64,000 bases of DNA from Dioscorea cayenensis subsp. rotundata (taxonomy: Eukaryota > Streptophyta > Magnoliopsida > Dioscoreales > Dioscoreaceae): the NCBI RefSeq assembly GCF_009730915.1, contig NC_052488.1:22314305-22378304 (forward strand). Direction: 5' to 3'. The notes beneath the pieces are model-generated. The model did no database searches. It was given only the letters and a program-made list of their open reading frames with translations, and was not told the origin of the DNA. Position numbers and translations under genes: made by a program. Below are positions 1 to 64,000 of this stretch, piece by piece (within the stretch, counting starts at the first letter, position 1; each line of letters begins with the position of its first letter).

Positions 1-480
1 GTTAACATCTAGTGAAACAGGCGAACGACCATGCGGATGTGCGTGTTTAGAGCGAACATGTGTTACTCTCCGTCGAGGGCTTCTCCTCAGCTCCACTGTA
101 CAACGGGAAGCCATATGACCGACGCCCAAGCACCTCAAACAGACCACCTGATGCCTGCATTCAGAGGTCTTGTGTGTCGGTCTGAAGCAACGTCCACACG
201 AGAGCTCCTTCGGGGACCGCGGACGTTTTGCTCCAGAGAGTTTTTCCTGAGCAGATGATCCACAGTCCCCGCTAGAGCTTCGTTTACTCATCTTCCTCAC
301 AGGACGAGCCTCACCCGAGGACGAAGAGCTCGCCACCTGGGCATAAGAACGAACCAACAAATGCTGCTCTGGTACCCCCGCCGGAAGAGCACCAGCAAGT
401 TGTGGAGAAGACGCCTTGTTACCCCCTCTCCCACCGTCGCCAGAAGCTCCCCATAGACCCCCGAAGAAGGCTCGCCATCC
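1..480 (-). mobile_element. Retroelement ORF1 fragment with two CCHC zinc knuckles (probably LINE), cut by window edge
   Basis: Read on the minus strand, one open frame runs from about 480 down to the window edge at 1. It holds two back-to-back CX2CX4HX4C zinc knuckles, CGRCFRPTHKTSEC and CLRCLGVGHMASRC, preceded by a Ser-rich stretch containing SYAQVA and followed by an Arg-rich tail. Tandem knuckles of this kind, with an R/S-rich surround, are typical of the nucleic-acid-binding ORF1 of plant L1-type LINEs. A gag-like piece of another retroelement is the alternative. The remainder lies beyond position 1, so family, ends and age cannot be determined. The base composition is far more GC-rich than the AT-rich DNA that starts at about 530, which supports a separate origin for this piece. 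Confidence 0.55.
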
Positions 481-1920
481 TCATCACACCCACACTCACA
501 AACTACATATGCTCTTCAATTTCGGAAATTAAGATATTATTTTCCCTATCTAATTATTCAAAAAAAAAAAAAAATGTAAACAGTGTGTTTATGTATCTCT
601 GATATTTTTCTCACATATTATAAATTGTTTTGAATTATTTGTGACAAAGAAAATTTGAGTTATAAATTTATTTATTTATTTGTTTAAAATACTTTTTTTA
701 GTGTGATTCCCAAAATGGCCTTTACTTCTTATCAAAATTAAGTTGATGCCCGGGACCCACATCATGCCACCGACCAACGGCTGTGATTGGTCGGTATTGG
801 TAGGTGGGTCCCGATTCAGAGAGGTGATCATACCGGGAGGGAAAAATAGCAAAACGAGTACGTTGATTCCTGGCCGTACGATTCAGCGTCTCTGTCAGAT
901 CCACCGTCCGAATCAAACCAAAGGCACTTCTCGTCTTATGTGGGTTCACAACTAAGTTTGACCGGTCAATGCTCATCTTCATGTTTTTCTTTTCTAGACC
1001 ATCTATTTCTGTTTTTTTTCTTCTTTTTTTATTCTTTTTTGATGAAAAATTTTGTTTTTATTTTGCATGTTTATTACAAGGTTTTGCTGGCAATATGAAA
1101 GAGTGGCATGGAAATAATTGAATTAATTTTTTTTCCTTTATAGTTGACACTTGTTCAAGTGTCATTGATTGTTTAATTAATGCTTTTTTTTATTACTTGA
1201 ATATAATTTTTAGCATTATGATAGATTGTTTATGTTTAATGTTATTGTTATTAAAAGAATTAAAAAAAATAATCTAATATTATGTATTATATAGAACTTT
1301 TTACTAAACAGAAGTTTGTGGCCGTTTTTGGTCATTGAAATTTATTTTATTTAAATAAACAGTTTTGAAATTAAATTTTGGTATATATTAAAAAATATTT
1401 AATTAATTAAAAATAGCAATTAGTATTCATTGACGTTAATATAAATTGAGATTAGTATATAATTAGTGTCCAACTTAAACTCAAACTAATATTGTAATCA
1501 CATTTAGCATGTGTTTTGCTAGAAGAAAATAAAAATCAATGCTCATTAATATTCAGCGAAGCATCTTTCTATTTACATTTTATTCTCAATCAATTGAATT
1601 TTCTTCTAAACACAAGTTAAAATCATTTATATAATTATTAATCAATCTCACACAATGTATGCAAGAATATATACATAAATCAAGATTCATTTATTGAATG
1701 ACTAAATCATTATTATCTTTTTTTATTTTTTATTTTTAGATTTACAAAGAGTAAAAGGAATCTGATCCTTTTTCTTTTCTTTTTGGAATAAAAGATGAGT
1801 CTGAAACTTAATTCCAATTTCCCACGCACATTATATATATATATATATATAATTTATTAAAAAAAAAGAAAAAAAAGGAAAAAAATAAAGACCACAAGGT
1901 CGGCGTGGGATGGTGAAGGG
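481..1920. other. Intergenic, AT-rich, no gene seen
   Basis: No convincing coding exon on either strand. The stretch is strongly AT-rich with poly(A)/poly(T) runs, apart from a GC-richer island at about 740-960 that contains an interrupted palindrome (listed separately). The island could be a relic promoter or a small transposon remnant. Confidence 0.6.
751..813. repeat. Two-tier interrupted palindrome with TCP-type boxes
   Basis: Ten-base outer arms CGGGACCCAC (751-760) and GTGGGTCCCG (804-813) are perfect inverted repeats. Eight-base inner arms CCGACCAA (770-777) and TTGGTCGG (787-794) are also perfect. The two outer-to-inner spacers and the central loop are each 9 nt, so the arrangement is exactly symmetric. 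Each outer arm contains GGACCCAC or its complement, which fits the class I TCP-factor site GGNCCCAC. Confidence 0.7.
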
Positions 1921-2069
1921 GTGGGTCCACGAGTGTGTGCGATCCACGCCATGCATGGGCCCCACATATGACTATGAATTTATGAATAACAAACGTTTTC
2001 GGATGAAGTCGAATTTTTCCACTCACCATCATCATACTCATCACATGTACAACTCTTTAGCTCTATAAA
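1921..2069 (+). promoter_or_regulatory. Dof gene promoter: TCP-like boxes and TATA box
   Basis: GTGGGTCC (1921-1928) and GGGCCCCAC (1957-1965) both fit the class I TCP site GGNCCCAC in opposite orientations. A TATAAA box lies at 2064-2069, about 70 bp before the ATG at 2133. Promoter assignment is inferred from position and motifs only. Confidence 0.5.
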
Positions 2070-2132
2070 CCAAATAACAAGCTTCTCAACATCCTCTTCC
2101 TCCTCATTTAACATTCTCCTTCTTCTCTTTGC

Positions 2133-2864
2133 ATGGATATCATGGACTCCTTCACTGCCCATAATAACCAGGTGATATAATTTATTTATCATATATATTA
2201 ACAATATTATTCATTATTATTATTATTCTCATTTGATTATTTATATGTAAACATGAATATATATATATGTATATATAAGTTTGTTAATTATATTTTAATT
2301 TTTAATATGGATGGCAGGAAGAGAGGAAGGTAATAACAAAGGGACAACAACAAGAACAAGCATTGAAGTGTCCAAGATGTGAGTCTACAAACACAAAGTT
2401 TTGTTACTATAACAACTACAGCCTTTCACAACCAAGGTACTTGTGTAAGGGTTGCAAGAGGTATTGGACTCATGGTGGTTCTTTAAGGAATGTTCCAGTT
2501 GGAGGTGGATGTAGAAAGAATAGGAAATCATCATCATTATCATCATCATCATCATCTTCTTCTTCATCTTCATATTCAAAGAAACCTCAACAACAGCATG
2601 ATCATGATCATCAACAGCAAGCACCAGGAAGTAACTTATCTGTTCATGATAAGTCAGGGTTGGCCATGGAGGAACATATGCCTTTCTTTCATAGCAACCT
2701 TGAGTTTGCTGAAGCTAGTGGGATGGAGAATGTTGTCTTTGGGTTTGATGATGTTAACCTGAGTTTGGATGTTGGAAGAGATCAGTGGTGGAATGGAGTT
2801 GGGGTTGGCTCTTCTTCTTCTTCTTCTTCTTCTTGGTATGGTCTCATTAATGGTTCTCTCATGT

Positions 2865-2866
<2 letters not shown>
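2133..2866 (+). CDS. Dof-type zinc-finger transcription factor
   Basis: Plant-specific DNA-binding protein that recognises AAAG cores in promoters. Two exons: 2133-2171 and 2318-2866, joined in phase 0 with GT...AG ends, giving 195 residues. The Dof domain starts near residue 29: CPRC, a 21-residue loop, then CKGC (CX2CX21CX2C), followed by the diagnostic [17 protein letters not shown]. After a basic segment comes a Ser homopolymer encoded by TCA/TCT microsatellite DNA, a Gln/His-rich stretch, and a C-terminus with two Trp-containing patches around a second Ser run. ATG 2133 was chosen because the short first exon opens a frame that splices cleanly into the zinc finger. A second Met lies three codons on. 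The length is short for the family. The subfamily cannot be assigned by eye. The Ser tracts look prone to length polymorphism. Confidence 0.93.
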
Positions 2867-2912
<46 letters not shown>

Positions 2913-3892
2913 TAGATATTATCTTGATAGTTGTTGGTGTGAGTTTCAGATGATGTTTGGCAATATGCATTTGGGTTAGCAGAGGAATTGTGTAAGAGTT
3001 TAGATGGATAGATTATAGTGGAGGTGTTCTTCCCAAGAAATTCTATTATTATAATTATATATGATTATGAAAACCGGAGGATGATTTTGGTATTGCAGAG
3101 AAGAATGAAATGGATATCTTTGTCGTTTGGTGGCAATGGCATGAAAGAAATGAGTTTGTGTCAGCATGTGAAATTTTAATGTGAGCATGTGCATGCCAAC
3201 ACATCCAGTTTGCATGCAAGGAACCATGGTTACGCCTGGTCATGGTCATGGACTTGGATTTTATATAGTATGACAACTCTTCTAATTTCCTTGTTTATCT
3301 TTTTGTTCCTTTGAGGGGAGTGTTTTTTTTTTTTTTTAATAGAATTTTTTTTTTAAAAAAAGGTCGGTTATTTTTGTTTTTGGATGTATTTTGTGTTAGG
3401 TATGACTATGAGTGTATTGTTAGTACCATTTATTCTGATAAATGTTTTTGGTGTATTTGGATAAGTGAGGATTGTAGGATGGATAAAACAACACAAATAA
3501 ATGTTGCAGTAATTAATCCCTTTTCCTCTATTTTAGTATTTTCCCTTTCAGTGTGTTTGATTCATCAAGCTATCAGTTTGAGGATGGAGATAAAATAAAA
3601 AAGGAATATTGATCAATAAATAATGAACTGATTGACACTCATATTCAGTAATACAATTTGTAGTAGGGATGCAAACCCTGACAAGAGGAAATAATAATGA
3701 TACTAATAAAGTTACTATCTTATTAAATTTTCTTTGCTGCTTCCTTTGCAAGTGAGAATAGTGATACAAGGGGAAAAACTTCTTCTGCAGAAGAACAGGC
3801 TGAACCTGGACAAGGCATTCACTACATGGCTTCCACCTGCAAGCAGTGGGATGTCCGGGCTGAATAAACATACAGCATTTGGCTAGAGATGA
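2867..3892. other. Intergenic between Dof (+) and transporter (-) 3' ends
   Basis: The two genes converge here. The stretch holds an (AT)n microsatellite directly after the Dof stop (2869-2913), AT-rich DNA with a poly(T)/poly(A) foldback near 3325-3362, and presumably both 3' UTRs. No other coding exon was seen. Confidence 0.6.
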
Positions 3893-6544
3893 TCACTTGT
3901 TTCGTTTCTTGGCTTCGCCGTAAAGGATGACTCCTAGGACCGTCATTGCATAACCAAGCATTCCGGTTACAGATACTGGATTTTTGAATATAAGAATAGA
4001 GATGATCACAGCCACGGCACCTTTGGCATTCCCTAGTACCTGAAAATAGAAATATAGTGATCACCTCTCACTCTAGGAATGCTTGCACAATTCAGTTCTA
4101 CTTCTATTATATATATATATGTATATATATATACCAACAAAACATAAACAGCTATTTTGAGGAAACTCTTAAATCATTCTATGAAATGATGCAGCCCGTT
4201 CATTGCATGAACCAAAGAACACATGAACCTCTGCAAGGTTGATACAGGGATGGATGGATGCATGTATGTATGTATCTACAAAATCTGATATAAAACTTAA
4301 TTTTGGTTAGTCAAAGCAAAGTCAAAAGAACGGCATAGCACAGTTGATAAATGAGGCTTATTTTTAATGTATTTTGTCCTATGCAAGGTTTAGTAGCCTT
4401 TGCAGCATGTTGTATTAATGTTTCTGGCAAAATAGATGAATGGACGTGATAAGTGTGAGAAAAGTAGCATAAGCAAGTTTTTCTCATCCACTTGTTAAGG
4501 GCTGATTGATTGGTGTTGAAAATTCCTTCCTTTTGCGGAGTCACTCTTTCGTTGGGTTATGTGTCAGATTTCCAATGCAAATCTCACAGGGCAACATCAG
4601 AATCTATTTCAATTAGTTTGGCAAAATGATAAGTAAACCACCAGCACCAACATGCACATGTCTAATGAGCAATGGGTACACAAACAGAAAAGTTAAAACA
4701 GTAAAGAAACCTTCTACCCAGATGGAAAGTGGGCTGTAATGACAAAAATATTTATGACTAAAAAAAAAGGGTAAAAGTAAGACAGGTGGCATTGAGAAAT
4801 ATAATGGCAGCATATATATCTGAACAAGTGATGGTTTTGCCTTTAATGATAGAACGATTCATGTGGTAATGTATAAATACAAACATAAAGTTGAGTAATA
4901 AATTTGTCTGTTGAAAAGAAAATACCTGGAGGGTCAGAGCACTTGTATGTTTAGTGACCAAGAAATTGGTCAGATTCACAAAATATGCTAGGGTGGAATT
5001 AAAAAGCAGGTACCAAACAATTCTGATATCTTGTCTAGCAAGAGCTAGTGTGACGCCCACTACATTTTCCTCCATAATAAGTGTTGCTGAAAGTAAGAGA
5101 ATAACGGCTATCGGAGCCATGTACAACAAGAGGTTCATAGAATTAAGTTTTTCCCTGAACATGAATAAACACGAATTGTCTCAGCGGACAACACCTATAA
5201 AGAGAGTATAAACCTCAAGTTGAAGATGAAAGGTATAAAAGTCCTAAAACAGAAACAGAGCATAATGCGAAATACCATTAAGCAGGAAAACTGAATGGCA
5301 AATTCATCGGAAAACTAAATGGCAAATTCAAATAATGAAACAAGCATTACCCCTCAGAGGATAACAAAATCCCTTGTAGGACAGACTTAAGTGCTCGAGC
5401 AGCGGTTGCGCCAATGCACATTAAAAACCCAAATAAATGGAAACTTGGCTCCCCCTGTACATCAAAACACACGAGTGTCATACATCAGTATTCTAACAAC
5501 CTGATTTCTCAGAAAATATGTCTAATTTAATCATCACAAGGAAATTCTTGTATACTGAAAATCCACACATTAAAATTACAACCGAATACCAGACTAACTA
5601 TTATAGTATTATGAACATGAAGATCTCATACTTCAGCATGCACCATTTGACAAGAAAGAGCAAGTACACCAAAAGGTCCTTGATTACACATCCACAAATA
5701 ACAGGGAAATTACAAGAAAGTCAAGTTCGCAACCACTATGTTAGGAAGAACAGACAATAGTGGTCCAATTAAAAAACAAAAAAAAATAACTCAGTCAATA
5801 AGCATCCAGATTATACCAATCAACCAACTAACAGCTAAAAACACAACCGAAGCACAATATTAAGCATCATGAGCATCATCATACATGAAACTAGCTTGTT
5901 TGATGCTCTACTTAGTACATTTATATAAGAAAATAAAAGAAAAGGAGAGTTCTTTTTTCAGCAACTACAAACAGAGCACAAAATTAACAACATTCACATA
6001 ATTCATAATAATTCTCTGCGAATTAAGGGTTGGTTTCCATTCAATAAACAATAACAATGAAATGGAGGTGAGTGTTACTGACCCCACTGGCGATGACGAC
6101 GCCGGTGACAACCGGAATGAGCGTAACGTAAGTGAGCCAGGCCTCCTGCTTGACAGTCATAAGATAAGCAAACACAGCGGTGAAGAAGGGCGTAGTCGCG
6201 CCTACTGCCTGGTTGAAGGACACCGGGAGATACCTAAGCGAGACATTCCCAGTGACAACGGAGCCACAGAATACGAGGCTGAGGGCCGATATCTTAAGAA
6301 GCTGGATGCGCGAGCGCACGGCCTGCATGGGCACGACGCGGAGCCACGCAATGGCTACGTAGCTGAGCAACGAGCAGGCGGTCATGTGGCACATTGTGAG
6401 GAAGATCGGGTAGCGGAAGCCATAGTTGCTCAAAAGGTACTTGTTGAGGAGGAGAACGCCGATGTTGGAAGAGTACCAGGAGGCGACGAGCCCGACGGTG
6501 AGCAGCCGGCCGGTGACCTGCGGTGGAACAGGCAAGGCCCCCAT
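3893..6544 (-). CDS. Nucleotide-sugar/triose-phosphate-type transporter (UUAT/KT group, At3g11320/At5g05820-like)
   Basis: Golgi-type drug/metabolite transporter of the TPT family. The nearest relatives I recognise are the Arabidopsis At3g11320/At5g05820 proteins, related to UDP-uronic-acid transporters that supply cell-wall polysaccharide synthesis; the substrate is inferred. Four exons on the minus strand: 6544-6083, 5454-5351, 5154-4926 and 4039-3893, all GT-AG and in phase, giving 313 residues with about ten hydrophobic helices. Family landmarks are [20 protein letters not shown] near the N-terminus, [51 protein letters not shown] and the dibasic tail KKRNK (the C-terminal lysines resemble an ER/Golgi retrieval signal). 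The first exon is very GC-rich, unlike the later exons. The frame looks intact. Confidence 0.93.
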
Positions 6545-7229
6545 TGCTCTCCGATCTGGGGAGGAGATGGATCGATCGAAGGGATGGGTTGGAGCTAGGG
6601 TTAGGGTTCGTGCAATGGGATTTCGGAGCGTTTCATGAGATTTGCCGGAGATTTGCGGTGGTGGAATGAAGCCCGGAAGCCGAAGACTATTTATTGATTA
6701 ATTAATTAATTAATTAATTAGTTATAAATTTATATAAAGTAAAAATACGGAAAAGTGCATTATTTGCCTCGGAAACAGGAACATTTTAATGATGTTGATC
6801 TAGAGGAGTCACTGTTGAAGAACTAAGAAAAGAAAAACATTGCTATAATTATTATTGGATATATATATATAATTTTCCACTTATTTTCCTCTATTTATCT
6901 TTAAATATATCCTTAGATTTTTTTGGTTAAATAAGATAATTAATTAGTTAAAACAAACGATATTATTAATTGTATAAATTATTTGGGAGGTGTTATATGT
7001 GTACATATTTATTTATTTTTTGGTTCTTGTCCCAAACATTCTTCTCCCATTTCTATTATTTATCTACTTAACATAATATTATAAACAAAAAATTAATTAA
7101 TTTTTTATTTTATAAACATAAATTTTGAGAAAACCTCAACAATATCAAAATTAAACTAGTCTGCATCCGGTCAATCACGACCGTCCGATCTTCACATGCT
7201 CTGATAGATATAAATGACACAACTGAGCG
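6545..7229. other. Divergent intergenic region between transporter and RPS23 pseudogene
   Basis: This contains the transporter 5' UTR (GC-rich, with a TAGGGTTAGGG telo-like motif near 6596-6606), then AT-rich DNA with a TTAA-rich microsatellite at about 6696-6721. No coding exon was seen. Confidence 0.55.
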
Positions 7230-7238
7230 AAACCCTAG
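7230..7238 (+). promoter_or_regulatory. telo box (AAACCCTAG) upstream of RPS23 pseudogene
   Basis: AAACCCTAG lies about 100 bp before the presumed ATG, followed by a (TTC)n tract at about 7246-7279 in the presumed 5' UTR. Telo boxes and pyrimidine-rich leaders are usual in plant ribosomal-protein promoters, so the pseudogene seems to have kept its ancestral promoter. Confidence 0.55.
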
Positions 7239-7334
7239 TTCCACTTTCTTCTTCTTCTTCTTCTTCTTCTTCTTCTTCTCAGGTCTCTCGGGAGCCATTG
7301 AAGTAGAGGACGGGACCTTCTCATTGGGGCAAAG

Positions 7335-9430
<2,096 letters not shown>

Positions 9431-10619
9431 AGAATAATGAATATCAATTCTAAACAAAGTTTTGGAATTTCAGAAGCCTATTCCAATTTGAGAGAACAGT
9501 CTCTTTGTAGTAAACAAATATATATTGTGATTCTTGTTGCTTATGATTATTAGTTAACAATTATGGACTATGAGACTACTCTTGTCTTGACATGTGGTGT
9601 ATTTGTTATATATATATATATAAAATAAAAAGTTTAATTCATGATTCAGTTTACATCCAATGTATTTAGTGTTCTTATGGTCATACTGAAGAATGTTTTG
9701 AATTTTGCATTTGGTTACAACTAATTCTTATCTTGTTATTTGGATTTTGGAAACCATAACTTAAAATAAAATATAAAAAATCTAAAATTCTGTAGAAAAT
9801 CTTTGTTTGTTTCTTTTGAAATTTGAAGTATGAAATATAGGATGATTAGATAATTTAAAATTTGATTTGTTTTTGTATAAGGTTTATATTTAATTGAAAT
9901 TTATTTAACTTCAATTAGATATAATGATTTTATGCTATTTTATTCTTTATTTTTCATTAATTTTTTTTTCATCCTCTCTAAAGATAACGAATCACTTATA
10001 TTTATTAAATTCAACTTAAATTACGGCATTAAATAGAGCACACTCTATATTGATTGATGATGTCATATGTGTAATTAATTAACAGAGTCATTTAAAAGTT
10101 CTATGATCAATGGCGGTGTGCATATAGAAATTAAATGTTGGAATTTAATATTTACTAAAATTATCAACAATAAAAATTATGATAAATATATATTTAGGGA
10201 TACAAAACATGATATACTTGAGCAGAAAACTTCAAAAAAAAAAAAATAAATCTGATTTTATCACTAAAGATAAAAAATAATAAAAAATATATATTTTGAT
10301 ATTTATGATAAAATAAAATTTCCTTTTTCAAGTGACTCTTCTGTTTGATATGAATCAAAAGAGGTAAGTCGGTGCCCATCGCACCCACAGAGTCGTGTTG
10401 CACGAATCACGAGGCGAAAATGAACGATAAGGATTAATCCAAGTGCATTGAGATTCGGATTCGCCACGCATCATCTTCTCCTTTATAACCCCCCCCTGCG
10501 TCTTCGTTCTCTCTATCGGTCCCCAAAAAAGTTCTATTTGCGATCGTGGTCTTCTCTCGTGCTCTGTTTCTCTCGAATTCTCTCGAGTTCTCCGACGATC
10601 GCCGACGCTGGAGACCTCC
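9431..10619. other. Intergenic and UPL4 promoter/5' UTR
   Basis: The stretch to about 10350 is AT-rich with a short (TA)n at 9609-9620 and no coding exon. The last 250 bp become GC- and pyrimidine-rich and probably form the UPL4 promoter and leader. No clear TATA box was picked out. Confidence 0.5.
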
Positions 10620-13600
10620 ATGGACCGTGGCCGCAAGCGGGCGGAGGCTGCCGATCACCTCCCGGCGGATAAGCGGCCGTGCGGCTCCTCCGATTTCCAC
10701 CCGGGAACCTCCTCGTCTGAACCCCCGGCGGATTGTGATATGGAACAAGATCCATCGACGTCTGGATCGGATGAGGATGATGACCATGGTGGGTATGGTT
10801 CTGATGATGATCCAAACTATGCTTCTCGTAACGCGGAGAACCGGACGAGGTTGGAGGGGATCGTTCCGAGGCTTGGTGATGCCGATTTTGGTGCGGTGCT
10901 CGCGGTGCTGACGGAGCTTTGCGAAGTTCTTTCGTTTTGTATGGAGGACACTCTGTCTCGGCCTGCGATGGAAGGGTTGGTGGCGGCGCTCGTGAGGCTG
11001 GCCGGCACGGAGGCGTACCCTGATGTTATGTTGCTCTCTATCCGGGCTTTGACTTATCTGTGCGATATCATGCCGAGGGCCGTGGATGTCGTCGTGCGGC
11101 ACGAGGCTGTTCCCGTGCTTTGCGGAAGGTTGATGGTGATCGAGTATTTGGACGTGGCTGAGCAGGTATGGTGTTATGATTATGAAGTTTTATCATGTTG
11201 TTTTAATTTTGAGAGAAGTGGTTGTATGGATATTTTATTTGAATTATTTTGATATTGTAGTGCTTGCAAGTATTGGAGAAGATATCGAAGAGGCAGCCTG
11301 TGGCCTGCTTGCAAGCAGGGGTGGTCATGGCGGTGCTGAATTACGTTGATTTCTTCTCCACAACTATTAAAGTGAGGATTGTGTTTAGCGCTTAAGTTTT
11401 TATTGATGCAAAAAGTATGTGGAGCTTACTTATTTTTTGTTATTTTTTAATTCTTATATTTTGTGCTATAATTTGCATCAGAGGGTTGCTCTCACTACAG
11501 TTGCAAATGTGTGCAAGAAGCTTTCTGTTGAACGCTCTTCATCTGTCATGGATGCCGTTCCCATTTTGTGCAATTTCCTTCAATATGATGATGACCATAA
11601 GGTGTCTCACACATTTCTTCATTAGTCACAGATATGATTTGTTTGTCTATTTTCCTTTTGATTTTTTTAATAAATTTAGTATTTACTTATAAATATGCTT
11701 TCTGGATGGTAATAGCTCAATCTCTGCTTTTTTATGTTCTGTTTTGCTGTAACAGCTTATAGAGACTGCTGCTACATGTTTGATTAAAATAACAGAGTGC
11801 TTTAGTAAATCTCCAGCACTCTTGGATGAACTTTGCAAACGTGGAATTATTAACCAATGTTTAAAGTTGGTAGCCTTGGATGGTCGGATGACACTTGGCC
11901 AGTCTACTTATAATGTACACTCTATTTGGATTGAACGCTACTGTGCTATTTTCTTGTCCATTGTTGCTCTTTGCCAGATGATTACTAACTCTGTTTTTTG
12001 CTTACCATTAGGGGTTGATTGGGCTTCTCACCAAGCTTACTGCTAATTCAATGGTAGCATTCAAGACACTCTTCGAGTTGAATATAGGTGGTATTCTACG
12101 TGGAGTTCTTTTGACGATGTCAGACCTATCCCATAGCACTTCTTCTAACTTGTTTCTTGAAGATGGCCAACCTAATCAGGTTTAAAGTCTTTAAACTACA
12201 TTTTTGTTATAATTGTTCATGATCTCCTTTTGCAGGTTTTTGTTGGAAGTCTTGTATGAACTGAAAAATTCATACTTTTGTTTGTTAGAATATACAGCCT
12301 TGTAATTGATACAAATAACTACAAATTTATTCTGATAACTATTCTAATGTGATTGTAGAAGATAGAGCTCCAAAGCTAGAATACCTGAAAATAAAACTAG
12401 ATGTAAAAAGGAATATTTGTGTTTGGATGGATCCTGATCTGTTATAAAGAAATGCAGAAGAAAGTCATGCATTGAAGTCATGCAGATTTTGAAGTGTGAA
12501 ACATATTCTGCAATTAAGCTCCTCTTTTAATGTGCTGTTTTTGGCATCCTATAAATGATCTTTTACTTTTGATTTTTTTTCCTCTGCTTCAGTGTCTACA
12601 CTCTTAATCCTCTTACTCTTCATTATTTTAAAGTCACTGTAGTTATATCGATTGTATCATGGTTGATAGTCCTTTTGGTTGCTTTAGTTATATTTTGAAT
12701 TTCAAAATATAGTTATGTGATTGAAAGTCTTTACTCTGAAAAGATTATTAAAAAAATGCCTAATCCATATGCTGCCTGCAGGTATATGAAATTTTCAATT
12801 TCTTAAACCAGCTAATTCCTCCTGCTGCAAGAGAAAATGATGAAGTCCAGCTGGTGCTGACAAAAGGGAATTTTCTAACTGAGAAACCTGACTTTCTGTA
12901 TCAGTTCTCAAGAGACATCCTTCCTGTCTCTGTTCAGGTGTCTTATTCTAAACTGTTGCTAAAATGGCTTGCATTTCATTACCTTAACTAATATAAAAGT
13001 TCATCGCAGGTGGTTAATTCCGGTGCTAATTTATATGTTTGTTATGGCTGTGTTTCTGTCATAAACAACATTTTTTACTTTAGCACATCAGACATACTTC
13101 CAGATTTAATTGAAAACACAAATATCTCAAGGTGAGCAGGCTACACAATGAAATCGTTGAATCTATTTGAAATACAAGTATGACCTAGTAGGTTGAAAAT
13201 TTTGATCTCAATTTGATATTTGTTACTTTGTTTATTGCTGCAGCTTTTTGGCTGGTTTGCTTGCCCGAAAAGATCACCATGTTCTGTTTATGACTTTAAA
13301 GATCATTGAGACCTTAATGGAAAAGCTTCCAGGTGTTTTTTCCAGTTCTTTTGTTAAGGAGGGGGTTATTTATGCAATTGATGCTCTTTTAAATCCCAAA
13401 GATGGCTTGGTTCAAGATTCAAGTCATCCACAATCCTCTAATTGTCAAGTGACTGCAAGTGATGGCTCTGTGTGTTTGTGTCATGCATTCATGTCAAGGA
13501 AGGCGCCTTCATCGGAGGCGAAAACTTGTACTCTTGGAAAGGAAGCTGTATTTAGTTTAGCAAAGCACATAAAGTTTACCCACTTCATCTCTGATTCAGT

Positions 13601-16600
13601 TGACTCGGAAATGGCTTTGACTGAAATTTTGCAGAAGCTCAAAACATTTTGTGCAATCCTAAATGACAATGTGGACAGGCTCTCAATAAATGACGATTTC
13701 TCTCAAAATGAGGAACACTTGGCTCGTGTTTTAGATCAGGTTATGCAAGAGCTTGATGGGGGGGAGGGCATGTCCACTTTTGAGTTCATTGAGAGTGGAA
13801 TAATCAGATCCTTGGTGCACTATTTAACTAATGGCAGATATCCTTTTGAAGGGCAATGTGGTCGTGGCATGAGTAATGATTTTCTTATTGTACTGAAGAG
13901 GTTCCAGACATTCTCTTATATTTCATTGTCAAAAGCAGGCCAAAGTTGGAAGGATATGCTTTTGACATTGTTAGTAAGAAAACTGCAGAGAGCATTGTCT
14001 TCTGTTGATAGCTTCCCTGTGATCACCAGCCATAATTACAAACCAAGATATTTTTATACTCATATCCCTGTTGAGAAATCAACGATGAATCCCTGCGTGA
14101 AAGTATCCTTTATGAGAGAAGAAGGAGAGGAAAACTTATCTGAGTATAATAGTGTTTTGTCAGTTGAGCTTTCTACACGGCTGGATATAATTGAAGAATT
14201 TTTGTGGCCTAAAGTATGTGTTAAAAAAAATGAATGCCATGATGCACAGGGGGAGCCTATTGAAAAGGGTGATGCTTTGTCAAGGAACAACAGTGATATA
14301 GATCAACCTCAAGAAATGAATGATAACACTGTGCAGGAACCACAGAAAGCATTTTCTACTATACTACGGGTACAGTCTTTATCTTTCTCCTCTGCAAGTA
14401 CAAGAATTTATAATTTTTACATTAACAATTCAGATATTACAATGGGGAAGGTTAAGCAGTCTCCATAAAGCTGATTCAAACTGTTAGGCTGAGTCTCGTA
14501 GGCCATGCATAGGTTTAGAAGTCTTATGCATCTAGTTGCTCTGTTAATTCAGTTTTTTTTTTTTTAATGATGCTTGTTATCATCTGTTGTCATAAATGTG
14601 GTGATTCCAACACTTATTTCTTATGTTGATTACCTTGGAGTTCAGGACCTTACTGAACACAAATATCAACTGCCTCTACCGGAGGATGCGAGCTCTAAGC
14701 CAAAGGATTTGACAACCTGTAAGTCTATGCTTAAACTTAAGAAACAGTTGTTTTAAAACTTTTTAATCTTTCATTCTTCTATGATATATCTAACTTTCTA
14801 GTCTAGAAGGTTTTCAAAGGTCGATTTCTATATCAATTTGTTGATGGTTTGTCCCCTTCATTGCTTCAGCTGTTGAAGGACTGGCAGGAGGTAAAATTAG
14901 TTCATCATCTCCAGTTAGTAGCATTGCTAAGCCAAAACTGATTTTCAGTTTAGCAGGGAAAGAAATAGACCATTCTGCTAATCTTTACCAAGCAATATTA
15001 CAAGGCTTGAACTCTACAGAGCTTAATATAACTATTGGTCCTAAATTCTGGAGTGAAGTGTACAAAGTCACCTACAGAAGGTCTATTGAACACAAAATTC
15101 AAGATTCTCAGTCGTCTCATTGTGCTTCTCAGTCTTCAATTCTTGAGGATGAACATGGCTTATTTTGGCAGAAGCTACCGTCTTTTTCAAATTTGCTGCC
15201 CTCAGAGCTTCACTGTGAGATGGACAATTCAAGTCCATTATATGATATATTATTTTTGCTGAAGGTTTTGGAGAGGTTGAATCAGTTCTTGTTTCATATC
15301 GTATCTTATGAAAGAATCAATGGGTTTGCTGAAGGAGGAGTACAGAATCTTGATGACCTGAAAGTGTCTGTATCTCCAATTCCGCAAATTGAGTTCATAA
15401 GTTCTAAGCTGACTGATAAATTGGAGCAGCAAATGCGAGATCCTTTGATGCTGAGTATTGGTAGCATGCCTTCATGGTGTGGTCACCTGATGGCAGCTTG
15501 CCCATTTTTGTTTACTTTTGAAGCAAGAAGGAAATACTTCCGCTTGACTGTGTTCGGTTCTTTGAGAAATCAGCAGAATCAAATTCATCATCCTCACAAT
15601 GGTGGTATTGATTCATCAAACAATAGACGTTCTCATCCTGCGATGGCAAATCGTAAAAAGTTCAAAGCGGATAGGAAAAATGTTCTGGAATCTGCTGCCA
15701 AGATGATGGCCCTACATTGCAGAAGCAAGTCTGTTCTTGAAGTGGAATTCAACGATGAAGTTGGTACTGGCCTTGGCCCCTCCATGGAATTCTATACCTT
15801 GGTCAGTCATGAATTCCAAAAAATTGGTTTGGGTATGTGGAGGGAGGATCCTAGTTCTTTCAGTGACCAGGTGCATTGTGATACAACTGTCGCTAATAAC
15901 GGATTTGTATTTGCCCCTTTTGGATTGTTCCCTCGCCCATGGTCAGCGGATGCAAGTTCGTCATCTAAGATCCAATTTTCTGATGTTCTTAAAAAATTTA
16001 TGCTTCTCGGGCAGATTGTGGCAAAGAGCATCAGAGATGGCCGGATTCTGGACCTTCCATTTTCTAGAGCATTTTACAAAATGATGCTTGAGAAGGTTTT
16101 CTTTCCTTATACTTTCTGATCTCTCTGGTTTCTGATATTTATTTATTTTCTTATATTAATTTGCTTTTCTTACATGTCCTTAGGAGTTGAGTATGTATGA
16201 TATTCAGTCATTTGATCCTGGGCTTGGAAAGAATCTACTAGAATTTCAAGCTCTTGTTTGTCGGAAAAAGTTTCTGGAATCTTCTGGAGGAAAATTGACT
16301 TTTGCATCTGAGGCTGACTTGTGTTTCCGGAATATGAAAATTGAGGATCTTTGCCTTGATTTCACTCTTCCTGGTTATTCGGATTACGTTCTTACATCTG
16401 TAAATGACTCAAAAATGGTACATAAATTAAGACTGGGTTATGATTGTTTTGCAGTTACTGTTCTGTAATGATTTCCTTTTGTTATCACAGGTGAATATTA
16501 ACAACTTGGAGACTTATGTCTCACTCATTGTCAAGGCAACTGTTGGAGCTGGGATTGCCCAGCAAGTAAAAGCTTTCAAATCTGGGTTTAATGAGGTTTG

Positions 16601-17715
16601 TTCTATGATGTTGAAAGGGCCACTTTATTTGATTTTGTGTATCCTTTGTACTTCAGTCATCCATGAAATTTAGCTATTCTATGCTTGACCATATTTGAAG
16701 ACCCATAAAATAAGTGTACCTTGTCTGGAATTCTTTTTAATTTTCATTTTACGTATAACTTTCATGGTAGAATGTGGATCTTGTATGTTTCCCCTTCGAT
16801 TATTCAGTCTGATAGTTCAATATCAACATTTCATCTTTGACTCTGGTTGGTTAAAGTATTTTAATAGATTATTCAAATCCAAAAACAAGCTTCTTTTCCG
16901 AAGTTGCTATATTCACCATGGCGGCTTCTCGTTTTCTGTACAATAGGTGTTTCCTTTGGAAGCCCTCCAAATTTTTACTGAAGATGAGCTGGAACTTTTA
17001 CTGTGTGGGGAGCGGGAAACATGGAATGTAAGTATTCTTTCCTCAGCCTGGTAACTTGTCCGTTGAGCAGTTGCTAATGTTTGAGGCACCCTTGCAGCTA
17101 AGTGAGCTTCTTGATCATGTCAAGTTTGATCATGGTTACACAGCCAACAGTCCTCCGGTCATTAGTGTTAGTATCATAAACCACTCTCAGTTTTAGTGAT
17201 TCCATTTGTCACACATATATGTACACACTTTGGAATCTCAAACCACTATACCTGTGATATTACCATGCAGTTACTTGAAATCATACAAGAGTTTGGATGT
17301 GAACAGCGACGAGCTTTCCTGCAATTTGTGACTGGATCTCCTCGATTACCTCTAGGTGGCTTCGCTGCTCTCAACCCAAAAATGACAATTGTTCGCAAGG
17401 TCAGTAATCATATTTGAACTTGTTAGTCAACTTTCCTCTCTCCCTGATATAATTAAATCATATAAACATTACAGCACTGTAACAACGATGTCGATATGGA
17501 CTTGCCAAGTGTGATGACTTGCGCCAATTATGTAAAACTGCCAGCGTACTCATCCAAGGTCAAAATACCAAATCTCTGTTCTTTGACATGTTGCATTACA
17601 AGTTTAGCAAAGTGCACTGACCAATCATATCCCGCGCTTTGGTTTGCAGGAACATATGAAGGAGAGGCTCTTATATGCGATTACTGAAGGACAAGGCTCC
17701 TTTCATCTTTCATAA
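10620..17715 (+). CDS. UPL4: HECT-type E3 ubiquitin ligase UPL4
   Basis: Transfers ubiquitin from E2 through a catalytic cysteine to substrates for proteasomal degradation. I place 17 exons: 10620-11165, 11261-11371, 11482-11601, 11756-11914, 12012-12179, 12782-12937, 13010-13131, 13244-14369, 14646-14718, 14870-16095, 16184-16417, 16491-16595, 16947-17027, 17098-17166, 17271-17399, 17475-17558, 17650-17715. All phases agree, giving 1524 residues, close to Arabidopsis UPL4 (about 1500) and shorter than UPL3. The N-terminus has an acidic, Ser-rich segment, then armadillo-like helical repeats ([42 protein letters not shown]). The HECT domain starts near residue 1130 ([20 protein letters not shown]) and ends QGSFHLS. 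The catalytic Cys is residue 1491 in PSVMTCANY (17520-17522). The frame is intact. UPL4 is preferred over UPL3 from length and the sequence around [13 protein letters not shown]. The GC-rich first exon contrasts with AT-rich later exons. Confidence 0.95.
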
Positions 17716-18851
17716 TCTAATGCACAGATAGCTTCTCACTGTCATGCTGAAATGAATGGTGATAAACTTGTGAATTCCTTAATTAGTCTTTTTAGGATGG
17801 TGGTGTAAATATAAGGTTTGATGCTGGAGGCTGGTGGAGCTGATTGTGGACAAACAAGAGGAAGCCCATCTTTAGCAATGTGTACAGATTAGTATCAACT
17901 TACAGGCTAGTCATTGATTTAATCATATGACCCAAAAACATAGGACACGGCCCTAGCAGCTAGTTGAACCTCTCCTTTTTCTTTTTCTTTTAATTTTATT
18001 TGTCTTTTATTTCTGTTCCATTGTACAGAATCTGTGTAAATATTTATGGTCCATCCAATGCACAGCATGCTTCTTTTATGTTTGAATTATCTTCTTTGGT
18101 GATGTTCTCATTTATTCATGGCTTCTGATCTTTAAATTGATTCCCTCTTGTTGAGTTTCAGATTAGAAGATCTCTGGAAAATGTTCTAATTGTTTTTTCT
18201 TTATTTATTTATTTTTGTAAAATAATGGTTTATATCCTGCTTACCTATGAAATGAGAATTGTTTCATTTGACCTCTGTTTTCATCAATATTATATGCACA
18301 TCGATATTGGGCTCAAGCGTTTTCCATGAGCTTATCTTAAAACCTTTTCTGTTTTTTTTAAAGCTACTTATTTATTAAATAAATAAATAAAAACCCTCTT
18401 AATGAGAATAAATAAATAAATAAATCCAATCCCCTGTGCTTCTATCTTCAAACAATTAAAATAACCATTTTCTTTTTTTAATTTAAAAAAAAAAAATCCA
18501 AATTTAACTAGAACCTTAATGAGTTTGGCCCATTCTAAACCAGCCCAACCCAAACCCAGAACTCTAACCCGCCAGGCGCGCAAGTGGGCGTTCTCGAGTC
18601 GCATCATTCGTCATTGCACTCCGACGAGACGAGTCGTCGGTTTGAAGCAAAGCTCTTCCCTTCCAACCGTGCGATCCTTCTTCTTCTTCTTCTTCTCTCT
18701 CTCTCTCAAATTCACCTCCTTTCCAATGCCCTTCTCTCCATACTCCTCCCAAACCCTCGCGTAGGGGAATCCCCTCCCTGTGCTCTCCTCCCCGCTCTCA
18801 GATCTGACAACCGATCTCCGTTCTCCGACTGTCACTGCCGACGCATCGGAG
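17716..18851. other. UPL4 3' region and VHA-a1 promoter
   Basis: UPL4 3' UTR and AT-rich spacer to about 18500. Then a promoter-like segment with GGCCCAT (18527-18533) and AGCCCAA (18542-18548), both matching the site II (TGGGCY) class found in plant housekeeping promoters, and a TTC/TC-rich leader at about 18675-18710 before the ATG at 18852. No extra coding exon was seen. Confidence 0.55.
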
Positions 18852-21800
18852 ATGAAGTTCTTCGATAACTTGCCGCCGATGGAGCACCTTAGGTCTGAGA
18901 AGATGAGCTTCGTGCAGCTCATCATCCCTGTCGAGTCTGCGCACCGCGCGCTCTCTTACCTTGGCGAGCTTGGCCTTGTCCAATTTAAAGACGTAAGCTG
19001 TTCTCTCAATTGGTTATTCTTGTGAGATCTCTTCTGTGTTTGTTTGAATTGTTTGCTGGGTTTGCGGATCTGGAATTATTGAATGCGCGTACTGCTGGAT
19101 CTCGTGTTCCTTTTTGTTCTTCTTTTGATTCTCGACTCGAAAATTTGAGCTGTTTTGGCCGGAGAGTTGGATCTTTGTTCCCTTATGGCTGTGTTTTCTG
19201 ATTTTTCACTTATATATATATATATATATATATATGGAAGAGGTCTCATTAGAGTTTGAAGAGTGGTTGAATGTCAGTGAGATGCATCATGTGTTATAGT
19301 GATTCACTAGTGTTGCTAGACTAAATCTGATGATGAGAACCTGTAATGGTCTAGAGAAAGAAGAAGAATTGAATAAGATGAATATTTGGACGAGAGTTGG
19401 TTAGAATAAGAGCTCTATTTATTGTGGTCATTGATGTGCAAGAGATACCCCAAGAGTATATAAAATATATATGTGTATGTTTACTGACACCCCAAAGGTA
19501 TAGAAAAAATTGCATTTGTAACGTGGTGGATGATGTTGGAAGGTGTTGATATATAAGGGAGTGATCTATCAGAATTAATACCAAGAGATTGGTGATGATA
19601 TATATTTTTGAAATTTGGGAAAGAAGGAAAAATAATTTATGCTAAACATATAAGATGACCATTTTAGAGATTTATTCAGTCACTCTTGAAAATTAAATGG
19701 TCAAGGAAGTTTGGAGGCTGAATCTGATTGGTTGATGTGAGGCACGTATCAGATCTAAAATGGCTTTTTTGTCAAATGAAGCCTTTAGTAGACTATTGTC
19801 TAAAAATCACTGTGGCGTATTAGGTGAGGGAAACTATTATTGCATAAACTATGAATTACAGATAAATTGGGAATTGACCCTGTGCTGCTGTGTATAGTGA
19901 TAAATCCTGAAAAAAATAATGACAAGGCTAAACATATACTTAACTGTGTGTTAAAGATTGTGTGCATATTAATGAAAATCTTCTTTGTAACTGAAATATG
20001 TTCTGATGTTTGCAATTGATCATTGCTTCAATTATTGGTGCATGATGAATCTTTTGATAGTTAAACCTCTAGCTCGAAGGTAGTGTAGTAATAAAACCCT
20101 GAAATATAATAACAAGGTCAAACATATTCTTAATTGTGTGTTGAATGTTGTGTGCATATTGATGAAAATTTTCTTTGCAATTAAAATACATTTTGATGTT
20201 TGCAAGTGACCATTGCTGCAATTATTGGTGCATGATAAATCTTTTGATAGTTATACGCCTAACTTGAAGGTAGTGGTATGCCATCAAATTATATACTGTG
20301 TTTTTGCTTCAATGGACATTACATTGTTCTCCATTGATTACTGATTTGCTTTCTTGTCTATCATTTTTGGCAGTTAAATGGTGATAAGAGTCCATTCCAA
20401 CGAACTTTTGTTAACCAGGCAAGGCTATTGTGTTCTGCTTGTCTACTTTTTTCTTTATCTTGTGACATCGAGCTTGGACTTTGACTTTGTGCATGGAAAT
20501 CTAATTTAGGAGATTTACCATAAGTGCAACCATGAAAGCTTATTGTACATATTTTCCTGCAATTAATATATTAACTGTTCTTAGAAGAGATGCTATTCAT
20601 GACTGTCAGTAAGTATGTGATTGTTTCAACTTTCTCCTCTTCATTTATCCCCTTATTGTTGAAGAGGTACTAATTTTACTTTTATTGTTGATGATCTACT
20701 AATTCTACATTCAGTTGTGGTTTTGATAATTTATATACCATCAGCTCTTCTTTTTCTTTTTCCTTTTTTGGTCACATCTGGAAGTGGGAAAATCAGTCTT
20801 ACTTTCAGTTTGATATTGTTCTAACCTTGTTTTACATTTTTTCCATTGCTTATTTAATAGGTCAAGCGATGTGCAGAGATGTCACGGAAACTGAGGTTTT
20901 TTAGTGATCAAATCAGCAAAGCTGGCGTGACAGCAGCCTCACTCCCTGTCATGCAGCCAGACTTTGACTTGGAGGAGCTAGAGGTAGCTGCCCTTCTTCC
21001 ATTTCGTGCCCAGACTGCTATGGTTATGGTGCTGGTCATTTGTTGTTTAGCATTTGATATTACTTGTTATATGTTTCTTTTAATACAGGTTCGACTTGGA
21101 GAGCATGAGTCTGAACTTATTGAAATGAATACTAACAGCGAGAAACTGAGGCATTCTTATAATGAGCTCTTTGAGTTTAAGTTGGTTCTACTCAAGGTAT
21201 TTTGTTTCCATTATGAGTTACTTTAGTAAGTAATAGTACATGCATCTGTTTCTTGTTTTTGCATCAACTACAACTAAGGGATTTGTTTTGCGAAAATATT
21301 TGTAGTTCTAATTTTCCAGATAGGCCTTTACTGGTCCTTTGCCTCTCATATTTTTCATTCCAGGCAGGGGGCTTTCTAGTTTCATCTCAAAAGCATGCAG
21401 TTCCCTCTGAGAGAGAATTGGATGAACATATATACTCTGGGCTGCAGGACGGGGAGCACATGTCTTTGATTGAGCAGGTTTTCTATATGCATTCACTGAA
21501 TTTTAATAATTATTTTTGTGCTTATACAGTTCTGTGTTCTAAAACATAACACTTGGAGGAAATGCAGGTTGAACCTTCCAATAAGTCTGGCTTAAGATTC
21601 ATCAGTGGAATAATATGCAAATCTAAATCTCTCAGATTTGAAAGGATGCTTTTCCGAGCTACAAGGGGCAATATGTTTTTTAACCAGGCACCTGCTGGTG
21701 AACAAGTCATGGATCCAATTTCGGGTGAAATGGTTTGCTTTCTCTTGCTTTGCTAAGGACATTACTTTCATAGTTAGGTTTGCTGACATTGGTTGTGGAG

Positions 21801-24800
21801 ACATTTGTGCTATCATTTTCACATGTTTACATCTCTTATTCTGAATCACGTTATATAGATCATATTTAAATATCTAAATGAATCAACATTTTGTTTGGAG
21901 CAATTCTATCTCTTATTATAACTATTATTATTATTATTAATTCTTATCTACAGGTGGAGAAAATGGTATTTGTAGTTTTCTTTTCTGGAGAGCAGGCCAG
22001 AAACAAAATCTTAAAAATTTGTGAAGCATTTGGTGCAAATTGCTACCCCGTACCTGATGATGTGACTAAACAGAGGCAAATAACACGAGAGGTAATGTGG
22101 TTTATAAAGAGTTGCAAAATTAGATGGTGCTCTTATGTCTTAAATTTAGTATTATTACTGGGGCCATCATGCCATTTCTAGAATATATGCACCAGGTCGA
22201 GTTGTTTGGTAATATTTGAATCATACATTGGTTGCTAATTGAATAAGCATATTTTTTCCATTGATGAGTTGTATTTTGTTTGTGGTCTCCGAATAGCCAT
22301 CTTAAAGATAATGTGAAATATTAAATGCGTGATTGCCAAGTCTTCAAATTCTGGATATTGTTAGCAAGTTTGTGAGCTTCCAAATGAGTTAGAACTATTA
22401 CATGGTCACCCACATTGTCTGAACAATTTTGTTGTTATTGTTCCTGATATTCATTATAAACACTTTTAGACTTGGTGGGCTGTTAAGATTGCTTATTTAA
22501 TTATTTATTGAAGGTTTCATCTCGTCTTTCTGAATTGGAAGCCACATTGGATGCTGGAATTCGACATAGAAACAAAGCTCTTGCTTCCATTGCGCCCCAA
22601 ATTTGGAAGTGGACATTAATCGTAAGCCAATAAGTTCTATTTACTTTTGAAGTTCTTTGTTAACAACTTCCAGTATGTGATAAGCCGTTGCTATTAGTTC
22701 TGGATTTGTCTGAGAACTATAATTGGCAGTATATGCACTTGGGCAGTGGATATAAGGCTTCTAAAATCTGTCATCATCCAGGTTAAAAAGGAGAAAGCTG
22801 TGTACGATACACTTAACATGCTCAATTTTGATGTGACAAAAAAATGCTTAGTTGGAGAGGGATGGTGCCCCATGTTCGCTAAGCCTCAGGTTATACTTCT
22901 AATTGTGTTTCATACAAAAATCCTGTTGGCGTCGTACTTGAAGATGTATGTCAATTGAACTGAAATTTATTTCTTTGCTGTGTGTGATCTGAATAGATTA
23001 AGGATGCCTTGCAACGTGCAACATTTGACTGCAATTCCCAAGTGGGCATAATTTTCCATGTGATGGACGCTGTTGAATCACCACCAACATTTTTCAGAAC
23101 AAATCGGTTTACACATGCATTCCAGGAAATTGTTGATGCATATGGGTTAGTTTTCAAACCTGTTTTAGTGGAAGAAGTTTCTCTGCAATTGAGCAGACAT
23201 GTTTCATTGCTATGTTTGACCTTGTTCTTAGACTTCTAACTGTATACAACTGTCTTCTCATGCAGTGTTGCAAGATATGAAGAAGCAAATCCTGCTGTTT
23301 ACTCTGTTGTTACATTCCCTTTTCTTTTTGCTGTGATGTTTGGAGATTGGGGCCATGGAATATGCTTGTTGTTAGGATCATTAGTTCTCATACTCCGTGA
23401 GAACAAGCTGGGATCCAAGGTAATTTTGTAAGATTTTCTACAAAATAGAATCAGTAAATAAGAATATCTTTTTTATTTTGGCATGATGACAAGAAGATTA
23501 GCAATATAGCAAGATTCCTGGATTTCTATTATGTTCTAGGCAGAGTCGGTAGTACTCAGGGAGTTGAATTTAGCTCTAATGATGTGCCTAATGCTCGCTA
23601 GTAATAATAAATTGCATTTTACTGGTATTTTTAATTATGATTCCAGATAATTCTCACTTGAATCGTCTTCTTTCCTCTTCTTTGTTTATGTTGAAAGTTT
23701 GAAACAATGAAAATCTACTGATTTCTAGATGAATGTTCAAAAAGGAAGTGAAGCTAGTTTGTAGAAAGTGCTTATGACTCTCTGTCCATTTATTTTGTTG
23801 ATAGATTAAGCTTGTGCTTGACGTTTATTCATGCTTCGTAAAATCTATTCCCGATTTGAATGTGCATGTAGAGGTATAAAAGTTAGATGGATGCTAAGAC
23901 TTTCTGATTGAAGGTCATGCTTGCACCCTTTTGTCAGATTTTTTTTTTAGTCAACTTGAAATCAAGATTTTAGGAACCTTTAGTGGTTCTCATCTGTCAT
24001 ACTATCCCATTTGTTTCTCAGAAACTTGGCAGCTTCATGGAGATGGCATTTGGAGGTCGATATGTGATTCTCTTGATGGCATTATTCTCAATCTATTGTG
24101 GATTGATTTATAATGAGTTCTTCTCTGTTCCATTCCAAATATTTGGCTCTTCTGCTTACAAATGCCGAGATACAAGTTGCGGGTACCATCCCATCTTTTT
24201 TGTTATGCTGATTATAGCATAATGTTTGCTACTTAAGCTTTTACATTAAATTATTTGTTCAATGAATGCTTTAATATCAAGAGTGTTTACTTGACAGGAG
24301 TTTAAAATCTGATGTCCCTTAGAATCTTATTTGCTTTTGAAGACTAATTTGATTTGATTTACCAGAGATGCATATACCGTTGGGCTCATCAAATATCGTG
24401 AACCATACCGATTTGGTGTAGATCCTAGCTGGCGTGGGAGCCGTTCTGAGCTACCTTTTCTAAACTCTCTTAAAATGAAGATGTCTATATTGTTAGGTGT
24501 CACTCAGATGAACTTAGGAATCATACTGAGTTATTTTGATGCAAAATTTCACGGGAGCTTGCTGGATATCAAGTAAGCTGTGTTGTGACTAGCGTTGTAT
24601 TTCATCCATCATGCTTAGAAAATGTGGTAAGCTATATATTCTTCATGACAGGTACCAGTTTATGCCACAAATGATATTTCTGAATAGCCTCTTTGGCTAT
24701 CTGGCGCTCCTCATAGTCATCAAGTGGTGCACAGGATCTCAAGCTGACTTGTATCATGTGATGATTTACATGTTTCTGAGCCCTACAGGGGATCTTGGTG

Positions 24801-26170
24801 AAAATCAGTTATTTTGGGGTCAGAAACAACTCCAGGTTGCTTTCCAACAAATTTCTTTTATAAGTTCTGTCAATTTCGTTACCCTTCTCTATTGAAATTC
24901 CCCATATTCTTGCAGATCTTGCTATTGCTCTTGGCTGTTGTGGCTGTCCCTTGGATGCTCTTCCCGAAACCTTTCATCTTAAGGAAGCTTCATACAGAGG
25001 TAAATCATGTGTCCACAAAGCATTGTTTGATATTCCCCCTCTTCTAGCTGTTCACTCTCATAAAGTGTTGTTTTTCAAATTATTCATGAGTTTTATAGAA
25101 GCATATTATTATTCATGCGTTAGCTAGGGGAGTTTGCATAGGAATTGAATTTTATTATTTACTTCTTGCCTGCTTGCTCTGGTTTAATTTTTGAACTTGA
25201 CTTGTATTGTCTAATGTTGTCTTTCTTGCCTTTTTCCCTGGACAATTTTTGGGCGGTTGTTCCTTCTCTGTGTGTGTGTGCGCGCGCGTGTGTGTGTCAT
25301 TGTCCTTGATGGTTATTTAGAGAAAAAAAATAAAATAAAGGAACCCGATATTTGGGCATGAACGTTTGAAGATATGAATTAACTTTGTTCATGAAATGAT
25401 TTACAGAGATTTCAAGGGCGTACATATGGCTTACTAGGAAATTCTGAAATGGATATTGATGTTGAACCTGATTCTGCAAGACAACACCATGAAGATTTCA
25501 ACTTCAGTGAGGTTTTTGTTCATCAGATGATACATTCCATTGAATTCGTTTTGGGTGCAGTCTCAAATACTGCTTCTTATCTTCGGCTTTGGGCTCTTAG
25601 GTAATCTCTAGCTAAATAATCCCTTTGCTTATTGCTACATTATATCCATACCCTATTCTTAAATATCTTTTCCTGTTCAGCTTGGCTCATTCGGAATTGT
25701 CCACGGTCTTTTACGAGAAAATTCTTCTTCTTGCTTGGGGGTAAGGGTTTTTCTCATACTGTCCATAATTTACTGCTGCTTGTGATTCCAGGAAATAGAT
25801 AACACTAGGGTTCCTTATGAACTAATATAAAGATTAAACAGTTAACTTAGAGAAACTAGGGCATAAAACTTTATGAATCAAGCATCTTACTGTTGAACCT
25901 GACTTTCAGTTCATCTATTTTTCAAAACATGAAGGGTCTTATGAACTTTATGGTGGGATATACAGGTATAACAACGTCGTTATTCGAGTGGCTGGGCTCG
26001 CAGTCTTTGCCTTTGCAACTGCATTCATACTGCTGATGATGGAGACTCTCAGTGCTTTCCTTCATGCATTACGTCTACATTGGGTCGAATTCATGGGTAA
26101 ATTCTATCATGGTGATGGTTACAAGTTCAAGCCCTTTTCATTTGCTTCCCTAGTAGACGAAGAAGATTGA
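18852..26170 (+). CDS. VHA-a1: V-type H+-ATPase subunit a, VHA-a1 type
   Basis: Largest membrane subunit of the Vo sector, forming the proton half-channels. The a1 isoform marks the trans-Golgi network/early endosome in Arabidopsis. Eighteen exons: 18852-18992, 20374-20418, 20861-20983, 21089-21196, 21364-21477, 21568-21732, 21954-22091, 22514-22621, 22782-22889, 22997-23145, 23266-23419, 24022-24182, 24366-24572, 24652-24835, 24916-24999, 25407-25600, 25681-25740, 25966-26170, giving 815 residues (family about 817). The soluble N-terminal half contains FISGII and [11 protein letters not shown]. The C-terminal half has about eight TM segments, with FGDWGHG, the essential half-channel Arg in YLRLWALSLAHSEL, and a tail ending [18 protein letters not shown]. 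Intron 2 begins with GC (20419-20420) instead of GT; splicing at CAG|GCAAGG restores NQVKRC. The match to the a1 over the a2/a3 (tonoplast) type rests on [14 protein letters not shown] with its N-terminus and on [13 protein letters not shown]. Confidence 0.95.
19896..20275 (+). repeat. About 190-bp tandem duplication in VHA-a1 intron 1
   Basis: Copies at about 19896-20085 and 20086-20275 align with an offset of 190-191 bp. Landmarks in both: TGTGTGCATATT, TGATGTTTGCAA, CAATTATTGGTGCATGAT and AATCTTTTGATAGTTA. Many scattered substitutions suggest an old event. No coding content was seen. Confidence 0.8.
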
Positions 26171-27914
26171 AGTTAAAACAGCTAAAAACTCAAAGATTAT
26201 TTACGAAACCAAGCCGCAATACATACGAGAATTGCCGAGATAGACCAAGTGATGTATTTCGAGTTTTTGCCATTTGTTTCCTAGTGTTAGAGCTGTAAAA
26301 TCCAAGTTGAGGAAGAAGAAGGAAGAGAAGCAGGTGAGAATTTCTTCACAGGCATTATTAATTAGTTGTAAAGATGAACAAATTTAAGGTTTCTTATTAT
26401 AGGTAAGGTTCCCATTTGTTGTTATTCATGGGGGAGTTCTAAGTATTATCCTCTAATATTTAACTCACAGAATGTTGTTCTCCATAAGAGAATTCCAACT
26501 TAGTTCTTTTTTGACCATAGAAAGGACAAGCCACTTGATCATTTACATATATTTGAGAGTTCTTATTGTGATTCTTTTGCATCATGTTATTTTGTTCTTC
26601 AGGAAATTCAGTAAAAAATTTATGAAAACATTAAGTTGTTTTTTTAGACTATTGTGCTAAAGCCTAAAGAGATTGTTTCGTTAAGGTAATATTTATTGAT
26701 TTTTTTTTTCAAAGAATTTTATTATTGTTTATGGATTTTGTTTTGTTGTGGCATTCACTTCAAACAGATTCGATGAACGCCAACATCATCCATCAATAAA
26801 CGGATTCTATGAAGACAAATGAAAATAATTTGAATTCTTAGTTGCTCGTGAACTGAAGATGATTTCATCTTGAACCAAAATAATGATAAACAAAATTGAT
26901 GTTTTTTACTTCACTCCTTTTTTTTAAAAAAAAAAAAAGGAAAAAATGCCACAACATTGCCGGACATCCTCGCTGGATTAAAATAGATTTTTACCTTTTA
27001 TTTATTATGTAAAAAATTTGAGAACAGTGTCTTATTTTTAACTTAAATATCCATAACTTTATTAAAATAAGATATATATATATATAGTTTCCAATAGGTA
27101 AAAAAAACTCACAGCTCAACTGTACAGCTCCACTTGCTTAAAATTGAGGTAGAAGATTTTTATTGTTTTAAGTTTAAATTCTTTTAGGAATGCATTGATG
27201 GTAATGGATCTCTGGCGTATGTTTGAATTTGCAGAATTTGCAACTTAAGTCTCATTTTTTTTTATGAGAGTGTAAGATTGGATATTCACTCTCGGTCCTG
27301 TGCACGACTTTAACTCTATAGTTTGTCCATTCCATATATATATATATATAATATTTATAAAAAAATATACATAAAAAAATCCATTTTAATTAAAGTGAGA
27401 ACAACAAAAATTATTCTAGAGTTGGCAAATAAAATAAATTAAAATATGAAAAAAAAAAAAAATTCAGTGGGTGCCAAGTAGAACTCTACATGATGAAATG
27501 AATATATATATATATATATATATATGTACATAGGTGTAAAGTTATTGAGTACATATATAAAGGTAAGTAAGCTGACAATGATCAATATACCCAATCTTAA
27601 ATAACCAATCTAAACTAAAAACAGAACAAGAGCAATCACAATTACTAGCGCAATTGCGCAATAGCAACAGCAACAGCAACAGCAACAGCATAGCAAAGAG
27701 GACACACCGCTGTCAGACATCCAAAGCCTCAAAGGATCTCCACCTCCACCTCCACCTCCACCCCCACCCCCCTCTCTCCATCTCCATCTCCATCTCCATC
27801 TCCATTAGCGATTGATCCCAATTCAGGTACCTCTCTTTCTCTCTCTTTCTCTCTATGTGTGTATGTCTCTCTCTTAGGGTTCGTTCTTCTCCAAAGGGGT
27901 GTAGGGTTTGGTCC
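26171..27914. other. VHA-a1 3' region and PWWP gene promoter/leader
   Basis: AT-rich with poly(A)/poly(T) runs and several (TA)n tracts (near 27071-27086, 27336-27350, 27501-27525). The last 250 bp carry simple repeats in the presumed 5' UTR: CAACAG units at about 27663-27690, CCACCT units at about 27740-27768 and TCTCCA units at about 27775-27806. No other coding exon was seen. Confidence 0.55.
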
Positions 27915-30900
27915 ATGGATGAGGCCCGTGGCCTCGATCTTAACTCCCGGGCTGACCATCCGGAATCATCCTCGGTTGATCCGGTGGAAGCCCTAGCTAT
28001 GAGCCCTTCAGCGGTGGCGGAAGCTGATCGTGCTGATGCCGGTGATGGTGCAGGAGGTGAGCTTCAGAGTGCTGAAATTGATGGTCAACGGGAAGATGGA
28101 GGTGATCTGAAGATGGAAATGGTGGAAGGGAGAAGTTTGGAGTGCGGTGAAGTGGTGGCGGGAGTTCGTGCTGGCTGTGGAGAGGTTGACGATGTTGATC
28201 GGCTTGGAAAGGATGGATCTTGTGGTGACTTGGAGATGGTTGTTGATGTTCGTGGTGGTGAGGTTGGGGGTGCTTCTGGGAAAGTTGTTTCTGGGTTGGA
28301 GATCAGTGACCAAGTTGAGCAAATTGAGGAAGGGAAGGAGCGAGGGTTAGTGGAGAGTGGGCAGTCTGAGTCTGTTACTACTGATGTTGTTCCTTGTTCT
28401 TCCGAGACTCAGAAAGGAGATGCATTTGCTGGTGTGGAGGAGCGAAAAAATGATGGAGTTACTGAAGTGCAGGGATCTGTTGAGGATTTGGAAGGAGTGA
28501 ATGCTGATGTTGAGGAGGTTGACATACAAGAGGAAGTCAAGGAGGAAGGGGTGAGCTTGGCCAGTGATTTGAGGGGAAGTGAATTAACCAGTGGGTCTGG
28601 TGAAAGAGTCATTGCTGATGAGAAGAGGGATATGGTGGTTGGGGAGGTGGAGGCTCTGAGCACAGTGGAGAATGATGAATTGGTTGCGACTCCCAACAGT
28701 GGGAAGGATTCAGATGTAGAAGGTGAAGTTGGAGTGCTTGACAATAGAAGAATTGAAGTTACAATTGCTCACAGGGCTGATGCTTCTGAGGCTGGCCCGA
28801 TGAGTGTGTCTGATGTAGCTACTGAAGCTGTTGTTCAGGTTGACAGAGAGCTGGAATTGGTAGATAGATCTGGTGGTGATGAGAAAATGATGCTCGACAC
28901 AATAAATGCTCCATGTTCCTCCAAAACTGCAGGCCTTGAAAGTTTGGAAGGGGCAACAGATTTGGGGATTTGTGACCAAGCTGAATTTGTAGATGATGCT
29001 GCATCTTCTCTAGAGCATTGTGAGAGATTGATTGGTGATGTACCAGAATGTGATTCAGAGAGAGAAATGGGAAGTAGAAAAAGTGGTGACCAGAGACTAA
29101 AATTAACTGAAGAGCGGGAGGTGAGCATGGATGAAATTACTGAACCACCATCAGTTGCTCCTTCAGTGCCTAAGAGTGATAGTGTAGAAGTCTCAGCAGA
29201 TTTGGGAGATGTGGATGAGCGCCATCAAGAGAAGAAGGCTGTACAAGGTTCTTGTTCCAACTTCCTGAACCCATTGGTAGTTGTGGAGGAACCGACAATA
29301 GAAGACAAGTTGGGAGAGCATGAAACTGTTGTATTGGATTTGATTGACAAGAATCCAGATGTTCAGGAGGTTGCTAATGCTTCTGCAAGTGAAGAGGAAC
29401 AGAAGATAGAGTCAGTGTCCTTGGACAACAACAGACCAATCACTCTCACTAAGGAATCGGATACTATCAATGTACATGAAGGTGACAGAGGAGATCAGAA
29501 AGCTGCTATTAATCTTGTGCCTCTGATTAACAAGAATCTTGAAGTTGAAGCGGATGCTGTTCTTGCAAATGAAGAGGTAGCCAAGGCGGTGGTGTCTGTG
29601 CCTGCAGATGATCCTTCATTAGTTCCTATCATGAAAAATACAGTCTCAGCCAATGTAATTGCTGAAGCACATGATAGAGATTTAAATCCAATCTGTGAGA
29701 GTGTCAGAGGACACCTTGTCAACACTGAAGATTCTATTTGTGCACATGATCCAGAAAATAGTATCATGGATAGTGATGTACAAACATCATATGCAAATTC
29801 AGTTGAGGTAGATATTGCTCAGGGAGGAGCCAAGGCAAATGTGAATTTAGAAAGCAGTGGTTCTGCAGAGAAATCTAAAAACAGAAATATCCAACTTGTT
29901 ATTGAAAATCCAGATGATGGTGGAGAAAGTAGTAATGACAATCCATATTTACTTGACAAGGACATGATGGAAATTGATGAACCAAAGCCTTCCATGCTAT
30001 CTTCCATCCAGTCTTTTACACCTCAAGAGAAGCAGGAAGCAAAAGCTACTATTGCTTCAACAGATGATGACAATCTTGGCAATAATTCTTATGAAGCTGT
30101 GTCACCTGTTTTTCCACAGAGTGAGCCTGTAGGTCTGGATGCTTCTCCTGGTAGAGTTCAAATGCTTAATACAGAATCCATGAATTATACTGCAAATACT
30201 TCTCTGGATGAATTTTGCAGACATGCAGATGTTGTTCGAGAGTCGGGGCCTTCGGCAGGATTGCCTTTTAAAGGTGAATCAGCATTGCAGGATGGTAGTT
30301 CAACTGATGTTATGGATCCTTGTATTGATGGAGAGGCTGATATTCTTCAAAGTGCATTTGTTGATGGTGATGAAAATTTTACAATGACGGAAGGTGGTCA
30401 AGATGTGATGAATACAGATTTGTGTAATGATGGCACTGATAAGGTTCATGATAAGGAAGATAAAGTATTGGAAAGAGTAGATGGTGTAACTGTTGAAGAT
30501 TGTGAAGTTTCTAATATGGAAAAAGGTCAACATGCAAGGTACTATTTGGCTTCTCAAGACACAACTAGCGTCTCTATATCTGATTTGGTCTGGGGCAAAG
30601 TGAAGAGCCATCCTTGGTGGCCTGGCCAAATTTTTGATTCTTCAGATGCATCAGAACTAGCACTGAAATATCAGAAGAAGGACAACTTCCTTGTGGCATA
30701 TTTTGGAGACAAAACATTTGCTTGGTGTGAAGAATCCCAGTTAAAGCCTTTCCTTGAATACTTCTCACAGATGGCAAATCAAAGCACTTCAGATGCCTTT
30801 ATAAATGCTTTGGATGATGTTCTGCAGGAGGTTTCTAGACGAGTACAGTTGGGGATGACATGCCAATGTACACCTGAAGTAACTTATACTGATATTAAGT

Positions 30901-33900
30901 ATCAAAAGATAGATAATGCCGGCGTACGGAAAGGAACCTCAGGCAAAGTGTTTGACAGGTCTCAGATTGTCAATAGTTTTCAACCTGATAGGCTCCTACT
31001 GTATGTTCGCACATTAGCTCAGTTTTCAAAGAGAGAGACTGATAGGCTGGATCTTGTGCTAGCCCAAGCTCATTTGAATGCCTTTTATATGTTGAAAGGT
31101 TATTCTCAACACCCTGTGTTATTTCTCTGCGGAGGTTTGGCAGAGAATGATGATGAGGTATCACCTCCTGGCGAGGACATATCTGAACCACAGAATGCTG
31201 TGGAGCATCATTATGGGAAGAATAAGTTGAGAGGAAGGAAGCACACTTCTGATAAACAAAATGCATCGGAAGATATTAGTGAACAAAATGTGTATGAACT
31301 GATGGAAGCAGAAACTAATTTTCAATTTGTAGATGGTGACAGAAAGAAATCAGGTCTGGAATTGCCAGGCAAATCATATTCACGGTTGTCTGGAAGGAAA
31401 CACAAAATTGATGATTTTGATCCTATGGATTTGGAGAAAAATAAGAAAGAAAGGTTCGACTCTTTAGGAGATTTTAAACCCAAACCATCACTTATTGGCT
31501 CTTTCAAAATTGGAGAATGCATTCGTCGAGCTGCAAGCCAGCTAACAGGATCGACGCCTGTCCTAAAGAGTCCTAGTGAGGCACTCCAGAAAAGTGTGTC
31601 CAAGGGTGGTGATCATACAAGTTTTGATGTTTCTGGGTTTGATGATTCACCTCACACTCCTGTTGAGACCCGGAGAACAAAAGCGAGAATCTCAGATGAC
31701 AATTCATCTTCAAGTGAAATGCTTTCACAACTCTGCTTAGCCGCCAGAGATCCTTTTAAACATTACAGCTTTATTCCTCAAATAGTCAATTTCTTCTCTG
31801 ATTTTAGAAATTCATCTGTGTCTGATTCCTCCAAAGACAGTGAACCTGTGCCTGCACCTGTGGAGAAAATAGCAGCTAAAAGGGGTAGGAAGAAAAAGAC
31901 AGACACCCAGCCTTCCTCGGTGCCAGCCTCTTCTGTGACATCAGCACCTGATTATATGTCTGACTCTTATTGGTCTGATATGCTTTTCCATAGCAGTCCG
32001 GAAGGCAATCTATCTCCCAATGGCATGAAAAGAAAAGGATCTTATATGAGGAGCCAAAGGAAGAAGAGGAAATCTCTGTTGGAAACAACATCATCTCTTC
32101 AACCTGACCCAATGTTGGGTAATGCAAAACAACAAGTAGTAAATGCAAGCCCTAATCTGAAGCAGGAATTGGCGGCAGAAAGACCAATCATAGGCTTGGG
32201 TCGAAAACATTCTGATGAGTGCACTCCTACTGAACTTGTTTTATGCTTCAACAAACCCGATTCCATGCCTTCTAGAACAGACCTTATCAAGATTTTTGGT
32301 CGTTATGGACCATTGAAGGAATCAGCAACGGAGGTTATGAAGAAGACGAACCGTGTTAAAGTAGTCTTCAAAAGGCGAGCTGATGCAGAAATTGCTTTCA
32401 GTAGTGCAGGAAAGTATAGCATTTTTGGGCCATCACTTATAAGTTACAGGCTAAGATATTTGCCGTCTATTCCAGAGGATCCTACAGATAGTAGCCCACA
32501 AGAAATGCAAGATGCACTGCCAGATACCACTCAACAAAAGGCTGAAGATGCACCTGCAGAAGTCAACATTCAGAATGCAAAAGATGCACCTCCAGGTGAA
32601 ATACCACAAGAAGCCAGAGATGGCGACCAAGGTACCACACCAGATGCTTCTTCAAATGTAATCTCACAAGATGTAGAAGATGTACCCACAAAGACCACAC
32701 ATCAAGACACAAATGATGCAATCCCAGATATCACTCCAGATACCCATTCAGAGATAATGGCACAAGATGCGGAAGATACGCCTGCAAAAATCACACAGCA
32801 AGATGCAAACAAGGCAACCCCAGATACCACAGCAGATGCACCTTCAGAAACTGCACCGCCGGATGCAGAAGACACACTACCAGTGGCAATGTCAGATGCA
32901 GAAGACTCACTACCAGTGGCAACGTCAGATGCAGCACCTAATGTGATACTCCAAGAGGCGGAACATTCATTAGCAGAAACCAGGCAACAGGATGCAGAAG
33001 ATATCCTTCCAGATGCAACAGCTGATGTACTGCTCCTAGAGATGGAGGATACACCTGCAGAAACCACACAACTGGATGCAGAAGATACACTTCCAGGTAC
33101 CACATCAGTTGCACCTCCTGATATAATGCTCCAAGACGGGGAAGATACAGCAGCAGGAAACAGACCACAGGATGCTGAAGATACACTTCCAGATACCACA
33201 TCAGTTGCACCTCCTGATATAATGCTCCAAGATGGGGAAGATTCAGCAGCAGAAATCAGACTGCAGGATGCCGAAGATGCACTTCCAGATGTGATACCTG
33301 ATGTAACATTCCAGCAGGCGGAAGATACACATGCAGAAACCACACAACAGGATACAGAAGACGCACTTCAAGATGCTACATCAGTTGCACCTCCTGATGT
33401 AGTCCTCCAAGACATGGAAGATATACCAGCACAGACTGTGGCATCGGATGCAAACAATGCACTTCCAGATAAAATATCAAGTGCAACACCTGATGTAACA
33501 CTCCAAGAGGCAGAAGATACTCCTGCAGGAATCACACAACAGGGTGCAGAAGTTGCAGTTGCAGATACCACATTAGATGCACCTTCTGATACAATACTGC
33601 AAGATATGGAAGATACACCAGCAGAAGCCATACCACAGGATGCAGAAGTTGCGCCTTCTGTTATAGTACTCCAAGAAGTGGAAGCTGCACCAGCAGAAAC
33701 TATACTACAGGATGCAGAAGATGCGCTTCCTGATATTACATCAGATGCACACGCTGATATGGTACTCCATGATATGGAACATGCACATGCAGAGGCCACA
33801 CCACAGGATCCAGAAGATTCACTTCCAGATACTACGTCAGATGCACCTACTGATAAAATACTCAATTGCATGGAGGTTACACCTGCAGAAAGCTCACCAC

Positions 33901-34452
33901 AGGGCACATTAGATGAGACATTAGATGCAACTCCAGAGATGATGCTCCAAGATGTGGAAGATACACCTACAGAAACCAAACAACAAGATGCTGAAGTTCT
34001 TGTTCCAGATCCCAAATTAGATGCACTTCCTGACAAAGTACTTCAAGATGCGGAAGTTTCACCTGCAGAAACTTCACCACAGTATGCAGATGCTGCACTT
34101 CCTGATTCCACCACATTAGATTTACTTCCCAATAAAGTAGCCCAAGATGTGGAGGATACTCTCCTGCAAACCACACCACAGGATGCAAATGATGCACTTC
34201 CGGATACCACACTACAGGACCCAAGGAAGGCACTTCAAAGTACTATACCAGAAGATTCACAAGGTATTGCATCAGAGACCAAACCGCAAGATGTAAAAGA
34301 TGTTGCAAGCGAGGATTCAGGTGATTAAGTCTTGCTACTCCCTGTTTGATTTTTGCTGATCTTTTATTCTAATAGAAATATTGATTTTCTTTTTAGCTGA
34401 AGCAGAGGGCGAAATTGTTGTAGATGCTGCACAAGTTGAAGCTATTAGCTGA
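27915..34452 (+). CDS. Large PWWP-domain chromatin protein with C-terminal RRM-like domain and acidic repeat array
   Basis: PWWP domains read methylated histone tails and DNA. Plant PWWP-domain proteins of this layout act with Polycomb-type or transcriptional regulators; that role is inferred here. Main exon 27915-34320. I splice it to 34397-34452 (GT...AG, phase-correct, ending VEAIS) for 2153 residues; retention of this intron would stop at 34326-34328. Residues 1-870: very acidic, low-complexity. About 885-980: PWWP domain with VWGKVKSHPWWPGQIFD and FGDKTFAWCEESQL. About 1320: KRGRKKK, an AT-hook/NLS-like basic patch. About 1436-1520: an RRM-like fold (TELVLCFNKPDSMPSRTDLI, IFGRYGPL, VVFKRRADAEIAF). 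About 1530-2110: an array of about 32-residue repeats built on QDAEDTPAETTPQDAEDALPD-like phrases. ATG 27915 fits a Kozak-like context; the frame is open further upstream without a better Met. The repeat array makes it longer than family members I know. Confidence 0.88.
32500..34250 (+). repeat. Degenerate 96-bp (32-residue) coding tandem array in the PWWP gene
   Basis: About 17 in-frame units, mostly 32 residues, some shortened to 24-28. The clearest neighbours are 33084-33179 and 33180-33275, both with TSVAPPDIMLQDGED. The consensus order is LPD-TTSDAPPD-(I/V)xLQD-xEDTPAE-T-QQDAED-A. It is highly acidic with almost no aromatic residues and almost certainly disordered. It also creates long but meaningless open frames on the opposite strand. 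Confidence 0.9.
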
Positions 34453-36214
34453 GCATGAGGGTCATCGAAGTAAGTTGCTTTTGTTGGTGCTAGTTTTGCA
34501 AATCATTTTCGTTGGTTTATGCCAAGAATAGTGCCCTTAAGCATATGCAGTGTAGGTAGTGAACATGCTATAATGCACTAGATCAGTTTAACTCGTATGT
34601 TGTATATATAAGATGTAATCTTATATATGAGCAAGAGCTCTCTTTATTGGCTTGCCAAAATTTTCTGGTGCCCGATTCTTCTAAACTTTGCCTCACTCGG
34701 AGTAAAATTCAAAATTCTACTGCATTACCTTATTTGATAATAATGACAGTTGCAAATGGTGTAGATGATGTTCTCAATATTGGCATTTGATTTTAAATTT
34801 TTTTTGGTTGGCTTGGCTTCTATTATTGTTCTTCTGTTGTGAAGATGATATTTTTCATGCAATTACTGTCCTGCTAGGATTGCATTACGGAGGAACTTAC
34901 CCTTGTGAGTTGTTTCGGTTTCTTTGCTATTTGTTAATCTTGACCCTTTAAGCTGTGATGATTTGTTTGTTAAAATGGGATGAAATTGAACAAAATTGGA
35001 ATTCTTATTTCACTCTGGAAATGTTTCAATGTCTTCTGTTTGTTACGTCGTGCTGTGTCTTTTAGTTTGTTTGACCTCCTTTTTCTTCTAATGGTCTCTT
35101 GGAAATAGTTAAGTAGTTTTTACAACTTTTATCTAATGGTAAATATTTTTAATTAATATGGATTCAGATTTATGAAATCGGTTCGAATGGTTTCTTGTTT
35201 TTGCAAATATTGTTGAGATAAATATCTTGTTCTTGCAGAATGAACTTTACTGGTATCTTTTATCTCTAATAGTAATTTTTTTGGCACTTGTATTGATACG
35301 CAAGTCTTACCGCGAAGCTGGTATTGTATATTCTTTTTTATGTTTCTGACTTTTAGTATTTAGAAAAGCTCTCGTGATCGTGATCACTGAATCTGAAAAC
35401 CTATATTGTTACTCTCCTTTAGCTTTCATGCATTGTCTTGTTCCAATTGGTTGTTGTTTCTGCTGCTCTAAGAACGCAGTTTATCGGTGAGCAAAAATAA
35501 TCTAAACATGATGTTCTCATATTCAGATGCTAACAATGTTTGTGCAGGTATATATATATAAATATATATATATAAAAGAGGCAAAGATTGCTCTAAAAGT
35601 TTCTCATTCTGACATTTCTGTTCTTGTGTTTTAATGTTTAATCTTGTTTTGCTGGATGTCATGAAGCAAACTATGTAATTTAATTCTCTGTGGTAATAAA
35701 AGTTATTTAATTATCTATGTTTTGTGTGTAGTAATTAATCGTGGTGTAACATTATAATATTACGAAGGTTCTGGTCAAGTTGGTCCATTCAGGTTCTGGC
35801 TATTATATGATGCCATTTATTACTCATTTTGCTCTTCATTGTGTCCGTGAATTATTTTACTAGTTTAAAGAAGGCTTCTTTACAATGATTCACTTTTGTA
35901 CTTGTGATAATGAATCACTCGAGACTAATGCATGACTATTTTTTTATTAAAAAAATAAATTAGACAGTCTGTCAAAACTTGAATCATTGTTGTTTTTGAC
36001 CTTCTGGAGAATGTAAAAAATAAAAAATATATATCATAAATTAAAAAAAAAAAAAACTACTTTTTTTAAAAATATTTTCTCTACATCTCCTTCTATCAAA
36101 ATAAATTTAAAAAAAAAACCTCGAAATTTAAATAAATGCCGGTTAAAATTATGGAAAAAAAAAATGTTGCTCTCATATAGTAGAACACTCATTAAAAGTA
36201 AAAACTGCTTTTTG
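34453..36214. other. Intergenic / PWWP 3' region, no gene seen
   Basis: AT-rich with short (TA)n near 35550-35575 and poly(A) runs at about 36040-36160. Several isolated splice-like signals occur but no exon I can support. Part may be the PWWP 3' UTR. Confidence 0.5.
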
Positions 36215-36255
36215 TGGGCCAGACTTGATGTTTGGGCTGGGCCAGGAGTGGCCCA
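36215..36255 (+). promoter_or_regulatory. Cluster of site II (TGGGCC/T) elements
   Basis: TGGGCC at 36215-36220, TGGGCT at 36233-36238, TGGGCC at 36238-36243 and GGCCCA at 36250-36255 lie 150-190 bp upstream of the next gene's ATG. Clusters like this are TCP-dependent elements of growth- and cell-cycle-linked plant promoters. Confidence 0.55.
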
Positions 36256-36398
36256 TTAACTACGTGGGGCCAGCCTTCCCGCTCGGAAACACTTGAAAAT
36301 TTCAGTCAGTGATGATGGCCATGTCCTCATCCGAATCATCGAGGACGAAGGAGGAGGGACCCTAGAGAAATCCTCAGATCGAGTTCTTTATAGCATCA

Positions 36399-39300
36399 AT
36401 GGAGGACGCCACTGGGACTCCCCGCATTCCATCTCCCATGGCGCCCCAGGATCCGCTTGGTAATCTCCTTTTCTTCACTCTTTGTCCTGGGTTGTGTTAG
36501 GGTTTGTGTTTTTAGATCTCTTTCCATTTGTTTATTGGAATGTTGGATCGGTGAGGGAAATTGGTTGGTTTTTTTTTGTGCATTTTGAGTTTTTTGATTT
36601 TTTTGTCATGTTTGGAGTTGCAGTTTTGGAGGAGGATAATCTTGGGAAGAAGCAAATTCGTGTTTCGAATGATGAGTTCATGGATGAGAAGGAGAATGTT
36701 AGTGCTGGGAATGCTTTGGTTGTGCCCAGAGAAACACCGATTATGCCAATGAGTAAGAGGAAGGCTAAAGGATTTAACTTGAGGAAAAGCTTAGCTTGGA
36801 ACAAGGCTTTCTTCACTGAAGAAGGTGCTAAGGATTTTCTGAATTTTGGTTGGCGTTCTTTTTGTTTCTTGGTGGTTTTTAGCGTTTTTGGTTTGATCAG
36901 GTGTTCTTGATCCGATGGAGATGTCCACATTGACTGGTTCTGTCACTAAGGCTAGTGGAAGTTTTCAGCCAGGAGCCAAAGGAGTTATATCACCATTGAC
37001 AAGATTCAATGTTAGTAGTGAGAGATCTAGACCTGTGCTTCAAGACCTTGGGGAAAAAATATGTGATGCATGGTCTGCAAAACATTCAGTGAAAGATGTG
37101 AAAGCGGACAAAGTGTCCTCAATGCATCGTGAAGAGCCAGAGATAGATGCGGTTAGTTTGCTTGGTTCTCGTACCTTTCATTAACTGTTTCTTGTGTCAT
37201 GGTGTTTGCTTTGTTTGCTTATTTTTTATACGCCTTTTTCAGGTCTCGGTGAAGAAATCCCCCCAGAAGGGACTTTTGAGAACTGTGCTACAGTCACCAT
37301 TTTTATCTTCATATCCTTCCACTGTTGGTTGTTACTGAAGGAAATTTTGTGTATTATTTTCCTTGAAAATTTATCAAGTATTTGGTTTTTTCTTCTTCTT
37401 ATTGCCTTATTTGAATGTAGACTTAACTCATTGTATACTCAGAAGAGAGTAGCAAATACAAGCAGGACAAATCCAGCATCTAAAATACCAAAGGTCATTC
37501 ATACAAAAACGTCGCTTCCCTTGGCCTTTAAGAGTTCCACCATGGGTACAAAAGGCTCCAAGTGTAGTCAGAGTATTGTTGTAGGTTTGTTTCTATCATA
37601 GGCCTACCTTTTCGTGATGCTAATAAAAAAGCTTGTTCTTGAGAGTTATCTCTGTTGCCTATTTGACACAATGTTTTTTTCATTGTAGTTAGCACTGTAC
37701 AAAGTACTAGTTTAATTAGGGGGATTTCACCTGATTCAGATAAAGATGTTGGTAGCAGCTCTACATCAGATAAGGACTCAGATGGCTTCAAAATGAGTAT
37801 GGTGAGAATAATAGGATTTTTGTGAGGTTCTTCTTGACAGAACATTTTGTAGTTTTTAGCCATAATGAGGTTTGGCATACAGTTTTTAATTTCATTACTC
37901 TTTTGGCATACTCTCATTTGGCAAGTCATGATTTGGTCAAATCTCCCATGAAGCATTACTCAAAATGCTTGTTCTACAGGTTGAGAAAGCTTCTGACACC
38001 TCAAAGATCAACCAAGATCCATTCTTTCAAAGGAAAATGCACGAACCAATTACCAGTAAGGGCTTCAGAAAACCAGCACCTTCAGTTCAGAATAATGATC
38101 ATCGTATTTGTAGAGGTCTACCAGCTGGCCCAGCAGTAGCTCATGTAAAACCATCAGGCCTGCGGTTGCCTATGCCAACTATGGGATTCTTTAGTCAGGT
38201 AAGGTTTCTTATTTGTTTCGTCATGTATTGTAATCAATCACATGTATTATTAGCTTCTTTGAGAGTTTCTAAATACTTTGCTTCCAAATATTAAACTCTA
38301 TATGATTTGACATGCATAACAAACACATGCATATGTTAGATCCGCATATGCATTTCTGTCATTTTTATGGGACATATATTTCTGCATCAAAAGCCATATC
38401 CCATGAATGACAGTAGCATTTTTCATTCTAGGTGATCAACAATGATTGGAGATTTTTGTGTATTTGTGTCCGAACTACTATGTTGTGTTTAAATGCTGAC
38501 CAAGATGTTGCGGTATAGTTTTGTGTTGTGTGGATGTGCCTTATTGTTAACTGAAAGATTAAGCCTATGTTATATGTTGTTCAATGATACTCATTTGCAG
38601 CAGGCTTTTGATGTTTCTTGTCAGGTTCCACCGTGAGAATTATGTCTATACATGTTTATTTGCATTAGTTGTTGCGTTTCCTACTTATGCTTTTCTCCGT
38701 TTACAGGGAAAAGTTTCTCCTAAATATAATAGCCAGCCTCAGAAAGCAGCTCAACCATTCATCTCTAAAATTCCTCCTCCCAGAAAATTTACTAATGAGA
38801 AACCTCTTGGCGAGTCAAGGCCTACAACAACACAGAAACTTAAAACACCCACTGTTACAACAAAGTCGACTTCTGCACATGTAGCTTCTTCCAGATCACA
38901 AGCCATTTCTGCCCAAAATTGCTCAAAGCCTTCCACCGCAGCCCTTGGTAGACAACCTGACATGAAATTGAGGGTGAGAATGTTGTCACCTCATGACGTT
39001 GATAGAGAAGGCGCCTTTAGTTCTGGAAGCTCTAATTGTGCTACAAATCAAGTATCTGTGCAAATGGAAGTTGCTGATGGTAGAATTGCGAATCCATCCC
39101 TGGAAACTAGTTTTTCTGGGAATGTACGTGATGCTAACCAGCTTATTGAAAATTATGGTGAACATGAGATTTTGTGTTCAAACTTTTCAACTCAAGTGCA
39201 CAATTCAAGCAAGCTACAAGAAAGTGATTTAAATCAACAACAAGCATGTGATTCTGTAGAATTGAAGTTGAGAATGTTGCCACCTCATGACGTTGATAGA

Positions 39301-40847
39301 GAATGCGCCTTTAGTTCTGGAAGTTCTAATTGCCCTACAAATCAAGAACCTGAGCAAATGGAAGTTGCTGATAGTAGAATTGCGAATCCATCCCTGGAAG
39401 CTAGTTTTTCTGGGAATGCACGTGATGCCAACCAGCTTATTGAAATTGAAAATTATGGTGAACATGAGATTTTGTGTTCAAACTTTTCAACTCAAGTGCA
39501 CAATTTAAGCAAGCTACAAGAAAGTGATTTAAATCAACAACAACAAGCATTTGATTCTGTTAATATCCTGGCAAAGAATCCGGAGGTTCAAAATTCTAAA
39601 GATGGGTCATTTTCTGTTACAGTTGAAGATAAGCATACAGTTGGTACAGTTGGAAATCCTACTTGTGAACTTGAATGTGGGTTTACAACTAATAGAGATG
39701 ATCATGGTGCCTCAATGGTTGTTGAGTCATCCTTGAGGTTGAATGTGGAAAGCATGGCTGAGAATAATGATATTAGTAGCAATTTAAATTTGGATCTGTC
39801 ATCTTCTCAGGGGACTGGAATATTTGTTAAGTCACTTGTACGAGAAACTTCTCATCAGACTGGAGTAGCTGCCCACAGAGATGATGCAGTTATCCCCCAT
39901 TTGCAAGAGTGAGTACTTAAGTTGGAAATTGCCTTCGCCTAATATTTTCTTGGTAGGATCTATGTTGTATTTCATATTCTTATCAATTATGTTGTTTTTG
40001 TAACCGAAGGAAACATTCAGCTGGAGCGACATCCGATATCTTATCATTGAAAAAACCAATAAATGCTGTGCCCTTCTCAGATGAATGGCTAGCTGCTGTT
40101 GAGTCTTATGGGGAGGTGAGTACAAATAAATTCTTGAAAATTTTATTCAAGGTTTTTAGTTGTGAAATTGCATTTAAATGGTATTTCCCACATCAAAAAT
40201 ATTCTGGTCCTGCACTTAATTAATTTCCGCATCAGATGTAAATTGTCTATTTACTATTATGCTCAATGGAACATTCTGGTATCAATTACTGTTTTCACGA
40301 CACAAATATTGTTCATGTTTTATTGTAGTTCTTTGTGGATTGTTCAACTGTTTTGTGTGGTGAATATTCTTTTAACCAAGTTAAATTCCATTCTTCATTT
40401 ACTGAATTGCAGGGGATTCTGGAACAGAAAACTGGTCCTGTTCAAAACTCTCCACCAGAGAAGGTTCTTTCTGAACCTGGTCCGTGGTCGCCGGTATATG
40501 ATTCTACTACTTTCATCATATGCGATTAAGATTAGGCATCAGTTTATATGCTCAATCATAGCATTTGAGATACTTAGTAAATTAGGCATCAGTTAGAACC
40601 GAATAAGAATCAAACTGGACTTTATGGGTCTCTTATTGACTTGAACATCTATTTGAATTCTGTACTGTAATGGCAGTATGGTTTACTGGTTCTAACAATT
40701 TAAATATCAATTTGATTAGTTAAATATTTTGTCTTTCCTAAAATGATATAGAGATGATCATTGCAGGTTAAGCGAAAAGCTCAAGACATTGGGCCATTTG
40801 ACTGTACTAAGTACTCAAAAGATCTCTCCGCCTCAGAGACAAACTAG
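36399..40847 (+). CDS. Conserved plant protein of unknown function, 11 exons
   Basis: I recognise the motifs as recurring in plant genomes but know no assigned function. Exons: 36399-36459, 36624-36824, 36901-37151, 37243-37323, 37443 to about 37561, about 37693-37801, 37980-38198, 38707-39908, 40010-40115, 40413-40493, 40767-40847, giving roughly 835 residues. The exon 5/6 junction is uncertain; several donors and acceptors near 37556-37580 and 37688-37704 are possible. Landmarks: GFNLRKSLAWNKAFFTEEGVLDP near the N-terminus (exons 2-3; the frame is quoted across a splice), KPSGLRLPMPTMGFFSQ (exon 7), FSDEWLAAVESYGE (exon 9), NSPPEKVLSEPGPWSP (exon 10) and VKRKAQDIGPFDCTKYSK at the end. It is basic and Ser/Pro-rich with no membrane segment or enzyme motif. 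Exon 8 contains an in-frame tandem duplication. Site II elements upstream suggest proliferation-linked expression (inference). Confidence 0.75.
38965..39561 (+). repeat. In-frame 98-residue tandem duplication in exon 8
   Basis: Copy 1 about 38965-39258 and copy 2 about 39259-39561, offset 294 bp. Both contain SPHDVDRE/PPHDVDRE, FSSGSSNC, MEVADGRIANPSLE/MEVADSRIANPSLE and HEILCSNFSTQVHN. Copy 2 has small in-frame insertions (IE and one Gln). High identity suggests a recent, lineage-specific duplication. Confidence 0.9.
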
Positions 40848-42017
40848 TTTGTTCGACGGTTTTGTGTATGTGAAGCTAACTGCATTGGCAAAATATCGGA
40901 CACGCCCTCTTGGATCATTACTAATTGTTTTAACAACTCACGGTCATCGTCAACGTCATCGACTGATTCTATTGGATCATTTGTTCATTGTTGATCATGC
41001 AGCATGACAGCAATGGAATTAGCAGCATGTGCAAAGTAAAAAATTTCTTTCTTAGGTCACTGTTGTATTTCATGTTTGCTTGACTTTGCTCTTAGTATTC
41101 TTATCATTGTAATTGTATTCATCCCTATATGGTTATTACCATATTTTGCAGCTTAGTTTATGTTGTGTTATTGAGTTTTTATGTAACAGAATCAAGTCCT
41201 AAAATACTAGATGAAAGTTCTTAATTAGTACTTAAACTATATTTAAATATCTATTTTGGATATCAAATCAGAAAAGAAAAAATAATTTAATCACTAAGCT
41301 GATATAAAAATTAAAATAGTATCCTATTTCAAAGCATATGCTATTTAGCATTTTCATCAGTTTCATGGATAAAAGAAAAGAAAATCTATTTTACATGATC
41401 ATATTGAATGTTTTCAAATATATATATATATATATATAATCATTGTGATGACGATTATAAATATTTTCAAATTTTAATGAATATCTTTTACTTAGAAAAA
41501 GGTTGACGGTTCTAAATGCACAACATGATGAAAACATCAAATATTAACAACGGTTCTAAATGCACAACATGATGAAAACATCAAACATTAACAACGAAGA
41601 ATAAAAAAACACAAAAAAGAAGAAAATAACATTTAGAAATTTGGTTTATTTGCCCAAATTACTAATTCGTGATTTTTTTTATTATTATTTTAATAATATG
41701 GACAAGCCCTGTTAAAGATGTGCATTCTCACATTACAAGAGTTAAACCAGTCTCTCCAGTAAAGACATAATTAAATTCTTACACAGAGAAATCAATATTA
41801 ATTGACTAAGAGTTTGTTGATTAATTCGTGCAATTAATCTTCATAGCTTTAATTTTGGTGTCACGTAAAAAAAAGCTAGTTTCTTAAACTTAAAAAAAAA
41901 ATCCAAATTATTTATTAAAAAAAATTACTAAAACTTAACCACAGTCCTCTTTTTAGTAATTTTAGAAGTACCAATTTTATTTACATGTCAACACATTAAA
42001 AACAAGCCATTTAGGGA
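40848..42017. other. Intergenic left of the MULE
   Basis: 3' UTR of the preceding gene, then AT-rich DNA with (TA)n near 41419-41438 and a 44-bp tandem duplication at 41507-41594. No gene was seen. Confidence 0.6.
41507..41594 (+). repeat. 44-bp perfect-register tandem duplication
   Basis: 41507-41550 and 41551-41594 both begin CGGTTCTAAATGCACAACAT and differ at a single position (AATATTAAC versus AACATTAAC). Recent local duplication. Confidence 0.9.
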
Positions 42018-43329
42018 TAAATAAAAGGGAAAATTACTGTTCACCCATCGTAATTTTTAAAACTTCCCAAAAACCCCCTCCTACTTTTGCACACCCCGGA
42101 CAGCCCTTCCGTTAGTGTTTAACTTCCCTTTTACCCCATACCGTTCACTTCAAATGGTTCCATGTTGTGAAATCCCATTTTTGGCCCTGAAAATGGTGGG
42201 AAAGGAAAGCGCCAAATCACATCATGTTCAACCTTTTCGAAGGGCTTTTCTGCTTGGTTTAACGCTTTAAATATTTTTACTAATATGTTTAATAATTGTC
42301 ATATCCGTGTAATACTTCCCATCTCCGCTTTAACGTTATCTTTACATGTATAACTATTCATATTAACGTGTAAATTCTCAAAGTCTCTGCAGAAAAGCGG
42401 TGATCTTTTTCGCTTTGATCCGAATTCGTCGGGCGGTGGCACGTGGCGGTGGCAGAGGTTATGGTATCCCGTGCATAAGAATTAATGACGGCATTAAAAT
42501 TTATGCACGGTAACATAATTTTTCCCGAACACTCGCTCGTTCTCATCGATCAATGTCGGCCATCGTGTGTTTAACTTTTTTTCTGGATATGAAGAGTCAC
42601 CGCTGCATGGAATTCACACCATAAATAACCAGAAAGAACCCTCCCCATGGACAACCACTCCTCGTCGTCCTCATCATCCTCCTCCTCATTCTCGTCCTCC
42701 TCTTCCCATGGACAACCACTCTATCTGAAAGAATGTTTCGTGAACCTTTTTCCTTATCTTGAGAATCATTTAGCCGCAATCACGCAACAAGTTAAACTAT
42801 CTTTTCCTGCCCAAGTCGAAATGCTCTCATAATCGCTCGAATCGCGAGAGGATTCTTCGATCGATGGATGACGGGCAAGCAATTAGCGAGCATTTTCGAC
42901 TTGGGTAAGAAAAGAAATTTTTCACGTATTTCGTGATTGCGGAGGATTCTCTAAAGGAGGGAGATCAGGAAACATCCTTTAAGACGGGGTTGATATTTAT
43001 CACTGAGACTTTCTCGTTACCATTTAAGAACATTACGTCGATGTACAACTATTACGCTCGTGTTTAACTATCGGGATCTTCGTTTAAGTCCGACCATGAC
43101 ACATTGATTAATAGTCGTTTTCATGAATGTGTGTTGTTTAACCTTTTTTTAATGTTGTACGTTGTGCAGGTTCAAGTTGATGCGCATGTTATGCAACCGC
43201 TGTGAGCATTCGAATGTACAGACACTTGTTTCGTTATACGAGGGTCGAGTCGTGAGTGTCCAAAGTCCGAGCGGACGTTGTAAATGTTGTAAATCTTTTA
43301 TAAATAAAACGAAACAAGCTTATTTGACT

Positions 43330-44460
43330 GTGAACTTCTGAAATTTAAACATAGACCTAGTAAAAACAAACAATGTGGGAAACAAAAGAACGTCATTGTA
43401 AACAATAGAAAATACGTAAATATGTTTAAACAGCGACAACGGTGTTTAAGAAAAAGTTACTCTTTAAACAATGACAACGGTGTAAACAATAGAAAAAGTT
43501 AAACAATACTCTAGTTACTCTTTAAACAATGACAACGGTGTTTAAGAAAATACGTAAAGATGTTTAAACAGTGACCCAGGAGGTACCCATCTTCAACGCG
43601 ATGTCAGTGAAAGCATTCAATTTAAACAATAACATATTATTTACATGATATAGACTTTAGTTAAACAGTTAACGATTATTTTAAACACTATATGTATCTG
43701 TTTAAACACTATATGTAGCTTGCAGGCCGCTGCTGTTTCTCGATGGTACCCACCTTCTTGGAAAATATCGGGGTACACTACTGGGTGCCACAGGGAAAGA
43801 TGGAAACAATGGTTTTTTCCACGTCGCCTTCGGTATAGTCGACAACGAGACCGATGCCAATTGGACTTGGTTCATATCTAAGTTAGGCGATGCCTTATAC
43901 GAGGATGGAGATTATCATGAGATAATTACCTTCGTGTCGGACAGGTCCAAGGGCCTTGTGAGCGCAATTGCGAGAGTCTTCCCTTCTTCGCCACATGCAT
44001 ACTGTCTTCGACATTTGAGGCCACTTTTATGAAAGCCAATGTCGGACTTTGGGAAGGCATTGAGGGAGGAGTCTCTGGTCTATATGCTTCCGCATTGCGT
44101 GGGCATCCACGGCTAAAGATTTCGATGATACCGTGAATGAATGCGCAGCCACATCACCCAAGCTCATCATCGGTTGATTAATAAATCGGATATGGCACAT
44201 TGGTCGAATTATCTGTTCGGGAGGTGATCGTTGGGGTGAGATGTATTCAAACGTCATGGAGTCGCTCAATGCTTGGATCAAGGAAGCTCGCCATTTACGG
44301 TGACTGAAAATGGTCGACTCCATAAGGTCTCGCGAATGTTGGTTTACACTTAACATTTACTGTTACCCTTTAAACATTCTCAATCTTTGTTTAATTACAC
44401 TTGTCTGACTTTAAATATTAATCCTTTAATTTAAATATTTACAATAATGTTTAAACATGT
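43330..44460. repeat. Recurrent TTTAAAC heptamer in MULE non-coding DNA
   Basis: Ten exact TTTAAAC occurrences are visible here, often in longer phrases such as CTCTTTAAACAATGACAACG (about 43461 and 43519) and TGTTTAAACA. At least nine more lie at 45.1-45.5, 46.6 and 47.9-48.1 kb. They sit between coding segments and avoid the exons. Function unknown. Confidence 0.7.
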
Positions 44461-45097
44461 TTACGAATTATTTAACCATCAATCGTCTTTTGTTTAACCT
44501 TATTTGTCGGGGTTCAAGTTGATGCGCATGTTATGTAACCCGGCGTGAGCAGCTGAACAAATGGGAGACCTACTTATGCCCAGACATACATTCCAAGGTA
44601 GCGATCATTGTTGAGGACAGCCGAAATCTTCGTGTTGGTCGTTGTGTCGATGATCGTTACGAAGTGATCGACAAGTCGCGACGAACTCCGTGGATCTCGC
44701 CATCGAACTTTGTTCGTGTCGAAGGTGGCAAGTTTATGGTATCCCTTGCAAACACGCTTGCGAGCAATAATGCAGCGAGCACACCAGCGTACATCGATTT
44801 ATTAGCGGGTACTTCACCGTCGACAATTACAAACTTGCGTACAAAGGAAGCTATATTCCCCATACCCGAGCGATGAAAAGGCCTTGAGACGGAAATCGTG
44901 AGCTTCGTTTGCGACTCACTGCGAGAAGGCACTGGGCGGCCTGAGCGAAAAGAGGATCGAGTCGCAGCGTTTGATGTCCGTGAGTTACATTGCGGCAGCT
45001 GCCATGGATCCGGTCACAGTCGACGATCTTCAATGAAAAGCGTGGCCCGACTAGGTATTGTTAATAGTCGAAGCGATGATGGAAACATTGTGTATTG
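43726..45097 (+). pseudogene. MULE transposase remnant (DDE domain, SWIM finger, zinc knuckle)
   Basis: The clearest exon is 43726-44032: LLFLDGTHLLGKYRGTLLGA, FHVAFGIVDNETDANWTW, TFVSDRSKGLVSAI and PHAYCLRHL, the core of the Mutator DDE transposase with its first Asp in FLDGTH and a later Asp in SDRSKG. It is interrupted by a stop at 44030-44032. Downstream pieces in shifting frames carry DMAHWSNYLFG and SLNAWIKEARHL (about 44190-44300), then KWETYLCPDIHSKV (about 44560-44600), a SWIM-type zinc finger CSCRRWQVYGIPCKHAC (about 44702-44755) and a CX2CX3GH knuckle (about 44991-45020). The C-terminal part therefore needs frame changes at several points: a decayed gene. Introns with TTTAAAC motifs separate the pieces. 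Confidence 0.85.
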
Positions 45098-45720
45098 ATG
45101 GAGTTGTTTCCATATTTAAACTCTTACTCTTTACAACGAATTGAATGTATTTAAGCAGAGACATTGTTATTTTTAAAGCGGATACTATCGTAATTTGAAA
45201 TATTTCAGCCGATGTTTTAAACGATATATGGTATATTTAAACAATGAAACGGAAATGTACACAACTACAACGTAAATTAAACAATGAAATGAAACCGAAT
45301 GAAATTTAACTCGCCTTTATAATTGAAAAACAAACAAACTTTACATTGAGATATACAAGTTATTGATGGGCAACTTCCCATATTTATTTAAACAATGAAT
45401 GCATTTAGTTAAACAGAGCAGATGTTATTTTTAAAGCGGAGTACACCGTATTTTTGAAATATTTAAATCGATGTTTAAACGATATATAGTATATTTAAAC
45501 AATGAAAGTGAAATGTACACAATTAGAACGTAAATTAAACAATGAAATGAAACTGAATGGAATTTAACCTGCTTTACAATTCAAAACAAACAAAATTTAC
45601 ATTAACATATACAAGTCATGCTCTTCGAACACGAAAACAATGAATTGAATTTGTCCAGATTTACATTCGAAAATAAAATTGACATTCAGATATACAGGAC
45701 ATGTTCTTGAAAAACAAAAT

Positions 45721-46278
45721 TTAACCCGCTTGATGCGACCCTCCTTTGTCATGGACGCCTACGTCCTCCCTCCTTAAGTATGCGGGTAACATACCGTAAT
45801 CCCGAGATAAGGAACGTCCCGTCATGCGGTAGTCGAACTTCTCACCCCAAAGTAATTGCTCGATAAAACGCATGACGTAGACGGCGCAATCGACGCTTCC
45901 TTGTTTTTGGCGTGGGGTTTCTATGTCGTGCACGAGTGGGTACTTTGCCGTCGCCGACTCGCCGAACTCCATATCGACACAATTGTCGAATAGATTCCGC
46001 TGTCGAGATATGCAAGTCGAGATTAGAATAGCGATTTAAATACCAAACAGATATTAATAGGACATAATTAAAGAACTTACCATGTCCAACGCGTCCTTAT
46101 CGTACCCCGGACATGAAGAATAATGCCTGTATTCTTGTTTATCATTGTCCAGGACGACGACATGGAAGTGGCCATTCATGATTATCGGGAGGATGACAAT
46201 TTGAACTTCATGCGGTATCGACGACGATCCCCGATCATAGCCATAATTGTGTCGTAGTGCGTCGTCTCGCTTGGACAT
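45721..46278 (-). pseudogene. Ulp1-like (C48) cysteine protease domain of the MULE
   Basis: Minus strand, two exons 46278-46081 and 45999-45721, joined by a consensus GTAAG...CAG intron in phase 0; the upstream exons are unclear. Homologous to SUMO-protease-like domains captured by some plant MULEs. It contains NGHFHVVVLDND (His position of the triad) and RQKQGSVDCAVYVMRF (Gln of the oxyanion hole and catalytic Cys), ending GSHQAG. The usual Asp in a YDS-like motif reads HYSS here, so the triad may be incomplete. The frame is open through both exons, better preserved than the transposase. It could be a live exon or a recent fossil; I call it a pseudogene because no full-length upstream frame can be supported. 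Confidence 0.7.
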
Positions 46279-46864
46279 AAACAGCAGTAAGCGGTCCGGT
46301 GATAGAGGCGCTTCTTGTAAGGATATGGCTCTTTGCTCAGCGACTTTTTGTATTATGCTACTGAAAGCGTCCCATCATATCATCGATGACCATCTCCTTC
46401 CCCTCAAGCAAAGATGTATAATTTGTCGCGTGTGGTCGTGACAGTCATTCTTCCACACGACGAGTCTTTGAGGTTAAACGATAATGGATATAATAAGACC
46501 ATATTATAAATATTTAAATGATATTATCAATTGTTACATGATATTATATATAATTAAATGTTAAGTAGACAAATTAAATGATAACATAAAAGGTATTAAA
46601 CACTATTAGGTAATTGTTAAACACTATAATAAAAACCTTTAAACAATATCATAAAAAAACTTTACACTTACTCGTCCATAGAGCGAGTTGAGGAAGATCC
46701 TCATCAACTCCTCGTCAGATTTATTAAAGACGACTCGAGGCCAACCCATTTCTTCTTCTTGAATAAAAAGCTTTCGAGCCCAGTCTGGTCTAATTTTTTT
46801 GATTGGCCTTGATCATCTCTCGTTGCTCGGTCGGGGTCTTCGACAGATCTTCCTTCGATCGCGG

Positions 46865-47165
46865 GGACGATGGCGACGACGATCAACTCGCATGACATCC
46901 TTACATGGTTGTTCTTGTTGTGGGATTGTGTCCGGCTCGATCTGAGGGGACGATGGCGGCGATCAACCGCAGACACATCCTTACATGGTTCTTGTTGTGG
47001 TGGTATTGTGTCCCCGCTTGGGTCGCGATCATCGTCGGCCACGTCCACGGCCACGCAGAACGGATTCGATGATCTTCTCAACCGTGGCCATGACAACGAC
47101 GATCATTGGGAGACACACCCTTAACTTGTTCTTGATCTTCGAGGGATTGTGTCCATCTTTGATGC
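46865..47165 (-). repeat. Degenerate tandem repeat in the GC-rich part of the MULE
   Basis: Three related units of roughly 75-130 bp share, in order, GATGGCG(A/G)CGA-like, GATCAAC, ACACATCCTTACATGGTT, CTTGTTGTGG and ATTGTGTCC (units near 46868-46930, 46952-47013 and 47094-47155). Read on the minus strand they could encode Pro/Gln/Asp-rich repeats such as DTIPPQQEPCKDVSAVD, possibly the variable region of the Ulp1 protein. Confidence 0.6.
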
Positions 47166-48959
47166 CATGATCTCGCGACCCGGTTCCACCGGGTCGAGGA
47201 TTTCATCGAGAAGAGAGTCAACGGCCTTCTCAACGGCAAGCAACGGCCACATCATCTACGGTCCTTCTCAACAACGACATCGTACCGCCGATGGTGTTGC
47301 TATTGTTTCATCGTCGACCGGCGGTGGAGACGAGGCGTATTGTTCTCCTCTTTTTCGCAAGTCTCTTGAATGTGGTCGCCTTGAAATGACCTTCCCGATG
47401 ATGTCCCTCGTCGTCAAATTCCGACGCCTCGTTCGTCCCGGGTGCTTGAGTTCTTTTCGAGGGATGGCGCAGCCCGGTTGTGAACGTCCTTCCAGCGCCT
47501 CGACACGAGCGACAAACCGAGAAACTTCGGTCATCAATATCTGCGTACTGCACGATAAGAGTTCGCGGTGACATCTTCGCCTAATGTCACGGTGGGGCTA
47601 CCACGGTCGGAGGGGTCGCCATGGTCGGGGCCGCACTCGGGGACTCGTCGTTGTCGTGGTAGGGGGTTGTTGCAATCGCGGGTAGGGGGAGGGCTTCTCG
47701 GTCGAGGAATGCGTCGCGTGGTGGGCTGGAAGTAGGAGAACGGCGTCAAGCGCACACGATAGAGGCCGCCTCTCATCCCCGCCTCGAGCAAGTGGTTCCG
47801 GGAGCAATGGCATCCATCCGTCGGTTGGCCCCAACAAATATTTCTTCTTGACGATTCACGGAACCATTTCGAGAAACTAACGTATGTAAACCAAACAATT
47901 TTCAGTGAAATCATTCATTTTAAACTATAAAAACTATATTTAAAGCAGAGTGTTTATATATTTAAACGTTATAGAATATAATTAAAGCGGACAACAAAAT
48001 ATTTAAACCAGGTATGAATAAGAGTTAAAGCGGTAAATACTAAAGTTAAACGCTAAATAAAATGTTTAAACGTTAAAGACTTATGTTAAACATTGTCCAT
48101 GATTTATTACCTCTTTTCCATCGAGCGATGACAAGCTCGTTTCTACCGTCAGCTTGCTTCGGTAAGTACTTTCACCGTAGCACGAGCATCCTTGGGATCT
48201 TGCTAAAAGCGGACTTTCTTCCCCGTTCCCGGTCAGCTCGTAAAACCGGGACGTTAAGCCGACAGAGCAACCCTTAATGTACCTCGTGTTGGTCTTCTTC
48301 CCGACATCTATCTTGCACTCGGGCGTTGCATGGAATATCCTCCATAAGCCACTTGTGCGTCGCCTGCGCCCATGCGTATCGCCCCATGGGTCGGTAGATC
48401 ATCGGCGTAATCAACGATCCGAGTTCGAACCGAGAATGATGTATTTGGGAAGAGGATCTGTCCCCATGAGGTACACCATCGGGAGTTTGACAAAAATTAT
48501 CTTCTTCTCCCCTCCGTCGAACAAGTTGCAGCGAGTGCTCTTGATGGAGTCTCCGTGTCTCTCGTAGGTCTTTGATAGATACCGCCCTTGAGCGCCGACT
48601 GGTTTTCTTCTTACGAAAGACCACCTGCGTCGCCATCGCAGCGCGAGACCAAGCCACGAGGGCCACATCTTGAGGTCCCGAAACTCAGCGAGGCTTTCCC
48701 GATCCACGAATTTATTGGTGCGACCATCGTACTTTGCAAAAGAGAATCAAGAAGGGCTCTCTCTTGGTATATAGCTTCCGACTCGATGAGCAGCGCAAAT
48801 GGTGTCCGTCGAATAATCTCCCGGTGTCGAGGGTCATGTTATTTTTCAATTCAGCTAAAGTCTCCACTCACGGGTGTCAAATAGCATCGGCCATTAACTA
48901 GGTTGACCGCCATAATCATAAGCTGCGATAATAACAACACATTCGACATGCGAGTATTG

Positions 48960-49160
48960 ACAAAAAGTTTAAGCGGAAATATAAGGTTTTAAAGCGGTAA
49001 ACTCTCGGTTATTAAGCAGAGATATAAAATGTTAAAGCAGAGACCCATTTTTGTTAAGCAGAGGCGAGAATACTTTAAAGCAGGGGACAACAAATGTTAA
49101 GCTGTAACATCTCATTTCTTAAAGCGTCAACCTCATTTGTAAAAGCTGCAGACCATATCA
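48960..49160. repeat. Spaced TTAA(A)GC motif series near the MULE right end
   Basis: A core TTAAGCGG/TTAAAGCGG/TTAAGCAGAG/TTAAAGCAGAG recurs about ten times at roughly 15-30-bp intervals between 48968 and 49150, all in the same orientation; related TTAAAGCGG copies occur near 47983 and 48029. No coding frame explains it. It resembles the subterminal motif arrays that transposases bind in other superfamilies. Confidence 0.65.
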
Positions 49161-49901
49161 AAGCGAAACGGGAAATGTACATTATAAATATTACACAAAT
49201 CATAACAATCGAAAAAACTAATTCGATAGTGTATACATACGAAAATGCAAAACAAAACAAAACCCCAGCCGAGAAATCCCCCTGCAGACTTCAATATCTT
49301 CCAACAAAAACAGGAGCACAAAACAAAACCGAAAAATCTTTCTTTGTAACAGAACAGTTAACATAAAACCATACTCAATACCTTAGATTTCAAAGCCCGA
49401 TGAAATGCCAACTAGTTGCGAGGGGACTTCTCCTTCGAGATACCGGTGGAAAGGGAAAAGGCGATGAAATGCCGATTACGGAGGCTTCACCCGTAGAGAC
49501 AACTCGGAGGCGACTGAAATGGAAAAAGTCGAAGGCGTGAGTTGAGAAAAAGCAATTAAACGGCTCCAATAAATTGCGTCTCGGGGTTACCCTACGGAAA
49601 ACCGCCCACTTCCTCTCAAATCGCCGAGATGGGCTGCAGCCCACGACTCCCCATGCAAGGGCATTTTCAGTCCAAAAAAATTTGAAACTCACTCCGTTCA
49701 CATCCGATTCTAGGGGGTTTGGGGGTTTGAAAAACATAGAGTTTAAAAGGAGGGGGATTTTGGGGATTGCAAAACTAACGGGGTGTTTTTGGCAATTTTA
49801 CAAACTTAAAAGGTTTTTTTGGCAATTTCTACTAAATAAAAAGTGCACAAACACATTGATAACTTTGTTTTCATGAATTACTACAACATGTATTAGAGAT
49901 A

Positions 49902-50396
49902 TTAAAAGAAAGCATCCAAGTTGATGAAGCCAGGCCACTCTTGCATTTGGTCAACCCATTCTATTTCTCCACCACCATCTTTCACACTATTCTCAATACC
50001 ATGACCAAGAACTTCACTATGATAATTAACTCTATCATTGCCATAAACTTGATTTTGAAGATGATTTTTCATCTCCTCTTCCTCTACTTCGTCTTTCCTT
50101 ACAAATCGGCCACCCACTCGTAGTTGTTGATTAGCTTGTATACTTCTACACGGATACAATAGATATGAAAATATTTAATTTGTTGATAAAATAATTAACA
50201 CTTTTAATTTAATTTCTCCAAATAATTAAAAGATGCCAATATATATGATCATAATATATATATATACCTTTATTTTCTTTTTGAAGTTTCTCAAGGAGCG
50301 TTTGTTCCGGTACCGTTCGACGGCCTTCTTTCGCTCCACGGCATTGTACCGCTTTGCTCCGGTTACTTTTCCGGCCTTCAACTTGATTGTGTTCAT
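49902..50396 (-). CDS. Small CCT-domain (CMF-type) protein, possibly broken at its splice acceptor
   Basis: The CCT domain is found in CONSTANS, TOC1 and the single-domain CMF proteins that regulate flowering, clock and carbon traits through NF-Y complexes. Minus strand: exon 1 50396-50268 (ATG 50396), exon 2 50156-49902, both phase 0, 127 residues. The domain spans the junction: ERYRNKRSLRNFKKKIK from exon 1 and YPCRSIQANQQLRVGGRFVR from exon 2, matching CCT positions throughout. There is no B-box or response-regulator domain, and the tail is acidic. The donor is GT (AAG|GTATAT), but the base pair before the exon 2 start is TG (50158-50157), not AG. The nearest AG (50147-50146 region, TGTAG) gives an immediate stop and loses half the domain. 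So this is either a rare GT-TG intron or a gene inactivated by acceptor loss. Its stop lies only 60 bp from the MULE target site. Confidence 0.75.
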
Positions 50397-50408
50397 GTAA
50401 GAAGACAA

Positions 50409-50753
50409 TCAAAATATTTTGTGTTTGTGTTAATTTGTGTGTGTGTGATGGTGAAGGGCCATATATAGAGCTGGTTGATATATATATATAAGGGTAGTTT
50501 TAATTAAATTTATACATGGCTTGTATGATGGGAGATGAGTTCCAAGTGTTAATGACATATATACCAAGGCTCATTCAAGCATATGCATGTTGGTTATTGC
50601 ATTGTTAGAAGGTTAGGTTGAATTGCTTTTTTGTTGGGAGGGAATTAACGACACTAAGTGACTAACCAATGCAAGCTTGTGTTCTAAATTCTAAGCTAGT
50701 CTTATCTATTGCAGCATGTCAGCTTGACATACTTTGCTTTATATATATATATA
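50409..50753. other. CMF gene 5' region
   Basis: AT-rich with (TG)n near 50435-50448 and (TA)n near 50477-50490 and 50741-50753, the latter being the target of the next MITE. Presumed promoter of the minus-strand CCT gene; a TATATA at about 50460-50465 is the likeliest TATA box. No gene was seen. Confidence 0.45.
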
Positions 50754-51010
50754 GAATTTACATCCCCTATGGACGTCCATAGATAAAAAATCTATGGACG
50801 TCTAATTATCAGCCGTTGGATCATGATCCAGGTCGGCGATCAGATAAAAGCGATCTCACTGTTTATTATCTCTGTTCGAACGAGTAATTCTCGTTCATAT
50901 AATGTAATGTCTGACGTTTCATCATTGTTAGCCGTTGGATCGAGATCCAGCGGTGATATCGACATTCATAGATTTCTTTATCATGGACGTCCATGAGGAT
51001 TGAGTCCTCA
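50754..51010. mobile_element. MITE inserted in (TA)n, full-length copy
   Basis: About 257 bp between TA tracts. Terminal inverted repeats include CTATGGACGTCCATAG near the left end and ATGGACGTCCAT near the right end; the terminal region reads inward CATCCCCTATGGACG on one side and CAATCCTCATGGACG on the other. The interior has AGCCGTTGGATC motifs. No coding capacity. Insertion within TA microsatellites recalls Micron-type MITEs of rice. Confidence 0.75.
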
Positions 51011-51031
51011 TATATATATATATATATATAT

Positions 51032-51200
51032 TGATGAGCGATTACCACTTTGTTTATTATCTCATTCGAACAGTAATTACTGTTCATATTACTGTAGTAT
51101 CTACTGTTCATCATTGTTAGCCGTTGGATCGAGATCCAACGGCTGATAATGGACATTCATAGATTTCTTATCTATGGACGTCCATAGAGGATTGGTCCTC
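51032..51200. mobile_element. Second, left-truncated copy of the same MITE
   Basis: This matches the right two-thirds of the preceding copy (GTTTATTATCTC, TTCGAACnAGTAATT, CATCATTGTTAGCCGTTGGATCG and the end GTCCTCATATATA) but lacks its left terminus and starts directly in the (TA)n that ends copy 1 (51010-51031). It retains the perfect palindrome AGCCGTTGGATC/GATCCAACGGCT. Confidence 0.75.
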
Positions 51201-51233
51201 ATATATATATATTCATGTGTGTGTGGTTATGTT

Positions 51234-51420
51234 CACTACAAGAAACTACTGAATTAGAAACAGAAATTTAGCAACGGAATTATTCTGTTACTAATTCGCA
51301 ACGAATCAACAACGAATTACTTATCCGTTTCAATTTTAAAAACAAACTTTACATATGTTTCAAAGTTTGAAACATAAGTTTTGTCCGTTGCTAATTTGTT
51401 ATTAATTTAGAAACGGATTA
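51234..51420 (+). mobile_element. Left end of a CACTA (En/Spm) transposon, other end not found
   Basis: CACTACAAGAAA at 51234-51245 is the canonical plant CACTA terminus. It is followed by subterminal motifs around GCAACGGAATT, GTTACTAATTCGCAACGAAT and CCGTTGCTAATTTG in both orientations, as usual for the family. No complementary TTTCTTGTAGTG end is present in the next kilobases, so it is a truncated or rearranged remnant. Confidence 0.7.
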
Positions 51421-52392
51421 CAAAGGTTACTGTACATATGCGCAGTGGTAACTGTGTTTTAACCAACCTCATGCAACTCTCAGGCCGAATTTGACCGTAA
51501 GCATGTTCTCGCTTGGGTAAATATATTGTTGAATTATTGTTTGAGCTACTTAAATAATAAAATACTCACACCATTTGCAAAACAACCATTTTAAGATATT
51601 ATATTTTTATCGGAGAAAAAAATACCAAAAAAAAATTCTTATATTAATAATCTGTATTTCCGAGGAATTAGAATTACATGGAAAACAACACGCCTTCAAC
51701 TACTAATGAACGTCTTAGTTTCACATGAAAAATATTTAACATATATTTAAACTTTTTATGTAAAAAATAACGCCAAATCTCTGATCATTAATTGACTTAT
51801 CACCCACAGAAGACAAAATGTTGTCCATTCTTCTTCAAACAACAACAATAACAACAGCAACAACGTTGCCATTTAATTTGGTTTTATAGCAGATAGATTT
51901 AATATATCAAAACAAATAACTTTGACATAATTAACAATTAAAATAATCAATTAGAAGGATAATTAACAACGATGACTTTAGATTCTTTCAAGCCTTATTC
52001 CTGGCGGAGGCAGCACCTCCAATAAAATATATATATATATATATATATATTTAAAAATAAATAAATGTCTCCAATAAACAAGGCTCGCGGAACAATGCCA
52101 ACAAAACCCTTGTTATCTGAAGAGTTAAACAGACATTTGGTTCATTTATTCTCTCAGTATCCAATGGAATTAAGAATCACATAAAAATAAAATTTAATCT
52201 AAATAACAATGTACATTCAGTGCATATTACTTAATAAAACCTTCTTGCGCATCTATCCATCTTCTATGCACCACTGTAACTTGTTTATGTCTGGTCACAC
52301 AAAGTTGGTAAACCTGGGCATTTTACAATGCTCAAAGCTTTGCATACCCCGAACATATATTGATGGCAAAAACAATATATATCCATCTGTGC
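51421..52392. other. Intergenic, AT-rich
   Basis: No gene was seen. It contains (TA)n at about 52028-52050 and A-rich stretches. The last bases hold the 5' target duplication of the LINE. Confidence 0.55.
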
Positions 52393-53634
52393 GTATGATC
52401 ATGTGGGAAGCAATTTCTGGGTTTGGCATCCTCATTCTTCTAATGTTAAAATTTCTACTGCAATTTATAAGCATCTAAACCATAATTCTGATTTGAATCT
52501 GGAGTGGACAGGCTGGAATAAGCTTTGGAAGCTTCATGTTGCTCCAAGGGTAAAACATTTTATTTGGCTTATGATGCATGGTAGAATTTCTACTACTGAC
52601 TTCCTCAATAGTATCAATATTGGTCCTAGAACTCTGTGTGTTTTTTGCAATATTGAGAATGAATCCATTGATCATTTATTTCTTGATTGCCGCTGTGCTC
52701 AGATGGTCTGGAATATGTTAATCAATATCTTGGGCATTTCTATTTCATTCCCTGATATCATCTCTGCTGGTTTTTGGATAACTGATTATAATTATTCTAA
52801 ACAAACAATCTCTGTCATTGCTGCAGTTATCTGGTACTTATGTAAAGCTCGTTGTGATGTTATATTTAAGAATTTAAATCCCAATTTCTCTTGTATTGAT
52901 GCTAAAGCCATTGCCCATGTTAAGGATTTCTTGCAGGAACATTCATCTCTTTTGGGCCGTAGGCTTCTTCTTAATAACTTTCCTCACAGCAATGGACTTT
53001 TCCTATTCTATGCCCATCGCTGGAATGACTGCTCCAAGATTGGTAAGTTGGGGTTTTTTATATCAAATCATGACTATGTTATATCATGTGCAGGCAGCTG
53101 TTCTTTCTGGGCAGAGACAAACTTTGAAGCTGGCATCAAAGCAATCAACATGGCAATTCAAGCTTCAATTGATAAACAATATGTGATCAAGCGCATTCTT
53201 CACAGCAATTCTGAATTATCTCTTGGTCTTAAAGAGGGATGCAATCCGGTAACTTGGAGATATGCGCTGGATTTTTCTGGCATCTCTCTTCTTCTTCAAG
53301 TTGCTGGCAATCCCTCTGTGATTGACATCCCTTGCAGTTGGAACCTCCATGCCTCTGCTTTGGCTTCTTCTGGCAACAACAACCATCTTCTTTGTCTCTA
53401 TCTATCGGGTCGTGATCTGCCCAGATGGGTTATGAAGACCTTCTCTAAACATGGTTTTATCTTCTAGTTTTTATCTTTTTGTTCTTGGTTTGTTTGTTTC
53501 AGTTTCTTTGATTGTTCTTTTATTGTTCTGTTCTAGTCTCTTTGGTCTGGCTTGTAATATTTGAACCTTGTAAACCTTTATTTTGTTTAATAAAATCAGC
53601 TCTCTGAGCTCTTTCCCCCAAAAAAAAAAAAAAA
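52393..53634 (+). mobile_element. 5'-truncated LINE (L1-type) with poly(A) tail and target duplications
   Basis: Open frame 52403-53467 is the C-terminus of a plant L1 ORF2: HVAPRVKHFIWLMMHGRIST, a reverse-transcriptase-associated zinc-binding motif CVFCNIENESIDHLFLDC, then an RNase H-like tail. The reverse transcriptase and endonuclease parts are missing. After the stop come about 150 bp of 3' UTR, AATAAAAT (53589-53596) and an A-run (53620-53634). The flanks ACAATATATATCCATCTGTG (52372-52391) and ACAATATATCTATGTGTG (53634-53651) are target duplications differing by an AT indel and two substitutions. Target-primed insertion with 5' truncation; fairly recent, since the frame is intact. Confidence 0.9.
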
Positions 53635-53654
53635 CAATATATCTATGTGTGCCA

Positions 53655-54483
53655 AAACCTCGTTTGTGGAAGTACTTAAAATCATCATCATCTAATGGTT
53701 ATTATTAATTTATATAAGAAATATGCAGAGTTATTGTTATATTATATATATATATATATATGTTCAATACGATTTAACACTAATCTAATGCCTACTGTGA
53801 CATTTATAAAAATGCACTCTCTTTATATATATATATATATATATATAATTAAACTAATTATGCTTTCTTAGCTTATGTTGCATGTGGTTAATTAATTATA
53901 TAATTTTCTTTTCTACTTCATTTGAAGATATTATAGCTTTTTATTGGGAAGAAAGTACATAAATATTAGTACTTAAAACTTTTTGGATGTTGATGATGTT
54001 GAGCTTAGAAAATGTTAGTTGCATACAATCTTAGATATGTAAGGAGATTTTGTTTTCTTGATTTATAATAATCCACCGTAATACAAATGTTTATAAGTGT
54101 CCTGTGTGAATTGAAGTCCTTTAGCAGGTGATCATCTGCATTGTGTGTGTGTGCATAGTTTGAAGTGGTTGGGTCACCTACATTTTGTTGTGACTTTGAT
54201 TGCTAGTTGCACATCATTTCTATAAACAATAAGAAAATTGAAGTAACAAAATAAAAGAGAAATATGTGAAATTTCAAGATATCATAATTAACATGAAATG
54301 AATTGTATTAGTGGCCACTCAAATATTAAAAATATATATTTAAGTGCTATCTTTACATATATATTTCCAACTTCCATTACAGTTTCTTCCCTCAACTCTC
54401 AACAAATTAAATTGCTTCTTCACTCATTCATTTATATGATCAATAATTCATAGAGAAAAAAGAAACATAAAGAAGTAGAAGAG
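53655..54483. other. Intergenic / ALS3-like promoter
   Basis: AT-rich, with (TA)n at about 53743-53760 and 53825-53846. The presumed promoter and leader of the next gene occupy the last few hundred bases. No coding exon was seen. Confidence 0.55.
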
Positions 54484-55439
54484 ATGGACATGGATGATGA
54501 TGATAAGCTTAGTTTATCAATGAAGACGGTGGCCGCAACGGTGGCGGTGTTGATTGCCGCCGTGCTTTCATATTTTCAGAAGCTTGGAATGGAGAAGGAG
54601 ATGGTGTATGCCTCAGTTAGAGCCATAATTCAGCTCTCTATCGTTGGCTTTGTTCTCGAATTCATCTTCACTCGAAGAAATGTGCTTTGGATACTCCTCG
54701 CCTATTTATTTATGGTAACATATTATTTTAAAGTCTTACTTATAAACACATGATCATTAATTTGGATATTCACCTGAGTAGCAGATTGTTTTAGCAGGTC
54801 ACACAGCAGGCAAAAGAGCAAAACATATCCCGAATGGAAGTTATATAGCCGGAATATCGATTCTCATAGGAACAAGTATCACACTCTTTGTGCTTGTCAT
54901 GCTTGATGTCTTCCCTTTCACTTCAAGGTACATCATCCCCATTGCCGGTATGATGGTAGGCAACGCCATGACAGTCACCGGAGTCACAATGAAAAAACTC
55001 CGTGAAGATCTCAAACAACAAAAGGACCTGGTATAGTATGATACTCTAACTAAAATAAATTTTCCTTTCGGAACATTAATGTATATTGTTTGTATTTTCA
55101 ATTATTGTTGTTTTAATGAAGATAGAGACGGCACTGTCTCTCGGCGCGACACCGAGGCAAGCGATACTGCAACCGGTGAAGAGGTCGGTGAGCATTGCAT
55201 TGTCTCCGGTGATGGACAGTGCAAAAACAGTTGGTTTGATAACACTGCCAGGGGCAATGAGTGGGATGATTGTGGGAGGTGCATCTCCATTGCAGGCTAT
55301 TCAGATGCAGATTGTGGTGACAAACATGTTAATTGGAGCTTCCACTTTGAGTTCCATTATTTGTGCTTATCTCTGCTGGCCTGCTTTTATTAACAGCAAT
55401 ATTCAGTTGGAGTATACTGTCTTTGCTGCTGATGATTAG
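54484..55439 (+). CDS. ALS3/STAR2-like membrane protein (UPF0014 / FetB-type ABC transmembrane subunit)
   Basis: Homologous to Arabidopsis ALUMINUM SENSITIVE 3 and rice STAR2, half-type ABC transporter membrane subunits that work with the nucleotide-binding protein STAR1 in aluminium tolerance. Three exons: 54484-54714, 54785-55030, 55122-55439, all phase 0 and GT-AG, giving 264 residues with about seven hydrophobic helices. Landmarks: VRAIIQLSIVGFVLEFIF, AGHTAGKRAKH, IPIAGMMVGNAMTVTGV, ETALSLGATPRQAILQPVKR, the signature SPVMDSAKTVGLITLPGAMS and GMIVGGASPLQAIQMQIVV. There is no ATP-binding domain, as expected. The N-terminus is a little shorter than STAR2. Substrate (UDP-glucose or metal) is family knowledge, not visible here. 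Confidence 0.92.
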
Positions 55440-56001
55440 CTTTCAAAACTTTTTTTTTTATTTTTTATTTTTATCTTCCTTTTTTTTTCTTTTTAAGTGG
55501 ATTCTCAATGTTATCATGAAGTTAATTTCTTCTTGTTCATCAATTGAGTGGAATACTTTTTTTTATTTCCTTTTAATGAAAGTCACTATCTGTTAATGAT
55601 ATATTATGAGAAATTAGTGGGACACGTTTTGCTCTTCCAATGGTGGTTGTTTGAAACTATTATACTTTTAATAGCAACAAAAAATATTACATTTTTTATT
55701 TATGGGTTTTACTCAATTATATCAATTTTTATTTAAGATGTTGGATCTACTGGTTTTACAACAATCATAGTATGTAAATTAGTCAAAACAAAATATTGGG
55801 AATTGTGTATAAAGAACAAAACTTCTTATTGATCATTATATCATTTAAAATGTATAAATTACTTACTATTCATTTCTATGTGATAATAAAATATTATTTA
55901 TGATTTTTTAGAGCCACCGCTGACCTACCTCTGTTGCTAAAAAAAAAAATTATGCCATAAAACTATTTTAAAATAATTTTAATAAATACATTAAAAATAG
56001 A
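55440..56001. other. ALS3-like 3' region
   Basis: Presumed 3' UTR followed by AT-rich intergenic DNA. No gene or repeat structure was picked out up to the hAT-like MITE target site. Confidence 0.5.
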
Positions 56002-56009
56002 CTTAATAC

Positions 56010-56906
56010 CAATGTTTTTAAAACCGGACCGGATAGTGAACCGGTCTCATATTTGGGTCACGGGTCAGTCGGTTCGACCGGATGACCCATTTTGATCGGA
56101 CCGGATGACGTCATAAATAAATAATTATCTTAAATATTATATATATATATAATATATATACATATAATAACAAACTTTATTATATTTTTAATCATAATTA
56201 TCTTAAATATTTATTTTAATATCATTATGATTTTATCAAAATGGTTGAAGATTCAAATAATTAATCTAGATAAAGCAACAAATACAATTCCCTAAACCTT
56301 TTATTTCTTAATCTATTAATCATAAATGGATGATGATAACTACATAAATTAAACAACTAATTAAATTACTAATTATGTGAGGATGAGACAAGGCATAAAC
56401 AAAAAAAATTCAAAACAAAACTAGAACTAAGTATGATTAATTTAATTCTCATATTTGATCATCATTACCATTAAAATAAAAGTATAAAATAAAATAAATC
56501 CTAAATGATCTATACCTCTTAAACAATTTACAAGTTTCTTTTTTTCTCGTACCTCTAAACTCCAAAGTTCCAAAAAAATCCAAAATAATATTTCCGACAA
56601 ATCAAGATTCAAAGAGTATCGTGAAATCGAAAGAAAAAAAGAGCCAATTCATGCCCCTAAGTCTTTTATTAAAAACAAAAAAACAAAAACAAAACAAAAA
56701 AACAAAAAAACAAAAAAACAAAACAAAATAAAAATTGAAAACCGGGTTCCATCCGGTTTTGGTCCGACCGACCGGTTCACCGAGTTTAGCGGGTTTGACC
56801 GGTTCAAAATTCGGTCAACATTAATTCTAAAACCGGACCGGGCTATGGGCCGGTTCCCGGTTTTTCCGGTCCGACCGGCCGGTCCGGTCCGGTTTTCAAA
56901 ACATGG
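56010..56906. mobile_element. Non-autonomous hAT-like element, 897 bp, 8-bp target duplication
   Basis: Flanked by perfect CTTAATAC duplications (56002-56009 and 56907-56914). Terminal inverted repeats: CAATGTTTTTAAAACCGGAC on the left and, inward from the right, CCATGTTTTGAAAACCGGAC. Both ends are packed with CCGG/GGTCCG motifs while the middle is AT-rich with (TA)n and an A/C-rich stretch. No transposase was seen. The 8-bp duplication places it with hAT-type transposition. Confidence 0.82.
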
Positions 56907-56935
56907 CTTAATACAAATGTAAACAAGTCACATTT

Positions 56936-57118
56936 CCTTTGGGTCAATTGGTACCGGGTTCTTTGTGTAGAGTGTTCATTTCAAAAAAGACCCGAAATCG
57001 AATCTCATGTCCGCACAAAGTGAGGGCACGTGGGTCAGTATTGAGCTCTGCTCCCCACACATGCACGTCCCTGACTTACTCTTAAATAAGGGGCGCTTAT
57101 CATCTATTTGTCCAAAAA
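56936..57118 (+). mobile_element. tRNA-derived SINE
   Basis: About 183 bp flanked by TCACATTT duplications (56928-56935 and 57119-57126). Near its start are an RNA polymerase III box A-like TGGGTCAATTGG (56940-56951) and a box B-like AATCGAATC (56996-57004). It ends in an A-rich CCAAAAA. The insertion site is 22 bp from the hAT-like element. Confidence 0.6.
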
Positions 57119-57126
57119 TCACATTT

Positions 57127-57673
57127 TCAAATAAAAAATAAACACATACAACACTTATATGTTTTTATCCCTTATAGGGTGAGAACTTTTTTTTAATTAA
57201 AAAAATAAATACTTTAAATAAAGGACTCATGCCAACTATTCCCAGTCAAAAAAATTAATTAATATATATATATATTTAACAAAGTCGATAAACAATAAAA
57301 TAAAATATAAATAGATATGGGGTGCACCAGTTATAATAACTTAACTGACTTTCTATAAATAACTCATTTCTAAAGTGAAGTATTCCTCACACATAACTCT
57401 TCCTCTCAATCATAAGCACGAATAATTACTAGTGGATTAACACACAATTCCAATAAAACATAATATTCAATAAGATATCAACATACCATGCTTATTTAAA
57501 AAAAAAAAACGTAAAAATTTAAAATTCCAAATGAATGGTTGAGATCTGAAGAATCCGATCGGACGGTGAAAAATAACATAGCCGTGAATGCGGGCCCCAC
57601 TAATTCGCTGACCTATCGTTCGGTGACTGGTATTGGGTTCCCTTCTCTCCCGCGTACACCCATTCCGCCACCA
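57127..57673. other. Intergenic and promoter of the next gene
   Basis: AT-rich to about 57530, then a GC-richer leader with GGGCCCCAC (57593-57601; TCP class I type) and CGATCGGACGG (57558-57568) upstream of ATG 57674. No other coding exon was seen. Confidence 0.5.
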
Positions 57674-59427
57674 ATGGCCGCCTGTCCCGCCACCACCCGC
57701 GGCTCATCTCCGGTTACCATGACAACCCTCCCTCGGTTTCAGATCTCTCCCCATTGCTTCTACCTTCTTCTCATATCTTGCATCTTCCTTGGTTCCATTC
57801 CAGGTACCAATTCCTTTTTTTCTTGTTTTTTTTGGTGAGGCATTGTTTGTTTTTATTAAAAAGTCAGCTTTTTTGTTAATGTATTTTTTTGGATCATTAA
57901 ATGGCATAGAATCAAGAGTACAGGTAATGTCATTTGATTGGACGAATCAATTTTGTTGAACATTTTGTTTTGGTGGTTGTATTATTAGGTTGGTATGCTT
58001 AAAAGGTGTTTGAATTTACAATATTGTATCAGTTTGCTGAAGCCTTGTGTTTTTCTTTTTTTTTTCTTTTATATGCTTGTTTTTTTTGCCGTAAAACCAC
58101 AGTTTTGGTGAGCATGCATGTAATTTTGGGGTTGTAATTGGATGCTATGCTATGCTTGAGAAGTGTTTGATTTGGAGTTTATGCTTAGAATTTACAAGTT
58201 TGTGGTAGCTTGGTGAGGCTTTGTTTGTTGTTTTCTTTTTTCAATTAAAAAAATGAGGGTTTTTGGATCAGTTTTGCAGCATATGCATTCATTGGTAGTG
58301 TACAGATAATTTGGTTCACTTTTATATGAGCAAAATATATATGGAAAATTATTGCTATTGCTAACTTGTGCTTGTATGAAGTTTTTCTTAAATTTTGAAC
58401 GTATTCTTTCATCAAGATTTGTTATACTTGGACACATTGAGATTTTTTTTAATATCTTAATTTTGCTAGTTTACTTTTGTATGAATACAGAAATTGTTGC
58501 TAGCTTCTGTTTGAACAGAGGTGTTCATAAATTTTGTAGGTGTTTTTTCATCAAGGATTGTTGTGATTGAGATTTTCAAACATCCTACTTATGTTAAGAG
58601 GAACCAGAAAATATATATAGTTTGTTGCAATCCTGAGCTTAAATTTGAGCTGTTCATAACTTTTGTAGGTACTCTTTCAACAAAAACTGTTAGACTTAGA
58701 TCAATTGAGATTTTCGACACTCACGAGTGGCTGGCTTCTAGCGCGACGGTTTATTTCCATTGTAACGGAGAAAACAAAACCATTCTGCCAGACGTTAAGG
58801 AGAATCACTTCTTGTACACTTTCAAAGGCGAAGAGTCTTGGCAGGTTTGAAGTTACTACCTCATTCACCATATATTATTCCTTGTATTCCATGTCTATCA
58901 GTTTTCACATGATTTACATTAATTTCAGCCACTAACAGAGTTAGACAACAAGAAATGCAAGCGATGTGGTCTGTATGAAATGGACAGTATCAAATCCGAT
59001 GATATATTCGATGAATGGGAACTCTGCCCTGATGAATTCATCAATGGAGAATATGTGCACATTAAGGACATGGAATTCATTGCCACATTCATCTGCAATG
59101 AGTGTAAACCTGTAGTTAGTATGTTTTTCTACACATAACCCATCCTTGAATGATTATATCGAGCGAAGAACAAAACTATATTTCACATTTTATCTTTTTA
59201 TTTTGCTTGTAGATTCAACTCAAGCTGTTGCAAATAGGAGAGATGAAGAGAAGAAAATGAATGTGACAATGGTGGTCATAATTAGTGCCTTAGTCTCCAT
59301 TGCTGCAACTGCTATAACTGTCACTGCTTATAAATATTGGCAGAAGAGAAAGAGGGAACAAGATCAAGCACGGTTTTTAAAGCTTTTCGACGAAGGTGAT
59401 GACATTGAGGATGAGCTCAGTCTATGA
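57674..59427 (+). CDS. Type I membrane protein of unknown function (plant-specific)
   Basis: I do not know a function. Four exons: 57674-57803, 58669-58844, 58929-59118, 59213-59427, all GT-AG and in phase, giving 236 residues. Residues about 28-43 form a hydrophobic signal peptide (CFYLLLISCIFLGSIPG). The lumenal/extracellular part contains VRLRSIEIFDTHEW and a CKRCGLYE...CPDEF...CNECKP cysteine arrangement that probably forms disulfides or a small zinc site. A single transmembrane helix (MVVIISALVSIAATAITVTA) is followed by a basic stop-transfer KRKRE and an acidic tail ending DDIEDELSL. An in-frame upstream ATG-like start at 57539 exists, but ATG 57674 has the better context and gives the signal peptide close to the N-terminus. 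The layout suggests a secretory-pathway or plasma-membrane protein. Confidence 0.82.
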
Positions 59428-59617
59428 TTTATTACAACAACATTGTAATACTATTTTTTTGTACAAACTATATTTACCACATAGATTTACTTATCCCTTT
59501 GTAATTTTTTTTTTGAAATCATGATTTCAAGGAGAAATATATATGAGTTAAACTGATAAATTTCAGTCATTGGTATAGAAAAGAAAGAAAATATGATTTT
59601 TGAAGTTTAGTTGGAGA

Positions 59618-59793
59618 CCACGTGATATGCACGTGTTACGTGATGTTCATTTTAATTTCTCGATTTGCCACGTCATCGATCCGTTGTGAAAAAACTGGTA
59701 AATCTCAGCCGTGTATTTGCTGAAGATCTACGGTCAATAACGGCTCAAAGTTTTCCTGAGGATCAAACCCCGAGCTTCTCATCACTATAAATA
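59618..59793 (+). promoter_or_regulatory. Histone H4 promoter: type I element, G-box, TATA box
   Basis: CCACGTCATCGATCCG (59669-59684) matches the plant histone type I element, a CCACGTCA hexamer fused to a reversed octamer core (CGATCCG). Just upstream CCACGTG and two further ACGTG cores lie at about 59618-59643. TATAAATA is at 59786-59793. Confidence 0.8.
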
Positions 59794-59850
59794 ACCATCA
59801 GCTTCTTTCTCAGTAGGCATCGATCAAAATCCCCAAATTTTCTCGCTGAG

Positions 59851-60291
<441 letters not shown>

Positions 60292-62598
60292 ATTTGTGAG
60301 GTGATTCAAAGTCTTGCTGTCAAGAAGAGTGATGGGCGATGTGTTTAGGGTTTTATCTTCGTTTCTCTTGCATTCCTTGATCTTGGAATCTAGGGTACTG
60401 TTATAGTTGCGTGTTAGTGTGTACAAATCCGTGGTTGTATACTTGGATCTATGAATGCTATGCGGAGTTCTGGTTTGACGAATTGGGTGGTGTGGTTGTA
60501 GTTTGTCTTTTGGGTTGAATTAAATTTCAAGAATTTTAGGTTTTTTTAATTGTTTTAATGCTGAACTTTTTATATATTTTTTATATTTGTTCGTAATTAT
60601 GTTTGAAAAATATTCATAAAAATGTTTTTACTTGGAAAAGTTTTGTAATTTTTACTTTTTATTATGATAGCCTTTAAAAATGAGCTAAATTTCATTTATT
60701 ATCGAAAAAAAATTGACATTGAGAGTGACTTCACTAAAATGGATGCATGTAAAGCTAACAACACGTCAGGGTTGCAAATCATCAAAAACCAACATCACAT
60801 CTTTAGCCAAGCATATGTCAAATTCATTACACTTTTTGTTATCTTTGGCCAGCCAAAATATTTGAACAGCAACAACATTGCTCACAACCTAAACGAATGA
60901 AAGTAAATAATTTAATCAAAACACAACCATCTCTGGGAAAAGATTGGCTCCTGGCTTTACAGTATACAAGGTTAATGCAAATTCTAGTTTTCTATGTTTA
61001 GGTTAGGACTGAATGCTGTGTAGTGTGGTAGAATCAGTTGCACTCTTGAGAGAAGTAATTTAAATCCTACAGAACCAAGACCTGTATGTGTCTGCATGCG
61101 CTTGGTTAACTTAAAATCCACAATTTGTAGTATATATAACACTGCAGTTCCCGGAACAGAAAGACCTGTTTAAAGGCTAGATTGCAAGTGGTTAGTTACT
61201 TAGGCTAGAGCTAAGGAGAATTGCTGCTCATAAAATTTAGGGCTAAGTCATGAGCAAGAGGTGCCCCTAATTGGACATTCTTTCACCAATTAATGACCCA
61301 TCTCATGCATGACTACTAAATGGAGTATATGCTACAAAACAAGTCTTGATAACTGGTTTTAATCAACAAAAAATGGAGCATTCCATGTTATTTAAAATGA
61401 AAGTATGGTGATTTCAATTTTGGAAGCCACCAGATGGAACCTATCTTGTACTTAAAACAGGATGTAGACTATACACAGACGAATATGATTTGACAGGCAA
61501 GCGGAGAAAACAACAACATGAGGTTCTTAAAATCAATAAGAAGAAACACAAAGGAAGCTGGTTGATAAGAACACATACTCCAAAGTCCAAACCCTATAAT
61601 TAGATTGGGAAAAATGGCATTACTTATCATGTGCCAAATGGCTATCAAACCCCCTTTACCTTTACACAATTGAAATAGTAAGGGGATCATATAAATATCA
61701 CATAAAGTAGTACAAATAACAGAATCCAATTTGCTAACTAATACTATTACTTGTATCAGAAATAAAAAGATTAATATTTCAAACACAAAATGTGGCGTGC
61801 AATCAAGCAAAGCAAAGCAAAGTAAAACCCAGTTCATTAGCTGTTCTGATAACCTAACACCCTTACCTTAAACTATTTAACAACCGAATTGGTGGTCTTA
61901 GAGATGACAAGCCATGTCCCTATAAGGATTATACCAGCAACCTATTTACGCCAAGCCAAATAACCATAGTGAAGATAGACTGTAGACTGTAGACTGTAGA
62001 CTGATTCTAATCAGGCATAGCCAATATCGAGATGTCCATTTAAACTTCAACAACAATAAGAAAACCCTGATGCTAAGTAAAACCTTTTCTCTCTATTCTC
62101 CTCACGCCAAATTTCAATTGCATAAGTACTGGAAGTATCACTTGTAGCAGCATATTTGTAAACTTACATTCTATGCTAGTACATATGTTTACAACCCAGA
62201 AATTCAAGAGGAACAATAACTAAAAAAAGCACAGGTAGACTCATCACACAGATATTTTCCAAGCTAATACAAAACAACAAATCTGAATGCCAGCATTCTA
62301 TCCTTCATCAGCTTAAATCATCAGTGAGCATGCTCTTATATCTTTAATCAGAAAACAAATCAAGAAACATGCGGAAACAGGACAAAGAGAAAACACTGAA
62401 GAAGCTACATAACATGGAGAAGTTCCTCACACGGAAGTCAACAGGAAGTTAAGCAGATAAGATGGCAAGACACAGCAATTCGTAGTGAATAAAAAATCCT
62501 ATAGGTAAATACTGGCACAGAATTGTTCTTGTGATAACACTATAAGTCAAGAAATGAAAAGCAGCAAATCAAACCAGTGTTTTTAACCACCGGACCAT
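60292..62598. other. H4 3' region and long intergenic/3' UTR of the GOST gene
   Basis: No convincing gene. A four-copy AGACTGT microrepeat lies at about 61978-62003. A hydrophobic 122-codon minus-strand frame (61837-61469) lacks any family resemblance and is treated as chance. The DNA is moderately AT-rich, and some may be 3' UTR of the minus-strand gene. Confidence 0.5.
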
Positions 62599-63918
62599 TC
62601 AGAGCTCGAATTCCTCTTCTCGGAGTGCTGCCTGAGCTGCCTCCTCTTCATCCTCGTCAAGCACAAAGTACTGGTTCCTCTCCACGGGCCTGAACATAAA
62701 GAACATAACCGCATAGAATGCCAAGCTCGCGGTCTCCTCGGCTGCAACACTCACCCACCTGTACTTGTATGCTGTGATAGTCTTCAGTGCAAACACAACA
62801 ATCCTCGTGAAATACAAATACCCAACCACAATGATATAGAATTGCCTAAAAAGAGTAAGCTTTGAGAGGTTCCTCGCGGCCTTCCCATCTGTTTTTGACG
62901 TTTCCCGAAGAGATCTGATCGACCAAATGATGGGGAAGAGGATGGCGCAGCAGCAGACGATGTCGATGAGAAGGAAGACTTGGTTCCATGTGACCCAATC
63001 GCGGATGAACGGCCCTGTCTCCCCGATAACAGTGGAGGCAATATTGGCGATGACCTGGAGGGGAATTAAGATCATGAGCACCTTCTTCTCCCGGTCCTGA
63101 AGGAATGGCTTGAGGAATGACCATCCGGTGCCGATGAGGACGATGACCGTGAAAAGGAGGACACCCTTTAAGAACTGGAAAAGATAGAAAAGGATGTCCC
63201 AGCCATGGGGGCTGCCAGTGGAGCGGATGTAGTGCTGATCCTCGGCAGCGAACAAGAGGTTGAGGACCTTGGTGAGGAGAAGGCCGGCCATGAGAAAGTG
63301 GATCCGGTGGGCGGAGAGGCGGTTCTTGAAGAAAACGAGATGAGACCAAGCAGCGAGGAAAACGATGTAGACGAGAGCGAAGACGAAATAGAGAGAAGGG
63401 ACGGGGGCCTGGCCGACGGAGAGGTAGTCACGAGTGCCATCCGTCCGGGTGTTGTACATCTCGGTGTGGACAGACATGGTGACTAGGGTTTCCGGCGCAC
63501 AGTTGGCGAAGAAGAGGCTGTACTGATCGGGGCGGGAGATGGGGAAGGAGTTGTTATAGCGGCCATTGGAGAGCTCGTGGAAGGTGAACAGAGGACGGAC
63601 AAAGGAGCTGGAGAGGACGCAGCCCGGAGCCTCGGATCGTTGCTGAGATTGGGATTCGTAGAGGGCTTGGATGAGGTTTTCCTCGGAGAGAAGGAAGAAA
63701 CCGAGGACGTTGGGGTCAGGCGTCGCAAGGTTGGATGCGAAGGTGGCGTCGGAGATGTCGATTATGACCGAGCCGTGGGGCGTGAAGCCGAACTCCTCCA
63801 AGAGAATCATCGGCCGTGAGTCAGCAGTGATCTTCAAATTCTTGATCTCCGCCATGGACGACGAGATCAAGGAAAGAAGAAGGAGAAGGAGCAGCGATGG
63901 AGATCGAGATCTCTCCAT
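62599..63918 (-). CDS. GOST-type seven-transmembrane protein (GPR107/CAND6-CAND7-like)
   Basis: Single-exon gene of 439 residues. Family members (human GPR107/108, TMEM87; Arabidopsis candidate GPCRs CAND6 and CAND7) are Golgi/endosome-located seven-TM proteins with a lumenal GOLD-like domain, implicated in membrane trafficking; G-protein coupling is disputed. N-terminal signal peptide (SPSLLLLLLLSLISSSMA), a lumenal domain of about 150 residues with two cysteines (APGCVLS, FANCAPE), then seven hydrophobic helices from about residue 172: LYFVFALVYIVFLAAWSHLV, HFLMAGLLLTKVLNLLFAAE, GVLLFTVIVLIGTGWSFLKP, VLMILIPLQVIANIASTVIG, a Cys-rich helix and the FRQFYIIVVGYLYFTRIVVF segment. The acidic tail ends REEEFEL. 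Full length, no damage. The ATG at 63918 is the first in frame after a TATA box. Confidence 0.93.
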   Translation of the reverse strand: MERSRSPSLLLLLLLSLISSSMAEIKNLKITADSRPMILLEEFGFTPHGSVIIDISDATFASNLATPDPNVLGFFLLSEENLIQALYESQSQQRSEAPGCVLSSSFVRPLFTFHELSNGRYNNSFPISRPDQYSLFFANCAPETLVTMSVHTEMYNTRTDGTRDYLSVGQAPVPSLYFVFALVYIVFLAAWSHLVFFKNRLSAHRIHFLMAGLLLTKVLNLLFAAEDQHYIRSTGSPHGWDILFYLFQFLKGVLLFTVIVLIGTGWSFLKPFLQDREKKVLMILIPLQVIANIASTVIGETGPFIRDWVTWNQVFLLIDIVCCCAILFPIIWSIRSLRETSKTDGKAARNLSKLTLFRQFYIIVVGYLYFTRIVVFALKTITAYKYRWVSVAAEETASLAFYAVMFFMFRPVERNQYFVLDEDEEEAAQAALREEEFEL

Positions 63919-63982
63919 GGCGAGAGCTTCAGAGATCTCTAATGGCGGACGAGGACAAAGTGAGGACTCGGGTTGGACTTCG

Positions 63983-63989
63983 TTTTATA
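63983..63989 (-). promoter_or_regulatory. TATA box of the GOST gene
   Basis: TATAAAA on the minus strand about 65 bp before the ATG at 63918, with a short GC/CT-rich leader between. Close spacing implies a short 5' UTR. Confidence 0.6.
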
Positions 63990-64000
63990 GAGAGAAATAT

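Follow-up and report, generated by a model that had tools for sequence, protein, structure and literature searches.

In the literature searched, as far as the available portions of the texts go, sequence-specific anti-silencing by an element-encoded protein was previously known from the VANDAL elements of Arabidopsis, and a 2022 paper, going by its title, reportedly places such anti-silencing in eudicots. CACTA/Spm elements have many short subterminal sites for TNPA, an element-encoded protein that also counteracts methylation. According to the parts of the sources at hand, VANC21 binds short motifs in VANDAL21, which lie in its introns, between its genes and in its terminal non-coding DNA, and strips off methylation (PMC5735166), and a review states that Ulp1-bearing VANC genes act likewise (PMC13317346). 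Kaonashi (KIU) Mutator-like elements (MULEs) of Arabidopsis, grapevine, melon and rice carry a C48/Ulp1 gene, as does the element described here, and in grapevine KIU this gene can oppose the orientation of the transposase, again as here (PMC13317346 and PMC2528002, in their available portions). Plant MULE groups 45-50, which have PMD genes, likewise show 9-bp duplications, terminal inverted repeats (TIRs) and an extra gene that is often antisense (PMC6446971, in part).

We analyzed a window of 64,000 nucleotides, meaning the whole stretch of DNA under study, from a plant genome of 584 Mb. It holds a transposase-deleted copy from a large MULE family with an antisense Ulp1-type gene.

Element ends, genes and related copies

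The initial annotation had delimited a MULE by a perfect 9-bp target duplication flanking divergent inverted repeats, and had proposed looking for other copies with 9-bp duplications and for an empty site with a single target; the delimitation holds, and the empty site comes from another copy, L023. The sequence TAAATAAAA is present exactly at 42018-42026 and again at 49833-49841, leaving an element proper of 7,806 bp (42027-49832). The left terminal repeat (42027-42196, + strand) starts with GGGAAAATTACTG and the right one (49662-49832, - strand) finishes with CAATTTCTAC. Local alignment of the first and last 200 bp gives a score of 36, against 19.5 for the best of 500 base shuffles, and the best alignment begins 25 bases in and extends to about base 170. 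Among the window copy and 20 fetched copies, both ends could be placed in 12 (the window copy and 11 others) at a similarity of at least 0.83 with readable flanks, permitting a slip of up to 3 bases. These copies have the same ends, and 10 of the 12 have a perfect 9-bp duplication, with slip 0 in nine of the ten and a slip of 2 in L020. The imperfect duplications match at 8/9 positions (L027) and 6/9 (L018), the latter probably reflecting a misplaced right end. Copy L023 sits in a 465-bp tandem repeat, and its joined flanks align without a break, at 85-91% identity, to five other units, each of which holds a single target-like sequence, with differences between units of 1-2 bases or one extra base. 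The element thus combines the 9-bp target duplication, MULE transposase domain and terminal inverted repeats by which MULEs are recognized.

The same annotation had placed a Mutator transposase and, on the other strand, an Ulp1-like protease in the interior, and both domains are recognizable. Its description of the element as complete has to be given up. Five copies (L019, L025, L027, L032 and L035) hold 1.45-1.59 kb that is missing from the window copy, at a junction placed by match coordinates at about 43708-43718; L036 retains about 0.4 kb of this segment, and L034 and L023 have lost it plus more. The segment appears to hold the N-half of the transposase. What remains on the + strand is an exon with a MULE (DDE) domain whose upstream part is deleted (43706-44340), with a PF10551 match in 43706-44032 (E 7.4e-21, 74.9 bits vs a cut-off of 27.6); in L036, a 325-aa frame extends further upstream than this exon. 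The likely C-terminal exon (44510-45060, + strand) contains an open frame at 44523-44876, in which a Pfam scan found no family above cut-off.

The antisense gene lies on the - strand. Exon 1 (46081-46374) and exon 2 (45721-45999) of the protease, both open frames, carry by eye the His-Asp and Gln-Cys parts of the catalytic set, respectively, and are separated by a GT..AG intron (46000-46080). Scanned singly they give 13.9 bits, under Pfam's PF02902 cut-off of 20.7, and joined at the intron they reach 22.6 bits (E 1.1e-4). A putative low-complexity linker exon (46690-47900, - strand) corresponds to a 393-aa open frame in the matching stretch of L025, where Pfam found no family over cut-off. The N-terminal exon (48110-48913, - strand), a three-frame reading with pieces in other copies, has an unnamed domain that looks PMD/DUF1985-like by eye; this likeness is not confirmed, and the label was dropped since Pfam matched neither family in the read-through N-terminal pieces, a test weakened by letters full of frame breaks. 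In genome-wide searches, the window's element was not among the PMD matches (117 scored of 1,148 candidates) or the 47 C48 matches listed (150 scored of 365 candidates). Two genes are recognized, and frame noise and the deletion could conceal a third. The antisense gene region occupies the same place in relatives that are only 65-75% identical (L040, L042 and L043), so the gene is a constituent of this group of elements and was not captured recently; the earlier view that it had been carried along is not the best one.

Across 117,797 aligned bases, the copies differ by 7,348 substitutions and 4,384 indel events, of which 3,498 involve a single base, and private transitions are about equal to transversions, CpG sites included. 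Given the many single-base indels and this balance, we dropped old decay as the source of the frameshifts and read the frame breaks as noise from an unpolished long-read assembly, in which gene intactness cannot be read from the letters. Comparing codon-position bias between copies did not bring out the exons clearly, and no Rfam family was found in 42000-49900.

Phased motif arrays in the non-coding DNA

TTTAAAC/TTAAAGC units spaced 20-22 bp apart fill the DNA that separates the exons, which makes the non-coding content, already called distinctive in the initial annotation, more unusual than could be seen at that stage. Each unit is a site of about 12 bp, TTAAACRNWRAM or TTAAAGCRGAGA, and the 20-22 bp steps put the sites on one face of the helix. 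Array I1 (43320-43730) has 15 units listed on the + strand, with many GTTTAAAC palindromes and an unclear strand, and none of 500 shuffles reached its chain score on either strand. Array M1 (44340-44510), between the transposase exons, has eight units listed on the - strand and scores 17 and 16 on the two strands (0/500 shuffles). Between the convergent genes, array IG (45060-45720, + strand, 18 units, 0/500) includes a 258-bp duplicated block within 45142-45650. Two + strand arrays occupy likely introns of the protease gene: I2 (46460-46690, eight units) and I3 (47900-48110, nine units at 20-22 bp steps without a break), both at 0/500 on that strand. On one strand or both, these five arrays thus exceed 500 of 500 shuffles. 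Scores are 0-1 for coding segments and at most 6 for 187 control tiles from the rest of the window.

Three arrays are weaker. Array T (48960-49180, + strand) lies upstream of the first Met of the protease gene and has nine units of the TTAAGC/TTAAAGCRGAGA type. As these are of the GC variant, 17/500 shuffles matched it in the TTTAAAC chain test; Tandem Repeats Finder reports a 21-bp period at the corresponding place in L023. Arrays M2 (43040-43160) and M3 (42240-42345), each with four units on the - strand, were matched by 2/500 and 6/500 shuffles. The chain test found no arrays in 42345-43040 or in the outermost parts of the element, about 210 bp on the left and about 650 bp on the right. Across the mapped copies, motifs are called chiefly on the - strand in the half with the transposase and chiefly on the + strand in the half with the protease, which makes most of them antisense to the gene in which they lie.

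The spacing recurs well beyond the window. Motif-to-motif distances in 10 family copies cluster at 20-21, 41-42, 62-63, 83-85, 104-106 and 126 bp, with a best period of 20.8 bp, or two helical turns. The period is 20.9 bp in the relative L040 and 20.5 bp in L037, and L039 peaks at 10.4 bp, one turn, with 21.4 bp further down. Genome-wide, three units in register give 19,691 matches (9,999 forward and 9,692 reverse), compared with 33+33 for the reversed pattern and 16 (10+6) for a 25-27 bp spacing. All seven sampled array clusters, which come from one contig, lie in relatives of the element.

Diverged and non-autonomous relatives show what is kept. When arrays I2, I3 and T were compared with L040 (70-74% identical), A/T bases matched at 90/100 core positions and 255/356 spacer positions (Fisher p 1e-4, a base-by-base test); this relative preserves the motif core and phase better than the spacer. 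Conservation of complete core 5-mers, a stricter measure, was not significant (9/26 vs 43/237 AT-rich controls, p 0.066). Among 160 distinct units from eight loci, common bases extend past the six-base anchor, and older arrays retain the core and the 20-22 bp step with most spacer positions near background. L037, a 1,731-bp non-autonomous relative, retains the ends and two dense arrays of nearly identical units but neither gene, and a perfect duplication (TTATTTTAA) flanks it. L039 is similarly non-autonomous and keeps its arrays, which lie on the - strand of the element; those of L037 lie on the + strand.

CpG content and the candidate role of the arrays

The CpG observed/expected ratio is 1.30 in the element, compared with 0.45 in positions 1-42017 of the window. 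It is 1.11-1.34 in nine further copies, whose own flanks are at 0.39-0.70 except for one at 1.13, and all 14 other PMD/C48 segments fall at 0.46-0.83. The family is not depleted of CpG, which could indirectly reflect lowered DNA methylation. High CpG could be partly a signal of recency. Recent amplification as its only cause, with the arrays unlinked to methylation, is somewhat unlikely and is compatible with the other explanations considered below: it agrees with perfect duplications in 10 of 12 copies, which suit young copies, and with ratios of only 0.96, 0.86, 0.89 and 0.90 in the small relatives L037 and L039 and the loci L041 and L042, values that also count against anti-silencing. The diverged relatives L040 and L043, at 1.32 and 1.25, argue against it, since CpG persisted in them through the time needed for 25-30% divergence.

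Our tentative reading of these sequences, to which we give slightly less than an even chance, is that the arrays are phased binding sites for a VANC-like anti-silencing protein encoded by the element, with one core across families. They would be double-stranded sites bound by the element's own protein, most likely the product of the Ulp1 gene, which would coat an array cooperatively and keep the whole element without CG methylation, leaving it expressed and mobile. It would also act in trans on non-autonomous relatives, since these retain ends plus arrays. The protease domain might further strip SUMO or a similar mark off silencing proteins at the site. In favor of anti-silencing we count the helical phase, the genome-wide counts, the core conserved in L040, the arrays of the non-autonomous relatives, the undepleted CpG and the VANC precedent. 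Against it stand the weak arrays M2, M3 and T, the array-free ends and 42345-43040, the lack of a Pfam DUF1985 or PMD match in the N-terminal part of the protease-gene product, the result for complete core 5-mers, and a core that, unlike VANC targets, is common to several families. A bolder version, which may hold but probably overreaches, is a monocot Mutator anti-silencing system, undescribed in the literature searched, in which an element-encoded, Ulp1-bearing protein forms a one-sided filament on dozens of phased 12-bp sites in introns and intergenic DNA, keeping several families and their non-autonomous relatives long unmethylated and thereby letting them attain very high copy number.

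The arrays might instead be bound by the element's transposase and form an enlarged subterminal region like that of CACTA elements, serving synapsis or excision and not anti-silencing. Phased sites, and arrays kept along with the ends in non-autonomous relatives, are consistent with this, but the arrays run throughout the interior, even between the genes, and are missing from the very ends, and the undepleted CpG would be left unexplained; we consider it unlikely. A single core across families that are 65-75% identical suits a fixed host protein, and the phased sites are AT-rich, so the arrays could serve the element's promoter activity by binding a host DNA-binding protein or excluding nucleosomes. 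The confinement of the seven sampled clusters, from one contig, to this element group and the low scores of the control tiles make this quite unlikely.

Functionless tandem repeats made by replication slippage in introns would be passive. Plain tandem duplications do exist, as in the IG block and the near-identical L037 units, and the whole-5-mer test fell short of significance; retention of the core and step in older arrays whose spacer is near background, and an equal step in separate arrays and diverged relatives, with 19,691 matches at 20-22 bp against 16 at 25-27 bp, would not be expected, and we rate slippage as very unlikely. A role in RNA, as splicing or branch points, is highly improbable: most arrays do lie within likely introns in a consistent orientation, but IG sits between the two genes, gene-less elements retain arrays on either strand, and an RNA signal would not be expected to show helical phase.

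Comparison with known systems

If the arrays are anti-silencing targets, a 12-bp site with a 20.8-bp period would be a simple, directly testable target outside VANDAL elements, and its period would give a clue to the bound protein's geometry. Anti-silencing could also account for the abundance of one Mutator group in this genome, whose members, non-autonomous ones included, can be found by using the arrays as a simple tag.

Arabidopsis KIU elements are described, in the portions of the sources available, as non-TIR elements with three genes (PMC13317346, PMC2528002); the element here shares the internal Ulp1/C48 domain, has TIRs and has two recognized genes. MULE groups 45-50 carry PMD as the extra gene (PMC6446971, in part), whereas the recognized domain here is C48 and PMD is unsupported by Pfam. 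The TNPA sites of CACTA/Spm are subterminal, whereas these arrays fill the interior and are missing from the ends.

The closest likeness in function would be to VANDAL21/VANC21, which, in the available parts of the texts, is also a Mutator-like element, has a further gene next to its transposase and carries short motifs in tandem repeats of intronic, upstream and intergenic DNA (PMC5735166, PMC10398659). Short motif arrays in non-coding DNA are present here too, but recognizable TIRs set this element apart, as do an apparently monocot host and the lack of a Pfam match to the DUF1985 of VANC-type proteins, a comparison weakened by frame noise. The motif is TTAAAC(RNWRAM) here and YAGTATTAY in VANDAL21, and the strict 20-22 bp phase has no counterpart in the accessible portions of PMC5735166 and PMC10398659. 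VANC targets differ between related families, the motifs known from Arabidopsis being private, whereas here several families have one core; a single core serving several families would, if our reading is true, be the opposite arrangement.

Ends, copies and insertion site of the element

The Mutator-like element (MULE) at 42027-49832 encodes a transposase on the plus strand and an Ulp1-type (C48) protease on the minus strand. As the initial annotation had proposed, an exact 9-bp target duplication, TAAATAAAA, lies at both 42018-42026 and 49833-49841, and the two ends align with each other as inverted repeats far above shuffled sequences. The 7,806-bp interior, which starts with GGGAAAATTACTG and, on the reverse complement, with GTAGAAATTGCCA, holds both a transposase domain and an Ulp1 domain, the latter exceeding its curated cut-off only once a GT..AG intron (46000-46080) was removed by splicing.

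We searched the genome (584,211,761 bases in 2,249 contigs, with the window in contig C18). Of 2,319 candidates for the element's first 300 bp, the 40 that were scored, the window among them, match at 93-100%; of 1,869 candidates for an antisense-gene exon, 40 were scored and match. Twenty copies (L017-L036, as 10-kb stretches) were taken from the exon matches, 19 ranking best after the window and one lower, so the sample is biased to exon carriers. Both ends and flanks were located in 12 of these sequences, counting the window, and 10 of the 12 have perfect 9-bp duplications. An empty site is provided by copy L023, inserted in a 465-bp tandem repeat of 5.5 units (L023:162-2691): the joined flanks continue unbroken through five other repeat units, one of them partial. 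Because of these duplications and empty-site units, we conclude that the ends belong to a real transposon.

The description of the element as complete did not hold. Five copies (L019, L025, L027, L032 and L035) are longer by 1.45-1.59 kb at a point that is a bare junction in the window copy. Reading frames from this extra part in L036 and L027 extend over the sequence upstream of the MULE domain, with a PB1-like stretch below the PB1 cut-off. Because that upstream region falls in the part it lacks, the window copy is taken, from its sequence, to be transposase-defective. The L025 stretch also has a run of N near its start.

Across 117,797 aligned bases we counted 7,348 substitutions and 4,384 indel events, 3,498 of them single-base; indel events among L017-L036 are thus 0.6 times as frequent as substitutions. 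Private transitions are about as numerous as private transversions, CpG sites included, and the same protein is interrupted at different places in different copies. These differences probably reflect long-read errors left in the assembled repeats, and therefore give neither the age nor the intactness of copies.

To the right of the element, a minus-strand frame (49902-50174) ends 60 bp from the duplication and matches PF06203 (E 6.8e-4; 20.1 bits, under the cut-off of 28.4). The frame resembles a CCT-motif gene's C-terminal exon; given the 60-bp distance, the element may lie within the 3' UTR of that gene or immediately beyond it.

Phased motif arrays in non-coding DNA

TTAAAC occurs 33 times on the element's plus strand, at 4.23 per kb compared to 0.43 per kb in the rest of the window. 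Over 10 copies, distances between occurrences peak at 20-21 bp and near-multiples up to 126, with a best period of 20.8 bp; Tandem Repeats Finder, as an independent method, yields periods of 20 and 21 bp for L023. In a chaining test, arrays I1 (43320-43730), M1 (44340-44510), IG (45060-45720), I2 (46460-46690) and I3 (47900-48110) scored 11-21 on the better strand, values that none of 500 dinucleotide shuffles attained. Arrays M2 (43040-43160), M3 (42240-42345) and T (48960-49180) scored 4 each, matched by 2, 6 and 17 of 500 shuffles; coding segments scored 0-1, and the maximum among 187 control tiles outside the element was 6. Arrays occupy the gaps separating exons, the interval that divides the two genes, and DNA upstream of the protease gene; by the same test, they are absent from both end regions and from 42345-43040. 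Nine mapped copies, window included, repeat this layout. At 45142-45650, a 258-bp block carrying its own motif units is tandemly duplicated, which is an array expansion. In the array-free part (42640-42725 and 42774-42942), CCCATGGACAACCACTC is repeated around a TCC-rich stretch, and nested inverted repeats (28 and 23 bp) also occur.

The spacing is specific genome-wide: three units in register at 20-22 bp gave at least 9,999 forward and 9,692 reverse matches, compared to 10 and 6 for the same units at 25-27 bp and 33 and 33 for a reversed-pattern control. All seven array clusters sampled on contig C1 lie within relatives, judged by ends or coding sequence.

A set of 160 distinct units from eight loci has TTAAACRNWRAM in common, of which the first six bases had served as the anchor; past the anchor the signal weakens, and the majority of spacer positions are close to background. 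Diverged relatives also bear arrays (L040, 70-74% identical; L042, 75% and 65% in two parts; L043, 75%). Against L040, arrays I2, I3 and T show 85.5% identity in cores and 65.1% in spacers, with 74.0% in the remaining alignment. Counting A/T bases only, 90/100 core and 255/356 spacer positions are identical (p 1e-4); a more stringent comparison of whole 5-mers did not reach significance (9/26 vs 43/237, p 0.066).

Two small relatives retain arrays. L037:224-1954 is a 1,731-bp non-autonomous element with the same end type (80-81%) and a perfect 9-bp duplication, in which two dense arrays flank about 600 bp of other sequence. L039 holds an element of 1,688 bp that has two arrays and lies in a TTA microsatellite, where any duplication would be indistinguishable from the microsatellite repeat. 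That arrays persist in elements lacking both genes suggests that they act in cis. One frame in the L037 segment has a weak, sub-threshold similarity to the GeBP DNA-binding domain and is perhaps a captured host gene fragment. At L039, two different group members stand side by side in one microsatellite.

CpG content

Within the element the CpG observed/expected ratio is 1.30, compared with 0.45 over window positions 1-42017. Nine other copies have ratios of 1.11-1.34, with flanks at 0.39-0.70 and one at 1.13. All 14 comparison segments from this genome (ten PMD and four other C48, presumed transposon-derived) fall at 0.46-0.83. Relatives range from 1.32 (L040) and 1.25 (L043) through 0.96 (L037), 0.90 (L042) and 0.89 (L041) to 0.86 (L039), the L040-L043 values being for whole loci, possibly with some flank. 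Although not uniform among relatives, this signal fits, indirectly, a lineage that escapes germ-line CG methylation. Outside the element, 19 of 28 2-kb bins are below 0.6; bins 10001-12000, 50001-52000 and 56001-58000 exceed 1.

Candidate functions and comparison with VANC

The arrays would be bound as double-stranded DNA, and our guess from position and precedent is that the Ulp1-gene product may be the binder. Binding would then lead to demethylation of the element, with the protease domain having a putative role in anti-silencing. The main alternative is that the arrays are binding sites of the transposase; binding of a host factor is a somewhat less probable explanation. Strand calls for I1 and M1 are uncertain because the core is nearly palindromic. 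Called array strands in the mapped copies are mostly antisense to the element gene in which each array lies, which favors motifs acting in RNA, a role that we consider very improbable.

Among the titles and abstracts of openly available papers that we searched, we found no description of a phased TTAAAC array. The account of Arabidopsis VANDAL21 in PMC5735166 describes a protein, encoded by the element, that removes methylation and binds short motifs in tandem repeats; these lie in introns and in intergenic and terminal non-coding DNA. Ulp1-carrying VANC genes are said, in a review, to act likewise (PMC13317346). DUF1985 was not found in a Pfam search of frame-broken read-through pieces of the protease-gene product, and the present element differs from VANDAL/VANC in having terminal inverted repeats and one core common to several families. 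Membership in that system is thus a weaker proposition than functional likeness. What the two share is the anatomy of motif arrays in an element's non-coding DNA, and because of this resemblance to VANDAL21, our leading reading is that the system may work like VANC.
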